Shown piece after piece: positions 1 through 64,000 of a DNA stretch of 64,000 nucleotides (the stretch's first letter is position 1; each line of letters begins with the position of its first letter). The DNA comes from Herbaspirillum sp. ST 5-3. GTDB lineage: Bacteria > Pseudomonadota > Gammaproteobacteria > Burkholderiales > Burkholderiaceae_D. A program made the translations under genes and the position numbers. The DNA lies in contig NZ_STGI01000002.1 of the NCBI RefSeq assembly GCF_004804275.1, positions 186,001-250,000 on the forward strand, given 5' to 3'. The notes under the pieces were generated by a model. The model saw only the letters and a list, made by a program, of their open reading frames with translations, did no database searches and was not told where the DNA came from.

Positions 1-51
1 AGCCAGTGCCGGCCGATCATTTTTCTGACAACCTCGACTGCATACCTGCCT

Positions 52-1245
52 ATGTTATTACTTGATCCGATCGTACAAAATCTGGCCGAGCTTCAACGCA
101 TACGTCGTGACATACATGCCCATCCCGAGCTGTGTTACGAAGAGGAGCGAACGTCGAGGGTCGTCGTCGAGAAGCTGACTGAATGGGATATTCCGGTGAT
201 TACCGGCATGGCCGGGACCGGCGTCGTCGGCGTCATCAGGAACGGACAATCGTCGCGCGCGGTCGGCCTGCGCGCGGACATGGATGCATTGCCGATGCAG
301 GAGGCCAACGCATTTGCGCATGCATCGGTTCATCAGGGAAAGATGCATGCCTGCGGGCACGACGGGCACACCGCCATGCTGCTTGGCGCGGCGCAATATC
401 TTGCGCGGCATCGAAACTTCGACGGCACGGTTTATCTGATTTTTCAGCCCGCGGAGGAAGGCGGCGGCGGCGCAAAGCGCATGATGGATGATGGACTCTT
501 TCAGCAATGTCCGATGGAGGCCGTCTTCGGCATGCACAATCTTCCCGGCGCTCCGGTCGGAACCTTCGGTGTGAAGCACGGCCCGATGATGGCGTCGTCG
601 AATCAATTCCAACTGCGCATTCAGGGCAAAGGCGCGCACGCCGCACAATCGCACAAGGCGATTGACCCGATTACGGTGGCGGTGCAGATTGCGCACGCCT
701 GGCAGACGGTCATCACGCGCAACAAGGATCCGCTTCAGCCCGCGGTCATGTCGATTACCCAGATCAATGCGGGAAGCGCGTTCAATGTGATTCCCGATGA
801 AGCGAACCTGCGGGGTACCGTACGCACTTTCCATCCGGGTGTGCTGGACCTGATCGAACATCGGATGCGCGTGATTGCCGAGCATACGGCCGCCGCGTTT
901 GGCGCAACGGCGGAATTCAGCTTCGTGCGGAAGTATCCGTCGCTCATCAACCATGTGCAGGAGACCGAACTGGCGATCGAGGTCATGCGCTCGATCGTCG
1001 GCGAGGAAAGGGTCGACGTCAGGGATGAGCCGACGATGGGCTCCGAGGATTTCGCATTCATGCTTCAGGAAAAGCCCGGGTGTTACGTTTATATCGGCAA
1101 TGGAAACGGTGATAGCAGAGAGTCCGGCCATGGCGTAGGCCCCTGCGAGCTGCACAATCCGAGCTACGACTTCAATGATGCTCTGCTGCCGATCGGCGCC
1201 ACTTATTGGGTCAGGCTGGCGGAGAGATTTCTTGCTCAGGCCTGA
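52..1245 (+). CDS. M20 family amidohydrolase (hippurate / N-acyl-amino-acid hydrolase type)
   Basis: This 397-aa protein has the length and layout of M20D metal-dependent amidohydrolases, which cleave N-acyl amino acids such as hippurate or IAA conjugates in the cytoplasm. Visible motifs are the metal-binding CGHDGH at residues 101-106, the catalytic EEGGGG run near 135-140, and a GxHAA-type loop in the dimerisation domain near residue 200. The late GSEDF motif supplies another metal ligand. No signal peptide is seen. The ATG at 52 has only a weak ribosome binding site, so the start is less certain than the family. The true substrate cannot be read from sequence. Confidence 0.9.
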   Translation: MLLLDPIVQNLAELQRIRRDIHAHPELCYEEERTSRVVVEKLTEWDIPVITGMAGTGVVGVIRNGQSSRAVGLRADMDALPMQEANAFAHASVHQGKMHACGHDGHTAMLLGAAQYLARHRNFDGTVYLIFQPAEEGGGGAKRMMDDGLFQQCPMEAVFGMHNLPGAPVGTFGVKHGPMMASSNQFQLRIQGKGAHAAQSHKAIDPITVAVQIAHAWQTVITRNKDPLQPAVMSITQINAGSAFNVIPDEANLRGTVRTFHPGVLDLIEHRMRVIAEHTAAAFGATAEFSFVRKYPSLINHVQETELAIEVMRSIVGEERVDVRDEPTMGSEDFAFMLQEKPGCYVYIGNGNGDSRESGHGVGPCELHNPSYDFNDALLPIGATYWVRLAERFLAQA

Positions 1246-1604
1246 GGCCAACGGCCCGGCGCTCAAGCATCGCGCTGGCGCCGGCGCCCACCCTGTTTGA
1301 ATCGCCATGACGGGCAAGTCGCGCACTGCTAGCGCGACGTTTAACACCTTCATCAATTCCAGGCCGACGCCGAACAGGCGCGCCACTCGCGCCATCATCC
1401 TTTCTGAAGAAAGCCGAGTTCTTGCAGGCGTCGTTCGAGCGGGGCTTGAACACAGGCTATTCCTTCACGGCATGGCCAAAGGAAATTTATTCGTTTGCCT
1501 GCAATTGTGCCTGCCCCGATAGTTTCGGTGCGCGCCGCTCTCTCCGGGTGTAAAGGTCCGGCGGAGCGATTTCATTTTATGTACAACTTCAGGGAGACGA
1601 AAAC
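1246..1604. other. Intergenic region upstream of the porin, no clear gene
   Basis: About 360 bases separate the amidohydrolase from the porin. I see no convincing gene. The end of the stretch (about 1400-1552, plus strand) reads as plausible protein up to a TAA, but has no start and no partner, so it may be a gene remnant or chance. The porin promoter presumably lies in the last 100 bases, but I could not pick out good -35 and -10 boxes. Confidence 0.4.
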
Positions 1605-2624
1605 TTGAAAAAAACAATTCTAGCGCTGGCCATGCTCGGCGCATTCGCCGGTGCAGCCAATGCGCAAAGCAGCGTGACGGTCTACGGGTCCATCGATGCC
1701 GGGCTGCGCAGCCTGACGAACACGAACGCTGCCGGCGACAGCACCTTGACGATGAATTCATCCGGAACATACCGAACCAACCGCCTCGGATTCAAGGGAG
1801 TGGAAGACCTCGGCGGCGGACTGAATGCGCACTTCAAGCTGGAAAGCGGTTTCAACAACGGCACCGGCGCGCTGGTGGGTGATCTGTTCGCACGTACCGC
1901 GATGGTCGGCATCGGCGGTGATTGGGGCACGCTGGATCTGGGCCGCCAGTATTCGGTCACCTTCATCACCAATGCCGGCTTCGAACCCTTCTTCAACAGC
2001 TTCTGGACAGGGATCAGTCTGGCAGTGCCGCAAGGCGGCGTCGTCCGTCTCAACAACGACATCCAGTACACCCGCAAATTCGGCCCCGCGACCATCCGCG
2101 CCGAATACGCGTTGGGAGAAGTGGCGGGCAGAACCAGAGCGGGCTCGACGATGGCGCTCGGCGCCGACTATGTTGCCGGGGCCTTCAACTTCGGCGCCAG
2201 CTACATGACCCGCAAGAACGCCGCCGATACCGCAGACCAGAAGAACTGGTCGGCCGGCGGTGCCTATACATCCGGGCCGCTGCGCATCGCCGTCGGCTAC
2301 GCCAAGGACGACCGTGATCCAGGCTTCTTGACAGCGAGCGCATTGACGATCAAGGACGTCTGGATTGGCGGCACTTACAAGGTGGCCCCGGCAATCATGC
2401 TCGGTGCGGCCCTGTACCGGAACTCCACCGACGCCGCCGGCGTCGATGGGCACAAGAATTTGCTGATCCTCAACGGGACGTACGCACTGTCCAAGCGGAC
2501 CAATTTCTACGCCGACGTCGACTTCAGCAGATACGGTGGCACGTACAACAACCCGGCGTTCCGTCAGCCCGCCGGACATGATCACCAGCGCGGCATCTCG
2601 GTGGGCATTGCACACGTGTTTTAA
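1605..2624 (+). CDS. Outer-membrane porin (Burkholderiales general porin family)
   Basis: The 339-aa protein starts with a classic signal peptide (charged KK, hydrophobic stretch, cleavage after ANA near residue 20) followed by QSSVTVYGSIDAGL, the standard opening of betaproteobacterial trimeric porins. The body alternates short beta-strand-like segments. The C-terminus ends in HVF, the terminal aromatic signal recognised by the BAM complex. It should form a 16-stranded diffusion channel. The start codon is TTG at 1605, chosen because AGGGAGA lies seven bases upstream and because it gives the full signal peptide. Confidence 0.93.
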   Translation: MKKTILALAMLGAFAGAANAQSSVTVYGSIDAGLRSLTNTNAAGDSTLTMNSSGTYRTNRLGFKGVEDLGGGLNAHFKLESGFNNGTGALVGDLFARTAMVGIGGDWGTLDLGRQYSVTFITNAGFEPFFNSFWTGISLAVPQGGVVRLNNDIQYTRKFGPATIRAEYALGEVAGRTRAGSTMALGADYVAGAFNFGASYMTRKNAADTADQKNWSAGGAYTSGPLRIAVGYAKDDRDPGFLTASALTIKDVWIGGTYKVAPAIMLGAALYRNSTDAAGVDGHKNLLILNGTYALSKRTNFYADVDFSRYGGTYNNPAFRQPAGHDHQRGISVGIAHVF

Positions 2625-3094
2625 GCAGTCGCCCATATCCGGCACCCAGCCGGGTTCCCGCGGCCTTGATGTTGTGAGGGGGTGTTCGTTTTGACACCGG
2701 GCCAGAGGCTGACGAGAACCAGTGAGGCCCAGTAACGGCGCGGGTTTCCAGGGTGTTTTGCCATCAAGGCCCGTTTTGCGCGAAGTGCAAAAAAATAGGC
2801 GATTCCTCGCCTTTTTTGCTCCGATTTTGGCACTGAAGCGCGCTTAGATTGGGCAGGAATAGCCTGGGGCCGGCGATAGGTATCATCGTTCCTGGCTTTG
2901 CACCTCATCCAACATGCCAACGAGCCGAGGCGAATCAAGGTGTTTCCGATGGGATGAGTAGCCACCTGATCCAACAGGCGTTTGAGATTCAGCGCAACAT
3001 CTTGCTTCTTCATAACGATGGTCAAAAATCGACCAGCGTATTTCCGCAAGGAAAATAGCGCATCCCACAAACATGGTAGGCGTTAATCAGACGC
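2625..3094. other. Left-end region of the prophage, no clear gene
   Basis: This 470-base stretch lies between the porin and the convergent repressor gene and should contain the porin terminator and the left transposon end. Short ORFs exist on both strands but none has a believable start plus family resemblance. One CGTTAA motif copy sits at 3081-3086. Confidence 0.5.
2789..2818. terminator. Bidirectional intrinsic terminator
   Basis: A GGCGA/TCGCC stem with a TTCC loop is flanked by an A-tract on the left and a six-T tract on the right, so it can stop transcription from both the porin side and the repressor side. Confidence 0.7.
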
Positions 3095-3526
3095 CTATCC
3101 CAGCGCTTTCAGTAACTGGTCGATCTCGTCCTGGTCCGCGCCTTTCGATATGTAGTTGTACAGGACCGCGATAATTGCACCTTCCCTGTCCGCTGGAATC
3201 TCGATCCCACGTTCGCGGGACCATTCCTTGAGCGTACGCACCACGAGCTGCATCAGCTCGGTATCCACCTTGGCCGTGCCCGCGACGATCGTGCCCACGA
3301 CTGGCGCCGCACTCTGGCGCGTGCCTTCGTCCGACTGCTCTTTCGGCAGGTATTTTTCGGGGATTTCGTAGAGACGACGCGTGCCACCTACACCTTTCTG
3401 TTCCTCGAAAGGCCACCCCTCACTAGCCGCCCTGGCAATGATCTTCCCTTTTGAAGTCGGCAGGCCAGGTAACTGCATCGCTGCAATTTCGGACGCCGAG
3501 TATCGATTTTTGTGCGGCACACTCAT
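3095..3526 (-). CDS. Mu c-type repressor
   Basis: The 143-aa protein is transcribed away from the early operon. Its N-terminal ~65 residues form a Mu-type DNA-binding domain (YSASEIAAMQLPGLPTSKGK and a downstream GVGGTRR motif). About 29 of 48 aligned positions match the N-terminus of the transposase encoded at 5124, as in Mu, where c and A compete for the same operators. The C-terminal part (about residues 85-143) is short and helical, possibly for oligomerisation. It should maintain lysogeny by binding the repeats at 3534-3685. No protease-like C-terminal domain is present. Confidence 0.85.
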   Translation of the reverse strand: MSVPHKNRYSASEIAAMQLPGLPTSKGKIIARAASEGWPFEEQKGVGGTRRLYEIPEKYLPKEQSDEGTRQSAAPVVGTIVAGTAKVDTELMQLVVRTLKEWSRERGIEIPADREGAIIAVLYNYISKGADQDEIDQLLKALG

Positions 3527-3533
3527 CCCCTTT

Positions 3534-3685
3534 TAAGCATTCCCATTTGGTCAATATTTCCAGCAATAGGAACACTCGCGTAAATAACAATGGAATCAAT
3601 CACTTAATTCACGCCATTTCTCGGGAGTGAAAGATTCAAAGTGTTCCGTGCGGAATTCTCTTGACGGAACACTTGGGAATGCTTA
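3534..3685. promoter_or_regulatory. Operator region between repressor and early operon
   Basis: Two sets of repeats are visible. TAAGCATTCCCA (3534-3545), just upstream of the repressor start, is perfectly inverted as TGGGAATGCTTA (3674-3685) over the early -10 region. AAGTGTTCCGT (3639-3649) is perfectly inverted as ACGGAACACTT (3664-3674) across the early -35, with a third GGAACACT half site at 3569-3576. These are the likely sites for repressor and/or the Ner-like protein. The dispersed CGTTAA motif is absent here. Confidence 0.75.
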
Positions 3686-3689
3686 GTAT
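3661..3689 (+). promoter_or_regulatory. Early promoter (Pe-like), sigma70 type
   Basis: TTGACG at 3661-3666 and TAGTAT at 3684-3689 are separated by 17 bases. Both boxes overlap the operator repeats, as expected for a repressor-controlled early promoter driving the Ner-like gene and the transposition genes. Confidence 0.75.
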
Positions 3690-3721
3690 TCCCTTCTGAA
3701 GTCACCAAAACGGAGTTATCC

Positions 3722-4039
3722 ATGAGCGTAGATAAATCTCAAAAAAAAGCCGCCCAAGCTGTTGATTGGCATCGGGCGGACGTTGTCGCGGCCCTTCACA
3801 AGAAAGGCTGGTCCCTGCGCGAGCTGTCCAGGCAAAGCGGCTTGAGCGATGGCACGCTGAAGTCGGCCCTGGATCGTCCCTATCCGAAAGCGGAGCGCAT
3901 CATCGCCGCCGCCCTCGGTCTCGATCCCCGCGCTATCTGGCCGAACCGTTACGCAAAGCGTGATTTTACGCCGGTTTTAACGCCGCCCTCCCACTCTTCG
4001 CCCCGCCATCAGTCCGAACACGCGGCTGCCATGGCTTGA
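3722..4039 (+). CDS. Ner/Nlp-like DNA-binding regulator
   Basis: The 105-aa protein resembles Mu Ner and the Nlp/SfsB family. WHRADVVAALHKKGWSLREL is the first helix, followed by an HTH (SGLSDGTLKSAL) and the family hallmark near ALGLDPRAIWPNRY at about residues 65-80. Ner proteins bind between the divergent promoters and damp both repressor and early transcription. It is the first gene after the early promoter, the position Ner occupies in Mu. The C-terminal 20 residues are extra and of no obvious function. Confidence 0.88.
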   Translation: MSVDKSQKKAAQAVDWHRADVVAALHKKGWSLRELSRQSGLSDGTLKSALDRPYPKAERIIAAALGLDPRAIWPNRYAKRDFTPVLTPPSHSSPRHQSEHAAAMA

Positions 4040-4094
4040 ATCTTAGTCACGACCGAATCAGTGCGCTACCACGGCGATTCCCGGAGACACAGAA

Positions 4095-4580
4095 ATGACA
4101 ATGCGAAATAGGCGATGGAAGTCAGTCAGGCCGGCAAGCCTGTCCGAGGCAATGGAGCTGTGTGTGGAGTTTGCCACCGAGCACCGGCGCCCGATCAAGG
4201 TGCTGGCCGACCTGATGGGTGTCGAGCCCAAGACGCTCTACCGCTGGCTGTCCGACACGTCCATGCCGCTCAACAAGATCCGTCAGTTCGAGCACTTCTG
4301 CGGCGCATCCTTCATCAGCGAATACCTGTGCCTGGCGCACGGCGACAAGGTGGTCATCAGCATCCCGCTCGGCAAAAAGGCCGACGTGACCGACCTGGCC
4401 GAGGTCCAGTGCAGCTTCGGGCAGGCCATCGCACTGCTTGCCCGCTTTTACCAGAACGGCGAGGCGCTGGACGAGACTGTCAGCGCCCTGACCACCACGC
4501 TCACCCAGCTGGCGTACCAGCGCAGCAATGTCATCAAGGCCGCAGAGCCTGAACTTGGTCTTTTTAACGACTCACATTGA
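4095..4580 (+). CDS. Early phage regulator-like protein, HTH-like N-terminus
   Basis: The 161-aa protein has a helical N-terminal half with an HTH-like segment (IKVLADLMGVEPKTLYRWLS, about residues 35-54), suggesting DNA binding. The C-terminal half (about 85-150) is helical and hydrophobic and could mediate oligomerisation. It sits between ner and the transposase gene, where Mu-like phages carry variable early genes. ATG 4095 follows a GGAG at suitable distance; ATG 4101 is an alternative. No named family was recognised. Confidence 0.75.
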   Translation: MTMRNRRWKSVRPASLSEAMELCVEFATEHRRPIKVLADLMGVEPKTLYRWLSDTSMPLNKIRQFEHFCGASFISEYLCLAHGDKVVISIPLGKKADVTDLAEVQCSFGQAIALLARFYQNGEALDETVSALTTTLTQLAYQRSNVIKAAEPELGLFNDSH

Positions 4581-4589
4581 AGGGCAGGC

Positions 4590-4778
4590 ATGTTCCAGCA
4601 TTCAAGACAGAACGCGAATGACCTGCGCACACTGAGAGCAGTGCTCAGTGCGGCCTTACAAGATGGGGATGACTTCGTTGAATTTCGTGCGCGATTACAA
4701 ACAGCGCTTGTCTCCAAGACGGGAGATTCGAAGGAACCCGCCATGTTTTCTCAACAAACGGACCGTTCGGATGCATAA
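4590..4778 (+). CDS. Small early ORF (62 aa), uncertain
   Basis: The ORF follows the preceding gene by nine bases with AGGGCAGG near its ATG. It has a helical core (TLRAVLSAALQDGDDFVEFR) and a polar tail. It overlaps the opposite-strand gene at 4645-5025, and probably only one of the two is a main product. No family was recognised. Confidence 0.4.
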   Translation: MFQHSRQNANDLRTLRAVLSAALQDGDDFVEFRARLQTALVSKTGDSKEPAMFSQQTDRSDA

Positions 4779-5025
4779 GCTTTGCCAAGAAATCAAGCAT
4801 CAGCGAGTTGACGACTCGTCTTACCGGTGGGGTGGCATGTCCCCATCCATCAATCTCAGGATTCGTTGCGAGGCTGATCAAGAACAGTGCGGAATCCATT
4901 TCGGAATCTGCATCAGCAGGCGTCATAACTCCACCGCTATTGATCCATGCCTTCTTCATCAACAGTTCATACAACGCCCCTGCAGCTTTATCGCAGTTGA
5001 TTTCTTCGAACGCGTCTTTGTCCAT
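4645..5025 (-). CDS. Antisense gene in the early region, unknown function (126 aa)
   Basis: This reading frame runs against the early operon, just upstream of the transposase gene. The start at 5025 was chosen because AGGACA lies about eight bases upstream; a longer frame to 5109 exists but has no ribosome site. The protein looks globular, with mixed acidic and hydrophobic helices and two Trp-containing segments near the C-terminus, no signal peptide and no membrane span. Position and orientation suit a lysogenically expressed accessory gene (moron), but that is inference. No family was recognised. Confidence 0.5.
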   Translation of the reverse strand: MDKDAFEEINCDKAAGALYELLMKKAWINSGGVMTPADADSEMDSALFLISLATNPEIDGWGHATPPVRRVVNSLMLDFLAKLMHPNGPFVEKTWRVPSNLPSWRQALFVIAHEIQRSHPHLVRPH

Positions 5026-5123
5026 GAGGAGTGTCCTGTGAAAGTGAATGACATGCAGTTTGAGAGCCTGCCAGGTCATTTTACCGAAGCGGGGCACGCC
5101 CTCACCCAATCCGGAGGCTTGGC

Positions 5124-7481
5124 ATGAGCCAGGTAACCGTTAAAACCTACTACAGCGCGGCAGAACTGGCTGCCATGCGGCTGCCGATGCTGCCGACCAG
5201 TAAAGGCAAGGTGCTGGCCAAGGCCGAACGCGAAGCGTGGCCAAGCACTGAAGTTACGGGCATCGGCGGAAAGCGCCGCGAATACGCTCCACCGGCACCT
5301 GTCATGGTGGCCATCAAAGAATTTGTCGTTAAACGCCTACTTACAGGAGGGATGCATGAGAGTGAAGCTGTTATCGAAGGTGCTCATTGCCAAAACCCGC
5401 GCGCACATGCTGCGCAAGGGATACATGGTGAGAACGGAAAAAGGGCGCTCTCGCACGCCGAAATCGGTACGGGGACAGAAGATGGCCGCCAAAGTGGATG
5501 GCATGTCTCCTCTTTACCTGGCAATTCTCAACCGGCGCAGTCTGTTCAACACGGCATCACGCCTGCATCGCCGGGAAGGGTTCACGGGGCCGCTGAGCCT
5601 GTCAAGACTTCAATCGGTCAGGCGCGGGTACCTGCCGCTGCGCTGACTGACCGCCAGAGGCAGATCGCCGAGGCGCGCGCGGCCCTCCTGCGCGAGGTCG
5701 AGCGCATCGCCCAGGTCGTCGGCCGTGAGAAGGCGATCACCAAGGTCGTCATCATGGCGCAGGACGGCACGCTGCCCGAGCACCTGGCGCGCCTGGTTCC
5801 CGTAGCCAATGCGCGGTCCGGCACGGACGGCAAGCGCACGCTGACCCGGCGCACACTCTACCGCTGGTTTAACGCCTACCGGCCGGGCGACGTCCGCGCA
5901 GTCAATGCGCTGGCCCCAAAAGATCAACAGACGGCGGTTCGGATTCCCGCCTGGGCCCCCGACCTGCTTGCGTACTTTCAGGTGCCGCAAAACGTCTCAC
6001 TGGCCTGGGCGGTGGAGCAGATCGCCGGCAAGCATGGCATCGACCAGGACAAGCTGTACCACCGCGCGCGCCGCTTCCTGGACAAGATGGGCAACGTCGA
6101 GCGGCATGCCGGACGCATGGGCGCGCGGGAAATCAAGAACATCAAGCCGTTCGTGCGGCGCGACAGCGGCATGCTGTGGCCGGGCGAGGTGTACACGGCG
6201 GACGGCCATTCCTTCGATGCCGAAGTGGCGCATCCGGCGCACGGCAAGCCGTTCCGTCCCGAGATCACCACCGTGATCGATGTCGGCACGCGGCGCGCGG
6301 TCGGCTGGAGCGTGGACCTGGCAGAAAGCGGGCTGGCGGTACTGGACGCGCTGCGCCATGCATGCGAGGTCGGCGGCATTCCGACCACGTTCTATGTGGA
6401 CAACGGTTCCGGTTACAAGAATGCATTGATGAGCGCGCCTGGCGTTGGCATGGAAAGTCGGCTCCGCTTCACCATGACGCACAGCATTGCCTACAACTCG
6501 CAGGCGCGCGGCGTCATCGAGCGCGCCCATCAGACGATGTGGGTGCGGGCGGCCAAGGAATTGCCGACCTATATTGGCGCACCGATGGATGCGCAGGCCA
6601 AGCAGAAGATCCACAAGCTGACCCGCCGTGATATCGCGCTGGCCGGTCGCAGCAAGTACCTGATGCCGTTTAACGCTTTCGTTGCCTTCTGCGAAAGCAA
6701 GGTCGATGCGTACAACAACCGGCCGCATCGCAGCCTGCCGATGATGTTTGACCCGGCACTTGGCAAGAAGCGGCATATGTCGCCGAACGAGGCGTGGGCA
6801 CAGGGCGTTAAAGACGGCGCGCAGTTGGCTGTCGTCACGCAGGAAGAGGCACGCGAACTGTTCCGTCCCCAGCGTGAAGCGAAGGTTCTGCGTGGTGAAA
6901 TCCGCCTGTTCAACAACCTGTATTTCGCACATGAGCTGACCGAATACCACGGCGACGTGGTGCGCGTGGCCTATGACATCCACAACGGCGACATGGTGTG
7001 GGTGTACGACCAGCAGGGGCGCTTCATTTGCGAAGCCGGCTTCGAAGCCAACAAGCGCGCCTACTTCCCCGAGTCGTACCTCGACCGGAACGAACGCAAG
7101 CGCATCGAGGGCCAGCTACAGCGGATCGATCGCAAGCGGGAAGACGTCGTGCTCGCCGCGCAGAGAGGTGAGAAGTACATCAAGGCGCTGGAGGACAACC
7201 CCAGTCCAACTCTGGAGTTGATGGGCGCGCTGACCGCCATTGAGGAGGTTGTGCCGGCTGAGCCGATCATACCGGCCTCCAACGGGCGCCCGATCTTCAT
7301 GCTGGAGTCCGACCGCTACGAGTGGCTGATGCAGCACCGTGATGCATGGACCGACGGCGACCGGCAGTTTTTAACGCAGTTTGTTTCCGGCGATATCTAT
7401 GAAGGGCTGCGCGAGCGGTTTGAGGCGCTGGGCCTGGCCTGGAGCGGGTTCGACGGGAATGTTTTGAAGGTGGCTGTCTGA
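5124..7481 (+). CDS. Mu-type DDE transposase (MuA-like)
   Basis: The 785-aa protein joins prophage ends to target DNA during integration and replicative transposition. Residues 1-65 form the Mu DNA-binding domain shared with the repressor. Residues 72-170 are a low-complexity linker. Residues 174-350 carry the end-binding helical domains, including a wHTH near 240-340. The RNase H-like core shows the DDE triad at about D360 (YTADGH), D426 (YVDNGSG) and E465 (GVIERAHQ). The C-terminal part (about 580-785) contains a beta-barrel-like segment and a tail that should contact the MuB-like ATPase. GGAGG precedes the ATG. The linker overlaps an alternative ORF. Confidence 0.93.
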   Translation: MSQVTVKTYYSAAELAAMRLPMLPTSKGKVLAKAEREAWPSTEVTGIGGKRREYAPPAPVMVAIKEFVVKRLLTGGMHESEAVIEGAHCQNPRAHAAQGIHGENGKRALSHAEIGTGTEDGRQSGWHVSSLPGNSQPAQSVQHGITPASPGRVHGAAEPVKTSIGQARVPAAALTDRQRQIAEARAALLREVERIAQVVGREKAITKVVIMAQDGTLPEHLARLVPVANARSGTDGKRTLTRRTLYRWFNAYRPGDVRAVNALAPKDQQTAVRIPAWAPDLLAYFQVPQNVSLAWAVEQIAGKHGIDQDKLYHRARRFLDKMGNVERHAGRMGAREIKNIKPFVRRDSGMLWPGEVYTADGHSFDAEVAHPAHGKPFRPEITTVIDVGTRRAVGWSVDLAESGLAVLDALRHACEVGGIPTTFYVDNGSGYKNALMSAPGVGMESRLRFTMTHSIAYNSQARGVIERAHQTMWVRAAKELPTYIGAPMDAQAKQKIHKLTRRDIALAGRSKYLMPFNAFVAFCESKVDAYNNRPHRSLPMMFDPALGKKRHMSPNEAWAQGVKDGAQLAVVTQEEARELFRPQREAKVLRGEIRLFNNLYFAHELTEYHGDVVRVAYDIHNGDMVWVYDQQGRFICEAGFEANKRAYFPESYLDRNERKRIEGQLQRIDRKREDVVLAAQRGEKYIKALEDNPSPTLELMGALTAIEEVVPAEPIIPASNGRPIFMLESDRYEWLMQHRDAWTDGDRQFLTQFVSGDIYEGLRERFEALGLAWSGFDGNVLKVAV
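5356..5646 (+). CDS. Possible overprinted ORF inside the transposase gene (96 aa, basic)
   Basis: An out-of-frame ORF begins at ATG 5356 with AGGAGG at 5345-5350, the best ribosome site in the neighbourhood. It covers the transposase linker. The product is very basic (many Lys and Arg), with no Cys and no membrane span. Over this stretch third-position GC is clearly higher in the ORF's frame than in the transposase frame, whereas the rest of the transposase gene has very high third-position GC. That suggests real coding constraint on this frame. No homologue was recognised. Confidence 0.45.
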   Translation: MRVKLLSKVLIAKTRAHMLRKGYMVRTEKGRSRTPKSVRGQKMAAKVDGMSPLYLAILNRRSLFNTASRLHRREGFTGPLSLSRLQSVRRGYLPLR

Positions 7482-7545
7482 CGCGGGCACGCCAGACAGC
7501 CGATTGATGAAGTCGCAGTAGCAACCACAACTTGGGAGAGTATAA

Positions 7546-8280
7546 GTGAAAAAGGGATTTGTCCAAAACAGCAATTACGCGCGCTTCCTGCAGGCCGTCA
7601 AGGCGGTCGAGCTGCGTGGCGCGCGCGAGGCGTCGCTGATGCTGGTGACCGGCCCGGCCGGCCTCGGCAAGAGCGAGACGGTGGACCGCTTTGCGGTCGA
7701 CACCAACGCCGTCTACCTGCGCGCCAAGGAAACCTGGACCAAGCGCGGCCTGCTGGTCGAGATGGCGGACACGCTGCGCATCCAGACCAACACCACGAAC
7801 CACGACATGCAGGCGCGCATCATCGGCGCGGTCGGCGCGCGCCAGACGCCTATCATCATCGACGAGGCCGAATTCACCGTGCGTTCGAGCGCCAGCATCT
7901 TGGAATGTGTGCGCGACATCAGCGATCTGACGGAAACGCTGGTGGTGCTGGTCGGCATGGAAACCATGGAAACGCGCATTGCCCGCTATCCGCAGATTTC
8001 CAGCCGTATCGCCCAGGTGGTGCACTTCCAAGCCCTGACCGAACAGGATGTGCAGTTGGCGTGCAAGCAGTTGGCAGAAGTCGACATCGACGCCGACCTT
8101 GTACGCGAGCTGCACCGTCAGAGCGAAGGAAAGATGCGCCTGGTGATGAACGGCATTGCGACCATCGAGCGCGTGGCCAAGGCCAACAGCCTGGTGCGGG
8201 CGGCGGCGGATGCCTTCAAGGGGCTGGAGCTGTGCATCGAGTGGCAGGCGCGCCGGCCGCGCGCGGGAGCGACGCGATGA
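7546..8280 (+). CDS. AAA ATPase, MuB-like transposition target protein
   Basis: The 244-aa protein carries a Walker A motif GPAGLGKS at residues 36-43 and Walker B PIIIDEAE at about 102-108. Lid helices follow, rich in Arg and including SSRIAQVVHF as a sensor-like region. MuB-type ATPases coat target DNA, recruit the transposase and provide target immunity. Like B3-type versions it is shorter than Mu B (312 aa) and lacks a clear N-terminal HTH. The GTG/ATG region at 7546 follows GGGAGAG. The stop overlaps the next start by ATGA, indicating coupled translation. Confidence 0.88.
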   Translation: MKKGFVQNSNYARFLQAVKAVELRGAREASLMLVTGPAGLGKSETVDRFAVDTNAVYLRAKETWTKRGLLVEMADTLRIQTNTTNHDMQARIIGAVGARQTPIIIDEAEFTVRSSASILECVRDISDLTETLVVLVGMETMETRIARYPQISSRIAQVVHFQALTEQDVQLACKQLAEVDIDADLVRELHRQSEGKMRLVMNGIATIERVAKANSLVRAAADAFKGLELCIEWQARRPRAGATR

Positions 8281-8894
8281 TCTGGACCTCCCAAACCGTC
8301 ATGAATGCCGTCAAGGCGCTCTATTGCCCGCGCGGCTGCGTGAAACACGATGCCATCGTCAAGCACACCAGCCTGTCCGGTAAGCAGGTTGCCGACGCAT
8401 GCGCCAAGCTGGTGGCGCATGGCTATATGAAGCGTGAAACCTATGCCGATGACACCGTCAAGCCTGGCTGCTACACGCTGACTGCGCTCGGCCGGGCAGC
8501 CTTGGAAGAAGGCGCCAGGCTCACCAGCGGACCGAAGGGGCCGACAGGCAAGACCCGGCCGCGCACCGACACCCTGCGCGACCGTGCCTGGCGCGCGCTA
8601 CGCATCCGCCGCAAGGCCAGCGTGCCGGAACTGATCGGCGTGCTGCTGGATGCCGGCATTAACTATGCCGAGGTCAAGCGGGCGCAAAACAACCTGCACA
8701 AGTATTTCGCGCTGCTCACACGTGCCGGCTACCTGGCCCAGATGCGCAGAGACGCGCCGCAGTCGCCGACATCGAATGGCGCGAAACGATTCCTGCTGGT
8801 GCGTGATACCGGCCCCTTGCCGCCGATCCCTCAGGTTGGCGCCGGCAAGGTTTTCGACCAGAACGAGGAGAAGCCGTATGACATCGTCCGTTAA
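8277..8894 (+). CDS. Early winged-helix DNA-binding protein
   Basis: The 205-aa product starts at ATG 8277, overlapping the ATPase stop. Two winged-helix-like units are visible: one at about residues 10-75 (KHTSLSGKQVADACAKLVAHGY followed by a wing) and one at about 100-160 (RKASVPELIGVLLDAGINYAEV). Basic residues lie between them. Small HTH proteins downstream of B are common in B3-like phages, but their roles are mostly unknown. A CGTTAA motif spans the stop codon. Confidence 0.75.
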   Translation: MIWTSQTVMNAVKALYCPRGCVKHDAIVKHTSLSGKQVADACAKLVAHGYMKRETYADDTVKPGCYTLTALGRAALEEGARLTSGPKGPTGKTRPRTDTLRDRAWRALRIRRKASVPELIGVLLDAGINYAEVKRAQNNLHKYFALLTRAGYLAQMRRDAPQSPTSNGAKRFLLVRDTGPLPPIPQVGAGKVFDQNEEKPYDIVR

Positions 8895-9405
8895 ACAGGA
8901 ACCGGAATGGATGGCGATCCTGCGAGCCGATGTCCAGGCCACGGGCAGCATCGCCGACACTGCCCGTCGCATAGGAGTCTCTCGGCCGGCCATCTCGCAG
9001 ATCCTCAACGGCATCGGGCCGTATGGCACTGGTAAGTCCAGCACCGTCAGGGTCGCGGAGAAGGTGATGAACACCATCGGTCTGATCGCATGCCCGTTCC
9101 TGAGCCAGGATCGCGGCACGGAGTATCGCATCACGGGTCTGCAGTGCCGTGAATATGCATACCGCACCACACCGCCGACCAACAGTCCGCGCGACATGCG
9201 CCACTGGCGCGCGTGCCAGGGCTGCAGCAAGCGCGTTCCTGCCGCTGCGGTGGCTACGCCAGAAACGCCGAAGCCTGCTAGGAAGATCGGCAAGGTCGGC
9301 GCCGTTAATAACGAAATCTACTGCCAGCAAGCCGGCGTGATCGACAAGGTGACGTTGCCTTTGCCGGTGGTTGGTGGGCCGCAGGTGGAAGAGGAGGTCG
9401 TGTGA
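8878..9405 (+). CDS. Early HTH protein with XRE-like N-terminus
   Basis: ATG 8878 is preceded by GAGGAG and overlaps the end of the upstream gene, giving 175 aa. Residues 15-50 contain an HTH (GSIADTARRIGVSRPAISQILNG). The central part has several Cys (FLSQ...LQCREY and CQGCSKR) that may bind zinc. The C-terminus is acidic and Val-rich. It is probably a phage regulator; the target is unknown. Confidence 0.75.
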   Translation: MTSSVKQEPEWMAILRADVQATGSIADTARRIGVSRPAISQILNGIGPYGTGKSSTVRVAEKVMNTIGLIACPFLSQDRGTEYRITGLQCREYAYRTTPPTNSPRDMRHWRACQGCSKRVPAAAVATPETPKPARKIGKVGAVNNEIYCQQAGVIDKVTLPLPVVGGPQVEEEVV

Positions 9406-9683
9406 TGCAGATCGATACTCAGCAACACCGTGTATTCAACACCGAAACCGTTCTCCGTCTCGGACTGCAAAACCGTGTAATGCGCAAGCTGCGCCAGCTC
9501 GGCTGCAAGGTAACGCAGGCGTCGCTCGATCCGTGTCTGACGATCGCGGTGGAGCCGTCCGACACGCTGCGCATGCGCCGCCAACCGGGCGGCCATTCCA
9601 TGCGCAATACGGAGGAAGGCCGCCTGGTCTGCATCGACGTAGACGGCTGCAAAGTGATCTGGCTGGAAACCAATCCGTCGTGA
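9405..9683 (+). CDS. Hypothetical early phage protein (92 aa)
   Basis: The ATG at 9405 overlaps the preceding stop in a TGATG junction, seven bases after GAGGAGG; a GTG at 9402 is the alternative. The product is mixed alpha/beta, with a basic helix (NRVMRKLRQLGCKV) and a C-terminal beta hairpin. No motif was recognised. Confidence 0.65.
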   Translation: MQIDTQQHRVFNTETVLRLGLQNRVMRKLRQLGCKVTQASLDPCLTIAVEPSDTLRMRRQPGGHSMRNTEEGRLVCIDVDGCKVIWLETNPS

Positions 9684-9727
9684 GTACGTTCATCGACGGC
9701 CAATTTAACGTGCATAGGGAGAAAAAC

Positions 9728-9982
9728 ATGACTACTTGGGACCAACGCGTCAAGGCATCACTGGAAGCAGGCAAGAAGCCGGCCTATAGCGATTATGAAG
9801 AGGGCTTGGAGTACACGATGAAGGAGCTGAAAGCCGTCAAAGCGGTGCTGCAAGACATTTCAGGAACGCTGGCGCAGATCGTGATTGCGCGCATGCACGG
9901 CGACGCGACGAGCGCTCTGGAGGCGATCGACAAGGTGATCGAGAACAACGTCATCGTGACGGCACCCGGTGACCTTCATTAA
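9728..9982 (+). CDS. Hypothetical early phage protein (84 aa)
   Basis: The ORF starts at ATG 9728 after AGGGAGAA. The product is almost entirely helical and amphipathic, with KELKAVKAVLQDISGTLAQI as a likely coiled coil, so it may dimerise. It lies in the early operon among small regulators. Confidence 0.65.
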   Translation: MTTWDQRVKASLEAGKKPAYSDYEEGLEYTMKELKAVKAVLQDISGTLAQIVIARMHGDATSALEAIDKVIENNVIVTAPGDLH

Positions 9983-10011
9983 TCAACGGCATTTCAATGG
10001 GAGGCATTGAC

Positions 10012-10671
10012 ATGAACTCTGAAAACTACACCCCGCGCGCCGGTAGCAAGGTCGAGGCGGCGACGCAAGCACTGAATGATGGTCCGATGACCACGGCTCA
10101 ACTGGCCTCGGCGATCGGAATGGCCAAGTGCGACCTGCCCGCCACCTTGTCGGCGGCGATCGACCACGGCGTTATCCGCCGCGTAAAGGATGAAACCGGC
10201 TTGATGCACTACGCACTCTGCGGCCAAGTCCTGGATGGCCGTTTCACCGACGCCGGTGGTCGCACCATGCCGGATACGCAGATGGTGAGATCCGTCACGA
10301 AGCCCAGCGTCAATGCGTCGGCTGAGGCCCTGGGGGCAGCAAACCTGTTCGGGGCACGCGGTGGGATCTTCCCAGCAAACCCGCTCACGGCCAGGCCGAA
10401 GGAACCGGTAGCGCGCAAACCGCGCGCCATGGCGAAGGTCGAGACGTCACCGGTTGCATCGGAGCCGCCCGCACAGCAGGAAGAAAAGCTGGTCGCAGGG
10501 CTGTTCAACACCGGCGAGCTGATGATTTCCGCCGGCGAGAAGTCAATCCGCCTGAGCCAGCAACACACGCGTGAACTGTTCGAGTACCTGGACAAGATCA
10601 CCGACATGATTCAAGCAGCCGAGGGGCACCAGGCTCTCAGCGCGACGCGCATCGGCTCGCCTCTTCTTTAA
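10012..10671 (+). CDS. Early phage protein with wHTH N-terminus (219 aa)
   Basis: ATG 10012 is preferred over the in-frame ATG at 9997 because GGGAGG sits just upstream of it. Residues 15-60 resemble a winged helix (PMTTAQLASAIGMAKCDLPA). A Pro/Ala-rich linker is followed by a conserved-looking C-terminal module (about 165-205: GELMISAGEKSIRLSQQHTR) with a helix that could oligomerise. It is probably DNA-binding. TTAACG and CGTTAA motifs overlap at its stop codon. Confidence 0.7.
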   Translation: MNSENYTPRAGSKVEAATQALNDGPMTTAQLASAIGMAKCDLPATLSAAIDHGVIRRVKDETGLMHYALCGQVLDGRFTDAGGRTMPDTQMVRSVTKPSVNASAEALGAANLFGARGGIFPANPLTARPKEPVARKPRAMAKVETSPVASEPPAQQEEKLVAGLFNTGELMISAGEKSIRLSQQHTRELFEYLDKITDMIQAAEGHQALSATRIGSPLL

Positions 10672-10692
10672 CGTTAATAGGGAGTAATCACA

Positions 10693-11322
10693 ATGAGCGC
10701 AGTTCAACAAATTGAAACCATTCCGACCGGCTACCGCAAGGATGCGCAAGGCCGTCTCATTCCGGAATCGATGATCAAGCCGATCGACGCCGAGCGTGAC
10801 ACTCTGGTGCAGGCGCTGATCGCCAGCGCGCAGAAACTGAGTAAGGAGATCGGCGACTTCAAGGTCAAGGTGTTCGGCGACGTCGGCGCGTTCGTCCAGC
10901 TGTCGGCCGAACAGTACGACACGAAGCTGGGCGGCAAGAAAGGCAACGTCACGCTGTACAGCTTTGATGGCCGCTACAAGGTCCAGGTGGCTACCGCCGA
11001 CAACATCGTGTTCGACGAGCGCCTGCAGGCGGCCAAGTCCCTGATCGACAAGTGCATCGACGAATGGAGCAAGGACAGCCGGCCCGAGATCAAGGTGCTG
11101 GTGCAGGAGGCGTTCCAGACGGACAAGGAAGGCAACCTGAACACCGGCCGCGTGCTGGCGCTGCGTCGTCTCGAAATCGAGGACGATCGCTGGCAGCGCG
11201 CGATGAAGGCGATCGGCGAGTCCGTGCAGGTGGTCGGCAGCAAGCAGTATGTCCGCTTCTACGAGCGCATTGGTGACACGGATCAGTACGTGGCGATCAG
11301 CCTGGATATCGCTGCCGTATGA
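10693..11322 (+). CDS. DUF3164 family phage protein
   Basis: The 209-aa protein matches the DUF3164 pattern of B3/Mu-like phages: an N-terminal segment with RLIPESMIKPIDAERD, a long helical region, the GKKGNVTLYSFDGRYKVQ strand pair, then two helices. The function is not established, but it is always found in early transposition regions. The ribosome site AGGGAG precedes the ATG. The stop overlaps the next gene's start. Confidence 0.85.
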   Translation: MSAVQQIETIPTGYRKDAQGRLIPESMIKPIDAERDTLVQALIASAQKLSKEIGDFKVKVFGDVGAFVQLSAEQYDTKLGGKKGNVTLYSFDGRYKVQVATADNIVFDERLQAAKSLIDKCIDEWSKDSRPEIKVLVQEAFQTDKEGNLNTGRVLALRRLEIEDDRWQRAMKAIGESVQVVGSKQYVRFYERIGDTDQYVAISLDIAAV

Positions 11323-11573
11323 ATGCGATCGTCCTTTTCAGCACGACTTTCGTCCTGGTCTTTGCGCTCGGCGTCAACACGCTGAGCGTTAATAAAGGCC
11401 AGTACGGAATCGCGTTTTTAACGTCGTTCCTGATCAGCGGCAGCAACCTGGTCATCCTGCGCGCCGTGCCGCAGGGTGACCTGCTTGAGGTCGCCGCCTA
11501 CATGCTCGGCGGTCCGTTCGGGATCGTGACCAGCATGTGGGTACATGAGCGCGTGCTTGAACGAAAGAGATAG
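11319..11573 (+). CDS. Small inner-membrane protein (84 aa)
   Basis: Three hydrophobic segments are visible (about residues 3-20, 30-48 and 55-75) and the C-terminus is basic. It is translationally coupled to the DUF3164 gene by overlap. It could be a superinfection-related or other membrane effector, but nothing in the sequence decides. The CGTTAA motif occurs twice within it. Confidence 0.7.
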   Translation: MNAIVLFSTTFVLVFALGVNTLSVNKGQYGIAFLTSFLISGSNLVILRAVPQGDLLEVAAYMLGGPFGIVTSMWVHERVLERKR

Positions 11574-11584
11574 AGGAGGCCATC

Positions 11585-11971
11585 ATGGAAATCGACCTGC
11601 CGAGATTCGTTAATGGCGTACGTGAGTTCGTCCTTGGACAATTGCACGGAAACCTTACTGCTACGTGTTACGACAGCGTGCGTGCAGTTGACCCTGCATG
11701 GCTGGCAAACGTTGTGTTGGAGAGCCAAGGACAACCGCTTCCGACGAAGCCGCAGATTTACATCAGCGAGACAGAACTTGATGCATTCAATCGTTTCTGC
11801 GAATGCTGCGAAGACTCGGACGCTGACGGGCATGACGTACCCAAGGAAATGATGGCGCGGCTCTGCAAGATCGGGCTAGTCCGGTCTTGCGGATTTGGCA
11901 AGCACGAAACGACGCGATACGGCGACGCTATACGCTGCCAGGCTAGTGAAAATCAACGACAACGGGGATAA
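11585..11971 (+). CDS. Hypothetical phage protein (128 aa)
   Basis: ATG 11585 follows GGAGG. The gene is less GC-biased than its neighbours. The C-terminal half (EMMARLCKIGLVRSCGFGKHETTRYG) resembles a wing of a small winged helix, so DNA binding is possible. Three Cys cluster near residues 77-81. No family was recognised. Confidence 0.65.
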   Translation: MEIDLPRFVNGVREFVLGQLHGNLTATCYDSVRAVDPAWLANVVLESQGQPLPTKPQIYISETELDAFNRFCECCEDSDADGHDVPKEMMARLCKIGLVRSCGFGKHETTRYGDAIRCQASENQRQRG

Positions 11972-11976
11972 ACCAC

Positions 11977-12243
11977 ATGAAAGCTAGAGTGCATCATTTC
12001 TCGGAGCCGCGTAGACGAAATTCCGGTTACGACTGCGAAGAACTGAAGATCGAAATAGATCTTCCTTTTGTGCCGACGCAAGGAACCGGATTGCAGGTAA
12101 CGCCAAATGGGGAAATTCTCATCGTCGATCAGGTTATGTGGTTAATCGAAGAGCCAGACGTTCTCTTAGTTTTTACGAAGGAGCCAGAGATATCGTTTCG
12201 GCCATACAAAGAAATGATCGCGGAAGGCTGGGTCGGGGATTAA
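11977..12243 (+). CDS. Hypothetical phage protein (88 aa)
   Basis: A short beta-rich, acidic protein begins five bases after the previous stop. Base composition is lower in GC than in the surrounding core genes, as in the two flanking ORFs, suggesting a recently acquired accessory cluster between the DUF3164 and GemA genes. Confidence 0.6.
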   Translation: MKARVHHFSEPRRRNSGYDCEELKIEIDLPFVPTQGTGLQVTPNGEILIVDQVMWLIEEPDVLLVFTKEPEISFRPYKEMIAEGWVGD

Positions 12244-12279
12244 TCCAAGGGAAAAGGCTGTGAACGTAATGGAGTCACC

Positions 12280-12756
12280 ATGCAGATAACAAAAGAACAG
12301 TGGACGAAAGTCGAGGCCGAGCTGTCGCGGATCTATGGCTACGTCAAGATGAAATGCGACGGGTATGAGTTGACACTCGAAGTCAGTCCGGTTGCTGCGC
12401 TTCAATGCGGCATCGTCGTCTACGTTAATGGCCAGTTCAAAGGGAAATGGCTTATTGAAGACTGTGAAGAGCGGCGGCGTTTTTTGCGCCCGGTAGAGCG
12501 TTTCCTATGGGGCACAAAGCAGCGCGCCGGCTTTCTCAAGATCTATGGTGGGAAACGCGCGCCCAAGAAGGAAGTCGAGCGGATCAATGAGAAGATCACC
12601 GCCTATTACAGCCACTGGACCAGCGTTACGGCGTTGCGCCGCCACCTGAAAAAAAACAACCACGACATCCAATTACTGTCGGTCGGCGAGGAAGTCATTG
12701 CATTGCCAGATCAGGCTCGCGCCACGTCGTGCGAGTTGGTTTCCGCTCTGGGGTGA
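12280..12756 (+). CDS. Hypothetical phage protein (158 aa)
   Basis: The N-terminal half is beta-rich, with strands around VSPVAALQCGIVVYVNGQFK. The C-terminal half is basic and helical (ERINEKITAYYSHWTSVTAL). It resembles proteins common in transposable phages upstream of gemA, but I cannot name the family. Confidence 0.65.
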   Translation: MQITKEQWTKVEAELSRIYGYVKMKCDGYELTLEVSPVAALQCGIVVYVNGQFKGKWLIEDCEERRRFLRPVERFLWGTKQRAGFLKIYGGKRAPKKEVERINEKITAYYSHWTSVTALRRHLKKNNHDIQLLSVGEEVIALPDQARATSCELVSALG

Positions 12757-12761
12757 AAGAC

Positions 12762-13190
12762 ATGGCTACCAAAGATACCAATCGCAACAAGGAAATCCGG
12801 CTGATCCAGATCGCCAAGCGCCAGCTCAACATGGACGACGACGTCTATCGTGGCCTGTTGCGCGAGGTCGGCGGCGTCGACTCGTCGACCAGGCTCGATG
12901 CGGCCGGCCGGGGCCGCCTGCTCGATCGCTTCGCTCGCCTGGGATTCGTGTCCACCGCGCGTGCCAAACGTGCCGCCAAGGGTTCCATGAATGTGGCGCC
13001 CGACCGCGCGAAGCTGCTGGCCAAGATCGATGCGCTGCTGCTGTCGCAGGGGCGCGATCGCCGCTATGTCGAAGAGGGCATGGTGCAGCGGATCTGCAAG
13101 GTCGACAGCCTGTCGTTCTGCACGCCCGAGCAGCTGGTCAAGCTGGTCGCGGCGCTGCAGTACGACAAGAAACGCCACGAAGCCCGGTAA
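12762..13190 (+). CDS. gemA: GemA-like regulatory protein
   Basis: The 142-aa protein matches the GemA (DUF1018) pattern: NKEIRLIQIAKRQLNMDDDVYRGLL at the start, a small basic linker, then a helical region ending in the typical FCTPEQLVKLVAAL. In Mu, GemA alters host gene expression and DNA supercoiling early in infection. ATG 12762 follows GGGTGAAAG; an upstream in-frame start at 12729 lacks a site. It lies immediately upstream of mor, as in Mu. Confidence 0.85.
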   Translation: MATKDTNRNKEIRLIQIAKRQLNMDDDVYRGLLREVGGVDSSTRLDAAGRGRLLDRFARLGFVSTARAKRAAKGSMNVAPDRAKLLAKIDALLLSQGRDRRYVEEGMVQRICKVDSLSFCTPEQLVKLVAALQYDKKRHEAR

Positions 13191-13210
13191 CCTGCCCTGG
13201 GAGGACCGCC

Positions 13211-13639
13211 ATGCACACCGACCTGTCCCATCTGCCGACGAGCGCGCAAAAGCTGATCGCCTTGATCGGCCTGCCGGCGACGCTATGTCTGGTCGACAAG
13301 TTCGGCGGTTGCACGATCACCCTGTACGGCAGCGAGAACAGCCTGCAGAAAATGACCGATATCGTCGGACAGGACGCGGCGTTCAAGCTGTTGAAGTTCT
13401 ACGGAAATGCGCCGTTCACCGTGCCGCTGTGCCATCGCGCGTTAAAAGCGGTGCGCAATGCCGACATCCATGCCGAGTTCGACCGGCTGACCATGCAGGA
13501 AGGTCTGTCCGCTCGCGCCAGTGTGACAAAAATCACCAGACGATTTACACCGTACCTGCATGAGCGTACCATCTGGCGCATTCTCAAGCGGTCGACGGCC
13601 ATCAAGCCGATCGACCCGCGCCAGATTCCCCTGTTGTAA
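13211..13639 (+). CDS. mor: Mor-family middle transcription activator
   Basis: The 142-aa protein starts at ATG 13211 after GGGAGGACC. It shows the Mor/C layout: an N-terminal dimerisation part with LVDKFGGCTITLYGS, then a C-terminal HTH with GLSARASVTKITRRF and TIWRILKR. Mor activates the middle promoter by binding a dyad next to -10 and contacting RNA polymerase. It is the last gene before the lysis and late block, and a dyad lies just downstream at 13732-13764. Confidence 0.88.
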   Translation: MHTDLSHLPTSAQKLIALIGLPATLCLVDKFGGCTITLYGSENSLQKMTDIVGQDAAFKLLKFYGNAPFTVPLCHRALKAVRNADIHAEFDRLTMQEGLSARASVTKITRRFTPYLHERTIWRILKRSTAIKPIDPRQIPLL

Positions 13640-13662
13640 CCCTTCCCGAATTTCCTCCTCCC

Positions 13663-13764
13663 GTCAGCACGGTAGTGCTGACACGTGTCACCACTAATCA
13701 TCCCTCGCATGCGCGCGTACAGTCCGGGCTAACGGTGACGTACGGCAACCCGGCATGTCACCGT
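13663..13764 (+). promoter_or_regulatory. Hairpin and dyad between mor and the lysis genes, candidate late/middle promoter
   Basis: GTCAGCAC and GTGCTGAC (13663-13670, 13675-13682) form a perfect hairpin that could end the early operon. Further on, ACGGTGAC (13732-13739) and GTCACCGT (13757-13764) form a perfect dyad with a 17-base spacer, a plausible Mor binding site upstream of the holin gene. Confidence 0.5.
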
Positions 13765-13798
13765 CCGTTCAATCACGAACCAGGACAGGACCACGGCG

Positions 13799-14110
13799 AT
13801 GCATGAGACCGACAACGAGATCGAAAACGAAACAGAAAACACCCGCGACAAGCTGCGCATGATCGAATGGCTGCTGGTCGCGGCGCTCCTGCTGGGATCG
13901 GCCGGTCTCATGCTCCTGCTTGGCATCCGTGGCCCTTATCAAACGCTGGTCTGGAAGCTCGGCCTGGTCACGCTGGGCGGCTTTGTCGGCTACCGTCTGG
14001 ACCGTGCCGCATACCGCGACCGTATCACGCTGAACAGCCCGCCGCCGATCATGATCCGGCGCGCCATCATCATGGCCGCGTGCATTGGCGGCCTGGCACT
14101 GGGGGTGTAA
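13799..14110 (+). CDS. Putative holin (103 aa, three membrane segments)
   Basis: An acidic N-terminus is followed by three hydrophobic spans (about residues 22-42, 48-66 and 83-102). It lies directly upstream of the endolysin, whose ATG overlaps its stop. Those features fit a phage holin that permeabilises the inner membrane at lysis. Confidence 0.75.
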   Translation: MHETDNEIENETENTRDKLRMIEWLLVAALLLGSAGLMLLLGIRGPYQTLVWKLGLVTLGGFVGYRLDRAAYRDRITLNSPPPIMIRRAIIMAACIGGLALGV

Positions 14111-14739
14111 TGGGAAACTTCCTGCGCCTTCTCGCGGCCTGGACGATCGGCATTGCCATTGCGGTGGTGCTGCTGATCGCAGGCTGTCTCTCTGCATTCG
14201 CCGGCGACCTGTGCAGTCAGTATCGACGGACGCTGATGCGCGAGGCGCAAGCCGTGATGGGCTTGGGTGCGCCGATTCCCGCCCTCGCTGGCCAGATGCG
14301 TCAGGAGTCGTCGTGCGACGCCGACGTGACCGCCTGGGACAACGGGCGCGGCCTTGCCCAGTTCATGGACGCCACCAGCGAGCATGTCTCCAGGATGTAT
14401 CCGGAGCTGGGCGCGCCGGACCCGTACAACCCGACCTGGGCGATTCGTGCCCTGGTGCGCTACGACGACTGGCTGTACGACCACGTCAAGGGCACCGACG
14501 ACTGCGAGCGCTGGGGCGCGGCCTTCAAGGGTTATAACGCCGGCCTCGGCTACGTGCAGCGCGCGCAGCGTCAATCGCCCACGCCTGGCAAGTGGTTTAA
14601 CGCCACAGAGAACATCAACGCCGGCCAGAGCGAAAAGAACTTCATCTACTCTCGCCGCTATTCGCACCTGATCCTGTTCAAGCACCAGCGCCTCTATGAA
14701 GACTGGGGCGTGACGCTGTGCCTGGAGGACGCGCGGTGA
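14110..14739 (+). CDS. Endolysin, lytic transglycosylase (SLT) type
   Basis: The 209-aa protein contains an SLT/goose-lysozyme-like domain. The catalytic Glu is E66 in QMRQESSCD, followed by NGRGLAQFMD at 79-88 and FKGYNAGLGYV near 142. It cleaves peptidoglycan glycan strands. Residues 8-31 are a hydrophobic segment ending in LLIAGCLSAFAGD, which could be a signal peptide, a lipobox, or a signal-anchor-release domain. The start overlaps the holin stop (TAATG). Confidence 0.88.
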   Translation: MGNFLRLLAAWTIGIAIAVVLLIAGCLSAFAGDLCSQYRRTLMREAQAVMGLGAPIPALAGQMRQESSCDADVTAWDNGRGLAQFMDATSEHVSRMYPELGAPDPYNPTWAIRALVRYDDWLYDHVKGTDDCERWGAAFKGYNAGLGYVQRAQRQSPTPGKWFNATENINAGQSEKNFIYSRRYSHLILFKHQRLYEDWGVTLCLEDAR

Positions 14740-15125
14740 ATCCGTACCTGGCTATCGGCTTCTTGCTGTGGTCAATCGCGCTCGGCGGCGGTGCGTTTGT
14801 TTTTGGTACCCACGTCCAGCACAACGCCGATATCGCCGACCAGCAAACCGAACGCGAAAACGATGCGGAAATCCTGCGCATCAAGAATCGCAAGGGCGTG
14901 GCCGCCGGCGTGCGCACCGAGAAGGCACAAGCCAGGAATGATCAATTTTTTCAGAAACTTCGAGCCGACTATGAAAGCGATAAGAAACAGCATCCTGCTG
15001 CTGGCTGCGTGCTTGATCCTGTCAGCCTGCGCCGCTGGAACGAGGCAAACGCGGGGGCAGACGGCGACGCCGCAAGCGAACCTGCTGCAGGAGTGCGGCC
15101 CGGTGCCGATGCTCAAGGACGGTGA
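14736..15125 (+). CDS. Rz-like i-spanin
   Basis: GTG 14736 overlaps the endolysin stop and follows GGAGGA. The 129-aa protein has an N-terminal membrane anchor (about residues 5-22) and a charged helical periplasmic region (DQQTERENDAEILRIKNRKG), the pattern of Rz. With Rz1 it should fuse inner and outer membranes at the last step of lysis. Confidence 0.8.
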   Translation: MNPYLAIGFLLWSIALGGGAFVFGTHVQHNADIADQQTERENDAEILRIKNRKGVAAGVRTEKAQARNDQFFQKLRADYESDKKQHPAAGCVLDPVSLRRWNEANAGADGDAASEPAAGVRPGADAQGR

Positions 15126-15231
15126 GGATGCCGTGGACAACCATATCGAGCTGTCGCGCCTGTACCACGTCTGTCGCAATCGCGTCGCCGGCTGGATTGA
15201 CTGGTACCGGTCGACCGAGGGGGAGCAGTGA
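14971..15231 (+). CDS. Rz1-like o-spanin lipoprotein, nested in Rz
   Basis: This 86-aa ORF starts inside the Rz gene in another frame and overlaps it by 155 bases, the standard nested Rz/Rz1 arrangement. It has a lipoprotein signal: a basic n-region, a hydrophobic stretch and lipobox LSAC with Cys 20. The mature part contains two further Cys and is longer than the short proline-rich Rz1 of lambda. Confidence 0.8.
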   Translation: MKAIRNSILLLAACLILSACAAGTRQTRGQTATPQANLLQECGPVPMLKDGEDAVDNHIELSRLYHVCRNRVAGWIDWYRSTEGEQ

Positions 15232-15485
15232 CGGATATTTTTGACCGTGCGACCAAGGCGGAAGAAGAGGACCGCGCTGACGCCATCAGCCTGCAGCAGT
15301 TCAAGCGTGAGCAGGAGATCCAGCACCATCAGCGCGTCGTCGAGCAGTTGGGCCATGAAGTAACGCATTGCGGCGCATGTGGGATCGAGATTCCCGCCAA
15401 GCGTCGAAAGGCAGTGCCGAACTGCACCAGATGTGCGGACTGTCAGCGGGACGTTGAGGTCCGTAACAAGATCATGAACCGTTAA
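15228..15485 (+). CDS. TraR/DksA-like C4 zinc-finger protein
   Basis: The 85-aa protein has a helical N-terminal half and a C-terminal finger with CGAC and CTRCADC pairs (about residues 48-72), the signature of short TraR/DksA proteins that bind the secondary channel of RNA polymerase. Such genes lie at the head of the packaging operon in many Mu-like phages. It starts with GTG, coupled to the Rz1 stop; the next CGTTAA motif covers its own stop. Confidence 0.85.
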   Translation: MTDIFDRATKAEEEDRADAISLQQFKREQEIQHHQRVVEQLGHEVTHCGACGIEIPAKRRKAVPNCTRCADCQRDVEVRNKIMNR

Positions 15486-15498
15486 AAGAAGGGTACGC

Positions 15499-15825
15499 AT
15501 GCAAATCAGTAACGAAGACCTGGCCCGTATCCTCGGGCGCATCGAGGGCAAGCTGGACGAGCAGACAAATGTATCAAAACGCCTAGAAGGCAGCATTGCC
15601 GGGCTGGATGCCAAGGTCAGCCGCCGTCTCGATGAGCACGACCTGCGCCTGCGCGAGCTGGAAGTCGCCAACCCGAAAGCGCTGAAAGACCGGGTCGACA
15701 ACCATGAGGAGCGCATCCGCTCCCTGGAAAACGGCGCGGCCAAGGCTGGCGTGATCGCCGGTGTCGGCTCCAGTGTGGCGGTTGCCGCCCTCATCGAGCT
15801 GGTGAAGCGCAAGCTGGGACTGTAA
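15499..15825 (+). CDS. Coiled-coil phage protein (108 aa), DUF2730-like position
   Basis: Residues 5-75 are a long amphipathic coiled coil. A hydrophobic C-terminal segment (about 83-100, GVIAGVGSSVAVAALIELV) could be a membrane span. Mu-like phages carry a similar small protein here, before the small terminase. It starts after AAGAAGGG. Confidence 0.65.
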   Translation: MQISNEDLARILGRIEGKLDEQTNVSKRLEGSIAGLDAKVSRRLDEHDLRLRELEVANPKALKDRVDNHEERIRSLENGAAKAGVIAGVGSSVAVAALIELVKRKLGL

Positions 15826-16334
15826 TGGCAAAAAGTGACGACGTCCGCGCCCTGGTGCGCAAGCATTACGTCTTCGACCGCCTGTCCATGGACCAGGCCG
15901 CCAAGCTGGCCGGCGTCGCCTATACGACCGCCAAGCGCTGGAAGAGCAAGGCGGCCGAGGAAGGCGACGACTGGGACAAGGTGCGCAGCGCAGCGGCATT
16001 GGCCGGCGGCGACGTCGAGCAGCTGGCGCAGCAGATCCTGACCGAGATGCTGGTGCAGTTCAATTCGGTGCTGGAGCTGATCAAGGCCGACAAGGACATG
16101 CAGGCGGCCACGCGCGTCGAACTGTTGACCAGCCTGATGGACAACATCCACAAGAGCATGGCGGCGATGAAGAAGTTCCTGCCGGAAGCCAACACCCTGG
16201 CGATCGGCATGACCGTCCTGCGCGGCCTGGCCGAGTTCGTCCAGGAGCGCTTCCCGCAGCACGGCTCGGTCCTGGTCGAGATACTGGAACCGTTCGGCGA
16301 CGTGCTGCCCAAGATACTGGCGGATGCCAAATGA
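15825..16334 (+). CDS. DUF1804 family protein, probable small terminase
   Basis: The 169-aa protein has an N-terminal HTH (LSMDQAAKLAGVAYTTAKRWK, about residues 20-40) and a helical C-terminal part for oligomerisation, which is the DUF1804 (Mu gp27-like) layout. It should recognise phage DNA and hand it to the large terminase. The genes overlap by ATGA with the downstream terminase gene. Confidence 0.85.
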   Translation: MAKSDDVRALVRKHYVFDRLSMDQAAKLAGVAYTTAKRWKSKAAEEGDDWDKVRSAAALAGGDVEQLAQQILTEMLVQFNSVLELIKADKDMQAATRVELLTSLMDNIHKSMAAMKKFLPEANTLAIGMTVLRGLAEFVQERFPQHGSVLVEILEPFGDVLPKILADAK

Positions 16335-18106
16335 GTCGCAACGATTTAACGCTGAAGGAATTGAAGGACGAGCTGGCCGAACTGGTCAGCTCTTTGCGTC
16401 AGGACATCGAGGCGCACAAGATCGGCCTATCGGCGTCGCCGGAGGCGATTCGCGAGCGCCGCAAGCGCGTGCTGGAAGGCGACTTCCGGTTCTTCGCCTA
16501 CACCTATTTCCCGCACCATGTACGCGGCGAACCCTCTCTGTTCCAGGCGCAGTTCTGCAGCCGATTCCCGCAGCTGCTGCGCCAGCCTGGCGGCGTCAAG
16601 GAATGGTGGATCGCGCCGCGCGGCGAGGCCAAGTCGTCGCTGCTGACCAAGATCGGACCAGTCTGGTGCGCCGTGCAGGGGCTGCTGCAGCGGCCGGAGG
16701 TGCGCAGCGAGATCGGCTGGCAGGGAGATCTACCACCCTTCATCGACTACATCATCCTGCTGGGCGCTGAAACCAAGCTGCCGACCAAGCTGGTCGAAGT
16801 CGTCAAGACAGAGCTGACGGTCAATGCGGCGCTGGCGATGGACTTTCCGGAGGTCTGCGGTCGAGGATCGATCTGGAAGGTCGGCGAAATCGTCACCAGG
16901 ACCAACGTGAAGGTGGAGCCGTTCGGTGCCGAGCAGGCCATTCGCGGCACCTTCCACGGCGCCAGCCGGCCGAAGCTCTTGATGGGCGATGATCTGATCA
17001 CCGACGCGGAAGCCAAAAGCCCGACCGAGCGTGAGAACCGCTGGAACTGGCTGACCAAGGCGATCGACTACCTCGGCCCGCCGGACGGCAGCGTCAAATA
17101 TGCCGGTGTCGGTACCATCCTGGACAAGGACGATCCGATTTCCCGCGCCAAGCGCACCATCGGCCATGTCGTGCATCACTTCCGCGCGATCGAACAGATG
17201 CCGACCGACATGGCGCTGTGGGAGCAGTGCGAGGAAATGATGCGCAACGCCGATGCCCGCGCTGCCGAAGAGGCCGCCAGGGCCGGCAAGGTCGTCGCGG
17301 ACAGCGAGCTGCCGTCATACCGCTTCTACCTGGCCAACAAGGCGGCAATGGACGCCGGCGCGGTGGTCTCCTGGCCGGCGGTGCGATCGCTGTTCTGGCT
17401 GATGCGCCAGCGGGCGACCGCACGCCGCGCGTTCAATACCGAAATGCAGGGCGATCCGCGCACCGATGAGGACAAGGTGTTCGGGAACATCACGTTCTGG
17501 GTGCAGCGGGCGCTGGACTGGATCATGTTCGGTGCGTGCGACCCGTCCATGGGCAAGGGGGAGACCTCCGACCCGTCGGCCATCCTGGTCGGCGGCTTCG
17601 ATCCCCGCATGAAGCGCCTGCATGTGATCGAGGCGCTGATTAAGCGACGCGTGCCGTCCAAGTTGGAGGCCGACTTGATCGCGATTCAGCGGGAGTTCCG
17701 CTGCCGTGCGATCGGTTTCGAGAATAACGGCGCGTTCGAGCATTCGCGCCAGACCTTCATCAAGGCCGGCATCGAGGCCGGTGTGCCGCTGCCGCTGGTC
17801 GGGATCACGGCGACCGTGGCGCCCGAGGTCCGGATCGATTCGCTGGAGCCGTTCATCACGGACCAGTTCTATCCGACCATCCTGTTGCACGCCAAGCTCA
17901 AGCAGCTGCTGGACGAGCTGGACACCTGGCCGCAGGCGCAGCCGAACCACCACTACGACGGCCTCTCTGCCCTGTACATCCTGCAATGCATCGCGGTCAC
18001 ACGCGGTGCCGGCATTTACGAACATCAAAGCGTCCCACGGCGCGGCGGTGTCAATACTGACGCAAGCCGTGACGGTGGCGACACGCACTCCAGGAGAATG
18101 GTGTGA
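16331..18106 (+). CDS. Large terminase subunit (Mu gp28-like)
   Basis: The 591-aa motor pumps DNA into the prohead and makes the packaging cut. A Walker A-like motif, APRGEAKSS, is at residues 95-103. Walker B with LLMGDDLITD is near 216-225. The RNase H-like nuclease begins with ACDPSMGKGE near residue 402, whose Asp is a metal ligand. The length fits the Mu family. An in-frame TTA leucine codon at 16346 belongs to a CGTTAA motif copy. Confidence 0.92.
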   Translation: MSRNDLTLKELKDELAELVSSLRQDIEAHKIGLSASPEAIRERRKRVLEGDFRFFAYTYFPHHVRGEPSLFQAQFCSRFPQLLRQPGGVKEWWIAPRGEAKSSLLTKIGPVWCAVQGLLQRPEVRSEIGWQGDLPPFIDYIILLGAETKLPTKLVEVVKTELTVNAALAMDFPEVCGRGSIWKVGEIVTRTNVKVEPFGAEQAIRGTFHGASRPKLLMGDDLITDAEAKSPTERENRWNWLTKAIDYLGPPDGSVKYAGVGTILDKDDPISRAKRTIGHVVHHFRAIEQMPTDMALWEQCEEMMRNADARAAEEAARAGKVVADSELPSYRFYLANKAAMDAGAVVSWPAVRSLFWLMRQRATARRAFNTEMQGDPRTDEDKVFGNITFWVQRALDWIMFGACDPSMGKGETSDPSAILVGGFDPRMKRLHVIEALIKRRVPSKLEADLIAIQREFRCRAIGFENNGAFEHSRQTFIKAGIEAGVPLPLVGITATVAPEVRIDSLEPFITDQFYPTILLHAKLKQLLDELDTWPQAQPNHHYDGLSALYILQCIAVTRGAGIYEHQSVPRRGGVNTDASRDGGDTHSRRMV

Positions 18107-19677
18107 CAAAGATTCTTGATCAATTCGGCAAGCCGATCGACCGCGTCGTCCTGGACGAGCCGCAGACCGCCCGGATCTCGGCGCTGCAGAACCAGTACCT
18201 GACGCCGATGCTCGGCGGTTTAACGCCGACCCGCCTGGCGCGCACCCTGCTGGAAGCCGACCAGGGCAACCTGCTGGACCAGCATCGCCTGTTCGCCGAC
18301 ATGGAGGAGCGCGACGGCCACCTGCGCGCCGAGATGGACAAGCGCAAGAACGCGATCGTCGGTCTGTCCTGGGACATCGTCCCGCCGCGCAATGCCAGTG
18401 CCGCCGAAAAGGCCGCTGCAGAGTGGGTACGGGAGGTGTTGCAGGATGCGGTCGACCCGCTCGAAGACTTACTGCTGGCGATGATGGAAGGCGTTGGCCA
18501 CGGCTTCTCCTCCGTGGAACTGGAATGGCGCAACGAGGGAGGCGAGCTGCTGCCGTCCTTCCATCCGCGCCCGCAGGAATGGTTCCGGCTGGACCGTTCA
18601 CGCACCGAACTGCGCCTGATGGACGCGACCATGGACGGTATCCCGCTGATCCCGTTCGGCTGGGTCATGCATACCCATGGCAAGGCCAAGACCGGCTACA
18701 TGGGGCGCATGGGCCTGTATCGCACCCTGGTATGGCCGTTCCTGTACAAGGCGTATGCCTTGGGCGACTTCGCCGAGTTCCTGGAAACCTACGGTCTGCC
18801 GATCATCGTCGGCAAATACCATTCCGGCGCCACGGGCGAGGAGAAGGACAGCCTGATGCGGGCAGTCACCGCGCTTGGTCATGATGCGCGCGCGATCATG
18901 CCGGCCGAGATGACGCTGGAAGTGCAAAAGATCACGGGCGGCGCCGGCGAGTCCGCGCACCTGAAGATGATGGAGTGGGCCGAGCGATCGCAGTCCAAGA
19001 GCATCCTCGGGCAGACGCTGTCGGCCGACACCGGTGCCAACGGCGGTGGCAGCTATGCGCTGGGTCAAGTGCATAACGAGGTGCGCCACGACATCATGCG
19101 CAGCGATGCTCGCCAGCTCGGCGCAACGCTGACGCGGGATCTGGTCTATCCGCTCATCGCGCTCAACCGGGGCGGCGTCGACGGCTTGTCCCGCTGTCCG
19201 CGCTTTATGTTCGACCTCGGTGAGGCGGTCGACCTCAAGGCATATGCGGACGCCTTGCCGGGCCTGGTCAATATCGGACTGAAGGTTCCAGTCGCCTGGG
19301 CGCAGGAAAAGCTGCAGATCCCGCAGCCGAAGGATGGTGAAGCCGTGCTGGTGCCGGCCAAGCCTGAGTCACAACCGCCGGCCGCCGCCGCATTGACCTT
19401 GCAGCTCGGCACCGGTACTGCCGCGCTGTCGGCCGAGGCGCCCGACCCGAGCGAAGCCGATGCCGACCAGCTCGGCGCGGCAACCGCTGCCATCTGGACT
19501 GCCCGGATCGACGCGATCAAGGCCATGGTCGACCAGGCCACCGATCTGACGGCCCTGCAGCGTGACCTGGTCGCCGCATTCGGCGGCCAACCGCCCGAGG
19601 AGCTGGTCAAGATCATGACGGCCGCAATGGCGCTGGCCGAGATAAAAGGCATGGCCGACGCGCAGGCGGGGCGTTAA
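18103..19677 (+). CDS. Portal protein, DUF935 family (Mu gp29-like)
   Basis: The 524-aa protein has the DUF935 features: LTPTRLARTLLEADQGNLLDQ near the start, DMEERDGHLRAEMDKRKNAI, and a central YGLPIIVGKYHSGA segment. A dodecamer should form the DNA channel at the prohead vertex. GTG/ATG 18103 overlaps the terminase stop. The C-terminal 80 residues are an Ala-rich helical extension. Confidence 0.92.
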   Translation: MTKILDQFGKPIDRVVLDEPQTARISALQNQYLTPMLGGLTPTRLARTLLEADQGNLLDQHRLFADMEERDGHLRAEMDKRKNAIVGLSWDIVPPRNASAAEKAAAEWVREVLQDAVDPLEDLLLAMMEGVGHGFSSVELEWRNEGGELLPSFHPRPQEWFRLDRSRTELRLMDATMDGIPLIPFGWVMHTHGKAKTGYMGRMGLYRTLVWPFLYKAYALGDFAEFLETYGLPIIVGKYHSGATGEEKDSLMRAVTALGHDARAIMPAEMTLEVQKITGGAGESAHLKMMEWAERSQSKSILGQTLSADTGANGGGSYALGQVHNEVRHDIMRSDARQLGATLTRDLVYPLIALNRGGVDGLSRCPRFMFDLGEAVDLKAYADALPGLVNIGLKVPVAWAQEKLQIPQPKDGEAVLVPAKPESQPPAAAALTLQLGTGTAALSAEAPDPSEADADQLGAATAAIWTARIDAIKAMVDQATDLTALQRDLVAAFGGQPPEELVKIMTAAMALAEIKGMADAQAGR

Positions 19678-19679
19678 AC

Positions 19680-20927
19680 GTGACCGTCGATATCGGCCTC
19701 AACAATCCGTTCGCCGAGCAGTTGGAGTTCTTCCGCAACAAGCTGGCGCTTCCGTCCGAACGATACGACGACATCCTGAAGGCGGCGCACGACCGCGCCT
19801 TCATCGTTGCCGGTGCGGCCAATGCCGACCTGGTGAATGACCTGCACCAGGCCATGCAGCGGCGCATCGAGGACGGCAAGGGACTGGAAGCGTTCCGCAA
19901 GGAATTCAAGGATGTCGTCCTCAAGCACGGCTGGGTCGGCTGGACCGGCGAAGGCAGCGCGGCCGGCCATGCCTGGCGCACGCGCGTCATCTACCAGACC
20001 AACATGGCCACCAGCTACGCGGCCGGGCGCTGGAAGCAGCTGACGAATCCGGCCTTGCTGTCAGTCCGGCCGTACTGGAAGTACCACCATGCGGACGGCG
20101 TGATGCATCCGCGTCCGCTGCACGTCTCCTGGGACGGCCTGGTCCTGCCCTGGGACCATCCGTTCTGGCTGACGCATTTCCCGCCGAATGGCTGGTTCTG
20201 TCATTGCTGGGTCACTGCGGTCGACCAGAAAGAGTATGACAAGGCCAAGGCAGAGGGACGCGCCACGCCGCCGCCCGGCTGGGATACCGCCGACCCGATC
20301 ACCGGAGCGCCGCCGGGCATCGACAAGGGGTTCGACTACGCACCGGGTGCGAGCGTCAGCAAGCCGCTCAAAGAGTTCATTGATGAAAAACTGATCAACC
20401 TGGACGCACCGGTCGGCGCATCCATGTATGAGGCGATGCGGCCGATCCTGCAGCAGGAGATGCAGGCCGCCTACCAGGCATTCCTGGGTGAGGTGCTGGC
20501 GGATCCGGTCAAGCGCGGCCGTGTGGCGATCGTCGGCGCGATCGCACCCGAGACGCTGGCGTGGCTGGAGGCGAACAAGGCCATTGTGCCGGTCACGGCC
20601 GAGATTGCGGTGCAGGATGCCCTCATCGTCGGCAGGAAAGCCATACGGCACCAGGAAGCCGGCGACGCGCTAACAGCCGATGATTGGGCGCGCCTGCCTG
20701 ACATCCTGGAGAAACCGGACCAGATCCTGTTCGACACGGTGCACGGCAAGCTGTTTTATGTTGCCTCGACGTCTGATCCGCAGCGCGATGCCAGGATCGC
20801 CGTGGAATTCGATTACCTGCTGAAAAAGAAAAAGGGCGAGACCAATCTATTGGTGTCGGCCTTCCGGGTGTCAAAAGACGCGCTCGCCGGATGGATCGTT
20901 GGCAAGCTGTATGAGGTGGTAATGTGA
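19680..20927 (+). CDS. Mu gpF-like minor head protein with extra C-terminal domain
   Basis: The first ~200 residues match the Mu F / SPP1 gp7 head morphogenesis domain: RTRVIYQTNMATSYAAGRW and the HPFWLTHFPPNGWFCHCW motif (about residues 160-180). Residues ~280-415 form a separate domain with ILEKPDQILFDTVHGKLFYV and a Lys-rich hairpin. It resembles, to my eye, the barnase/EndoU/RelE-like (PBECR-type) nuclease domains often fused to F. GTG 19680 starts two bases after the portal stop. Confidence 0.85.
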   Translation: MTVDIGLNNPFAEQLEFFRNKLALPSERYDDILKAAHDRAFIVAGAANADLVNDLHQAMQRRIEDGKGLEAFRKEFKDVVLKHGWVGWTGEGSAAGHAWRTRVIYQTNMATSYAAGRWKQLTNPALLSVRPYWKYHHADGVMHPRPLHVSWDGLVLPWDHPFWLTHFPPNGWFCHCWVTAVDQKEYDKAKAEGRATPPPGWDTADPITGAPPGIDKGFDYAPGASVSKPLKEFIDEKLINLDAPVGASMYEAMRPILQQEMQAAYQAFLGEVLADPVKRGRVAIVGAIAPETLAWLEANKAIVPVTAEIAVQDALIVGRKAIRHQEAGDALTADDWARLPDILEKPDQILFDTVHGKLFYVASTSDPQRDARIAVEFDYLLKKKKGETNLLVSAFRVSKDALAGWIVGKLYEVVM

Positions 20928-21047
20928 ACCGGCGGGAGGTCGGACGTTCCTCCATCCATGCAGGCCGCCAGGGGCGGCTTTCGAAGCCTGTGGACTCCGA
21001 GATTTCCACAGCTCGCCGGCTCACGATTCAGTATAGGGCAAAAAGCC

Positions 21048-21578
21048 ATGAACAAGGTAATTCAGGTCGACAACCAGGAAGTCAAGGAAGCGCTGGCCAA
21101 GCTGCGTGGCCGGATGGAAGACATGTCGCCGGTCCTGATGGCCATCGGCGAAGACATCATCGAGCGCATCAAGATGCGCTTCTCGTCCGGGGTCGGACCG
21201 GACGGCGCCAGGTGGAAGCCGAACGCACCATCGACCCTGATGCGATACATCCAGAGCAGGGGCGGTTTTTCCAAGAAGACCGGCAAGATCACCTCCAAGG
21301 GGCAGCAGCTGGCGATGGGCAAGCGCCCGCTGCAGGGCGAAACCGGCGATCTCGCCCGCCAGTTCAGCAGCGTGGTCGTTGGCGGAACCTCGCTGCTCGT
21401 GAGTTCGACGATGATTTACGCGGCCATGCAGCACTTCGGCGGCACCAAGGCACAGTTCCCGAACCTGTGGGGGGATATCCCGGCGCGGCCGTTCTTCCCG
21501 ATCACGGCCAGCGGCGAGCTGTATCCGAACGAAGCCGAGGCGATCGTCGATCGCATCCGTCAATACCTGGAGGATTGA
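21048..21578 (+). CDS. Phage virion morphogenesis protein (Mu gpG-like)
   Basis: The 176-aa product starts at ATG 21048. It shows the gpG pattern: helical N-terminus (GEDIIERIKMRFSSGVGPDGARW), a basic loop, then GDLARQFSSVVVGG strands and RPFFP near the C-terminus. This family acts in tail completion or head-tail joining. An in-frame start 90 bases upstream exists but lacks a ribosome site and adds no conserved sequence. Confidence 0.85.
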   Translation: MNKVIQVDNQEVKEALAKLRGRMEDMSPVLMAIGEDIIERIKMRFSSGVGPDGARWKPNAPSTLMRYIQSRGGFSKKTGKITSKGQQLAMGKRPLQGETGDLARQFSSVVVGGTSLLVSSTMIYAAMQHFGGTKAQFPNLWGDIPARPFFPITASGELYPNEAEAIVDRIRQYLED

Positions 21579-21815
21579 CCGGAAAATGTCCGATTTGCTT
21601 TTTCCGCGTTTGGGCGATTTAATTGGAGGTGGGCAGCACATTCCCGCACGGTTCCTGCAGCGAAAGTTTTTAACGCTGATTTAACGGCCTTGCCGGCGCT
21701 TCCCGGCCTGCTTGCCGCCTGTCAATTTCTCTTTCCTCCCGGCTTTCCCATTTCTGGCTATCAAAATGCCTGCTGACAACTGTCAGTAGTTTCTCGCCGC
21801 GCGCGCGCCGGCACC
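21579..21815. other. Intergenic region between gpG and protease genes
   Basis: About 237 bases hold no gene. Two TTAACG motif copies lie 11 bases apart (21670 and 21681), and a perfect 14-bp palindrome CTGACAACTGTCAG spans 21773-21786, about 30 bases before the protease start. The spot could hold a late promoter or processing site. Confidence 0.55.
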
Positions 21816-22961
21816 ATGGCGGACATGACGAAGAAAGCCACTCCCCGCCGCGCCACGATTCCTGCCACGCTGTTCGCCGTGGCGGCATGCTCCATGTCCC
21901 TGACAACGGGCAACGAGCTGCAGTTGACGCCGGCCGGGATCTTCCGCGGGTTGGACGGCCGGCCGATGGACGCGCCGCACTGGTATATAGACGCCGTCGT
22001 GGCGCAGCGGCTGATCGCTGCCGCCGACGCCAGGCAGACCAGCTACGTCATCGACTACGACCACCAGACCCTGCGCGCCAAGGAAAATGGCCAGCCGGCC
22101 CCGGCCGCCGGCTGGTTCAAGAAACTGGAATGGCGCGATGGCATCGGCCTGTTCGCGGTCGATGTCGAATGGACCGACGATGCCAAGGAAATGATCGCGG
22201 CCGATAAGTACCGCTACATCTCCCCCGTTTTCGGCTACGACAAGGACACAGGAACGATCACCGTCCTCTACATGGCCGCCATTACCAATAACCCTGCGGT
22301 CGACGGCATGGACCAAGTGTTATTGGCTGCCGCCTCGCGGCACTTCACCCCCCATCAATCCACCGCGTCCCTTTCTCAGGAGGTTCCTTCAATGGACGAA
22401 CTGCTCGAACAACTTCGCTGGCTGCTCAACCTGCCGGTCGGCGCCACTGCGGAAGATATCCTCGCCCAGCTGCAGAAGCTGACCGAGGCCGTCAAACAGG
22501 CTGTGCCGGACCAGGCCGCCGCCGCTTCCTTCGACCTCGTTGCGCACCTGGCGGCGCAACAGCAAGCCATCGCCAGCCTGTCAGCTGCCACGCCCGATCC
22601 GGCCAAATTCGTCGCCATCGGCGTCATGCAGGAGCTGCAGACACAGGTCGCTGCGCTCACATCCCAGCTGAATACGACAAAGCTGGATGGCCTGATCAAA
22701 CAAGCCATGGACGCCGGCAAGCTGCTGCCGTCGCAGGAAGCCTGGGCACGCGAGTGGGGCGGCAAGGACTTCGCGGCGTTGTCGGCCTATATCGACGTCG
22801 CGCAGCCGATCGCGGCGCTGACGGGCATGCAGACCGGCGGTACGCCTCCGTCCGGCGACAAACCCGGCGCCTTGACCGAGAACCAGGTGGCGCTATGCCG
22901 CGCCATGGGCATCTCGGAAGAGGATTTCCGCAACAACCTCCAGGCCGCGTCGCAGGCGTAA
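21816..22961 (+). CDS. Prohead protease-scaffold protein (Mu gpI-like)
   Basis: The 381-aa protein has an N-terminal protease part (about residues 25-170) with YVIDYDHQT, AAGWF and KYRYISPVFGYD strands as in Mu I-type proteases. The C-terminal ~190 residues are Ala/Gln-rich and helical, as in scaffolds, and can also be made alone from an internal start at 22392. The protease should trim scaffold and capsid during maturation. The ATG at 21816 has only a weak ribosome site; ATG 21825 is possible. Confidence 0.87.
   Translation: MADMTKKATPRRATIPATLFAVAACSMSLTTGNELQLTPAGIFRGLDGRPMDAPHWYIDAVVAQRLIAAADARQTSYVIDYDHQTLRAKENGQPAPAAGWFKKLEWRDGIGLFAVDVEWTDDAKEMIAADKYRYISPVFGYDKDTGTITVLYMAAITNNPAVDGMDQVLLAAASRHFTPHQSTASLSQEVPSMDELLEQLRWLLNLPVGATAEDILAQLQKLTEAVKQAVPDQAAAASFDLVAHLAAQQQAIASLSAATPDPAKFVAIGVMQELQTQVAALTSQLNTTKLDGLIKQAMDAGKLLPSQEAWAREWGGKDFAALSAYIDVAQPIAALTGMQTGGTPPSGDKPGALTENQVALCRAMGISEEDFRNNLQAASQA
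22392..22961 (+). CDS. Scaffold protein from internal in-frame start (Mu gpZ-like)
   Basis: ATG 22392, in frame with the protease gene, is preceded by AGGAGG at 22378-22383 with ideal spacing. It opens the scaffold half: MDELLEQLRWLLNLP and long amphipathic helices (189 aa). Mu makes its scaffold gpZ from an internal start in gene I in the same way. The ribosome site here is better than that of the full-length gene, so the scaffold should be made in excess. Confidence 0.8.
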   Translation: MDELLEQLRWLLNLPVGATAEDILAQLQKLTEAVKQAVPDQAAAASFDLVAHLAAQQQAIASLSAATPDPAKFVAIGVMQELQTQVAALTSQLNTTKLDGLIKQAMDAGKLLPSQEAWAREWGGKDFAALSAYIDVAQPIAALTGMQTGGTPPSGDKPGALTENQVALCRAMGISEEDFRNNLQAASQA

Positions 22962-23001
22962 GCCGGCGGTCCGTTCATCTACCTCTTGATTGGAGACATC
23001 C

Positions 23002-23403
23002 ATGGCTGCACTCACAGCTGACCGCAACACCCCGCACAAGGACGGCGATCTGCTCCCGGTTCTCGTTGCCGGGGCCACGAAGATCTACGCCGGCGCGATC
23101 GTCGTGGCCAACGCCGGCTATGCCGAGCCTGGCTCGACCGCGCTCAACCTGGTCTACCTCGGCCGCGCCGATGAGAGCGTCGATAACTCGGCCGGCGCAG
23201 ATGGTGCGAAAACCGTCACTGTCCGCCGCAACAAGGCGTTCAAGTGGGCAAACAGCGGCGCCGACGCGATCACCCAGGCCGAAGTGGGCAAGACCTGCTA
23301 CATCGTCGACGACCAGACCGTGGCCAAGACCGATGGTGGAGGCACGCGCTCCGCTGCCGGCAAGGTCGTCGGACTGGACGCGGACGGCGTCTGGGTCGAG
23401 TAA
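23002..23403 (+). CDS. Capsid decoration-like protein (133 aa)
   Basis: The protein is Gly/Ala/Val-rich and beta-structured, with a small barrel-like order of strands (TKIYAGAIVVANAGYA, VGKTCYIVDDQTVA, AAGKVVGLDADGVWV) like DUF2190/D-type head decoration proteins. It sits between scaffold and major capsid. ATG 23002 follows TTGGAG by eight bases. Confidence 0.75.
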   Translation: MAALTADRNTPHKDGDLLPVLVAGATKIYAGAIVVANAGYAEPGSTALNLVYLGRADESVDNSAGADGAKTVTVRRNKAFKWANSGADAITQAEVGKTCYIVDDQTVAKTDGGGTRSAAGKVVGLDADGVWVE

Positions 23404-23478
23404 AGGCGTTCGCACCAGGGCGCAGCCGATCGCGCCCTGGGTGGCGAGACACAGTCACTTATATAGGACTTGCAAACA

Positions 23479-24537
23479 ATGAAATCCCAACATTTCCGAA
23501 TCCGACTCCTGGCAGGCATCGCCCTTGGCGCGCTGTTTGCCCTTGTTAACGTGCCGGCAATCGCCGCGTTGCTTCCTGCGACTGGCGACCATGGTGGAAC
23601 CTTCCTTGCGGCCGGCATGCTGGTCAACAAGGAAAGCCTCAGCAACCTGTTCATCAGTCTGAAAACGACCTTCAACAATGCCTTCAGCGCCGCGCCCTCG
23701 GTATGGCAGAAGATCGCCATGAAGGTGCCGTCGACGTCTGGACAGAACGATTACGCATGGCTGTCGAAGTTTCCGAAGATGCGCAAATGGATCGGCGACA
23801 AGGCGGTCAAGGCGCTGGAAGGCTTCAAGTACACCATCGTCAACGATGACTTTGAAGCCACTGTCGAGGTAGACCGCAACGATATCGAGGATGACAACCT
23901 CGGCATCTACGCTCCGCAGGCGCAGATGGCCGGCGAATCGGCGGCGCAGCTGCCCGACGAGATCGTCATTGACCTGGTGAACAACGGCTTTACGGCAATT
24001 TGCTACGACGGCCAGTATTTCTTCGACACCGACCATCCGGTGAAGCAGAAGGACGGAACGACCGCCTCGGTCAGCAACAAGGGTACCAAGGCACTGTCGA
24101 TCGCCACACTGGCCGCCGCACAGGCCAGCTTCGGCGCCGGCCGCACGGCGATGCGCAAGTTCAAGGATGACGAAGGCCGTCCGCTTAACTGCAAGCCGAA
24201 CATTCTGATGGTCGGCCCGGCGCTGGAAGACACGGCCAACGCATTGGTGACGACCGATCGCCTGGAGGACGGCAAGCCGAATCCGTACAAGGGCACCTGC
24301 GAAGTGGTGGTCGACGGCCGCATCGAATCGGATACCGCCTGGTTCCTGCTCGACACGACCAAGCCAGTCAAGCCGTTCATCTACCAGGAGCGCAAGGCGC
24401 CGGTCTTCGTGCAGCAGACCGACATGTCAGCCGACGATGTGTTCAACCGCCGGAAGTTCAAGTTCGGCGCCGAGGCACGCGCTGCCGGCGGCTACGGCTT
24501 CTGGCAGCTGGCCTACGGCTCGGACGGCAGCGTCTAA
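23479..24537 (+). CDS. Major capsid protein (Mu gpT-like) with signal-peptide-like N-terminus
   Basis: From residue 47 on (MLVNKESLSNLFISLKTTFN) the protein is a typical gpT-family HK97-fold major head subunit, including YAWLSKFPKMRKWIGD and a DTDHPV motif in the middle. Residues 1-46 are extra: a basic start, a 16-residue hydrophobic core and an AIAA site as in secreted proteins. ATG 23479 has AGGA nine bases upstream, while Met 47 has no ribosome site, so the extension is probably translated. Confidence 0.9.
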   Translation: MKSQHFRIRLLAGIALGALFALVNVPAIAALLPATGDHGGTFLAAGMLVNKESLSNLFISLKTTFNNAFSAAPSVWQKIAMKVPSTSGQNDYAWLSKFPKMRKWIGDKAVKALEGFKYTIVNDDFEATVEVDRNDIEDDNLGIYAPQAQMAGESAAQLPDEIVIDLVNNGFTAICYDGQYFFDTDHPVKQKDGTTASVSNKGTKALSIATLAAAQASFGAGRTAMRKFKDDEGRPLNCKPNILMVGPALEDTANALVTTDRLEDGKPNPYKGTCEVVVDGRIESDTAWFLLDTTKPVKPFIYQERKAPVFVQQTDMSADDVFNRRKFKFGAEARAAGGYGFWQLAYGSDGSV

Positions 24538-24633
24538 CCCGATACACCCCGCGAGCGAAGCTGTCGGCCCCCGCCCTGATTGATGGGCGGGGGCTGGAAC
24601 AGGAACCCAACATCATTTCATCTGGAGCCTGAA

Positions 24634-24933
24634 ATGGCAAAAAACGACACGCCGGCGGCAAATGCCGGCACAAACCCGGCCGGTACCGGATCGTCCTCCA
24701 AAGAACAGAGCGGCAAGCAAAAGAAGTCGACGGCAAGCACCGCTGGCCTCGAAGTGTGTTCGACTCGGGATGGCTTCCGTCGTGCTGGTTTGTCCTGGTC
24801 TAAGCAACCAACTACCGTGCCGCTGTCCGAGCTGACCAAAGAGCAGATCGCCACGCTCAAGGCGGAGCCAGCGCTGAAGGTGCGCGAAGTCGAAATCCAG
24901 GCCGACGCCGAAGACGAGAGCAAGGACGAGTAA
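24634..24933 (+). CDS. Mu-like FluMu N-terminal-domain protein (HI1506-type)
   Basis: The 99-aa protein has a disordered Ser/Thr/Lys-rich N-terminus and a compact C-terminal domain: STRDGFRRAGLSWSK then PLSELTKEQIATLKAEP. This is the small domain found in FluMu and many Mu-like phages after the capsid gene. The role is unknown, possibly head completion. Confidence 0.8.
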   Translation: MAKNDTPAANAGTNPAGTGSSSKEQSGKQKKSTASTAGLEVCSTRDGFRRAGLSWSKQPTTVPLSELTKEQIATLKAEPALKVREVEIQADAEDESKDE

Positions 24934-24936
24934 TCC

Positions 24937-25332
24937 ATGCCCTACGCCACCCGCACAGACCTGGAACAGCGCTACGGGGAAGATGAAGTCGCCCAGCGCG
25001 AGGCAGCTCTGCCCGCCGGCGCTGTCGATCGCGCGCTGGCCGACGCCGACGCCCTGATCGATGGTTATCTGTCCGGCCGTTATGTCTTGCCCTTGTCGCC
25101 GGTGCCGGGGATCTTGCCGCAGCTGGCATGCGCGATCGCACGTTACAACCTGCTGGGAGATTCCGCCACGGAACGCTCTCGCAACGACTTCACCGACGCC
25201 ATCGCCTGGCTGCGCGCTGTGCAGGATGGCCGCGTCCTCCTGGTTTCGTCCTTCAAGGCCGAATCCGCACCTGCCGCGACTGTCACGATGACGGCGGCGG
25301 AGCGAGTCTTCACACGGGCGGGTCGGCCATGA
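24937..25332 (+). CDS. DUF1320 family head-tail connector (gp36-like)
   Basis: The 131-aa protein opens with YATRTDLEQRYGEDEV and has an Ala/Asp-rich helix ending in DGYLSGRYVLPL, hallmarks of DUF1320 adaptor proteins. It should join portal and tail. The stop overlaps the next start (ATGA). Confidence 0.87.
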   Translation: MPYATRTDLEQRYGEDEVAQREAALPAGAVDRALADADALIDGYLSGRYVLPLSPVPGILPQLACAIARYNLLGDSATERSRNDFTDAIAWLRAVQDGRVLLVSSFKAESAPAATVTMTAAERVFTRAGRP

Positions 25333-25751
25333 TCAACGAAGTGATCCAGCGACTGAAGGACACCGTGCCGGCGTTAAAACTCGTCGAAGGCGCCGCCGGC
25401 TTCCAGGCGGCCGTCGAGAGCAATCCGAAGGTGACACCGTGCGTCTTCGTGATCCCGCTGGAAGAAACGCCTGGACAAAGCGTCGATGCGCCAGTCGTGA
25501 TCCAGAACGTGCGCACCAAGATCGGCGTGGTCTTCGTGGTGCGCAACCTGACCGACGCCAAGGGGCTGGCCGCCAAGGTCGATCTCGACGCGCTGCGCAA
25601 CGCGACAAAGGCGCAGCTGCTTGGCTGGCAGCCGCAAGCCGGTTATGACCCGCTGGAGCGCGGTCCAGGCGGTTTGCTGGCCTTTCGGGACGGCCACATG
25701 TGGTGGCAGGACATTTATCAATCGTCGTATGTCGACAGGAGTGTTTTATGA
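25329..25751 (+). CDS. gp37-like protein, probable tail terminator
   Basis: The 140-aa protein has the alpha/beta layout of small tail terminators: an N-terminal helix with VIQRLKDTVPAL, central strands (CVFVIPLEETPG, KIGVVFVVRNL) and a late GWQPQAGYDPLERGPGG loop. It follows the connector gene and precedes the tail tube, the usual place for a terminator. The TTA codon at 25374 belongs to a CGTTAA motif. Confidence 0.75.
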   Translation: MINEVIQRLKDTVPALKLVEGAAGFQAAVESNPKVTPCVFVIPLEETPGQSVDAPVVIQNVRTKIGVVFVVRNLTDAKGLAAKVDLDALRNATKAQLLGWQPQAGYDPLERGPGGLLAFRDGHMWWQDIYQSSYVDRSVL

Positions 25752-25996
25752 GTGCCAAAAAACGCACTGATATCCCCTCGATTTTTCCGGACTGCCCGCA
25801 CTGGGGCAAGGGCGGGCGCTACGTGGTCGACCTGACCAATGGCCGCCGCGTTCCGGTCGAGGAAGCCCAGGCTGAGGCTGTGCAAGCCATGGCTGATACC
25901 AACAGTGGTGGCGAGTCCGCTGATGCCGCAGCTGCGGCCGATGCGGCGCCGGCCGCCGATTCCCAGCCCAACGTAAAGGAGAAGAAGCGTGCCTAA
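25748..25996 (+). CDS. Small tail-region protein, DUF2635-like (82 aa)
   Basis: A short folded N-terminal part (HWGKGGRYVVDLTNGRRVPV) is followed by an Ala/Asp-rich tail ending in basic residues. Mu encodes a similar small DUF2635 protein before its tail sheath; here the tail tube follows. The assignment rests on position and the GRRVP motif only. Confidence 0.6.
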   Translation: MSAKKRTDIPSIFPDCPHWGKGGRYVVDLTNGRRVPVEEAQAEAVQAMADTNSGGESADAAAAADAAPAADSQPNVKEKKRA

Positions 25997-26936
25997 TCTG
26001 ATCGCAACCCCTCGCAAGTGGAAGAACAAGGCCATCCTGGTCAAGACCGAAGCCGCCTACGGCACAGACGCTGCGCCGACCGGTGCTGCCAACTGGATCG
26101 AGGCGCGCAACGTGACGCTGACGCCGATGGACGTCGACAAGGTTGAACGCAACATCGAAATGCCCTACATGGGCAATAGCGGATCCGTCGTGGTCGGCAA
26201 ATGGGCAAAGCTCAGTTTCGATGTCGCCATGGTCGGTTCGGGCGCTGCCGGTACCGCCCCGAAATGGGGACCGTTGATGCTGGCCTGCGGCACATCCGAA
26301 ACGATTGCGGCGGCGACATCGTCTGCCTACAACGTGGTCAGCGCGGCATTCGGTAGCGCGTCGTGCTACATCAACATCGACGGCACGCTCCACAAGCTGA
26401 CCGGTATGCGCGGCGAGGTAAAAGGCAAGATGGCTGCCAAGGGAATTCCGATGCTGAGCTTCAGCTTCGACAGTCTCTATATCGCGCCGCTCGCCGAGGA
26501 TCTCCCGGCCGTGACCCGTACCGGCTGGCAGCTGGAGGAAGGTGTCAATAGCGCCAACACCCTGCCGCTCACGCTCAATGGCATTGATCTGGCGTTTTCT
26601 TCGCTCGACTGGTCGTTTGGCAACAAGATGGCGCGTATCAACCTGCCGGGCCCGCAAGTGGAAGTCGCGATCACGGACCGTGCGCCGCAGGCGAGCGTGA
26701 CGGTTCTTGCCCCGGATCTGGGTACCTTCGACCCGTTTGCACTTGTGGATGCCGGGACGGTCGTCGATCTCACGACAACGCATGGCTCCGCAGCCGGCAA
26801 GAAGGTTCAGACCGACATCAAGGCCAAGCTGATTGGCGTGGATTACGACAAGATCGACGACTTGCTGGCCTACAAAATCACTTTGGAGCCGACACCATCG
26901 GTCGGCAACGACGAGATCGTGCTGACCGCCCTGTAA
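25989..26936 (+). CDS. Phage tail tube protein, siphovirus type
   Basis: The 315-aa protein is beta-rich with KWKNKAILVKTEAAYGTDAAPT at the start, typical of B3-like long-tail tube proteins. Rings of it should form the tail channel. No sheath gene lies nearby, and a tape measure and frameshifted chaperone follow, so the tail is inferred to be non-contractile. The start overlaps the previous gene by eight bases. Confidence 0.85.
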   Translation: MPNLIATPRKWKNKAILVKTEAAYGTDAAPTGAANWIEARNVTLTPMDVDKVERNIEMPYMGNSGSVVVGKWAKLSFDVAMVGSGAAGTAPKWGPLMLACGTSETIAAATSSAYNVVSAAFGSASCYINIDGTLHKLTGMRGEVKGKMAAKGIPMLSFSFDSLYIAPLAEDLPAVTRTGWQLEEGVNSANTLPLTLNGIDLAFSSLDWSFGNKMARINLPGPQVEVAITDRAPQASVTVLAPDLGTFDPFALVDAGTVVDLTTTHGSAAGKKVQTDIKAKLIGVDYDKIDDLLAYKITLEPTPSVGNDEIVLTAL

Positions 26937-27018
26937 CACCGTGCCCCTCCCGCACGGGTGGGGCATACCTCGCGTTAAAACGTTTTCAATTCACATTGCT
27001 ACTCCCAGGAGAGATTCC

Positions 27019-27360
27019 ATGTTCAAGATTGCCGTCAATCCCACCTACACCGCCGAAGTCAAGGTCGATGTGCCGACCGACAACGGCAAGACCGTCCAGC
27101 GAGTATTCGAAGCGAAGTTCAAGCGTCCGACGCAGACCGAGTTGGACTCCATCTACAAGCGTATCAAGGACAGTGAATTGTCAGATGCCGGACTGATTGA
27201 TGAGGTCATGGTGGGATGGAGTGCGGTTGCGGATGAGGAAGGTACTGCCCTGGAATTCAATCCCGCAAACCTCGCTGCATTGCTGGAGATCCATCCGACG
27301 CGTCCGACGATCGTCCAGACGTTCTTCTCCACTGTTCATGGCGCCAAGCGAAAAAACTGA
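27019..27360 (+). CDS. Tail assembly chaperone, G-type product
   Basis: The 113-aa acidic protein starts at ATG 27019 after AGGAGA. It occupies the place of lambda G, between tail tube and tape measure. Its last codons are CGA AAA AAC TGA, which form an A_AAA_AAC slippery site. Ribosomes that do not slip end here; this form should be the more abundant one and help coat the tape measure during tail assembly. Confidence 0.8.
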   Translation: MFKIAVNPTYTAEVKVDVPTDNGKTVQRVFEAKFKRPTQTELDSIYKRIKDSELSDAGLIDEVMVGWSAVADEEGTALEFNPANLAALLEIHPTRPTIVQTFFSTVHGAKRKN

Positions 27361-27803
27361 CGGATGCCGCCGTCTGGTGGGCCGGCGGCGGCAAGCGTAT
27401 CACGCGCCCGAAGACCCATGTCAGCGCGCAGGTGGCGGACGACATGGCCGCGTTTGGCCTGGACGAAGAGATCGCCGGCGCCGAGATCAAGAGTGAGCAA
27501 GAAGAGCAAGCGGATGTCGATGAGTTCGAAGTCTTTGAGGAAAACTGGGCAACCGTCCAAGCCTTCCGTGCGATCGAGACGCAATGGCATTGGGCTTCAA
27601 TCAATTTGCCACTTGCCGGCGGATTAGGCGGTTTCAGCACGCGGCTCGTCCGGACCGCACTCAAGCATGAGGCGATACCCATCCTGTTCAGCATGCGCGG
27701 AATCAAGAAGAAGGATCGTTCGGAGATTTACGAGGGCATCCTGGTCATGGAGCGCGCAGCCCTCCAGGAGATGCGCAAGCAGGAGGCGCAGCAGTCGGAC
27801 TAG
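27019..27803 (+). CDS. Tail assembly chaperone, GT-type -1 frameshift fusion (about 261 aa)
   Basis: After a -1 slip at 27351-27357, translation continues as LTDAAVWWAGGGKRITRPKT and onward to the stop at 27803, with no in-frame stop on the way. The T part (about 148 residues) has an acidic middle and a helical C-terminus with KKKDRSEIYEGILVMERAAL. It also contains an ATG at 27432 that could look like a separate gene. In lambda the GT form recruits tail tube subunits. Confidence 0.8.
27351..27357 (+). promoter_or_regulatory. Slippery heptamer A_AAA_AAC for -1 frameshifting
   Basis: The heptamer fits X_XXY_YYZ in the frame of the G-type gene, and the next codon is its stop TGA. A_AAA_AAC is one of the most efficient -1 sites known in bacteria. 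The downstream GC-rich segment (27364-27400) might provide a stimulatory structure. Confidence 0.85.
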
Positions 27804-27840
27804 TAGCCCTTCAGCCTGAAAACGAGAGAAAAGTCACGCA

Positions 27841-30800
27841 ATGAATGCGCCCGTAGAGTTTGGCATCAGGATCAAGGTCGATGGCAGTCAGCCGTCCGTC
27901 GACAGCATCGACAAGATCACCGACGCCACGTCCCGCGCCGGTGTGGCTGCCGAGACGGCCACACAGCGCATGTCGGCCGCGCAAAAGGAATTGAGCGGCG
28001 TCACCGCGCAGACCTGGATGTCCGCCACGGCCGCCATGGCCAAGAACAGCGACGCGACGGCCATGGCCTCCGACCAGGTGCAACGCCTGGTCGATAAATA
28101 CGATCCGCTTGGCGCCAAGCTGCGCGCGTTAAAAGCCGACTTCGAATCCCTGAACAAGGCTGCGTCCAGCGGTGCGGTGCCGGCAAGCCTCGATGCTGCT
28201 ACCGACGCAGCCTATCGCAGCCTGCAGAAGCAGATCCAGGCCACGCAAAAGCTGATGGATACCGCCGGCGGCGCGGTGTGGCAACAGACCATGCACGGCC
28301 TCAAGCAGGTGGGCGACACGGCCGAGCATGCGCATGACCAGATGGCGTCTGGCGCCCAGAAGAGCGCGTTCGCCACGGCGGGCGCCACCCGCGAATTGAT
28401 CGTGCTTGGCCATGAAGCGATGACTGGCAATTTCTCGCGCATGCCCGGCTCGCTCATGGTGCTGGCCGAGCGCATGGGTAATCTGCATTCGCTGCTGAGC
28501 CCGACTAACCTGGGGATCGTCGCCATTGGCGTTGGCGTCATTGGCATGGCGGCAGCCATCGCGCACGGCCATGAAGAGATGGTCGCGATGAACAATGCAC
28601 TGGCAGTCACCAGCAATTATGCGGGAATGACCCGCGCCAGCATTGATGCGCTGGCGGAGACGATGACCAGGACAAAGGAAGTCACGATCGGGCACGCCAA
28701 GCAGATCGTGACCGAGCTGGTCGCATCGGGGCGGATCGGGCAGCAATCGATCGCACAGGTCGCCCAGCTGGCCAGCGACTTTGCGAAAGCGACCGGTCGG
28801 GACATCGAGAAGATCACCCCGGAACTCATCAAGCTATTTTCCGACCCCGCCAAGGGCGCCGAGGAACTGAACAAGTCGATGCACTTCCTGACGGTGACGG
28901 ACCAGGAGCACATCGTCACTCTGGAGCGCCTGGGCCGCACGCAGGAAGCGCAGCAAGTGCTGGCGGAGAAACTCACGCAACACATGCCCAAGCAGGCGGA
29001 AAATGTCGCCTTGCTGGAAAGGTCATGGCGTGGCTGGGCCGGAGCGATCGCTGAGGTGGTCGATTCGATTGGCAAGCTGGGCAAGACGGATACCACTGCG
29101 GACCTGTTGAAGAAAAACCAGCATCTGATTGAAGTGCTGGAGGCCGGTAACACTTGGGGCGTTAACGACAAACAGATCGAGCGCCTAAAACAAGCGAACA
29201 TGGCGCTGATGGACAAGTACAAGGCCGAGCAGCAGGATGTCAAGGCGAGCGCCGACGCTGCAGCGGCAAATCAGCTCCAGGCGCAATCCTGGGATGCCGT
29301 TAAAAAGGCGTCGCAGCTCTACCATGCCCAGGAGCTGCAGGACCAGATGAAGCTGATCCAGCAATTGAAGCCTGAGACAGCCGATCAGGCCGCCGCGAAG
29401 CTGGATGCGGAGCGGCGTGTGGCCAAGGAAATCCAGGATCTCTATCGCTCGATGGGCGCCGAGGGCCGCCAGCTCGCCCAGCAGCGCGCAGCGTCGGAGG
29501 AGCAGCTGGAGCAGATCCGGATCAAGTCTGAAGAGGATCAGATCAAGACAGAGCTGGACCTGGGCAAGATCACCAAGGAACAGTTCGACCTCAAGATGGT
29601 GAACGTTAAACTTGAGGAGAACGCCGCCAAGCAGGAGTATGAGCACCAGGTCCTGCGCATCGGCGGCCTGTCGAAGGTAGAAGAGCAGGCACATAAGCTC
29701 CGGCTAAATCAGCTCCAGGAGGAGTGGAACTTCATTGAACAGGCTGGCGTCAACAAGCAGGCGGTCAAGGAGAAAGAAGCTTACGACGAGATCGTCAAGG
29801 CGGTCATTGATACCGGCAATGCGGAACTCAAGCGCCTGAACGACGCAATCCGCGCCCAGAAGGAACACAACGCCGAGATCGGCCTGACGGCCGAGGGCAA
29901 GGCGGCGGTCAAGCGCGCCATCGAGGATGAAACGGCAGCACAGCTGCAGAGCGACGCGGCCTTTCTGCAGTCGCTGCTCGATGAACAGCAGTTCGATGAA
30001 AAATCCCGCGCCGTCTACGAGATGCGCCTCAAGCTGCTGCAGGACGAGATCGCCAAGCGGCGCGAACTGGCGGGACTGATGGGCCAGGCGAGCGTGCTGG
30101 AGGCCGAGGCCAAGACCGCTGCTGAAGCAAAGAAGCTGGCAACCGACGTCGGCAATTCCCTGTCAGACGCGATCGTCAATGGCGGCGAGCACTCCGCCCA
30201 ACGCCTGCGCAGCATCTTCGGGCGCCTGGTGTTAAATCCGATTGTGCAGCCGATCGGCGCCGCTTTGGGCAGCATGGTGTCCAATGTGGTTTATGGAAGC
30301 AATGGGATGTCCACAATTGGCACGCTCGGCAGTGCAGGGTCAAATCTATATAGCGCAGCAGCTGGCATGACTTCGATGGGGAACACTGCCGCTCAGCTCT
30401 ATCAGTACGGATCAACGGCGCTCGCGGGAGGAACTGCTGCTGTCTCCACGGGCGCTGCTGGAACTGGATGGGTTTCTGCGGAAGGTGGAGCGTCTTACCT
30501 GTCAACCGGAGCGTCATCAGTCGGTTCAGCATTCAGTACCGCTGTTCCGTACCTTGCCGCAGCCTATGCGATTTACTCGATCGCCAAGTCGCTTGATCAC
30601 TCAGGCACGTACCATACCGGCGCGCTCGCTGAGTACAGTGCTGCTGGTGGCCTCCTGACGGGTTCAAACGGTACGCACGCAGGGCCGCGAGCAGGAGACA
30701 CGAACTATGGGACTGGCTTTGGTGGCGTCGATTTCTCTCAGCAGACCGCTGATTTCGTTGGCGGCATCAGCAAATCGATCGTCGGCATTCTCGATTCCAC

Positions 30801-33270
30801 GGCAGCGACGTTCGGCAAGACGGCAGGCTACACGGCTGCGACCGCGTTCGCTGACGACACATCGAAGGATGGCGCTTGGGGCGCGCTCCTGATCTCAAAG
30901 CTCGGCGAGAAGATCGTCGATTGGCAAGACGCGCGAAACAGCTCATGGGCGCCGCGCGAGTTCGGTGACGGTGAAGCTGGTCGCACTCAGTACCTTGCCG
31001 AGTTGAGCAAGTCAGTTCGCACGGCTCTTGATGACATTGGCCTGCCAGGTTGGGCGCAATCGATGCTCGATAGCCTGGGCGACGCGCCGGCATTGACGGA
31101 CCTGGCCGCAGTCGTGGACAAGGTCAATGCGATACAACATGCCCTTGTCGGCATGGGTGATGTGATTGCCGGATTCTCCAATTTGAGCGATGACGCCACA
31201 TCCGCGCTGATTGCAGCGTCGGGCGGTGCCGACTCCTTCATCTCCGGGATGAATGCCTTTTATAACGACTATACGAACGAGGCTGAAAAAGTCGCAAACC
31301 TGTCATCGCAGGTGAGCGCTGCTCTGGCCGCCGTCGGCCTTGAAATGCCCACGACGCGCGATGGATTGCGGGCATTATTCGAGGCTCAGTTATCGCTTGG
31401 CGAAGCGGGGGCGCCTGCAGTCGCCGCGATCTTGCGTGTGCAGGGAGCATTTGGAACGGTTGCGGATTATTCGAAGCAGATGGCCGATCAGGCGATAGCG
31501 GATGCGCAGCGCCGAGCGGATGAAAGCAACCGCCTGGCGCAAGAAGAACAGCGCATCGCAAGCCAACGCACTGACCTTGAACTCCGCCTCATGGAGCTTT
31601 CGGGCGACGCGGCCGGCGCCCTTGCTATTCAGCGCCAGCGTGAACTAGCCGCCATGGACGATGCACTGCAGCCGCTTCAACAGCGCATCAATGCACTCGA
31701 AGACCTTGCGAATGCTGAGCAATCCGCCTTGTCCACATTCCAGGACTTCATGTCGGGCATCAACTCGACCCTCGATTCTTCACGGTCCGCCCTTCAGGCA
31801 TCGTGGGACGATCTGAAGCGGCGTGCCGGCGCCGGCGACGCGGCGCGGCAAGTGCTGCAGCAGGCATATGACCGCGAGTCAGCAGAAAACGCACGGCGTA
31901 TTGCAACCGCCGATACGGCGCGGCAGGCACTGGATGCGGCCTATAAGGAGCAGGCCGATGTCTTCCAAAAAACCATCGACCAGTTCGACACGTTCGCAAA
32001 GTCCTTGGCTGACTTCCGCACCCAGCTTGCCGTTGGCGATCTGTCGCCACTCTCTCCAGAGCAAAAGTATTTGCGATCCAAAGAGGAGTTTGAGCGCGTT
32101 GCTGCAGCTGCCCGTGCAGGTGACGTTGATGCAATTGGCCGGTTGCAAGGAGCAATCAGTACGTTCCGATCCGCGTCAATGCGGTACAACGCCAGCTCTG
32201 CCGGCTTTGTCTCGGATGCCGCGGCAACGGATGCAGTGCTGCAGGAAGTGCAGTCATTCGCAAAGTCAAAAGCAGATGATGGGCGTACCCAGTTGGAAGC
32301 GCTTAATCAGCAAGTCGTCGGCCTGCTGACTGCATCAAACAGTTCGGCGCTATCAGTGGCTGATGCGATTGCGAACCTTCGGTCTGCCTTGCCGGATGCC
32401 GAGGCGGCACAGCAGCGGCAAGCGACGATTGATCAAGAGGTTGCCGGATTGCTCGTTGCAGCTAACAATTCGGCGCTGTCCGTTGAAGACGCCATCGCGA
32501 ACCTGCAATCTGTGCTGCCGGATGCTGAGGAGGCGCAGCGGGAACTGACCCTCCGTCAGAGTGAGGTCGAGGCGTTGCTCGGGCTGACAACCGGCGTTGG
32601 TGACCTGCAGACAACGATCGACAACTTCCGTAATGCACAAACAGCGGTTACCACGGCGAACTCGAATCAGTCGGCCATCGGCAGCATGTATCAAGACATC
32701 CTTGGGCACGGCGCTGATTCGGCGGGACTGGCAAGCTGGATGAACGTGCTGAATCACGGCGGGACGCTGGATCAAGTGCGGGCTGGCATCCAGAACAGCC
32801 CGGAGAAGGCCATCCAAGATCTGTACAGGTCTATCCTCGGTCGGGCCGGATCAGCGGATGAAGTTCATGCATGGCAAATGCGCTCCCTTGGCGGAACGTC
32901 GATCGACGATATCCGCAATGCGTTCCTGAACTCGGACGAATACCTGCGCAATCATTCGCACATGGATGGCGGTGTCGCATCTGGATGGTCGCTCGTCGGT
33001 GAAGAAGGACCGGAGCTGATCAACTTCACTAATCCAGCGCGGGTCTACACCGCAAGCCAGACGCGTGCAGCGCTTTCTGATGGTGAGAGTGACCAGGCCG
33101 CGCGGGAAACATCTGCAGCGATCAGGCGCAACACCGAGGTCGTGGAGCGCCAAAATGAATTGCTCGAACAGCTCGTATTGGAAGTGAGGACCGGGACGGA
33201 ATCGGGGCATATTGACATCCGCGATCTCAAGCAGCATTTGTCCTACGTAGTCTCCAAGGTGGCAGCATGA
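27841..33270 (+). CDS. Tail tape measure protein (1,809 aa)
   Basis: The protein sets tail length and probably helps DNA entry. The N-terminal third carries the TMP core with a hydrophobic span (about 220-240) and long coiled coils (about 440-760). Residues 800-1000 are Gly/Ala/Ser-rich. Residues ~1490-1590 contain a ~41-residue tandem repeat around SALSVADAIANLRSALPDAE. Two DUF4214-like units (about 1613-1705) precede a GEEGPELINF segment common at TMP C-termini. The second half lacks the CGTTAA motif and looks less GC-biased, suggesting a swapped module. Confidence 0.92.
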   Translation: MNAPVEFGIRIKVDGSQPSVDSIDKITDATSRAGVAAETATQRMSAAQKELSGVTAQTWMSATAAMAKNSDATAMASDQVQRLVDKYDPLGAKLRALKADFESLNKAASSGAVPASLDAATDAAYRSLQKQIQATQKLMDTAGGAVWQQTMHGLKQVGDTAEHAHDQMASGAQKSAFATAGATRELIVLGHEAMTGNFSRMPGSLMVLAERMGNLHSLLSPTNLGIVAIGVGVIGMAAAIAHGHEEMVAMNNALAVTSNYAGMTRASIDALAETMTRTKEVTIGHAKQIVTELVASGRIGQQSIAQVAQLASDFAKATGRDIEKITPELIKLFSDPAKGAEELNKSMHFLTVTDQEHIVTLERLGRTQEAQQVLAEKLTQHMPKQAENVALLERSWRGWAGAIAEVVDSIGKLGKTDTTADLLKKNQHLIEVLEAGNTWGVNDKQIERLKQANMALMDKYKAEQQDVKASADAAAANQLQAQSWDAVKKASQLYHAQELQDQMKLIQQLKPETADQAAAKLDAERRVAKEIQDLYRSMGAEGRQLAQQRAASEEQLEQIRIKSEEDQIKTELDLGKITKEQFDLKMVNVKLEENAAKQEYEHQVLRIGGLSKVEEQAHKLRLNQLQEEWNFIEQAGVNKQAVKEKEAYDEIVKAVIDTGNAELKRLNDAIRAQKEHNAEIGLTAEGKAAVKRAIEDETAAQLQSDAAFLQSLLDEQQFDEKSRAVYEMRLKLLQDEIAKRRELAGLMGQASVLEAEAKTAAEAKKLATDVGNSLSDAIVNGGEHSAQRLRSIFGRLVLNPIVQPIGAALGSMVSNVVYGSNGMSTIGTLGSAGSNLYSAAAGMTSMGNTAAQLYQYGSTALAGGTAAVSTGAAGTGWVSAEGGASYLSTGASSVGSAFSTAVPYLAAAYAIYSIAKSLDHSGTYHTGALAEYSAAGGLLTGSNGTHAGPRAGDTNYGTGFGGVDFSQQTADFVGGISKSIVGILDSTAATFGKTAGYTAATAFADDTSKDGAWGALLISKLGEKIVDWQDARNSSWAPREFGDGEAGRTQYLAELSKSVRTALDDIGLPGWAQSMLDSLGDAPALTDLAAVVDKVNAIQHALVGMGDVIAGFSNLSDDATSALIAASGGADSFISGMNAFYNDYTNEAEKVANLSSQVSAALAAVGLEMPTTRDGLRALFEAQLSLGEAGAPAVAAILRVQGAFGTVADYSKQMADQAIADAQRRADESNRLAQEEQRIASQRTDLELRLMELSGDAAGALAIQRQRELAAMDDALQPLQQRINALEDLANAEQSALSTFQDFMSGINSTLDSSRSALQASWDDLKRRAGAGDAARQVLQQAYDRESAENARRIATADTARQALDAAYKEQADVFQKTIDQFDTFAKSLADFRTQLAVGDLSPLSPEQKYLRSKEEFERVAAAARAGDVDAIGRLQGAISTFRSASMRYNASSAGFVSDAAATDAVLQEVQSFAKSKADDGRTQLEALNQQVVGLLTASNSSALSVADAIANLRSALPDAEAAQQRQATIDQEVAGLLVAANNSALSVEDAIANLQSVLPDAEEAQRELTLRQSEVEALLGLTTGVGDLQTTIDNFRNAQTAVTTANSNQSAIGSMYQDILGHGADSAGLASWMNVLNHGGTLDQVRAGIQNSPEKAIQDLYRSILGRAGSADEVHAWQMRSLGGTSIDDIRNAFLNSDEYLRNHSHMDGGVASGWSLVGEEGPELINFTNPARVYTASQTRAALSDGESDQAARETSAAIRRNTEVVERQNELLEQLVLEVRTGTESGHIDIRDLKQHLSYVVSKVAA

Positions 33271-34868
33271 ACGAACAAATAATGCTCGTCGAAATCGACG
33301 GCTACAACAAGGCGACAGGGCTCGAAGAGACTCTGCGTTTTTGTGACGGGCTGGCATACCGGCTACGGCCGACCGAGACGCCGGCCAATGCGTTGTACCG
33401 ACCGTTCGTGTTGGATCCGGGGTGGTGCCGCGTTGACGTATTTTCAAAGCCAGGGCAATACAGCCACGTGACGCCGGGCGAAGTCATCTTGCAAGACATG
33501 AGCGGCTCGCTCGGTGCACAGCTGATCAACTATGCATTCGACGGCCGCCGCATCGTCATGCGGATCGGCGATCGCGGCGCAGCCTATCCTGTCGGGTTCG
33601 TGACGGTCATTAACGGCACGCTCGATGGGCAGCCCACATTCAACTGGGACCGGATCATCTTTCGACCGGCCGATCTCACTGCCGCGATGCGCAAGCCGCT
33701 GCAGACCGAGCGGTACGCCGGGGATAACGTGCTGCCGAATGGTGTGGAAGGCGTCGACGACTTGAAGGGGCGGGTCAAACCGATCGTGCTTGCCCTGGCA
33801 TCGAACATGACGCCGCAGCTGGTCAATACCTCGAAGTTGATCTATCACGTGTCGATCCCGGTCGGTACGGCGGCCGTCTCTGTGTCGGCGGGTCGGGACA
33901 AAGGCGTGCCTCTTGTCGCCGGCGCGGCCTATGTGTCGATCGCGGATATGCTGACCAACGCACCGGCAGCGGGGCAATACCGAGTCCTGTCAAATGCCGT
34001 CGATGGGTGCTATGTCCGCCTGGGAAGCTCGCCAGCCGGCGCTTTCACGCTTGATGCCGCGTACGGCACGGCGACCGACCGGACCCATGCTCAAGTCTGG
34101 CGCCGCATTCTGCTCTATGCCGGTGTAGCACCGGAAGCGATTTCGGACGCCGACGTCGCGGCGCTCGACGCTGCACTGCCTGCTGAGATCGAATTTGCCG
34201 TCTTCGACGAAACCACGGTCGACGCGGTATTGACTGACGTGGCCACCAGCGCCGGATCCGGATGGATTGGCGACGAGCTCGGCATCTACAGGATCACGCA
34301 GTGGTCCGCGCCGGCCGGCACGCCGGTGGCCACGCTGTCGACACCGAGAATGGATTCGATGGGAATTGCCGATCCGGTCGGAAACGGCGACGTGGCGCCA
34401 GCCTATCTGGTCACCGTGCAATGGGGCCGGAACTGGACCGTGCAGCCGGATTCTGCACTCGGCGGGGACAAGACGAGCGTAAGCGACCCGGTACGCGCAC
34501 CTGGTGGTCGCGCCGGCATTGCTGCACGCGCGTGGCTTGCCGTTGAGACAAGGACAGTCACGGCGAGAGATCTGAGTGTGCAGACCGCGCACAAGAATGC
34601 GGTGGAACTCGCGCTCACATCCCTTATCGCCGACCAGGCGGCCGCGCAAAGCTTCGCCAACGCGCAGTTGGCGTTGTACGGCGTTGACCGGCACATGACC
34701 CAGCTGTCGCAATGGCTGTCGCCGGCGCAGATCGACGTGATCCGACCAGGCGTCGTAGTAACGGTGAAAGAGACCCGCTGGGCATATGACGCCGGACGCA
34801 TGATGCGGGTCGCCGGCGTCAAGATCGATCGCGGTACCGGCAAAACCGAATTGAACTGCTGGGGCTGA
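33267..34868 (+). CDS. Distal tail protein, B3-like (533 aa)
   Basis: The beta-rich protein follows the tape measure by a four-base overlap and resembles large tail-tip proteins of B3-type phages. The N-terminal half (FCDGLAYRLRPTETPANALY, then GSLGAQLINYAFDGR) is followed by a long region with repeated V/I strands and a late VVVTVKETRW segment. It should build the tail-tip baseplate. The exact counterpart in other phages is not certain. Confidence 0.75.
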   Translation: MNEQIMLVEIDGYNKATGLEETLRFCDGLAYRLRPTETPANALYRPFVLDPGWCRVDVFSKPGQYSHVTPGEVILQDMSGSLGAQLINYAFDGRRIVMRIGDRGAAYPVGFVTVINGTLDGQPTFNWDRIIFRPADLTAAMRKPLQTERYAGDNVLPNGVEGVDDLKGRVKPIVLALASNMTPQLVNTSKLIYHVSIPVGTAAVSVSAGRDKGVPLVAGAAYVSIADMLTNAPAAGQYRVLSNAVDGCYVRLGSSPAGAFTLDAAYGTATDRTHAQVWRRILLYAGVAPEAISDADVAALDAALPAEIEFAVFDETTVDAVLTDVATSAGSGWIGDELGIYRITQWSAPAGTPVATLSTPRMDSMGIADPVGNGDVAPAYLVTVQWGRNWTVQPDSALGGDKTSVSDPVRAPGGRAGIAARAWLAVETRTVTARDLSVQTAHKNAVELALTSLIADQAAAQSFANAQLALYGVDRHMTQLSQWLSPAQIDVIRPGVVVTVKETRWAYDAGRMMRVAGVKIDRGTGKTELNCWG

Positions 34869-34869
34869 T

Positions 34870-35739
34870 ATGGCAAATCCAAGTTTTTGTTATCCGAACT
34901 GGACACTTCCCACAGCGACCGTGACGCCGACGATTACCGGACCGGGCTGGGTTGATCTCGATCTGCTTCAGGGCGACGTCTTGTCCGAGATGGCGCGCAG
35001 CGACAGCGTTGATCCTGCATTGACCAAGGTCGTCATCGACATGGGGGCGATGCGCAACATCCGCGTGCTCGCGATTCCGCTGCATAACGCCAAGCTCGGC
35101 GACGCTGCAAAGATGCGGCTGGCCACGGACGTCGACTTTAACGATGTCACGCTCGACACGGGATGGAAGCAATTCTTCGGTGAGACCTATCCGTTCGGCT
35201 CACTGCAGTGGGGCGCCGAGGAATGGTTGACTGGACAGTTGAGTGTGGAGCGCGCTACCGGAAAAAGGCCACCCTGGATGCACGTTGAACAGTCAGACGT
35301 CTATGGCCGGTATCTTGAGGTGAGTCTGGATTTTAGCGGCAATGCGGACGGCTTCGCCGACCTCGGACAGATCATCGCATCACCGGCCGTTTCACCCATC
35401 TATAACCGCTCCTATGGGGCGAATCCGCCGTTTCTGAGAGATCCATCGACGAAGACCAGGACAAGAGCCGGCACGCAGTTCGCTGACAAAAAGCAATCGT
35501 ACCTGATGACCAGGATGCAGTTCGACTGGCTCGGAGAGAACGAGCTATATGGTGGCTTTTTTGAGATGGTGCAGGAGTATGGAATCACCAAACCGATGTT
35601 CTTCATCTGGGATGCCGATGCGCCGGCGGGCTTGCTCGCAAAGCAAAGCTTTATGGCCACGGTAGAGAACATCAGCGACCCGGTGCATCCGAGTTACGGC
35701 CGTTACTCGCTGCAGATAGAAGTTGCACAAGCTTTTTAG
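34870..35739 (+). CDS. Tail-tip structural protein (289 aa)
   Basis: The protein starts one base after the previous gene. It is beta-rich, with Trp-containing segments such as YPFGSLQWGAEEWL and a conserved-looking C-terminus (PSYGRYSLQIEVAQAF). Similar proteins follow the distal tail protein in B3-like phages and probably form part of the tip hub. Confidence 0.7.
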   Translation: MANPSFCYPNWTLPTATVTPTITGPGWVDLDLLQGDVLSEMARSDSVDPALTKVVIDMGAMRNIRVLAIPLHNAKLGDAAKMRLATDVDFNDVTLDTGWKQFFGETYPFGSLQWGAEEWLTGQLSVERATGKRPPWMHVEQSDVYGRYLEVSLDFSGNADGFADLGQIIASPAVSPIYNRSYGANPPFLRDPSTKTRTRAGTQFADKKQSYLMTRMQFDWLGENELYGGFFEMVQEYGITKPMFFIWDADAPAGLLAKQSFMATVENISDPVHPSYGRYSLQIEVAQAF

Positions 35740-35748
35740 GGAGAGATC

Positions 35749-36360
35749 GTGTCATTCACATTTACGATTAACGGGCACACCTATACCAGCGACCCGGCCA
35801 ATGTCGATGTGCCGGACGGCTATCGATTCATCGGCTATGGCTACATATCGGCACTGGGCAACCTGGGCGCCGATCTTGCCACCGTGGCCGCGCAAGTACT
35901 GCTGTCTGCCGGATCGGCCACAAACAGCGCACAGGCAGCAAATGACAGCGCCATAACTGCCACCGGCGCGGCTGACGTGGCGACGGACAAGGCGGCAGAG
36001 GCATCGGCAAGCCTTGCGGCGACACAGGTGCTGGCGGATTCCGTCGCGGGGATGAGCAGCGTCTTGCTATCGGATCACATCTATTTCAACACCACGACGG
36101 CCGTCAACAAGGCCGTGGCCAACCGCGAACGTTGCAAGGTGACGGCCGCGTGTACGATCACGGCGCCAGCGGCGCCAGCAGACAACGACGAATTCGTATT
36201 GCTGATCCCTGCAGGTGTCACCGGTGTCGTGATCGCCCGCAACGGATCGAACATTGACAGCGTCGCCGACGACTTCACGTTGGATGTTGCGAGCGCGACG
36301 GATTATTACGTGACGGTCACGTACTTTGGCCCCGCTGTGGGCTGGGAGGTAATTTTCTAA
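35749..36360 (+). CDS. Tail fibre-like protein (203 aa)
   Basis: GTG 35749 follows AGGGAGA. The N-terminus (FTFTINGHTYTSDPANVDVPDG) is a probable virion attachment segment. The middle is an Ala/Ser/Thr/Asp-rich coiled stretch typical of trimeric fibre shafts (about 60-105). The C-terminal part is a small beta domain. The next gene starts at its stop (TAATG). Confidence 0.7.
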   Translation: MSFTFTINGHTYTSDPANVDVPDGYRFIGYGYISALGNLGADLATVAAQVLLSAGSATNSAQAANDSAITATGAADVATDKAAEASASLAATQVLADSVAGMSSVLLSDHIYFNTTTAVNKAVANRERCKVTAACTITAPAAPADNDEFVLLIPAGVTGVVIARNGSNIDSVADDFTLDVASATDYYVTVTYFGPAVGWEVIF

Positions 36361-37619
36361 TGCAAAAACTTAGCTCAAAACTCAGCCTGTACCCGGCAAT
36401 CGGCGACTTCAAAGACTTCGGTGATCATTGGGAAAGCCTGATCATCGAGAACGGGCAACACTGGCTCAAGCTGGGCGCGGCCATTCTTGATGATGGGACT
36501 TATGCACAGGCGCGTGCCCTTCCTCGGTTGAACCCGATCGTATCGGCGTACGCATTGCCGAACGTCGGAACTGCGGTGCGCGGAATCACGCTCGCAAACG
36601 GAAACATCGTTACCGGTGTCAGTGCAACTGGCGGAAAGACAATCAACGTCTCTACGGATGGTGGGGCGACATGGGCGAACAAGACCGTTACAGGTAGTAC
36701 GACGCATAATGAGGTGACGGAACTTGCGACAGCTGGTACGACGGTCGTCGCAACGTGCGACTACAATGCGACTGCGACAAACCGGTTCATGCACTCGACC
36801 GATAGTGGTGTGACGTGGAACTCGACTGGGCCGAGCGAAACAGCGTCTTGGGATGGATTAGCATGCAAGCCGGACGGGTCGTTGTGGGTCGCCGCAAAGT
36901 CACTGGCAGGCACGCTCGGATTTTCCCGGACGTCGCCCGACGGCGTGGCGTGGACTGACCGCACGCCGGCAGGGCTCACCAGTGTTACGTCGATCAGCCG
37001 CATCCGCTGGTCGGCGCTGATGGATACGTTTATCGGCAGTGGGGGCGGTAGCAGCTCGAAATTTTTCACGACATCAGACGGCATTAACTTTACCGACATT
37101 ACGCCGGCGGGCGTGTCCGCTGCGGTGTTTTATGATCTGTTCGAAGTTGGTAGTGTCATGTACATGCCCGGAGCACGTACGCTGACCGGCGGCACGTCGC
37201 AGCCTGGTTACTGGAAATCTACCGACAACGGCGCAACCTGGACGTTTACGACATACGCCACCATCGCCGCTCTCGCAAACTATGCCTCAGCGTGGGAGAT
37301 GCGGTATCTCGGCGGTATGTTCTATTTCATGTCGACCGGTAACAACGTGTTCCCCGTCTTTGTTACGTCGGCTGACCTCATCACGTTCTCGTCGCCGAAG
37401 CCGGCCTATACGGGAATATCGACGGCCTACCGATCGTTCGTCATCCAATCGTCATTCAAGTGCGGAAATCGGCTTGCGATCGGCATGACGAACGGAGGGC
37501 AGATCTACGACTTGCCGTTGGCATCACAGTATGTCGGTGCGCCGTCGTACACTCAGAGCCCGACGTCTAACTCGACCCTGTTGCAGCAGCAGTTCGGCAA
37601 ATTCGTGAGGATCAAATGA
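36360..37619 (+). CDS. Tail spike / receptor-binding protein with BNR (sialidase-type) repeats
   Basis: The 419-aa protein holds at least five BNR Asp-box-like motifs: STDGGATW (near residue 98), STDSGVTW (143), SPDGVAW (193), TSDGINFT (238) and STDNGATW (286). Regular spacing of about 45 residues implies a beta propeller. BNR propellers occur in sialidases and in non-enzymatic binding proteins; no catalytic Arg triad is obvious to me. Location at the distal end suggests host recognition. The region lacks the CGTTAA motif. Confidence 0.8.
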   Translation: MQKLSSKLSLYPAIGDFKDFGDHWESLIIENGQHWLKLGAAILDDGTYAQARALPRLNPIVSAYALPNVGTAVRGITLANGNIVTGVSATGGKTINVSTDGGATWANKTVTGSTTHNEVTELATAGTTVVATCDYNATATNRFMHSTDSGVTWNSTGPSETASWDGLACKPDGSLWVAAKSLAGTLGFSRTSPDGVAWTDRTPAGLTSVTSISRIRWSALMDTFIGSGGGSSSKFFTTSDGINFTDITPAGVSAAVFYDLFEVGSVMYMPGARTLTGGTSQPGYWKSTDNGATWTFTTYATIAALANYASAWEMRYLGGMFYFMSTGNNVFPVFVTSADLITFSSPKPAYTGISTAYRSFVIQSSFKCGNRLAIGMTNGGQIYDLPLASQYVGAPSYTQSPTSNSTLLQQQFGKFVRIK

Positions 37620-37918
37620 CCATGAGCACACCGATCATCATTACCAGCCTGCCGGGACCAACAAACGATACGGCTGTTCCTCGGAGCGTCACGATGCGGC
37701 AAGCCCGGCGGGCTCTGTTTGCTGCGGGTCTTTACGACAGCGTCGATGCAGCCATTGCGGCCATTGAGGATCCGTCGACGCGCAAGGCTGCGCAAATTGA
37801 ATGGGAATACTCGCAAGAGGTGCATCGAGATAAGGATCTGGTGCAGATGCTCGCGCCTGCTCTTGGTCTTGACGATGCAGCTCTGGATCAGTTGTTTATC
37901 ACTGCCTCGAGGCTCTGA
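37616..37918 (+). CDS. Small tail-associated protein, possible fibre chaperone (100 aa)
   Basis: The ORF overlaps the spike stop (ATGA). The core (RQARRALFAAGLYDSVDAAIAAIEDP) is a helical domain seen downstream of fibre genes in many Mu-like and other phages. A role in fibre assembly is inferred from position only. Confidence 0.65.
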   Translation: MTMSTPIIITSLPGPTNDTAVPRSVTMRQARRALFAAGLYDSVDAAIAAIEDPSTRKAAQIEWEYSQEVHRDKDLVQMLAPALGLDDAALDQLFITASRL

Positions 37919-37919
37919 A

Positions 37920-38420
37920 ATGAAGATTGCCTTCTACAAGGGCCGCACGCGGCTTTTCAATCGCTTCGTCAGCTGGTGGACCAGCGGACCATATTCGCAC
38001 GTGGAAGCGGTTTTTGACGGCTTCCAAAGCTTGGATGCGCCAGTCTTATGTGCGTCGTCCTCATTCATGGACGGTGGTGTACGGATGAAAATGATCGAAC
38101 TCACGCCGGCTCATTGGGACATTCTCGATATCCCCGCCATCGACAGCACCCAGGTGTGCGAGTGGTTTCATAAGCATGTCGGGTGTCGCTATGACCTGGT
38201 CGGTTTGCTATCGACTTCGTGCCCGATCAAGCAGGATCGGGACCGCTTCTTCTGCAACGAAGCGATCGGAACGGCGAGCGGCCTGCGCGATGCCTGGCGC
38301 TTTAACCCGAACAGCTTTGCCCGAATCTGTGAGCTGCTTGGCGGTGTATGGGTCCAGGGCGGTCCGAACGGCGAATCCCATGCGTGCCTGGCGTCGGCAC
38401 GTTTGGCCGGAACACATTAG
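37920..38420 (+). CDS. Permuted NlpC/P60-like (YiiX-type) cysteine peptidase or amidase
   Basis: The 166-aa protein starts at ATG 37920, just after the preceding stop. An early His in GPYSHVEAVF and a later Cys in RFFCNEAIG (the usual C-[SN]-E of this fold) match the permuted papain-like order. Many tailed phages carry such an enzyme at the tail tip, where it may cut peptidoglycan on entry. No signal peptide is present. It is the last gene of the tail operon. Confidence 0.75.
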   Translation: MKIAFYKGRTRLFNRFVSWWTSGPYSHVEAVFDGFQSLDAPVLCASSSFMDGGVRMKMIELTPAHWDILDIPAIDSTQVCEWFHKHVGCRYDLVGLLSTSCPIKQDRDRFFCNEAIGTASGLRDAWRFNPNSFARICELLGGVWVQGGPNGESHACLASARLAGTH

Positions 38421-38664
38421 GCGTTAAACGAGAGCGACGGTAACGGTGCGGCCTTCGAGGACTTTCAGATGGGGCAGGTTGACATCCTGTGCAGGTAGGC
38501 GGTGGTAACAAGGTTGTGGCGCGTAACGAGCTGATCATCGACAGCTGGAACCGGGAAGTTGAACCGGACGGGCTTTTTTAGGGGCAGAGCCGAGACAACT
38601 GCGCTTGGACTGGTATTTTTGACAGTCCCAATCTTCCCGGACTACCCTAAAATATGATTGCTGT
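38421..38664. other. Right-end region of the prophage, with minus-strand coding-like remnant
   Basis: No intact gene lies here. The last CGTTAA copy is at 38422-38427. On the minus strand, PVPAVDDQLVTRHNLVTTAYLH and, one frame away, DVNLPHLKVLEGRTVTVALV ending in a stop at 38425 read like the broken end of a protein with a frameshift near 38490. The right transposon end should lie in the remaining sequence. Confidence 0.35.
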
Positions 38665-39096
38665 ATGGCAATATTTGTTATCAACAATCTTTTTGCGGAG
38701 GTAGATGTGGATGATCTTCTGAAGGCCATTGGGGTCGTAATCCTCTTGATTCTGGCTTGGCTTTTCTTTCAAAGCTACGGTTTTGCCAAAGACCATCATA
38801 TTGAGACAGGGGTGGTATTCAATGCGGCAATTTTCTTGGCTGTCTCAACGGGAGTTGCAATTTGGGTGGCATCTCAATTCGGGATCACCGAGGGCTTTTG
38901 CATATGGCTAATTCTGAGCTGGGTGGCGGTCTGCCCGGTGTTGGCAGCAATTGCCGAGGTCAATCCTACGGGATTCAGTCTAAGCATCGGCGGAGGAGAC
39001 CCGGCTTGGTATGGAGTTTGGTGGTTCAGGTGGGGCGTTGGCTTCGGGCTGGTCGCTTTGAGTGGATACCTACTGCATCGCAAACACGCGTATTGA
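38665..39096 (+). CDS. Membrane protein of unknown function (143 aa)
   Basis: Four hydrophobic spans are visible (about residues 18-36, 47-66, 73-95 and 120-138). The base composition is lower in GC than the rest of the window. ATG 38665 has no ribosome site; GTG 38707 has GGAGGT just upstream and could be the real start. It may be the first host gene right of the prophage or a late cargo gene; the terminator at 39126 ends its transcript. Confidence 0.6.
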   Translation: MAIFVINNLFAEVDVDDLLKAIGVVILLILAWLFFQSYGFAKDHHIETGVVFNAAIFLAVSTGVAIWVASQFGITEGFCIWLILSWVAVCPVLAAIAEVNPTGFSLSIGGGDPAWYGVWWFRWGVGFGLVALSGYLLHRKHAY

Positions 39097-39125
39097 TCGA
39101 TGTGGTATTCCGATGCAGTGATAGG

Positions 39126-39153
39126 AAGCCCTCCTTGTGAGGGCTTTTCTTTG
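39126..39153 (+). terminator. Intrinsic terminator
   Basis: AAGCCCTC and GAGGGCTT pair around a five-base loop and are followed by TTTTCTTT, just after the 143-aa membrane protein gene. Confidence 0.8.
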
Positions 39154-39173
39154 AGCAATTCAGACGGGGCGCA

Positions 39174-39240
39174 GTGCCAAATCTCCTACAGATTTCCCGC
39201 CGCAATGCGTGCCAAATTCTACGCAAATCGGTGCCAAAAT
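39174..39240 (+). repeat. Three direct GTGCCAAA(A/T) repeats near tRNA-Asn
   Basis: GTGCCAAAT occurs at 39174 and 39209 and GTGCCAAAA at 39231, all in one orientation, 100-170 bases from the tRNA gene. They resemble arm-type sites of tyrosine integrases left by a former tRNA-targeting element. No integrase gene is present. Confidence 0.4.
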
Positions 39241-39296
39241 GCGCGCCGCGTTACAGATGTGCGGGCGCCTTCACCTTGGGCAATCTTGCGCAATAA

Positions 39297-39334
39297 GCAA
39301 AAGAAAAAGGGCTTGCGTTCTCACGCAAGCCCTT
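39297..39334 (-). terminator. Intrinsic terminator of the tRNA-Asn transcript
   Basis: A perfect 12-bp stem (39307-39318 with 39323-39334) is followed on the minus strand by TTTTTCTT. It lies just past the 3' end of the tRNA. Confidence 0.85.
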
Positions 39335-39341
39335 GCATTTC

Positions 39342-39417
39342 TGGCTCCCCGACCTGGACTCGAACCAGGGACCTGCGGATTAACAGTCCGTCGCTCTACC
39401 GACTGAGCTATCAGGGA
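39342..39417 (-). tRNA. tRNA-Asn (anticodon GTT)
   Basis: The 76-base minus-strand sequence folds as a cloverleaf. The acceptor stem is TCCCTGA/TCGGGGA-like, the D-loop AGCTCAGTCGGTAGAGC, the anticodon loop CTGTTAA with anticodon GTT, and the T-arm GGTTCGAGTCC. The CCA is encoded at the 3' end. The tRNA is intact, so no element currently disrupts it. Confidence 0.95.
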
Positions 39418-39611
39418 AAGGAGGCCGAATTTTAGTGGTTCGTCACTGAAATGTCTAGAGGGCGCGTTTTTTGTATTCAAGGCAACATGCGCCCGGCAAA
39501 CCTGGTTTGTCTGCCCAATGCTTGATCCTTCTCGCTATCAATGCGCCCAGACGCGATAGTGTCATGTTTGTAAAGATTACCGATCATGGCCTGAACTCTG
39601 AGGAGAGGGAT

Positions 39612-39857
39612 ATGTCTCGCAGCATTCTTTCCATCGAAGAAATCAATCATCTGATCCGCGCGGAAATGCGCAAGCACGAGCAGTGCGCCAAGGTTTCCCT
39701 CAAAACCATTTATTGGCATGAACCGGACTCAACTGGTTGCAATTGGGATGCGAACATGTGGGAGGGCGATGTGGCCGATGCGCTTGCGTGCAAGGAGCAG
39801 ATTATCGAGGCAGTCAAGGACTTGCGAGCGCGCTACAACATTCCGAAGCCGGAGTGA
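39612..39857 (+). CDS. Conserved hypothetical protein (81 aa)
   Basis: ATG 39612 follows GAGGAGAGGG. The acidic/helical product has SIEEINHLIRAEMRKHEQ near the start, a Trp-rich middle (CNWDANMWEGDV) and a charged C-terminal helix. It is probably cytoplasmic. No family was named. Confidence 0.7.
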   Translation: MSRSILSIEEINHLIRAEMRKHEQCAKVSLKTIYWHEPDSTGCNWDANMWEGDVADALACKEQIIEAVKDLRARYNIPKPE

Positions 39858-40294
39858 GGCGGTCGATCGCCCACGTTGCAACTGCCGTCGCACGTAAAAA
39901 CCACAATAAGTCCGACTAGCCGGTGAATGCTCCCGGCCGGCTTCGCTGTCCGCCCTTCAGCGGCGGAGCAAGGCTCTGAGCCAGGCAAATGCGAAAAACC
40001 GGCGTCCGAGACGAATCCTGGTGTGGAGCGATTTACCCATGATGACCTCCCATGCTTGAGATGCGCTTCCGCCTGGTTTATCGCAGGGTTGAACTGCCTC
40101 TCAATCGAAATTGTAGGAGCGGCATCCTTACGAGAAGATGACAAGCGCCGGCGGACGGCTTTGCCTCGCATCAAAAACAACACTGCAAGGCGGCTGGCCT
40201 GCATGGCACGAGGTTTGCATCGTTAGTGGCATAGGTGCCGCAGAAAAACAGAAGAAAACGCGCAATTCTTTTCTTTTGTTTTCGTGAGAAGCTC
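39858..40294. other. Intergenic stretch, no clear gene
   Basis: About 435 bases with small ORFs on both strands, none with a ribosome site or protein-like composition that persuades me. Confidence 0.4.
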
Positions 40295-40453
40295 ATGACC
40301 AAACCGACCAAAGAGCAAGTCCGCAAATGGCAGCAGGAACGCATCAAGTCGCATGCGCCGCCGCCTGACCCCATGCATATCCGGCGCGAGCTCGGGTGGG
40401 GCTCGCTTGAATTCCAGCACCCCAACGCGGGGAGATCGAACGCGCCCGGCTGA
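40295..40453 (+). CDS. Small basic protein (52 aa)
   Basis: The start at 40295 gives MTKPTKEQVRKWQQERIKSH, a convincing amphipathic basic helix, then a Pro-rich segment and a short C-terminal domain (IRRELGWGSL). The ribosome site is weak (GAGAAG). The function is unknown. Confidence 0.55.
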   Translation: MTKPTKEQVRKWQQERIKSHAPPPDPMHIRRELGWGSLEFQHPNAGRSNAPG

Positions 40454-40468
40454 CGGATCGAAGCAGGA

Positions 40469-40948
40469 TCAGTGGGGGCGTACCGGGACGTCAAGTGGAA
40501 TACCCCAGACGCCGATACCCTTGGCGCGCGCGATTCTTTCCATCGCTGTGTAGTGAAACGGCGCATCCGGCAGGGCGAGCGCCCAGCCGCGTTGCAGCAT
40601 CCATTCGCTCAAGTCTTCGTCACCCGTCTTGCAGCTCGCCGTAATGCTGCCGTCGGCATTGACAGCGCGTTCCATGCAGTGGACGAAGTCGCCGGAGATC
40701 TTGAAGTCGAGCGCGAGCGCGGCGCGCGTTCCGCACGGTGTCGGGCGAATGAAGGTGTAGCAGGTGCGCTCGGTGGGCGGGATGTAAATGCCGTACAAGC
40801 GAATCAGGCGACCGTCGACGACCAGCGAGCCGTCGTCCTGCACGAATGCGAAGCTGGAAATGTCCGCTGCTGCCGGCGCAGGTGTGCCAATCACGGCACC
40901 GGCAAGCAGTGCGAACGCGATCTTTCTCAAGGATTTTCCTGTGTTCAC
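40469..40948 (-). CDS. Secreted SNase-like (thermonuclease fold) protein
   Basis: GTG 40948 gives 159 aa with a signal peptide (KSLRKIAFALLAGAVIGTPAPAAA). The mature protein shows a staphylococcal-nuclease-like order: DGSLVVDGRLIRLYGIYIPP near the start, then ALALDFKI and a late AKGIGVWG. Some catalytic residues of the family are not obvious, so nuclease activity is uncertain. An upstream in-frame ATG at 41008 would bury the signal peptide. Confidence 0.75.
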   Translation of the reverse strand: MNTGKSLRKIAFALLAGAVIGTPAPAAADISSFAFVQDDGSLVVDGRLIRLYGIYIPPTERTCYTFIRPTPCGTRAALALDFKISGDFVHCMERAVNADGSITASCKTGDEDLSEWMLQRGWALALPDAPFHYTAMERIARAKGIGVWGIPLDVPVRPH

Positions 40949-41004
40949 ATTGCGCCTTTGGCCGGCGGGATGACGAAACTCCTTTGCGCTGACAGCTTCG
41001 ACAA

Positions 41005-41616
41005 TCAACTGTAAGGTTTGGAGCCGATGTCGACGATGAACTCGGCGGCGCTGAGATAGCCTTCCGTCGGATTGATCGGCTGACGCTGAGGATCCCCGTG
41101 GTGCTCTTTCGCCAGTTCCGGCGCGATCTGCTCCAGCAGGTCCAGCGGGATGGATTCCGCACAGGATTCGACGAGGGCGAACAATTCGGGAGACAAGCCC
41201 TGGCCCTCCCGCACGCGCTGCGCAAGCGAGGCAAAGCGCGGACGCGCAACTTCCATCAGCGCCGCCCGCATGCGTGTGGATGACGGATTGGAGCGCGACG
41301 CTTCGGCAAGATCCGCATGATCGATAACAGGTATCGCCGCCACGCCGGTGCCAGGCCGGGCCAGCTTGAATGGATCAAAATCCGCCTCCAGCAGGTAGCT
41401 CAGGAATCGCTCGTGGAATTCGCTGTGCGTTACAGCATCCAGTGCGAGTGCATGGAAGGACGGTCCAGCCTCTTCGTTGTAGGCGCGTGCGCCCTTGCGT
41501 GCCAAGGCTTGAAGCCGTGACCAGTCGAAAGAGGAGGGCGCGCGTTCCCAGCTTTCCTGCAGGTCAATGAATTCGACGATCAGCCGGTTGATTTCGTCAG
41601 GGTCGTGTTGGGGCAT
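41005..41616 (-). CDS. Hypothetical protein (203 aa)
   Basis: ATG 41616 is preferred because GGAGG lies five bases upstream; an in-frame ATG is six codons earlier. The protein is soluble and mostly helical, with HDPDEINRLIVEFIDLQESWE at the start and a C-terminal EGYLSAAEFIVDIG. It resembles small conserved Burkholderiales proteins without known function. Confidence 0.7.
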   Translation of the reverse strand: MPQHDPDEINRLIVEFIDLQESWERAPSSFDWSRLQALARKGARAYNEEAGPSFHALALDAVTHSEFHERFLSYLLEADFDPFKLARPGTGVAAIPVIDHADLAEASRSNPSSTRMRAALMEVARPRFASLAQRVREGQGLSPELFALVESCAESIPLDLLEQIAPELAKEHHGDPQRQPINPTEGYLSAAEFIVDIGSKPYS

Positions 41617-41694
41617 GCTGCCTCCAAAATGCATTTGGCGCTTCCCGGATAAAAACGTTCCGGCACTTGTCTTGCCGAAATGAGGCGACGGCAG

Positions 41695-44133
41695 TCAGGC
41701 CGCCAGGAGCGACTCCAGCTGATCCGCCGGCACCGGCCGGCTGAACAGGTAGCCTTGGTACATGTTGCAATCATGGCGTGCGAGAAAGTTGCGCTGCTCT
41801 TCGGTTTCCACGCCCTCCGCAATGACCGCCAGTCCCAGGCTCTGGCCAAGCGTGACGATGGTGCGGGCGATCGCTGCGTCATTATCGTCGGTCAGCACAT
41901 CTCTGACGAACGAACGATCGATCTTTATCTGATCCAGCGGGAGCAGCTTCAGGTAAGACAGCGACGAATACCCGGTGCCGAAATCGTCCAGGGAAAAACC
42001 GACCCCTCTGGCTTTCAGCTCCGTCATCTTGGCAATCGTCGCATTCACGTCATCAAGCAGGACGCTCTCGGTGAGTTCGAGCTTGAGTTGTCGCGGATTG
42101 GCGCCGCTGTTTTCCAGTGCGCCCAGTATTTGATCGACAAATTGTTCATGGCGGAACTGCCGCGGACTGACGTTGACTGCGATGCTCAAGCCGGCCATCG
42201 ACGGCTGCGAGGACCAGGCGGCCAGTTGTTGGCAGGCGGTATTCAGCACCCACTGTCCCAAGGGCAGTATCAGCGCCGTCTCTTCCGAGAGGGCAATGAA
42301 CCTGGACGGAAGCACCAGCCCGCGTGTGGGGTGCCGCCAGCGGATCAGCGCCTCGGTTCCGACCATGCGGCCGTCCTTGTCCATTTGCGGCTGGTAGTAG
42401 AGCATGAACTGGCCATCCCGCAATCCCTGCCGCAAGTCCGTTTCCAGCGTGGCCCGGGCGATGACGGCCGCTTGCATGTCCTGATTGAAAAAGCGCACAG
42501 TGTTGCGTCCGGAGGCTTTGGCTTGATACATGGCGAGATCCGCGCGTTTCAGCAACTCGCCCACCGTGTCGTTCCGGCCCTGGAAGAGCGCGACGCCGAT
42601 GCTTGCCGCGCTGTGTTGCTCGACACCGTCGATCGAATAGGGCTGACGCAGACCATCAAGTATCTTTTCACACACTGCCTTGGTCTGGATGGCGACTTCA
42701 CCGCGATGTTCGGGCAGGTCGGTCAGCATGATCACAAACTCGTCTCCGCCCAGCCGCGCCACGGTATCGCTTTCCCGCACGCAGGAGGAAAGGCGCCTGG
42801 CGACCTGTTGCAGCAGCAGGTCGCCTTTTTCATGGCCGAGGGTGTCGTTCAATGCCTTGAAATTGTCGAGGTCGATGAACAGCAGGGCGCCTGAGCAATG
42901 GCTGTGGGAGCTGGCCACCAGCGCTTGCCGCAAACGGTCCTGCAGCAACAGCCGGTTGGGCAATTCGGTCAGCGGATCATAGAAGGCGAGCTGCCAGACA
43001 CCGTGTTCGGCCTCCTTGCGCTTGGTGATGTCGGTGTCGATTGCGAGAATCGATTGCGGCCGGCCATGGTCGTCCCTGACCAGGGTCCAGCGGCTCTCGA
43101 CCACCAGCATGCTGCCGTCGTCGCGCCGTCGGGTGAATTCGCCACTCCACTCGCCTTCGGCCATTACCGTGTCGGTGGCTTCCGCGAAGACGGCGGCATC
43201 GTCATAGATGAGATTGTCGATCGATGCGCCAACCGCTTCGCTTGCCGCCCAGCCATACAGGCGTTCGGCGCTCTTGTTCCAGTAGAGGATACGGTGGTCC
43301 ATGGCACGCACAATGATGGCGTCGCGCGCCTTGTCGAGCAAGGCGGCCTGATCGCGGATGCGCGCGTCCGCCTCGCGGCGTTCCTGCGCGGCAGCCGCGC
43401 GCGCGGACACCACCCTGAGTTTCTCTTCGGAAGACTCTTTTCTGGCAAGGATGCCGTAGGAAATATAGCTGGCGAAACACATGAGCGCGGTAGCGATAGT
43501 CAGCATGACGATCAACAGCAGATCGCCGATCCTGCGCGACGCATCTCCCATGCTGTACGAGAAGGCGTCTTCCAGCGGTGTAAGGCGATTGTTGATCTGC
43601 TTGATCCGCTCCAGTATCGGGCGCAGCGATGCATTGCTCGGGTTGCCGGAAAGGACGGCCGCATGCAGCATATCGGCCTCCGCCATGAGTAACGCAATGT
43701 ATGCGTCGCCTTCTGCCCAGATCGAAATGGGGATGCGCATGAAGCTGAAGTTGCGAAGATTGCGAAACATCCTGATCATGCCGCCGATGTCGTCGGGATG
43801 ATTTCGTCCTGCCAGAAAACCCTGCCGGGCGACGTCGAAATCGGGAGACGCCTTCTCCAGTTCCATTCGCGCCTTGTGATCGCCGAGCGGCACGCTGATT
43901 GCCGCCAGATAGCTTTGAAAATCGGCCGCGTCACGCGATTCGGCGTAGCGGTTCAGATGAAACACGGCTTCCTTCTGCGCCTTGGACCAGAGGCTTTCTC
44001 CTTCCACATAAGCGCGGCTTCCCGACAGGATATCCATGCTGAAGGCACTCAGTCCACCCAGCAAGGCAATGCCTGCCAGGAAGGGCCAGATCACTTTTAT
44101 CCATCGCCAGGCAAAACCGGTCTTGGGGGACAT
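41695..44133 (-). CDS. Membrane-bound GGDEF-EAL cyclic-di-GMP enzyme with PAS domain
   Basis: The protein (812 aa from ATG 44133; a TTG 84 bases upstream is possible) has two transmembrane segments enclosing a periplasmic sensor of about 150 residues. A PAS domain, a GGDEF domain and an EAL domain follow. Both catalytic signatures are intact: RLGGDEFV for cyclase and TEALIRW, ELTES, DDFGTGYSS and AEGVETE for phosphodiesterase. It may therefore make or break c-di-GMP; which dominates cannot be told. It lies beside the two-component pair on the same strand. Confidence 0.92.
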   Translation of the reverse strand: MSPKTGFAWRWIKVIWPFLAGIALLGGLSAFSMDILSGSRAYVEGESLWSKAQKEAVFHLNRYAESRDAADFQSYLAAISVPLGDHKARMELEKASPDFDVARQGFLAGRNHPDDIGGMIRMFRNLRNFSFMRIPISIWAEGDAYIALLMAEADMLHAAVLSGNPSNASLRPILERIKQINNRLTPLEDAFSYSMGDASRRIGDLLLIVMLTIATALMCFASYISYGILARKESSEEKLRVVSARAAAAQERREADARIRDQAALLDKARDAIIVRAMDHRILYWNKSAERLYGWAASEAVGASIDNLIYDDAAVFAEATDTVMAEGEWSGEFTRRRDDGSMLVVESRWTLVRDDHGRPQSILAIDTDITKRKEAEHGVWQLAFYDPLTELPNRLLLQDRLRQALVASSHSHCSGALLFIDLDNFKALNDTLGHEKGDLLLQQVARRLSSCVRESDTVARLGGDEFVIMLTDLPEHRGEVAIQTKAVCEKILDGLRQPYSIDGVEQHSAASIGVALFQGRNDTVGELLKRADLAMYQAKASGRNTVRFFNQDMQAAVIARATLETDLRQGLRDGQFMLYYQPQMDKDGRMVGTEALIRWRHPTRGLVLPSRFIALSEETALILPLGQWVLNTACQQLAAWSSQPSMAGLSIAVNVSPRQFRHEQFVDQILGALENSGANPRQLKLELTESVLLDDVNATIAKMTELKARGVGFSLDDFGTGYSSLSYLKLLPLDQIKIDRSFVRDVLTDDNDAAIARTIVTLGQSLGLAVIAEGVETEEQRNFLARHDCNMYQGYLFSRPVPADQLESLLAA

Positions 44134-44283
44134 GTTGATGTTGATGTTCGAATCACTGGTTCGATTGGAATTCAATTTGAATTGTTCCAGCCCGCGGCAG
44201 AATAGGTTGCGCAACAATACCGAGGGGATAAATCAGGTGAGGTTGGCGCTTTGAGATCTCACTGCGCCGATGGGGGGCGTGCT

Positions 44284-44892
44284 TCAGGGAACGCGCAGCT
44301 GGAATTCGGCGCCCCCATCGGGATGATCGAAAAGCGATACGCTTCCGCTCTTGTCACCCTTGCGATGCGCTTGCGCAATAGCGCGGCACAACTCCATGCC
44401 CAGCCCGGTCGAGGGCTTTTCCTCTTTGGAACCCAGGCCTGTTCCATCGTCGCGGATGCTGAATACGAGATAGCCGGCATCGTCCTTCATGCAGCCGACG
44501 TCGATCTGCCTGCACGCAAACCGGGTGGCGTTCTGCAAAGCCGCTTCCAGCGCGAGGCCGATCAGGTTCTCGTCGAAGAAACCGAGCACCGGCATGTTGC
44601 TCGGATTGACCGATATGCCTACCTCGCGTCTTGGATTGGGGTGGTTGCGGACCAGTCCGTTGAGGAAATCCTCCGGATTGACGGCATCGATGCGCGCGTT
44701 CAAGCCTTGCGAGGCGGCCTTGTACAGTGTGAGGAATCCGATCAGCTTGTCCTGCAGCGAGGCGCAGGTCTCGTGCGCGAGCAGCGCCTGTTCGCGTGTC
44801 GGGTTCATGGTCATGTCGTGCAGCTCGCCTTCAAGAACGCCGAGAGCGTTCTTGATGTCGTGGATGATCACGGCGGCGAGCTTGATATCCAT
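44284..44892 (-). CDS. Soluble histidine kinase (no sensor domain)
   Basis: ATG 44892 gives 202 aa. HDIKNALG puts the phosphorylated His at residue 11. The ATPase domain shows the N-box (EAALQNATRF), G1 (DDGTGLG) and G2-like (STGLGMELC) motifs. There is no membrane span and no input domain, so a partner must supply the signal. It starts two bases after the response regulator stop, indicating one operon and a cognate pair. Confidence 0.85.
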   Translation of the reverse strand: MDIKLAAVIIHDIKNALGVLEGELHDMTMNPTREQALLAHETCASLQDKLIGFLTLYKAASQGLNARIDAVNPEDFLNGLVRNHPNPRREVGISVNPSNMPVLGFFDENLIGLALEAALQNATRFACRQIDVGCMKDDAGYLVFSIRDDGTGLGSKEEKPSTGLGMELCRAIAQAHRKGDKSGSVSLFDHPDGGAEFQLRVP

Positions 44893-44894
44893 GA

Positions 44895-46523
44895 TTACTC
44901 TTTCTTCGCGGTGCGGCTGAGCGTCTCGCGCAGGAAGCGATACATCTTCGCCACGCGCTCGTTGCCCGGCATGAGCACATCGAGTTTGGAGAGGAAGTTG
45001 TTGACCTTCGCCACGTAATCGAGATTCAGACCCTTCTGGCTCATCCACAGCAGATGCAATTGCGCCGCGGCGAGCAGCACGCCGGTATTTTCCGGCATGG
45101 CGGCGAGGGCTTCGTCGAGCTTGGCCAGCGATTCGTCGAATTGCGCCTTGCGCATCAACGCGTTTGCCTCGGCCACGATGGAAGTGACTTCACTGAGTGC
45201 ATGATCGACAACCTGGCTCGCCAGTTCTTCCTTGCCGGTGTCTTTCAGGACCTTGCGCGCGAGCGAAACCAGCCGGTTGTTTTCGTGGTCGGCCATCACC
45301 GCTTTCTTCAGGATCTCCGCGCCTTCGTCATCGCGCCCTATGGAGAATGCCGCTTTCGCCAGCGCCAGCGCAGAAGTATCGGCCTTGGTGCTGTCCACCA
45401 GGCTTTTTGCGAGCGCAAAGGCTTTTTCGGCTTCGATGCCGTTGCCCAACTTGATGTGTGCCTGGGCTTGCACCGCGGCTTGCGTTGCGGCGAATGCGTT
45501 GGATTCGATGTAGTGCTTCGGCGCGCTCGACAGAACCTGCAATGCTTGTGCCGCTTCCCCTGCGTCCACATGCACCTGCGCCAGCGATAGCATGTCCGAG
45601 GGCTGCGCGGTGAGCGAGCCTTTGGTATGCGTCAGCGCGCGGCTGAAAGCCGTCTTTGCTTTTTCCAGGTCCCCGGTGCGATAAGCGATGTCGCCCACCA
45701 TACGGCTGCGTCGCGCCGACGGAATGACGTCGTACGATTGGTTCAGCGCTTCCAGCGCTTCCTGTTCATTGCCCTGGCTTTCCGCGACCTTGGCCAGCAG
45801 ATCGTATGCCGGGATGTACTTGGCGTTACTGGCCAGCACCTCTTGCGCCGCCGCTTTCGCGTCGTCGAGCTTGCCGGCGATCTGATGGCAGGTGGCGATG
45901 CCGAGCCTGGCCCAGACCAGATCGTCACGCATCGCCAGCGCCTGCGAATAGACAGTGTGCGCTTCTTCCGGCTTGCTCAACTCCAGCAGGGCGGCGCCTT
46001 TGATCTTCAGGATATCGAGCGCCCACTTCGGCGCAGCCTGCAGCATCTTGTCGCATTCGGCCACGGCACCCGCGGTGTCCTTGAGTTTGAGGCGGCCGAC
46101 AATAGTGCGCAGGGCGTTCTGCTTGTCCAGCAGGCGCTCGATGCGTTCAAGCAGCTTGGCGCCGGTGAGCGGCTTGACCATGTAGGCATCCGGCTGGAAT
46201 TCGGCTGCGCTGGCGACGAGGTCATAGGCGGCCTCGGCCGTCACCATGATGAACATCGTGGCGGGGGACAGCAGGTTCTGGGAGCGAAGAAATTCCAGCA
46301 GTTGCTGACCGTTGGTTTCCCGGTTCAGGTTGTAATCGCAAACGATGATGTCGTAACCGCTTTTGCGGATGTAGCTGATTGCCTCGTCGGGCGTTCCCGC
46401 CTGGTCGACCAGGCCGATGCCCAATTGACCGAGCTGGTTGCGGATGTTTTGGCGCATGGTCGCCATGTCATCGACAACGAGGGCGCGCAGATTGGCAAGT
46501 CGCAGATTGGTAATCGTGGCCAT
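44895..46523 (-). CDS. Response regulator with TPR repeats (542 aa)
   Basis: Residues 10-130 form a receiver domain: acidic pair at 18-19 (VVDD), phosphoacceptor D63 (IIVCDYNLN), Thr in VTAEA and Lys in MVKPL. About 400 residues of tetratricopeptide-like helices follow, suggesting a protein-interaction output rather than DNA binding. The helix pairs have small Ala/Gly packing residues. It is encoded directly upstream of the soluble kinase gene and is probably phosphorylated by it. Confidence 0.9.
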   Translation of the reverse strand: MATITNLRLANLRALVVDDMATMRQNIRNQLGQLGIGLVDQAGTPDEAISYIRKSGYDIIVCDYNLNRETNGQQLLEFLRSQNLLSPATMFIMVTAEAAYDLVASAAEFQPDAYMVKPLTGAKLLERIERLLDKQNALRTIVGRLKLKDTAGAVAECDKMLQAAPKWALDILKIKGAALLELSKPEEAHTVYSQALAMRDDLVWARLGIATCHQIAGKLDDAKAAAQEVLASNAKYIPAYDLLAKVAESQGNEQEALEALNQSYDVIPSARRSRMVGDIAYRTGDLEKAKTAFSRALTHTKGSLTAQPSDMLSLAQVHVDAGEAAQALQVLSSAPKHYIESNAFAATQAAVQAQAHIKLGNGIEAEKAFALAKSLVDSTKADTSALALAKAAFSIGRDDEGAEILKKAVMADHENNRLVSLARKVLKDTGKEELASQVVDHALSEVTSIVAEANALMRKAQFDESLAKLDEALAAMPENTGVLLAAAQLHLLWMSQKGLNLDYVAKVNNFLSKLDVLMPGNERVAKMYRFLRETLSRTAKKE

Positions 46524-46770
46524 ATAAATGCAAGGGGTTACACGGACTTCATGCTAAGTCTAACGTCATATTGTTGCTGGATGGAAATAAATTTGATGTG
46601 CACAGGAAAATTCTTGCCGTGTTTGTGGTATTTATTGATGCTAGGAAAACACTCATTTGAACGCGGCGCATGACGCAGGCCGGCGGCGTTGACTGTTTGT
46701 TATCAGGCAGAAGAATGGTCGACGCCGGCGAGCCCCGCCGCTTCGCATACTCAAGCAACAGGGAACGCAT

Positions 46771-47754
46771 ATGGTTCAGCAACCCACGAACGAATCAGAT
46801 CTTGAAACAGGCGGGCACCACGCAGGGACACTGTCAGTCCTGCACCTGATCAACAGGGCGCACAAACGCCTTGAGCACCTCCTGTTCAATCTGGAAGGCG
46901 AATCCGATGTGCAGGCCAGCGTGGTTGACATTGCCAGGGCGCTGACCCATGCAACCGATCTGAATCCGAATATTGCGCTTGCCTGCATCCTGCTCAATCA
47001 GGAAGAGGGCAGCTACGCTGTACGCCATTGCATCGACAGCGCGGTGGTGGCCTTGCTGGTGGCGCGCGCGCTGCAAAAAGGGCCGGCGGAAACGCTGACC
47101 ATCATGGCCGCCGCGCTCACCATGAATGTCGGCATGCTGCCCAGCCAGGAGCAATTGCAGAGCCGTCTGAACGCGATTTCCGACCAGGAACTCGCGCTCA
47201 TTCACAATCATCCTCAGCAAGGCGTCGACATGCTGGCGCGGGCCGGTGTCGCCGACCCCGACTGGCTGAGCTATGTGCTCGCGCACCACGAGAATGAAGA
47301 CGGCAGTGGCTACCCTCTGCGCAAGACCGGTGACGAAATTCCGTTCAATGCAAAAATCATTTCGCTCGCCGATCGCTATTGCGCCCGCGTTTCCTCGCGC
47401 AGCTACCGCAAATCGCTGCTGCCCAATGAAGCGCTCAGCGACATCCTGCTGGCCGACCACGACAGTGTCGATCCCATGCTCACGACCTGCTTCATCGGCG
47501 TGCTCGGAATCTATCCGACCGGCGCCATCGTGCGCCTTGCCAATGGCGAAATTGGCGTTGTCGCCGGCAAGGGCGGCAGTCCCACCACACCCGTCGTGCA
47601 TGCGCTGATCGGACCGCAAGGCGCGCCGCTGTCGGCGCCCATCAAGCGCGATACGGCGAATGCTCAATACACCGTGCGGGAAATGCTGAGCGAAGAGCGC
47701 GCCGGTGTGCGTTTCAGCATGCAGCAGGTATGGGGCGACGAAGCACGCCCGTAA
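46771..47754 (+). CDS. HD-GYP-like domain protein, degenerate
   Basis: The 327-aa protein carries an HD-GYP-type fold with YAVRHCIDSAVV (first His), HNHPQQGVDML, HHENEDGSGYP and SLADRYCARVS. The HD dyad expected before the first of these later motifs reads MN (ALTMNVGML), so metal binding and c-di-GMP hydrolysis are doubtful. The C-terminal ~90 residues form an extra beta-rich part. It is divergent from the response regulator with a 247-base shared promoter region and belongs to the signalling cluster. Confidence 0.85.
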   Translation: MVQQPTNESDLETGGHHAGTLSVLHLINRAHKRLEHLLFNLEGESDVQASVVDIARALTHATDLNPNIALACILLNQEEGSYAVRHCIDSAVVALLVARALQKGPAETLTIMAAALTMNVGMLPSQEQLQSRLNAISDQELALIHNHPQQGVDMLARAGVADPDWLSYVLAHHENEDGSGYPLRKTGDEIPFNAKIISLADRYCARVSSRSYRKSLLPNEALSDILLADHDSVDPMLTTCFIGVLGIYPTGAIVRLANGEIGVVAGKGGSPTTPVVHALIGPQGAPLSAPIKRDTANAQYTVREMLSEERAGVRFSMQQVWGDEARP

Positions 47755-47961
47755 CCGGCGACCAAGCCGTCTCGCTGCCTCCGCGCCGTCTTCCGCCTGA
47801 AACTCCGGCCGGGCGGAGCCGCCGTGCTCAGGATGCATGAGAGAGATCAATTCGCATCGGCGCAAGTGCGAAGATGATTGATGACATGCATTTCGATTGC
47901 AATGTTTCTTCTCTCTCGATCGGCGGTCCGCACCGCCGCCCGGGTTTCAAGGAGAGTTGGC

Positions 47962-48876
47962 ATGGCCAGGCAAATCGCACTGATCACTCTGCACGGCATG
48001 GGCGAGACGGTCGACAACTACTACGATACCCTGCGGGGCAAGCTGTTTGCGAAGCTGGACAACACAGCGAACAAGGTTGCTTTCCAGGCCGTCAACTATC
48101 AGAACCTCCTGCAGCCGAACGAGCAGGCCGTCTGGGAACGCATGGACAAGGGTGATCTGCGCTGGGATGACCTGCGCCGTTTCCTGTTGTTCGGATTTGC
48201 CGATGCCGCCGGACTCGAGACCAACAAGGAGGACGAGGGCTCTGTCTATGAGGGCGCGCAACTCGATATCGCGCGCAAGATGTGGGCCGCGCGGCAGGAA
48301 ATGGGCGGCGACGGCCCGCTGCTCGTGATTGCGCAATCGCTCGGCGGCCAGGTGTTCTCCTGCTATATCTACGATGCGCAGCGCGCGGCGGCAGGCCAGA
48401 CGCGCCATGCCGGCATCTGGAAGGACATCGACAGCTTCGCGGCAAGGATCACCGGTTCGGACAAAGCCCTGACGGCGGCGGAAAAGTCATTCCTGCGCGG
48501 CTCGACGCTGGTCGGACTGATGACCACCGGCTGCAATATTCCGATCTTCGTGGCGGCGCACAAGCGCTTGAATATTCGCGCGATCGACCGGCCGAACAAC
48601 CAGTTCAAATGGCTGAATGTCTACGACAAGCATGACGCCCTTGGATGGCCCCTGCGGCCGCTGGAGGGTGGATATGAAGACCTGGTGGAGGACCGGCAAG
48701 TCAATGTCGGCGAAGGGCTTCTCGATTGGCTGAAGAGCTTTACGCCGATGTCGCATACCGCCTATTGGGAGGATGAAAACGTGGTGGCGGCGCTGGCGCG
48801 CATGATCATGCAGGGACTGCTGCATCCGGTTACACATAGTGTCGCGCCCGTCACAACACCTGCACAGCCGCACTGA
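47962..48876 (+). CDS. Alpha/beta-hydrolase-fold protein (304 aa)
   Basis: ATG 47962 follows AAGGAGAG. LITLHGMGET at residues 8-16 is the oxyanion-hole HG motif and VIAQSLGGQV (about 121-130) holds the candidate nucleophile Ser. A late His in SHTAYW may complete the triad. It has no signal peptide. It resembles conserved Burkholderiales hydrolases of unknown substrate. Confidence 0.8.
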   Translation: MARQIALITLHGMGETVDNYYDTLRGKLFAKLDNTANKVAFQAVNYQNLLQPNEQAVWERMDKGDLRWDDLRRFLLFGFADAAGLETNKEDEGSVYEGAQLDIARKMWAARQEMGGDGPLLVIAQSLGGQVFSCYIYDAQRAAAGQTRHAGIWKDIDSFAARITGSDKALTAAEKSFLRGSTLVGLMTTGCNIPIFVAAHKRLNIRAIDRPNNQFKWLNVYDKHDALGWPLRPLEGGYEDLVEDRQVNVGEGLLDWLKSFTPMSHTAYWEDENVVAALARMIMQGLLHPVTHSVAPVTTPAQPH

Positions 48877-48905
48877 ACATCACTCGCAAGATGTATCGGC
48901 GGACG

Positions 48906-49109
48906 TCACGCATCGCGGGCTGAATCCGCCTCGGGCATGCCAAGATCGATTCCTCCGGGATCGGTGACCCTGCGCAGGGCGATGACATGGCCGACAAAGG
49001 GCTCCCGGTCCTGCCAGCCATTGTCGCGCGCCGGCACCAGCCAATATCCTTCTTCGTCATGGACCACCCAGTAGCGTGGATGACTGGTGTATTCATAAAG
49101 CGTCACCAT
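48906..49109 (-). CDS. Small hypothetical protein (67 aa)
   Basis: ATG 49109 follows AAGGAG. The compact beta-rich protein has YWVVHDEEGYWLVPARDNGW and ends in an acidic tail. It is probably cytoplasmic; the role is unknown. Confidence 0.65.
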   Translation of the reverse strand: MVTLYEYTSHPRYWVVHDEEGYWLVPARDNGWQDREPFVGHVIALRRVTDPGGIDLGMPEADSARDA

Positions 49110-49251
49110 CGGAATCTCCTTGCTTGCAAGCTTGCCATTCCCGGTTGCCGAGATGGGAAGACAAACTTGCATCGCCGCATTATTTCATGAAAAAAGAGAG
49201 CGGGAGTGTCATAATCAGCGACTCGAAAAATTGCGGTGAATCAATTACTCG

Positions 49252-49587
49252 ATGCAAAAAGCAATACTCGGCGGGCTCACCGGAAGTCGCGCCATCTCGT
49301 TTTTCGCAGCCTTGACCGGCGTGCTTGGATTCATGTGTTCTCTGGCACTTGCCCTTCAAGTATTGCTCGCCCAGGGCAACCCTGGATTTCTCATCATCTG
49401 GCTGCTTGCAATGGCCGCCACCGCGGCATCCCTGCGCTTCGATCGCAAATGGCGCGAAACGTTTGGGCGAATCCATGCGATGAAGCCCGCAAGAACCGTT
49501 CACTCCGCACACCGGAAATGGACTCGCGATGCGGTAGATGTCGTGTTTCGCGACATACCCAGCACCTCGGTCGCCGCAGGACGGTAA
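49252..49587 (+). CDS. Small membrane protein (111 aa)
   Basis: Two hydrophobic spans (about residues 14-38 and 44-61) are followed by a basic cytoplasmic tail with SLRFDRKWRETFGR. The ribosome site is poor. A competing minus-strand ORF in the region looks less protein-like. Confidence 0.5.
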   Translation: MQKAILGGLTGSRAISFFAALTGVLGFMCSLALALQVLLAQGNPGFLIIWLLAMAATAASLRFDRKWRETFGRIHAMKPARTVHSAHRKWTRDAVDVVFRDIPSTSVAAGR

Positions 49588-50078
49588 GAGCAGCACGCGC
49601 AAGTGAATGCGTCCGGCACGCATCTGCGGAGGACGCCGGACAGCCGCAAGTCACGCCCACAACGCATCGCGGCATCGACGTTTTTCAGACCAAGGCACCA
49701 GCGCCGGCATGGCTTGCCGCTCACCGCTGAGCGCCGAAAAAACACCCTCAACATGCGGCGTTTGATTAGCGTCATCATCGCGTAACACGACGCCAGTATC
49801 ATTTCTCCATCTGCTGTACATGCAACCGATATGCATGACTGCAGCCTGGCGTGCCTGATCGAAGCTATCGGACAGGCACGCCGCCCGCTCCTCGTTCATC
49901 ATTCCTGATAACTGGTTCTCCGTGCCTGTCTCACTGCGCCGTCCCTGCTCATTCCCATCCTCGCCGCGGGCAGCGCTGTTGTTTTTCCGCCGGCTTGTGC
50001 CAGTCGTCACATCAGCTATCTCTAGACTTTCCTACAATCGTTTTCAAGAGCAGACATCTTTTTCACCGGGAGATCATC
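49588..50078. other. Intergenic stretch, no clear gene
   Basis: Nearly 490 bases with no gene I can support. A minus-strand ORF (49651-50010) has a mildly protein-like middle but no ribosome site. Confidence 0.4.
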
Positions 50079-50216
50079 ATGGGCAAAACCCTGCATGACC
50101 GTGTGCGCCTCAAAGGGCGGTACGCACTCTTCAATTTCAACCGCCTGCATGTGGCCGCACTTTGTGTATCGGCAGTCCTGGCGCTGCTTGTCGTTGGCGT
50201 CCAGGTACTTTATTGA
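50079..50216 (+). CDS. Small single-span membrane protein (45 aa)
   Basis: ATG 50079 is preceded by CCGGGAGA. A basic N-terminus (HDRVRLKGRYALFNF) is followed by one hydrophobic helix (about residues 27-45) that ends the protein. It faces the convergent YihY gene, whose stop lies four bases away. Confidence 0.6.
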   Translation: MGKTLHDRVRLKGRYALFNFNRLHVAALCVSAVLALLVVGVQVLY

Positions 50217-50219
50217 CCG

Positions 50220-51116
50220 CTAGGTTCTGAATGACGGCGGAGCCCCGTGAAGATCGTCTTCGCCGACGCGTTCGTACTCCGCAATGACCTGCGCCCCGAA
50301 CAACAACAAGGTTGCTGCGATTTCCAGACTGAGAAGCACCACGATTGCCGTCGTCAGCGAGCCATAAACGACATTGACCTGCGACAGCGTGGCGAAATAC
50401 CAGACAAGGACATGCCGCGTCAGTTCCCAGAGCAGGGCGGCGGTGACGCCACCTAACAGCGCGTGCCGCAGCGACAAGCGGCCAACGGGCATCACGAGAT
50501 ATACGGACGTGAGGACAAGAATCTCCCCTCCAAGTCCAAGCAGGTAAAGCAGCGTTCCCGAGACGCCACGCAGCGACCAGCTGTGGCCGAGCAAATCGAC
50601 GCTTTCCTGTCCGATGGCCTGCAGGCTTCCAGAGACCAGTGTCACCAGCAGCAAGCCGACGCCCAGCGCAAGGATGTAGCAATACGGCAGCAATGCCGAG
50701 ATCAGGAAATGGCGGCGGCGGATTGCGACGCGGTGAAAGAAGATGACCGACATCGCGTTTTCAAGCACGGTGAATGCGAGCGAGCTGAAAAAAAGCATGG
50801 TGGCGAGCAGCACCCAACCGATCACGTCACGATGCGTCATGAAGTTGGCCAGCTCGGCCACGATCGCTTTCGATTGCCCGGGCAGCAGCCACTCGAGGTA
50901 GCGCCCCAAGGTTTGCAAGAGTTCCGCTTGATCGATGACGTGCGACAAGGCTATCACCGTGACAATCAACAGCGGCACCATTGACAGCAGCGCGTAATAG
51001 GCGACCGCACCTGCGAGCAGCAGGCCTTGATTCGCGCGAAAACTCTTCAATGCCTTCAGGGCAAATGCGCCGGGATGTTGCAAAATCAGGCGTGCCCTCT
51101 GATCGATGATGTGCAT
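50220..51116 (-). CDS. YihY/BrkB family inner-membrane protein
   Basis: The protein (298 aa from ATG 51116, with AAGGT upstream; a GTG eight codons earlier is possible) has six membrane spans and the family signatures LLAGAVAYYALLSMVPLL near residue 35 and NVVYGSLTTAIVVLLSLE near the C-terminus. YihY proteins are probable transporters or export-related membrane proteins of uncertain substrate. Confidence 0.9.
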   Translation of the reverse strand: MHIIDQRARLILQHPGAFALKALKSFRANQGLLLAGAVAYYALLSMVPLLIVTVIALSHVIDQAELLQTLGRYLEWLLPGQSKAIVAELANFMTHRDVIGWVLLATMLFFSSLAFTVLENAMSVIFFHRVAIRRRHFLISALLPYCYILALGVGLLLVTLVSGSLQAIGQESVDLLGHSWSLRGVSGTLLYLLGLGGEILVLTSVYLVMPVGRLSLRHALLGGVTAALLWELTRHVLVWYFATLSQVNVVYGSLTTAIVVLLSLEIAATLLLFGAQVIAEYERVGEDDLHGAPPSFRT

Positions 51117-51448
51117 GTTGACCTTGCGCGAACGACTCACGCTAGCAGAAAGTGGATTGGCCTCGTATTCCAGCTGGCGACTTGCAAGAAGCGTTCGCGC
51201 CTTCCTTGCGAGTCGTCAAAAAATGCAACTATGGAAACCGGACGCGAATCCGCGTCCTGAATTGCACGACTCTGCCTTGCGTCGGTGCCTACACCGACAC
51301 TTCCTATTGTTTCCCGTCCTGCGCTTCGCATGTTTGTCATAGATAAAGCTCTGACTTGGCTGCAATCAATGCGCTCGCGCCTGGCTTCAAGACAATGTCT
51401 GAATGGAATGACGGTGTTGATCTGTATCGTTCGTTCCTGTCTTGAATT

Positions 51449-51510
51449 GGGGCGGTTTGCGGAAGGATGAGCAATGACAAGCAACAGCGCGTCCTCCCGC
51501 AAACCGCCCC
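51449..51510. repeat. Perfect 14-bp inverted repeat in a 520-base intergenic region
   Basis: GGGGCGGTTTGCGG (51449-51462) pairs with CCGCAAACCGCCCC (51497-51510) across 34 bases that can extend the stem with AGGA/TCCT. No T-tract follows, so it is not a classic terminator. It lies about 130 bases upstream of the lipoprotein gene and may be regulatory. The rest of 51117-51637 shows no gene. Confidence 0.55.
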
Positions 51511-51637
51511 GAATATTGCCTCGGCACCCCCATGCATTTCCGGAGTGCTGTGCGCAAGGAAGCACAGCCGATCCGGAGCATGAGGATTCATTGCCGAGGT
51601 GAAGCCATTGTCACGTATCGAAAATTGAAAGGTCAGC

Positions 51638-53209
51638 ATGGATAAACTTTTGGCACGGAAGCGTCAACCTTCGTTGTTCCCCGAACATGGCGCGAAACCA
51701 GCGCTTTTTCATATTAGGCCGATTGTCGCAGCTCTGATTGCTGCCAGCGTGCTCTCAGCATGCGGCGGAGGTGGTTCAGGGTCCTCGACAACATCTCCGG
51801 CCACTGAAACAGGCAATACAGGAGGATCCCAGCCAGCCCCGACACCCTCTCCGTCGCCAAGTCCAAGTCCAGCGCCGACACCCGCTCCGGCACCTGCACC
51901 AGCTCCAACCCCCGCACCCGCACCCATCCCGACGCCACCGGCGCCGGTAAGCGCGTCCATGATCATGTCCTGTGTCGACGGTCCGAATTATCAATGCAGC
52001 GGTGGCAGCGTGATCCGCACGGATAATGGCGTCGCATTGACTAGTTCAGGTGTGCAGGTGTACGGAAACTCCACCAGCGATCTGGCAACGCCCAATCCGA
52101 GTCCTACGACCGCCATCGGCCTGACACCTGCGTCCGGCGGCGTGGCCGAGTTCCGGCTTGCCAAGGATGCGAACAGCACCGTGTCGAACCCGGCGATCCT
52201 GCTGAGCAATCTGGGGCTATCCTGGGACGGCAAGGTCGAGCGTCCCTTGATCATCGAAACATTCCGTACTACGCAAGGCCGTGTCCAGCTTGGCGGAACA
52301 GGCGCCATCACCTCGGTAGCGCTGCCAGCCAGTTCGGATCTCGGCTTCTACAACTTTTCGACGCTGGGCGCAGCCGGCACGCAAGTCAACTACGCGAATA
52401 ACGTGTATTTCCCGCGTACGATCGCATCGCGTTGCCCGGCTGACCTGAATCCCTGCCCGACCACCGAAACGAGCGGCGTCCAGATTAAAGCAGGCGATTG
52501 GCGCACCGGCGGCAGCGACTTCGACTGGCTGGCCGCCACCCGCTTCCATGAGGACGGCGACGTCCATGCCGGCGACGGCGTGCCGAATGCTACCGGCAGC
52601 GGTGTTCCGTTTCCCGGCTCGAAGGGCTATCGTGGCGTCGCGGGCTGGAGTTCGCAATATGCCAACCTCGGTACCTGGGAAACGCAGGATACGGTGCTGA
52701 TGGGAGAGTGGGGTGCCGCATCGGGCGCCGAACACAACACCAAGCGTCGCGGCGTGGTGTCTTTCGGCTCGGTTACCGATCCGGCGACGGTGCCGACGAC
52801 GGGCACTGCAAGCTACAAAGGCATCGTGTATGGCTGGTACGCCTCGAACAAGACGGAGGAGCCGCCCGTATTCCGTGGTGATGCAACCATCACGGTGGAT
52901 TTCGCGACGCGCCAGGTCACGATCGCATTCCAGAACACGAAGACCTTCGATGCCGCCGGAAACACCGTGCCGCTGGCCTTTACGGCAAATGCAGCGATGG
53001 GCGCCGCGGGAGCGAGCGTGGCCAATTACCTGACTGCGCCGACGACGGCGGGTACGCTGGCCGGCGGCATCAGCGGCCGCTATTACGGCCCGGTGGTATC
53101 GACCGGTACCGGTGGAACAGGTCCTGCGGAAATCGGCGGCGCATTCCAGCTGTCGAATGCAACGACGGGTGCCACGGCGATCGGCGGATTCATCGCGCTG
53201 AAACGCTGA
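51638..53209 (+). CDS. Surface lipoprotein with proline-rich linker and beta-barrel C-terminus
   Basis: The 523-aa protein has a long basic n-region (26 residues), a hydrophobic core and lipobox LSAC with Cys 42. A Gly/Ser stretch and a PAPAP/SPSPS-rich linker (about 66-103) follow, as in proteins that reach through or away from the outer membrane. The remaining ~415 residues are beta-rich and end in GGAFQLSNATTGATAIGGFI, recalling the C-terminal barrel of transferrin-binding-protein-B-like/slam-dependent lipoproteins. The function is unknown. Confidence 0.75.
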   Translation: MDKLLARKRQPSLFPEHGAKPALFHIRPIVAALIAASVLSACGGGGSGSSTTSPATETGNTGGSQPAPTPSPSPSPSPAPTPAPAPAPAPTPAPAPIPTPPAPVSASMIMSCVDGPNYQCSGGSVIRTDNGVALTSSGVQVYGNSTSDLATPNPSPTTAIGLTPASGGVAEFRLAKDANSTVSNPAILLSNLGLSWDGKVERPLIIETFRTTQGRVQLGGTGAITSVALPASSDLGFYNFSTLGAAGTQVNYANNVYFPRTIASRCPADLNPCPTTETSGVQIKAGDWRTGGSDFDWLAATRFHEDGDVHAGDGVPNATGSGVPFPGSKGYRGVAGWSSQYANLGTWETQDTVLMGEWGAASGAEHNTKRRGVVSFGSVTDPATVPTTGTASYKGIVYGWYASNKTEEPPVFRGDATITVDFATRQVTIAFQNTKTFDAAGNTVPLAFTANAAMGAAGASVANYLTAPTTAGTLAGGISGRYYGPVVSTGTGGTGPAEIGGAFQLSNATTGATAIGGFIALKR

Positions 53210-53258
53210 GCGGGAGTACTTGGCAGGCCAGGCTGTGGCTATCGCGGTCTGGCTGAAG

Positions 53259-53290
53259 AGGCGCCAACCGTCTGCTAAGGCGCCTTTTTC
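53259..53290 (+). terminator. Intrinsic terminator after the lipoprotein gene
   Basis: AGGCGCC (53259-53265) pairs with GGCGCCT (53279-53285) and TTTTTC follows. It overlaps the 3' end of the convergent gene. Confidence 0.75.
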
Positions 53291-53802
53291 TCCTCAACAG
53301 CCTTTGCCGGTTTTGCTTTCGCCACGGGCTTGCTGCGCGGCTTGGAAATGCAGATGGATTTGACAAGCTGCTCTTCCAGCGAGTCGGGTCTCGCGACATT
53401 CATGTCCAGGCTGACCGACTTGTTTTCGCCGACAATCGCGCCGCTCGCGAAGCGCCCGGAATAAAACGAGGAATCCGACACACCGACCCGGGCAGTCTTG
53501 CAATCGACGACCACGCGCTCTCGTGCCGACAGGTAGGCGTTTTCCTTTTCGAAGTATTCCGGATATGGATATTCGTAGTGCCGCCAGACCGCGACACGGT
53601 CCTTGTCCAGTTTTTTCACGTCGTGATGGATGAACACGGCGGCATTGTGCAATTTGCCGAGAGGGCGCCAATTCGCCGTCAGCTCATGCTGGCCCCGTTC
53701 GTAGAGGCTGTCCACGGTTTGTGGCGCAGCAGTTTCGGCATGGACGGCGAGGGCATGCAGCGCAAGGCACAGTACCGCGCCATGACGAAAGAATGTGCTC
53801 AT
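53275..53802 (-). CDS. Secreted protein, surface-adhesin-E-like (175 aa)
   Basis: ATG 53802 follows AGGAGAGG. The signal peptide ends near AVHAETA. The mature protein has a VAVWRHYEYPYPEYF segment and two Cys (CKTARV, SICIS) likely to form a disulfide, as in small CNP1/adhesin-E-like periplasmic proteins. The C-terminus is Lys/Ala/Pro-rich. It is encoded directly downstream of the EptA-like gene. Confidence 0.7.
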   Translation of the reverse strand: MSTFFRHGAVLCLALHALAVHAETAAPQTVDSLYERGQHELTANWRPLGKLHNAAVFIHHDVKKLDKDRVAVWRHYEYPYPEYFEKENAYLSARERVVVDCKTARVGVSDSSFYSGRFASGAIVGENKSVSLDMNVARPDSLEEQLVKSICISKPRSKPVAKAKPAKAVEEKKAP

Positions 53803-53816
53803 GCCCCAGCCTCTCC

Positions 53817-55523
53817 TTATTGTTTGCCCTTGAGTCCGTCCGATGCAGTCAGATCGCCGGCAAGAATCTCGTTATGACGGCATGCGGCGAAGATGTCCAG
53901 GCCGCTTTGGTACATCGCATTCTTCACGCCCATGCCGCCAAGGACCGTGTGATAGAGATTGTCATGGCTGAACGGTTTGTCGAGTTCGGCGCGCAGGCAT
54001 GCACTCTCGAGCGAGAAACGCTGGCGATAGCCGTCCGACATCCACAGGATGAACGGCACTCGTTTCTGCGCTTCGGGGGCGAACATGTAAGGCGCGCCAT
54101 GCAGGTACAAGCCTTTCTCGCCCAGCGATTCGCCGTGATCCGAGACGTAGATCAGCACGGTGTCGAAGCGATCCGAGACCGACTTGAGGATGGCGATCTG
54201 TTGCGCCAGATTGTGATCGGTATAGACGATGGTGTTGTCGTACGCGTTACGGATCTGCTCTTCGGAACATTGCTTCAGCTCGTTGGTGTTGCAAACCGGC
54301 GTGAAGCGCTCGAAGCGTTGCGGGTAGCGTTTTGCATAGGCGGGACCATGGCTGCCGATCTGGTGAAAGGCGAACACAGTATCGTCCTTGATCGTCCGCA
54401 GCGACTTGTCCAGCCCCTGCAGCATGACCTCGTCATAGCAGGATTCGTTGTTGCACAAGGAAGCGTCGGCCTGCGCATTGTAGGTGACGTTCCTGGCGCG
54501 GGCGCTGACACCCTTGCTGCCTGAATTGTTGTCGCGCCACTCGACCTCCACGCCCGCCTTGTTCAGTGCATCCAGCAGATTCGTGGTATGCGCCGCAACC
54601 GGCACGCTGAAGTGTTCCTGGCCGAGATGGGAGAACATGCAGGGTAGTGAAATCGCCGTCGACGTGCCGCATGAGCTGACATTCCTGAAGTAATACAGGC
54701 CGTCGACTTTCGCCAGCTCCGGATTGGTCGGTCTGTCATAGCCGCCCAGCTGGAAATTGAGCCCGCGTGCCGTTTCGCCGACCACGAGGAACATCAGCAG
54801 CGGCTTGTTGTGCGCGGTCTTGGTGAAGCGGGTGGTGACGCCGCGCGTGTCGGCAAAGCTGTTGTTTTCCGCATTCGGAATCATGCTGCGCGCATACTGG
54901 ATCGTCCCTTGCACGGCGGCTCCGGGGCTGAGAAGGTAGCGCAGGTTCTTGTGCTCACGCGCGAACGAACTGTAGTTCGCGGAAAAGGCAAACAGCATCA
55001 ATCCGCTGAGCACCAGCCCGGCAACAAGAAACAGGCTGCGCTGCATCAGTTGCCGCTTCAGTCCGATTTTCTGCACCCGTACTCGCCACAGCAGCAACGA
55101 CGGAAGAATTCCCAGCACGAGCATGTATGCGGCGAAGCGCAGGTTCAGGAGTGCGCCCGCTTCGCGCTGATCGGTTTCGAACAGATTGCGGATCATGTCC
55201 TTGTCGATGAACACGCCATAGGAATCTGCCGAATACGAGGCGGCAGCCGCAACCACGAACAGAATAGTTGTCGTCGCCTTAAGCAGGCGTCGACCCGGAA
55301 TCAGCAGCAGGAATGCCGTATGCAGGAAAAGCAGAAAGAGGAACAGCGAAGCCATGAACAGGCTGTCGCTGAGCGTCCCGTCCCATAGTGCGGCGCCGGC
55401 CTCGCGCCAGAACCGGAAGTTGTGAAAAACCAGGAAAATTGTTGAAATGGCAAGAGCCAGTGTGACAGGGGAGCGGAAGTGGAACTTGGACTTGTCTCTA
55501 TTGAAAGTCGAATAATTTTGCAT
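53817..55523 (-). CDS. eptA: Phosphoethanolamine transferase, EptA-like
   Basis: Five N-terminal membrane spans are followed by a periplasmic sulfatase-fold domain. Key motifs are VVGETARG (metal site), CGTSTAISLPCMFS with the catalytic Thr, and SDHGESLGEKGLYLHG. The enzyme moves phosphoethanolamine to lipid A and can raise polymyxin resistance. ATG 55523 (568 aa) is chosen; an in-frame start ten codons upstream is possible, neither having a strong ribosome site. Confidence 0.9.
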   Translation of the reverse strand: MQNYSTFNRDKSKFHFRSPVTLALAISTIFLVFHNFRFWREAGAALWDGTLSDSLFMASLFLFLLFLHTAFLLLIPGRRLLKATTTILFVVAAAASYSADSYGVFIDKDMIRNLFETDQREAGALLNLRFAAYMLVLGILPSLLLWRVRVQKIGLKRQLMQRSLFLVAGLVLSGLMLFAFSANYSSFAREHKNLRYLLSPGAAVQGTIQYARSMIPNAENNSFADTRGVTTRFTKTAHNKPLLMFLVVGETARGLNFQLGGYDRPTNPELAKVDGLYYFRNVSSCGTSTAISLPCMFSHLGQEHFSVPVAAHTTNLLDALNKAGVEVEWRDNNSGSKGVSARARNVTYNAQADASLCNNESCYDEVMLQGLDKSLRTIKDDTVFAFHQIGSHGPAYAKRYPQRFERFTPVCNTNELKQCSEEQIRNAYDNTIVYTDHNLAQQIAILKSVSDRFDTVLIYVSDHGESLGEKGLYLHGAPYMFAPEAQKRVPFILWMSDGYRQRFSLESACLRAELDKPFSHDNLYHTVLGGMGVKNAMYQSGLDIFAACRHNEILAGDLTASDGLKGKQ

Positions 55524-55677
55524 GCTATGGAAGAAGCTGACGCGGCAGGGCACGCCATGAACTTGTGTAAAGGCAGCGGGCAGTATACACCGCCGTCACG
55601 GCGCATACGGCAAGCGGAAGGCGCGGGTGGAACAAGGCCCCTGAAGAATTGACAGAGATGCACGACGCCTTGCGTGC

Positions 55678-56055
55678 CTACCTTTTCACGCAAGTCAGGT
55701 ACAGATAGCTGGACGAGAGCACGGCAATCACGATGCAGGAAAAGGCAAAACCGATTCCGGCACTCATGCAGAACAGCGTGGCGCATAAATGCCCGGTGCT
55801 TTGTTCCGTGGTACTCGTCATGCGGTCGGACAGCAATCGCATCAACTGCAACATGCAAAAGGCGATCCCGACCCATTTCCAGACATAAAACGGCAAGACC
55901 TTGCGCTGCGCGCGGTTGTACCGGTAATTGGCGACGCGCTGCTCCATGCTGCCACGGCCGGCGTCACGGAAAATCCAGAACGGGATGGCCAGTCGCCAGA
56001 CATATTGCAGCCGAAATGAGATTCTCTTCAGCAGCGGCTGGGTGTTTTCGTGCAT
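55678..56055 (-). CDS. Membrane protein of unknown function (125 aa)
   Basis: ATG 56055 is preceded by AGGAGG. A basic N-terminal part precedes two membrane spans (about residues 57-76 and 90-120). A basic loop with RYNRAQRKVLPFYVWKWVG joins them. No family was recognised. Confidence 0.65.
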   Translation of the reverse strand: MHENTQPLLKRISFRLQYVWRLAIPFWIFRDAGRGSMEQRVANYRYNRAQRKVLPFYVWKWVGIAFCMLQLMRLLSDRMTSTTEQSTGHLCATLFCMSAGIGFAFSCIVIAVLSSSYLYLTCVKR

Positions 56056-56195
56056 GGAATTCGCACCTCCTGCTACTTAGGCGAGAATTCAGAAAATGTG
56101 TTCCCGAGGCGAACAATCCAAGCGGGCGATTCAGAAGGGGCCTGCCCTCGGATGGCTGACGCGGAAGCAACAGCAGGTGCGCCCGCATCCAGGCC

Positions 56196-56618
56196 TCAGG
56201 TCTTGCGGAACAGCTTTCTTGAAAAGTGGTCGAGCATCATCCGCAGCTTGTGCGTCAGGCGCGAGAAGTCGAGCACCGATTTGTAGCGTGAACCATAAAA
56301 GTAAAACGCCATGCGACGCGACTTCCCCGAGCTGTGCCTGTGTGAATGCCGGTGCGAGTGGCGATGGCTTTCACGACTGCGCTCATCGTCCGACTCCGCA
56401 CGCGCGATCCAGTCATCGTGTTCCCTGCGTTTGGCAGGATCGGACAGCACTTCATAGGCGACATTGATGATCTGGATGATGCGCATGGCGTCGGGGCTGT
56501 TGCCGTTGCGATCAGGATGATGTTTTTGCGACAGCGTTTTATACGCGGCGCGAATCACTTCGGGTGGCGCATCGCGCGCTACCTTCAAGTTGTCGTAGTG
56601 GGTATGGACTCGTGCCAT
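56196..56618 (-). CDS. DnaJ-domain protein (140 aa)
   Basis: ATG 56618 gives a J-domain at the N-terminus: YDNLKVARDAPPEVIRAAYK, then the essential HPD in KHHPDRNG. A His/Ser-rich linker (RHSHRHSHRHSS) and a basic C-terminal helix follow. No zinc-finger or substrate domain is present, so it is a J-domain-only co-chaperone of Hsp70. Confidence 0.85.
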   Translation of the reverse strand: MARVHTHYDNLKVARDAPPEVIRAAYKTLSQKHHPDRNGNSPDAMRIIQIINVAYEVLSDPAKRREHDDWIARAESDDERSRESHRHSHRHSHRHSSGKSRRMAFYFYGSRYKSVLDFSRLTHKLRMMLDHFSRKLFRKT

Positions 56619-56819
56619 CGGCGGCAATCCGAAAACAGTTATTTTTGTTAAAAACTTTAGAGTCGCAACCTGCTCGCTTCGTTCGCGCCCTTGCTGATGA
56701 TGCTGACTATTTCAACCGTATCCTAAGTCGGCGAAATGCCTGACATATTGCAGTTTATCAAGGGCACTTGTGAATATGTTCGCGATCGCGCCGAATGGGC
56801 GGAAGCCGCCGGCTGCAGG

Positions 56820-57173
56820 TCAACGGCAAAAATAATCCGAAATGACCCGTTCCCCGTCAGGTTCCTGCACGGCCAGAAGGAAGGCATCAATACAGTCGGT
56901 TGCCTGGTCGACGACACCGTATACCGCGACGGATTCGAATAGCGGATGATGATTGGCGACGCTCATCACAAGGCGGGGAGGGCCGTAAGCCTGCAGCAAA
57001 GCCTCATACGGCTTGCCTCGCCATATGCTTTTCATGCGGATTTCCCGCTGATGGCGCGAGTCGTGGGTGGCGGCGAAGTGCGCTTGAGCTGGTGCGGATG
57101 TGCATCCATCGATCAAGGGTAATGCGAACGCAAGAATCAAGCTCAGCGAAAATGCACTTGGCCTGATGATCAT
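56820..57173 (-). CDS. Small lipoprotein (117 aa)
   Basis: The signal peptide ends in LIDGC, a lipobox-like site. The mature protein (about 94 residues) contains WRGKPYEALLQAYGPP, typical of small SmpA/OmlA-like or hypothetical lipoproteins. A plus-strand ORF at 56736 overlaps it and is less likely. Confidence 0.65.
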   Translation of the reverse strand: MIIRPSAFSLSLILAFALPLIDGCTSAPAQAHFAATHDSRHQREIRMKSIWRGKPYEALLQAYGPPRLVMSVANHHPLFESVAVYGVVDQATDCIDAFLLAVQEPDGERVISDYFCR

Positions 57174-57372
57174 TGCAATGGTGTCCGATAGGGAGAGGCG
57201 GGAAAATCATGCCGCATGCCCTGCGGCTTAATGCCGAATATCGTGTGCGGCGAAGTGGAGCATTATTTCATTCGGGAAAAGCGTGCGCAATATTCCAAGT
57301 CAACAAATGAATATTTCGTAACGAGATTGCGCGAAGGAGATAAGACCGGCCATGTTCTGCGCATGAATCGCT

Positions 57373-57603
57373 TCAGATTTTCCCGCTCTTGAGAAACTCG
57401 TTGCCTGCGCGGCGGGCAGCGTCGATCGCTTCCTTGTAATCCGCGATCGGGTGCTCGGAAGCATGGTGCGTCTCAAGGACGCACTTGAAGTCCTGGGCCT
57501 CGTCATCGAATCGATGTACGGAGACAAAAGGATCCCAACCGCCTCCCGGTACTTCCTGGGCGGTCAGATGGAGCTGGTATTTTCCGACGGTCTCGATTTG
57601 CAT
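57373..57603 (-). CDS. Conserved hypothetical protein (76 aa)
   Basis: ATG 57603 follows AAGGAAG. The beta-rich product has KYQLHLTAQEVPGGGWDPFV and a C-terminal helix. It is probably cytoplasmic and resembles small conserved Burkholderiales proteins of unknown function. Confidence 0.65.
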   Translation of the reverse strand: MQIETVGKYQLHLTAQEVPGGGWDPFVSVHRFDDEAQDFKCVLETHHASEHPIADYKEAIDAARRAGNEFLKSGKI

Positions 57604-57806
57604 AGGCTTCCTTGCTGACTTGTCCATCGTAGCAAAGGACCTTCGGAAATCATTGACCGGCATCATGCGCATCAATGATGGTGTTCATGGCAAGAGTGAA
57701 TGCCATCGTGCTGCGGGAAGGGCCAAAGAGCGCCGTCTATTGCGGAACAAATCCGGTTCGGCAGGAGTCTAGGCAGATTGATTTTCGTTTTCCACTGGAA
57801 AGACTC

Positions 57807-58016
57807 ATGGCCCGCCAACAATCGATCGACGATGAGCTTGCCGCTCTTCGCAATCTCGAAGCTGCTGTTCGTGCATGCGGACTGCCGACCATCATGGTGT
57901 CCGGACAGCAGCAGCTCGATATGTTGGCGGATGCGCTGAAGGCTGTGGAGGAGGTGCGCAGGCTTGCCGAGCAACCTACGCCGCAGGTTCCGCAAGTGCA
58001 GGAGGAGCAACACTAA
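57807..58016 (+). CDS. Hypothetical protein (69 aa)
   Basis: ATG 57807 follows GGAAAG; earlier in-frame ATGs at 57675 and 57687 give up to 113 aa. The product is helical with a Pro/Gln-rich tail. It may associate with itself. Confidence 0.55.
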   Translation: MARQQSIDDELAALRNLEAAVRACGLPTIMVSGQQQLDMLADALKAVEEVRRLAEQPTPQVPQVQEEQH

Positions 58017-58066
58017 ATCTCGGACTGTCCAGTCGTCGAAAGGAAAATGCGAATCAGGTAAGGTGT

Positions 58067-58375
58067 TCAGTTACCCGTGTTCCACCACGCACCGAGCAGG
58101 CCGGTAATATAGGTGGCAATTCCAATCGTTATCGATACCGCCGCAGCGATCGGCGAGTCGGCGGCAGCGGCGATGAGGCCGCCTGCAATCACGGCTCCGC
58201 CAAGGAGTTGTATCAGCCGGTATTCCTTGATCGTCGCCTGCGTGACTTCGTTGGCTTCACGCGCATGGGCAGTGACAGGATAACTGCATTCCCCGCAAAT
58301 TTCGGCATTGGCAGGCAGCCGCGCCCCGCATTCCGTGCATGCGATCCCGGACAACTTCCCTTTTCTTCCCCACAT
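58067..58375 (-). CDS. Zinc-ribbon membrane protein (102 aa)
   Basis: Two CxxC pairs (CTECGARLPANAEICGEC) form an N-terminal zinc ribbon, followed by two hydrophobic segments separated by a short turn (about residues 55-97). The start at 58375 gives MWGRKGKLSG; a TTG at 58414 would lengthen the N-terminus. The function is unknown. Confidence 0.7.
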   Translation of the reverse strand: MWGRKGKLSGIACTECGARLPANAEICGECSYPVTAHAREANEVTQATIKEYRLIQLLGGAVIAGGLIAAAADSPIAAAVSITIGIATYITGLLGAWWNTGN

Positions 58376-58633
58376 ATCCTGCGCCAGTCCTGCTGATGTT
58401 TTCAAGAATTGCAAATGCGTAATTAGACACCTGCGCCATGCCCCGGCCTAGCCATATATATGGGATGTCTGTCGGTATAAATACAAAATGCGCCAGAGCA
58501 CGGCACAACTTTTGCTATTTCGGCATGCATGCAGTTGCGTTGGCGGCACGCATGCGTGGCATCTTCATGCGCGTGTAATAAATACACTGCATCATTGGCC
58601 CGAATTACACGCATTATTGACAGGAGGTCGTAG

Positions 58634-58846
58634 GTGAAAGTGACCGATGAAATGGTGCAGGTAGCAGTAAAAAAAGCTGTCGAAGCCGGGCTGTTGCCGC
58701 GCCATGCATGCCGTGAAGATACCGGCTCCTATCAGGAACTCATCGAACTGATCCTGCGGGCGGCGCTGGAGCTTGCCCCAGCGGAATCCGACCCGGTTTC
58801 CCAAATCTTCGCGGGAACACCCATGGAGCACAGCGCATACGGCTGA
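58634..58846 (+). CDS. Hypothetical protein (70 aa)
   Basis: GTG 58634 has the strong site CAGGAGGT six bases upstream. The product is an amphipathic helical protein (MVQVAVKKAVEAGLLP, then LIELILRAALELA). It is a small conserved type seen in Burkholderiales. Confidence 0.75.
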   Translation: MKVTDEMVQVAVKKAVEAGLLPRHACREDTGSYQELIELILRAALELAPAESDPVSQIFAGTPMEHSAYG

Positions 58847-58997
58847 CCATGAATTGAAGGGCGCGGGAACTTGCCCACATTAATTGTGGGAAAGCTTGTG
58901 GACAACTATGGAATTTGTTCCCTATCTCAATGATTCATAAGAAAATTCCATTGTTGATCAAAATCAAGGCAGATCGCTTCGGCGATACCGGACGGGC

Positions 58998-60110
58998 TCA
59001 TTCCCTTGCGTTCCTCGTCTCGGCGATGTCCGCCCGAATTTTCGGCAGGTATTCGGGATATTCGCGCTGGATGAAATAAAGCAGTTCTTCACGCAGGCGG
59101 CAGCGCAGATCCCAGGACTGGCCCGCGTTGCCCGCGCTGATGAGGACGCGCAATTGCATGGCGTGCTCGCTGGCTTCGACCACCTGCACCAGACAAAGGC
59201 GACCATCCCATTCCGGAGCGCTCTTGCAGATTCGCTCGGCTTCCTTGCGCACCGGGTCCAGAGGCATCCGATAATCCACCCAGAGGAGCACCGTGCCGAG
59301 GATGTCCGAACTGGTTCTGGTCCAGTTCTGGAACGGGTTTTCAATGAACCACTGCAGTGGAACGACCATTCTGCGCTGGTCCCAGATACGCACCACGACG
59401 TAGGTCCCGGTGATCTCTTCGATATGACCCCATTCGTTTTGCACGATGACGACGTCCTGCAGCCGGATGGGCTGGGTGAGGGCAATCTGCATCCCTGCCA
59501 GGAGGTTGCCCAGCACCGGTTTCGCGGCGAAACCAACGACCAGTCCGGCGACGCCCGCCGATGCCAGAAGGCTGGTGCCGATCTGGCGCAGGATCGGCAG
59601 TGTCATCAATGCTGTACCGGTGCCTACCAGGATAATCATCACCATGGCGGTGCGCCCCAGGACCTTGGTTTGGGTCTGAATGCGCCGTGCTTGAAGATTG
59701 TCCGGTGAATCGGCCGGATTAAGCTCAATGATGGTGTGGGAGATTGCACGCACACAGCGCACGCCGAGCCAGGTCAGGGCAGCGATGAGCGCCAGTGCGC
59801 TGAAGTGCCTCGCCGCCGCCATTCCTGGTAACGAGTCGGCGGCATTGCGCAGGATGACTTGCGCAAGCAGCAGGAACACGACCATGGCGCCTGCACGGTG
59901 ACCGTATTGCACGAGTCGGCGCGAGAACGGGAGCGCCGCCGCCAGCCTCTGCAGAAGCGTGGTTCCGATCCGGTGCACGATCATCACCACCGGCACGCAG
60001 AGGAGCAATTGCACCATGACGCCGATCCACGGCATACGGGTCACGAGCACAAACCATGGCATGATGGTGTATGCGGCTGTCGTCAGCCAGTCAGGCATAC
60101 CGTCTGTCAT
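58998..60110 (-). CDS. MscS-family mechanosensitive channel
   Basis: The 370-aa protein has four or five membrane spans, the pore-lining helix ASAGVAGLVVGFAAKPVLGN (about residues 183-202) and the beta domain RLQDVVIVQNEWGHIEEI. It should release solutes under hypo-osmotic shock. The MscS domain is of standard length with a C-terminal alpha/beta cage. Confidence 0.9.
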   Translation of the reverse strand: MTDGMPDWLTTAAYTIMPWFVLVTRMPWIGVMVQLLLCVPVVMIVHRIGTTLLQRLAAALPFSRRLVQYGHRAGAMVVFLLLAQVILRNAADSLPGMAAARHFSALALIAALTWLGVRCVRAISHTIIELNPADSPDNLQARRIQTQTKVLGRTAMVMIILVGTGTALMTLPILRQIGTSLLASAGVAGLVVGFAAKPVLGNLLAGMQIALTQPIRLQDVVIVQNEWGHIEEITGTYVVVRIWDQRRMVVPLQWFIENPFQNWTRTSSDILGTVLLWVDYRMPLDPVRKEAERICKSAPEWDGRLCLVQVVEASEHAMQLRVLISAGNAGQSWDLRCRLREELLYFIQREYPEYLPKIRADIAETRNARE

Positions 60111-60298
60111 CGGATGTTCGGCAACTCGATTGCATCGCGGCGGAGGCTTGAAGCCTCGTTTGGAGGGCGGCTCTGGAGATCATGCGGCCGCCGGGAATCG
60201 GAGCAAGCAGCAGGTGGGGCGCTGCCTCTGCCCGCATCGCTGCGCCCGGCGATTCGCCACGTCGAATTCCAGCCGGCAGAGAGCAGGAAAGGTGCGAC

Positions 60299-60415
60299 CT
60301 ATTCCGGGTTGTGATCAGGCACAGGCTCTTCGTCCGGTGTCGGTTTCTTGTCTGGCGTCGGTTCGTCGCCGGGAAGAGGCTCCGTCGGAACCTGATGCTC
60401 GTCTGCTGTCAACAT
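60299..60415 (-). CDS. Small acidic proline-rich protein (38 aa)
   Basis: ATG 60415 has GGAG with good spacing. The product repeats Pro with acidic and Thr residues (LPGDEPTPDKKPTPDEEPVP) and ends in PDHNPE. It is likely unstructured. It is short, so its reality rests on the ribosome site and the regular repeat. Confidence 0.55.
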   Translation of the reverse strand: MLTADEHQVPTEPLPGDEPTPDKKPTPDEEPVPDHNPE

Positions 60416-60961
60416 CTTTCGCTCCGCTTAATCCATGCGCCGATCCTACTCCGAGCGGGGGCGAGGTCATTGAGGCAAATCATGCGTTTCGGTATTCCTT
60501 GAAGGATGACAAGGGCGGGCTTGGGGAGATATATGAAGTGAAAATAACAGCTATCACAAGAATAAAGCAGACGAATGATTATGGCTTCGATATAGTGGAA
60601 CCGTCTCCTCCAACTCTCCTTGAATTGGATTCAGCCCGCAACCGAAAGGTCTGCGGGCTTTTTTTGCGCGCAGCATTCTCCCGTGTTGCCACGCTGGAGT
60701 CGACCACGCCAAGGTGTCCGAAAGAACCGGAGTCACTTTGTGCAATTTTTATCCGGAAGGATAAAACGCAATGAAATTAGCAACTTGCGGAACAATCCAC
60801 ACAGTTGTCCACAAACTTGACCACAGTTGCTGTGGGTAAGTATTGGCAAGCCTCAATGATGGAAAAACAGCTCGCACCGTCGGTGGGAGCTGCCTGTTCC
60901 AGCCAATCTCTGAAGCTTCCGTTGCGTGGTTCCGCCGCCTGCGCGTTGCTGATGCGGCGCT
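60416..60961. other. Intergenic stretch with coding-like remnant
   Basis: Positions about 60475-60630 are AT-richer and, in one plus frame, read as plausible protein (VIEANHAFRYSLKDDKGG onward) without a start, so they may be a broken gene. A DnaA-box-like TTGTCCACA lies at 60805-60813. Confidence 0.35.
60633..60665 (+). terminator. Intrinsic terminator
   Basis: AGCCCGCA (60633-60640) pairs with TGCGGGCT (60652-60659), followed by seven T. It ends whatever is transcribed from about 60475. Confidence 0.8.
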
Positions 60962-61288
60962 TCAGGCGGCGCTCGACGCAGCCGATACCGGCGTTTCCTT
61001 CGGCTTGAACTGTTTGTCGCTGATCCGGAATTTGGTGCGACGGTCGCCCATCAGATGGCGCAGATCCTTGATGCTCAAATCCGAAACTTCGTGCATGCGG
61101 ATCAGGAGCGACGCGCCGACAGGGAGCCTGCGATGACGGATCTTGCTGATCAAAGGTGGTGCGACTTCGAGCGCACGCGAAAGTGCCGCATCGTTTTTCA
61201 GATTCAGCCTTTCGATCAAGGACTCCAACAGATTGTTGGGGTCGTATTGAAATTGCTCGGAATAGTTTGTCTCTTTAAAGTCGTTCAT
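60962..61288 (-). CDS. HTH-domain regulator (108 aa)
   Basis: The protein has a repressor-like HTH: LLESLIERLNLKNDAALSRAL then APPLISKIRHRR (about residues 20-55). A short C-terminal Ala/Ser-rich tail follows. Similar small HTH proteins occur in Oxalobacteraceae. The single host-side TTAACG motif is at 61384, just upstream of it. Confidence 0.75.
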   Translation of the reverse strand: MNDFKETNYSEQFQYDPNNLLESLIERLNLKNDAALSRALEVAPPLISKIRHRRLPVGASLLIRMHEVSDLSIKDLRHLMGDRRTKFRISDKQFKPKETPVSAASSAA

Positions 61289-61455
61289 CTGCGGTTCCCC
61301 GTTTTCTGGTTCAATCTGGATCCTATTCTGACCAATCGCTCGGATGTAATTTTGATAATTCTCAGAGGTGCTGATCTCCGTGCTTAACGCGGAAGTGTGC
61401 GCTTGCCTATCTGTGTCGGAATTCTGTTCGCACCGGTTCGCGCGTATCTTGAAAA

Positions 61456-61710
61456 TTATGCAAAGTAGGCCGCGCCGAGAACCAGCGGCGATCCGCTGAC
61501 TCCCGCAACAACCAGCCTGCGTGCGACGCTGTGAATCTGATCTTCATATGCGCGATAGGTCTCCAAAAAATCCATTTGCCCGCCTTTGGTGCGACGCAAA
61601 TGAGCGAGCGCATTCTTCGATACCAGGCATTCTCGATCTGTAAACCCGACTTCAACGGTAAATCTCACACCTTCATCGGCGACTAGTGGCTCGGTGCTTG
61701 TCTTGTTCAT
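61456..61710 (-). CDS. DUF1488-like small protein (84 aa)
   Basis: ATG 61710 follows GGAGAAA. The sequence (VRFTVEVGFTDRECLVSKNALAHL and a C-terminal VAAG-type strand) resembles DUF1488 proteins, mostly of unknown function. The assignment is tentative. Confidence 0.6.
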   Translation of the reverse strand: MNKTSTEPLVADEGVRFTVEVGFTDRECLVSKNALAHLRRTKGGQMDFLETYRAYEDQIHSVARRLVVAGVSGSPLVLGAAYFA

Positions 61711-61852
61711 TGTTTTTCTCCATTGGTTGGACACGCATGAATGGGACGACAAGAATGCGTCTGCTTCCTGATAGTAGTGAGTCACTCCTGCCCGGTATTG
61801 ATAGCGGTCAATACTTTGAGGATCGCGTCGCATGGGTGCGACGGTGGATGTT

Positions 61853-62080
61853 TCAGCTTGCCGGCGCCTGGAACAAGGTGAGTTCCCATTCGCGCGCGGG
61901 AGGCGAATAGCGCAGGATGTAGGTGCCGCCGTCGCTGGCGCTGATCTTGTAGTAGCTGTGGTCTTGCGCGATCCAGCGATCGACGATGCTGACGACATCG
62001 ATGCGCCGCCCGCCAAGCTGGAAGGCGAGCGGCTCCCTGTCACCATAGGGGCCCGATCGGCTTTCGACATGTAGATGCAT
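61853..62080 (-). CDS. Hypothetical protein (75 aa)
   Basis: ATG 62080 follows GGAG at seven bases. The compact beta-rich protein has RRIDVVSIVDRWIAQDHSYY and GGTYILRYSPP. No family was recognised; it resembles small conserved betaproteobacterial proteins. Confidence 0.65.
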   Translation of the reverse strand: MHLHVESRSGPYGDREPLAFQLGGRRIDVVSIVDRWIAQDHSYYKISASDGGTYILRYSPPAREWELTLFQAPAS

Positions 62081-62275
62081 TAAACGCTCCACCAGGCCCG
62101 GCCTGTCCCGCATGCGTATTTGGGCATGCGAATTTTCGATTCGTTCGCCTTGGCTGCATTCTGCTCCCAAGTGATGGAAAAGCTTGCGCAAACAGCGATT
62201 GTCACCAAGAATGTGGGCAACACGGCAAGACACAGCGGCCGGTGATGGCAACCAAGTTCAGACGGAGAGCGGAAG

Positions 62276-62566
62276 ATGTATTTAGATCACCCGAAAATCA
62301 GCGCAACGAACAGCAATACCGAACCCGACCGCATCGAACGTCTGAATCGCGTGTACGGTTATGCGCTCGCGGTTGCCGACGCAAGCGGCAATGAGGAATT
62401 TCTCGGCAAGCTGTCGCACCTGCACGACCACAAGGGCAAGCTGATCGTCGTCTGGTTCTCGGAGCCGACCGAGCAGGACAAGGAGTGCTTCGTCAAGGCC
62501 TGGAACAGCAAGGTGGGCGATGAAAGTACCAACGTCGGGCATGAGGTGACACCGCCGACTGTTTGA
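62276..62566 (+). CDS. Hypothetical protein (96 aa)
   Basis: The start at 62276 is preceded by GGAAG. The alpha/beta product contains RVYGYALAVADASGNEEFLGK and KLIVVWFSEP. It is probably cytoplasmic. A terminator follows at 62617. Confidence 0.7.
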   Translation: MYLDHPKISATNSNTEPDRIERLNRVYGYALAVADASGNEEFLGKLSHLHDHKGKLIVVWFSEPTEQDKECFVKAWNSKVGDESTNVGHEVTPPTV

Positions 62567-62616
62567 ACTGGGATTGCTGCGCCGTGATCAGTCCGCGTGC
62601 AGCAAGAGGAACGCAT

Positions 62617-62654
62617 AAAAAAACCCGAATGCGTTTGAACGCAGCGGGTTTTTT
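62617..62654. terminator. Bidirectional intrinsic terminator
   Basis: AAAAAACCCG pairs with CGGGTTTTTT around an inner GCGTTTGAACGC hairpin, so it can stop transcription from either side between two converging genes. Confidence 0.8.
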
Positions 62655-62698
62655 GTCGCGATCTGCATTGAAAGATCATCGGTGCCTTGGCACCGATT

Positions 62699-63106
62699 TC
62701 ATTTCGATGCCGGTACCAGTGTGATGACATTGGTGCTGGAAATCTGATCCTGAATCAGTTCGATTTCCGCCAATAGATTCATCAGCGATCGCAGCCACGG
62801 ATAGCGCGTGTAACGAATGGTGCGGTTGTTGACCTCCAGGTCGACGATAAATTGCGGCGTGATGATGTGCGGGTGCCTGGAACTGCACACGCCACCATGA
62901 AGTTGCGCGCGCTTGCCAAGATACGCCATGGCGCAGGCACGCTTGTATGCCACGGCGCTGCCGTAGCGATCGATGATGCTCTTGTCTTCGTTACACCTTG
63001 CGATGCATTGAAGATAGGCTTTCCAGTCACCTTCACGAATCTCGATAGCGCCCGATTTCGGGCTGATATTGGGAATCGCATCTTCTGAACCAAGTACTGC
63101 TGACAC
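62699..63106 (-). CDS. Hypothetical protein (135 aa)
   Basis: The ORF is protein-like, with an acidic N-terminus, several Cys (IARCNEDKS, ACAMAYLG, GVCSSRHP) and a hydrophobic C-terminal third. No signal peptide is evident. No family was recognised. Confidence 0.65.
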   Translation of the reverse strand: MSAVLGSEDAIPNISPKSGAIEIREGDWKAYLQCIARCNEDKSIIDRYGSAVAYKRACAMAYLGKRAQLHGGVCSSRHPHIITPQFIVDLEVNNRTIRYTRYPWLRSLMNLLAEIELIQDQISSTNVITLVPASK

Positions 63107-63578
63107 ACTACCTCCCGAGCGTCGCGATATGCGGAGTTGTTTGCTTCCCCGTGTTGAAGCGGTCTGTTTTGACGCAAGGGCAAAGGGAAAAGTTCACTCA
63201 GGAAACAGATCAATTTTGCTGCGACGCCTCAATGCAAAAACTCGTCGTGGTGGATGTCATCATCGGCAAATGCAGCGCTGCGCCCGTGGCGTCGATCGGC
63301 GGGATTAGAGGGTAAACCGACGCCTGATTGTCGGTTAAAAAAAGCTTCGCCATGGTGCAATAGCATGGCGGTCGATTGTCATAGTGGGGCAGCCGACTCG
63401 CGTTTCCTCCGAGGTCGAGATTGGACCCGCCGGCGCAAGGCTGGCGGGTCGTTTTCTTTACGCGACAACGCGCGTGCGAATTTTTTGCCATACTTCTCAA
63501 TGTGCGCGCGGAACGGACTATACTTCTTCCAGAATTTCTCCGCGATGCCATCACGGAACATCATCTTTCGGCTCGATC
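63107..63578. other. Intergenic stretch, no clear gene
   Basis: Apart from the terminator at 63424, nothing definite is visible. A 47-codon minus-strand ORF (63210-63353, starting MAKLFLTDNQ) is possible but lacks a ribosome site. Confidence 0.35.
63424..63460 (+). terminator. Intrinsic terminator
   Basis: GACCCGCC (63424-63431) pairs with GGCGGGTC (63443-63450), followed by TTTTCTTT. Confidence 0.7.
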
Positions 63579-63782
63579 ATGAAGGCAGACCATACCGACG
63601 ATCGCACTGACCCTGTCAGACAGGCTGAAATCGCGCAGCCCAAAAGCATTGCGGACCTGAAGCCGAAGGGCGCGTGCTGGTATTGCAATCAGCCGCTCGA
63701 CAATGTGCGCCGTTTCTGCAGCAAGACCTGCGCCGACGATTACCGTATCGAAGAAGAAGCATTCAACAATCCTCCGCCCTAG
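63579..63782 (+). CDS. Small C4 zinc-finger-like protein (67 aa)
   Basis: ATG 63579 begins a short hydrophilic protein whose core, GACWYCNQPLDNVRRFCSKTCADDY, holds four Cys in a treble-clef-like arrangement (CxxC and CxxxC). Such small zinc proteins often bind DNA, RNA or partners; the role is unknown. Confidence 0.7.
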   Translation: MKADHTDDRTDPVRQAEIAQPKSIADLKPKGACWYCNQPLDNVRRFCSKTCADDYRIEEEAFNNPPP

Positions 63783-63971
63783 CAACTTCGCTCGTGCTGC
63801 TGTGATGCAACACAGTTTTAACAAAGCTTGAGCATGAACAATACCGGGACGCTCCCGCTTCGGGTTTTCTCAGACTGTTGTCTCCCGATCAAGATTAACT
63901 TCGGTTAAGGCAAGCAAGGAAATCAATGCCTTCATTGAAAAGTTAGTCCGCATTACGGACCTCAGGAGCGA

Positions 63972-64000
63972 ATGATGACACCGGAAGAAATCGTTACCGA
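63972..64000 (+). CDS. Start of a gene cut by the window edge
   Basis: ATG 63972 (or 63975) follows AGGAGCG and opens MMTPEEIVT before the window ends. Too little is present to name it. Confidence 0.5.

Follow-up and report, generated by a model that had tools for sequence, protein, structure and literature searches.

Genes encoded within or across other genes are known from several systems that resemble the locus described here. In phage lambda, the Rz/Rz1 pair includes a small +1-frame gene that lies wholly inside another phage gene and is often left unannotated, as is the case here (PMC6139136). Rz1 is an outer-membrane lipoprotein and the lysis partner of Rz, whereas here the outer gene encodes a transposase and no partner of the inner protein is known; neither of its two versions (window and viral contig L041, see below) contains a cysteine, which sets it apart from Rz1-type o-spanin lipoproteins. 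The movement protein of apple stem grooving virus is encoded by an overlapping gene across the linker between two polyprotein domains, again as here, and divergence is much faster in the linker frame than in the protein that overlaps it (PMC8227390). Unlike our phage, this is an RNA plant virus with another genome strategy, and the likeness is one of description only. The B3-like transposable phage Fc02 has small overlapping genes in a Mu-like genome (olg1, olg2 and gene 10, with olg2 in the +1 frame), and olg1 and gene 10 function in superinfection exclusion; in contrast to the present case they occupy the repressor/ner region and not the inside of A, and they are likened by description, the sequences being unaligned (PMC9936078). 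The outer gene itself has a counterpart in phage Mu. The linker between domains I-alpha and I-beta of the MuA transposase (amino acids 65-89) accepts insertions of five residues very readily, and with many of them activity increases; the available text describes no gene embedded in it (PMC3362531). For the Burkholderia transposable phage KS10, the one passage that deals with ORF overlap is about a frameshift in a tail gene (PMC2628397). Among the matches listed in a literature search from which most subscription journals fell outside, no title or abstract opening mentioned a Mu-type A gene with another gene nested inside it.

The window, by which we mean the whole 64,000-nt stretch of DNA that was analysed, contains a Mu-like prophage. 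The IMG/VR element L039 includes an 8,854-base stretch identical to the window, starting at 2625, and from the stated size of this element (38,992 bases) the prophage would span 2625-41616. Its gene content includes a CII-like regulator, transposase A, ATPase B, terminase, portal and tape measure. The A gene (5124-7481, + strand) encodes 785 amino acids and is of Mu A type: it matches phrog_310 'transposase' at E 9.8e-153, with the profile spanning residues 118-769 (end-binding domain, DDE core and C-terminal domain), and Pfam Mu-transpos_C above cut-off at E 1.7e-21. The Pfam rve match lies below its curated cut-off (27.7 versus 32.6 bits), and HTH_Tnp_Mu_1, at residues 117-211, just under its own (22.9 versus 23.3 bits). 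A is preceded by the CII-like early regulator (4095-4580, +; phrog_101, E 3e-17) and followed on its 3' side by the transposition ATPase B (7546-8280, +; AAA_22 and TniB; phrog_296 'DNA transposition protein', E 4.3e-44). Between the regulator and A, a minus-strand gene (4645-5109; phrog_22093, E 2.3e-23) runs against the direction of the early operon and is overlapped by a + strand ORF at 4648-5127. The late region holds a gene of an enoyl-CoA hydratase-like moron family (37719-38420, +; phrog_1128, E 1.1e-33). The N-terminal domain of the transposase (5124-5342, +) recurs in an early gene on the opposite strand (3095-3526, -) that passes HTH_Tnp_Mu_1; residues about 5-59 of A, the putative I-alpha-like region, align with its product at 55-59% over about 50 residues. 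The Mu repressor and Mu A likewise have an N-terminal domain in common.

Within A, the first-pass annotation had described a 96-codon basic ORF in another frame, and we recovered it in the +1 frame at 5356-5646 (+), with ATG at 5356-5358 and a TGA stop at 5644-5646. Its product has 24 lysines and arginines against 3 aspartates and glutamates, a pI of 12.0 and a mass of 11 kDa. The Shine-Dalgarno-like AGGAGG reported ahead of the ATG is present at 5345-5350 (+), at a spacing of five nucleotides (GATGC) and not six. We consider it highly likely, from the sequence comparisons presented below, that this ORF is a genuine overlapping gene, internally initiated on the A mRNA and encoding a small basic protein within the A linker. 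The start region of the ORF is weakly folded (-9.4 kcal/mol; 199 of 200 shuffles fold at least as well), but such looseness is ordinary once GC content is considered, 186 of 973 windows being looser still, and it is not seen in L041 (134 of 200 shuffles), so that we left it out of the evidence. A promoter inside or just before A was dropped as a candidate, since no sigma-70-like site was found in 4900-5900.

Among the A genes fetched, that of viral contig L041 encodes a protein 60% identical to the A protein of the window, and it has a +1-frame ORF at the same place (L041:1936-2208, 90 codons). The two hidden proteins are 43% identical over 90 residues (E 9e-18), that is, the inner ORF is conserved as a protein in an independent relative, and both frames are open in two divergent phages. 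In L041 a stop codon lies in the hidden frame 9 nt 5' of the ATG, and translation of that frame must therefore start at or adjacent to this ATG; the Shine-Dalgarno sequence there looks weak (AGGG). In the window the hidden frame is open further 5' than ATG 5356, with a TTG at 5323 and an open frame of 169 codons.

The ORF had been placed across the linker of the transposase, a placement that agrees with the structure model. A was modelled from four sequences, at a mean pLDDT of only 44; between helices 58-73 and 176-199 this model shows a stretch without secondary structure, residues 74-175, where pLDDT is mostly 25-32. The hidden ORF corresponds to A residues 78-174 and covers this structureless stretch almost exactly; in the same low-confidence model, the A-frame linker through the hidden gene (5343-5642, +; residues about 74-173) is without secondary structure. 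Of 13 A proteins compared, the window and L041 have the start of the transposase core at offsets of 173 and 175, and the remaining 11 have it at 89-126. A genes that lack the insert are uninterrupted; counted from residue 74, their linkers measure roughly 15-50 residues. The comparison of 13 omits as duplicates L042, whose match values equal those of L043, and L039 and L054, which belong to the window's own element, as well as the more distant L004-L007, L037, L038, L047-L049 and L060-L066; L055-L059 were counted from the open frame and not from a known start, so that any error would make their linkers seem too long. The transposase would tolerate the hidden gene because it lies in a flexible linker between the I-alpha-like and I-beta-like domains. 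Given the tolerance of the corresponding MuA linker, the extra residues should cost the transposase little, although the MuA insertions were far shorter than the extra linker here.

Codon usage distinguished the two frames over the same bases. The reversal of third-position GC noted in the first pass is real: at codon positions 1/2/3 the GC fraction is 0.57/0.49/0.70 in the hidden frame and 0.71/0.57/0.49 in the A frame of the same stretch, compared with 0.67/0.43/0.82 in the rest of A. Scored against the phage's own codon preference, the hidden ORF reached a z of 3.4 and the A linker -0.6; in L041, scored against its own gene set, the values were 2.8 and -0.3. In-frame gene windows of equal length averaged 4.1, and the three chance ORFs in A gave 0.3, 0.0 and -0.3. 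In a control of 162 +1 windows, four exceeded 3.6, all of them within 20924-21622, and +1 windows outside this region and the hidden ORF did not exceed 2.8. At 20924-21622 (+) the longest ORF is in the wrong frame by codon usage, with the coding signal in the +1 frame from about 21020; this one wrongly framed ORF is contained in the codon reference set as a small contamination. The codon evidence for the hidden frame is largely independent of L041.

A search of the hidden product against phage sequences, as the first-pass annotation had proposed, found L041 among viral contigs and nothing in PHROGs; NCBIfam, PADLOC and PDB sequences gave nothing either. By tblastn at E up to 1, there was no match in phages with both versions of the protein or in plasmids with the window version. 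Viral contigs scanned with the hidden protein or motif returned just the window's own element and L041, and in the loci of A relatives, taken from viral contigs scanned with A, the hidden protein was again present in these two only (L067-L071 are other cuts of viral contigs already covered). A scan of genome contigs with A gave three loci, none with the hidden ORF. In whole genomes (294 of the family, 349 of the order and 274 of the class, in partly overlapping sets), the only strong match was in the window's own genome. Weak matches occurred in 15 other genomes among the 294 of the family at E 0.017-0.099, and at a second place in the own genome at 0.1. In the order set, L052 and L053 matched at E 0.004-0.006, neither with an A match; L053 aligned over 30 residues at E 6e-4 in a small locus set, and no Mu-like gene was recognised in its sequence. 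In the class set, L072 matched at E 9e-4, with no Mu-like context recognised in its sequence. For P0002, the sole Pfam hit was to RuvB_C and fell below cut-off (E 0.022). Beyond the linkers of A genes, no match from these searches was a convincing homologue. Structure prediction for the hidden protein gave a poor model (pLDDT 66, pTM 0.36), largely helical at low confidence, whose best Foldseek match in the PDB had an E of 1.2; with such a model and no better fold match, nucleic-acid binding is proposed from the charge of the protein.

The suggestion that an originally separate gene was captured by fusion of two ORFs is not borne out by the relatives. The A genes of relatives without the insert are already continuous, so that fusion fits less well than a linker that was present beforehand and then took in a gene or expanded. 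Stop codons in the +1 frame of homologues had been named as the observation that would speak against the gene. They are found in the +1 frame of the linker in 7 of 7 insert-free A genes examined, and the L041 ORF is open over its full length; since the seven genes with stops lack the insert altogether, this comparison does not decide. In a tree of the A core, the window and the insert-free L040 are sisters (support 0.98) with L041 outside, whereas in a tree of the N-terminal domain (about 75 residues) the window groups with L043 (0.94) and L041 with L040 (0.82). This conflict suggests recombination near the linker. The insert follows neither tree, and losses or recombination must therefore be invoked. 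From the codon usage of the ORF and its match to the long linker, we infer that a ready-made gene was inserted. A less probable origin, though one that deserves to be kept in mind, is de novo overprinting of a real gene on an expanded linker; it concerns the origin only and is compatible with the gene being genuine. It would account for the lack of a convincing homologue outside A linkers, since overprinted viral proteins usually have no homologues (PMC8227390). By a published criterion, however, the frame with the codon usage of the phage is the older one, and here this is the hidden frame and not the A frame (PMC8227390); the ORF and the long linker also have almost the same extent.

Length and ribosome site alone are unconvincing as signs of a gene. 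A contains four same-strand off-frame ATG ORFs of at least 60 codons, the hidden ORF among them; the other three have 82, 89 and 123 codons and none is preceded by AGGAGG-N4-9-ATG, a pattern that is itself not rare in the window (4 occurrences versus 2.3 expected). With a longer chance ORF in the same gene, it is conceivable that the +1 frame of a GC-rich, low-complexity linker merely happens to be open and that the AGGAGG is a coincidence. We compared the window with L041, and all selection tests concern this one pair of sequences. In the first null model, in which selection acts on A only, codons were resampled in 20,000 runs while the two A proteins and the A flanks' codon identity stayed fixed. 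Hidden-frame scores in these runs averaged 52 (sd 17) and never exceeded 144, against an observed 168; in 52 runs both hidden frames remained open. In the reverse model, also with 20,000 runs, the hidden proteins were fixed and the A-frame score was tested; when codons followed the usage of A, 410 runs reached the observed value of 89, and when they followed that of the hidden ORFs, 5,368 did. Depending on the codon model, the A frame was open in both phages in 20 or 877 runs. The conserved L041 homologue, the result of 0/20,000 in each of three tests (the first null model and the two analyses described next) and the codon usage of the hidden frame together make a chance ORF very improbable.

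Conservation at the level of DNA or RNA, for example of a binding site, a transpositional enhancer or an RNA element, is equally improbable as the source of the signal. When the first null model was slid along A against L041, the +1 frame peaked over the linker (z 6.0 and 7.5), fell to 3.2 in the following window, which still overlaps the linker, and stayed at or below 1.7 everywhere else. The third (+2) frame was also raised, at 5.7 and 2.8 over the linker and 3.6 at residues 481-570; against the insert-free L040 the largest values were 2.6 (+1) and 2.5 (+2). The rise in the third frame, together with identical nucleotide runs of 11 and 13 nt common to the window and L041, speaks for a conserved nucleic-acid element. 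The rise also indicates that the first null model is generous and registers general nucleotide conservation, and we therefore relied upon a third model in which the observed nucleotide mismatches were kept but redistributed, that is, nucleotide identity was fixed. Here the hidden frame alone stood out, with a z of 4.61 (0/20,000) against 0.42 for the A frame and 0.36 for the third frame. On an independent MAFFT nucleotide alignment the values were 4.24 (0/20,000), 0.16 and 0.37. Conservation in this pair of sequences is thus specific to the inner frame, and by either alignment the A-frame residues in the overlap are conserved no more than expected. The codon adaptation of the hidden frame also argues against a nucleic-acid element, and an RNA element was dropped because Rfam gave no match at E up to 1 in 4900-6000. 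In codons of the A frame, third-position differences are fewer in the linker than in the flanks (35/89 versus 114/191, p 0.002) and first-position differences more numerous (43/89 versus 58/191, p 0.005), where the flanks are A residues 1-72 and 175-300. Being both conserved and codon-adapted, the hidden frame is probably the primary one over the overlap. The proposal of the first-pass annotation that A also codes for a second protein is thus well supported by the L041 homologue, by frame-specific conservation and by codon usage.

Slightly less probable still is that the AGGAGG serves an internal start of A at Met77, giving a transposase without its N-terminal domain, with the hidden ORF as a passive by-product. 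An A-frame ATG does lie directly 3' of the same AGGAGG (5352-5354), and MuA without domain I-alpha is still active or more active (PMC3362531). The spacing to this ATG is 1 nt, L041 has no A-frame ATG there (Ile-Ser-His), and such a start would leave the conservation of the hidden frame unexplained. A Shine-Dalgarno spacing of 1 nt is generally too short for initiation. In L041, the stop leaves no room for ribosomes to shift out of the A frame into the hidden frame, except within three codons of the ATG, and two compensating frameshifts in A were rejected since the hidden ORFs stop before the core and conservation is found in the hidden frame only.

A genuine overlapping gene at 5356-5646 would be expressed from the A mRNA by its own initiation, at ATG 5356 with the Shine-Dalgarno sequence, in the +1 frame. 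Its 11-kDa, strongly basic and probably mostly helical product (as predicted) would most likely be made during early lytic expression and probably binds nucleic acid; its target could be transposition, the expression of A or the host. Across the overlap, the A frame would need only to remain open.

To judge by the sequence data, the hidden ORF is very probably a real gene, and one that ordinary annotation could overlook. More tentatively, and with the balance of probability against it, the I-alpha/I-beta linker of Mu-type transposases may be a docking site for accessory genes that move between phages by linker recombination. A small ready-made gene inserted there would be read out of frame by the transposase as harmless linker, and its insertion would give automatic co-expression with A. 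If the hidden gene is real, it represents a protein family, encoded inside a much-studied class of transposases, of a kind that annotation would tend to miss, and across the overlap the inner frame, and not the large outer gene, would be the conserved one. Unusually long interdomain linkers that coincide with a codon-adapted off-frame ORF would then provide a rule by which to search for such genes.
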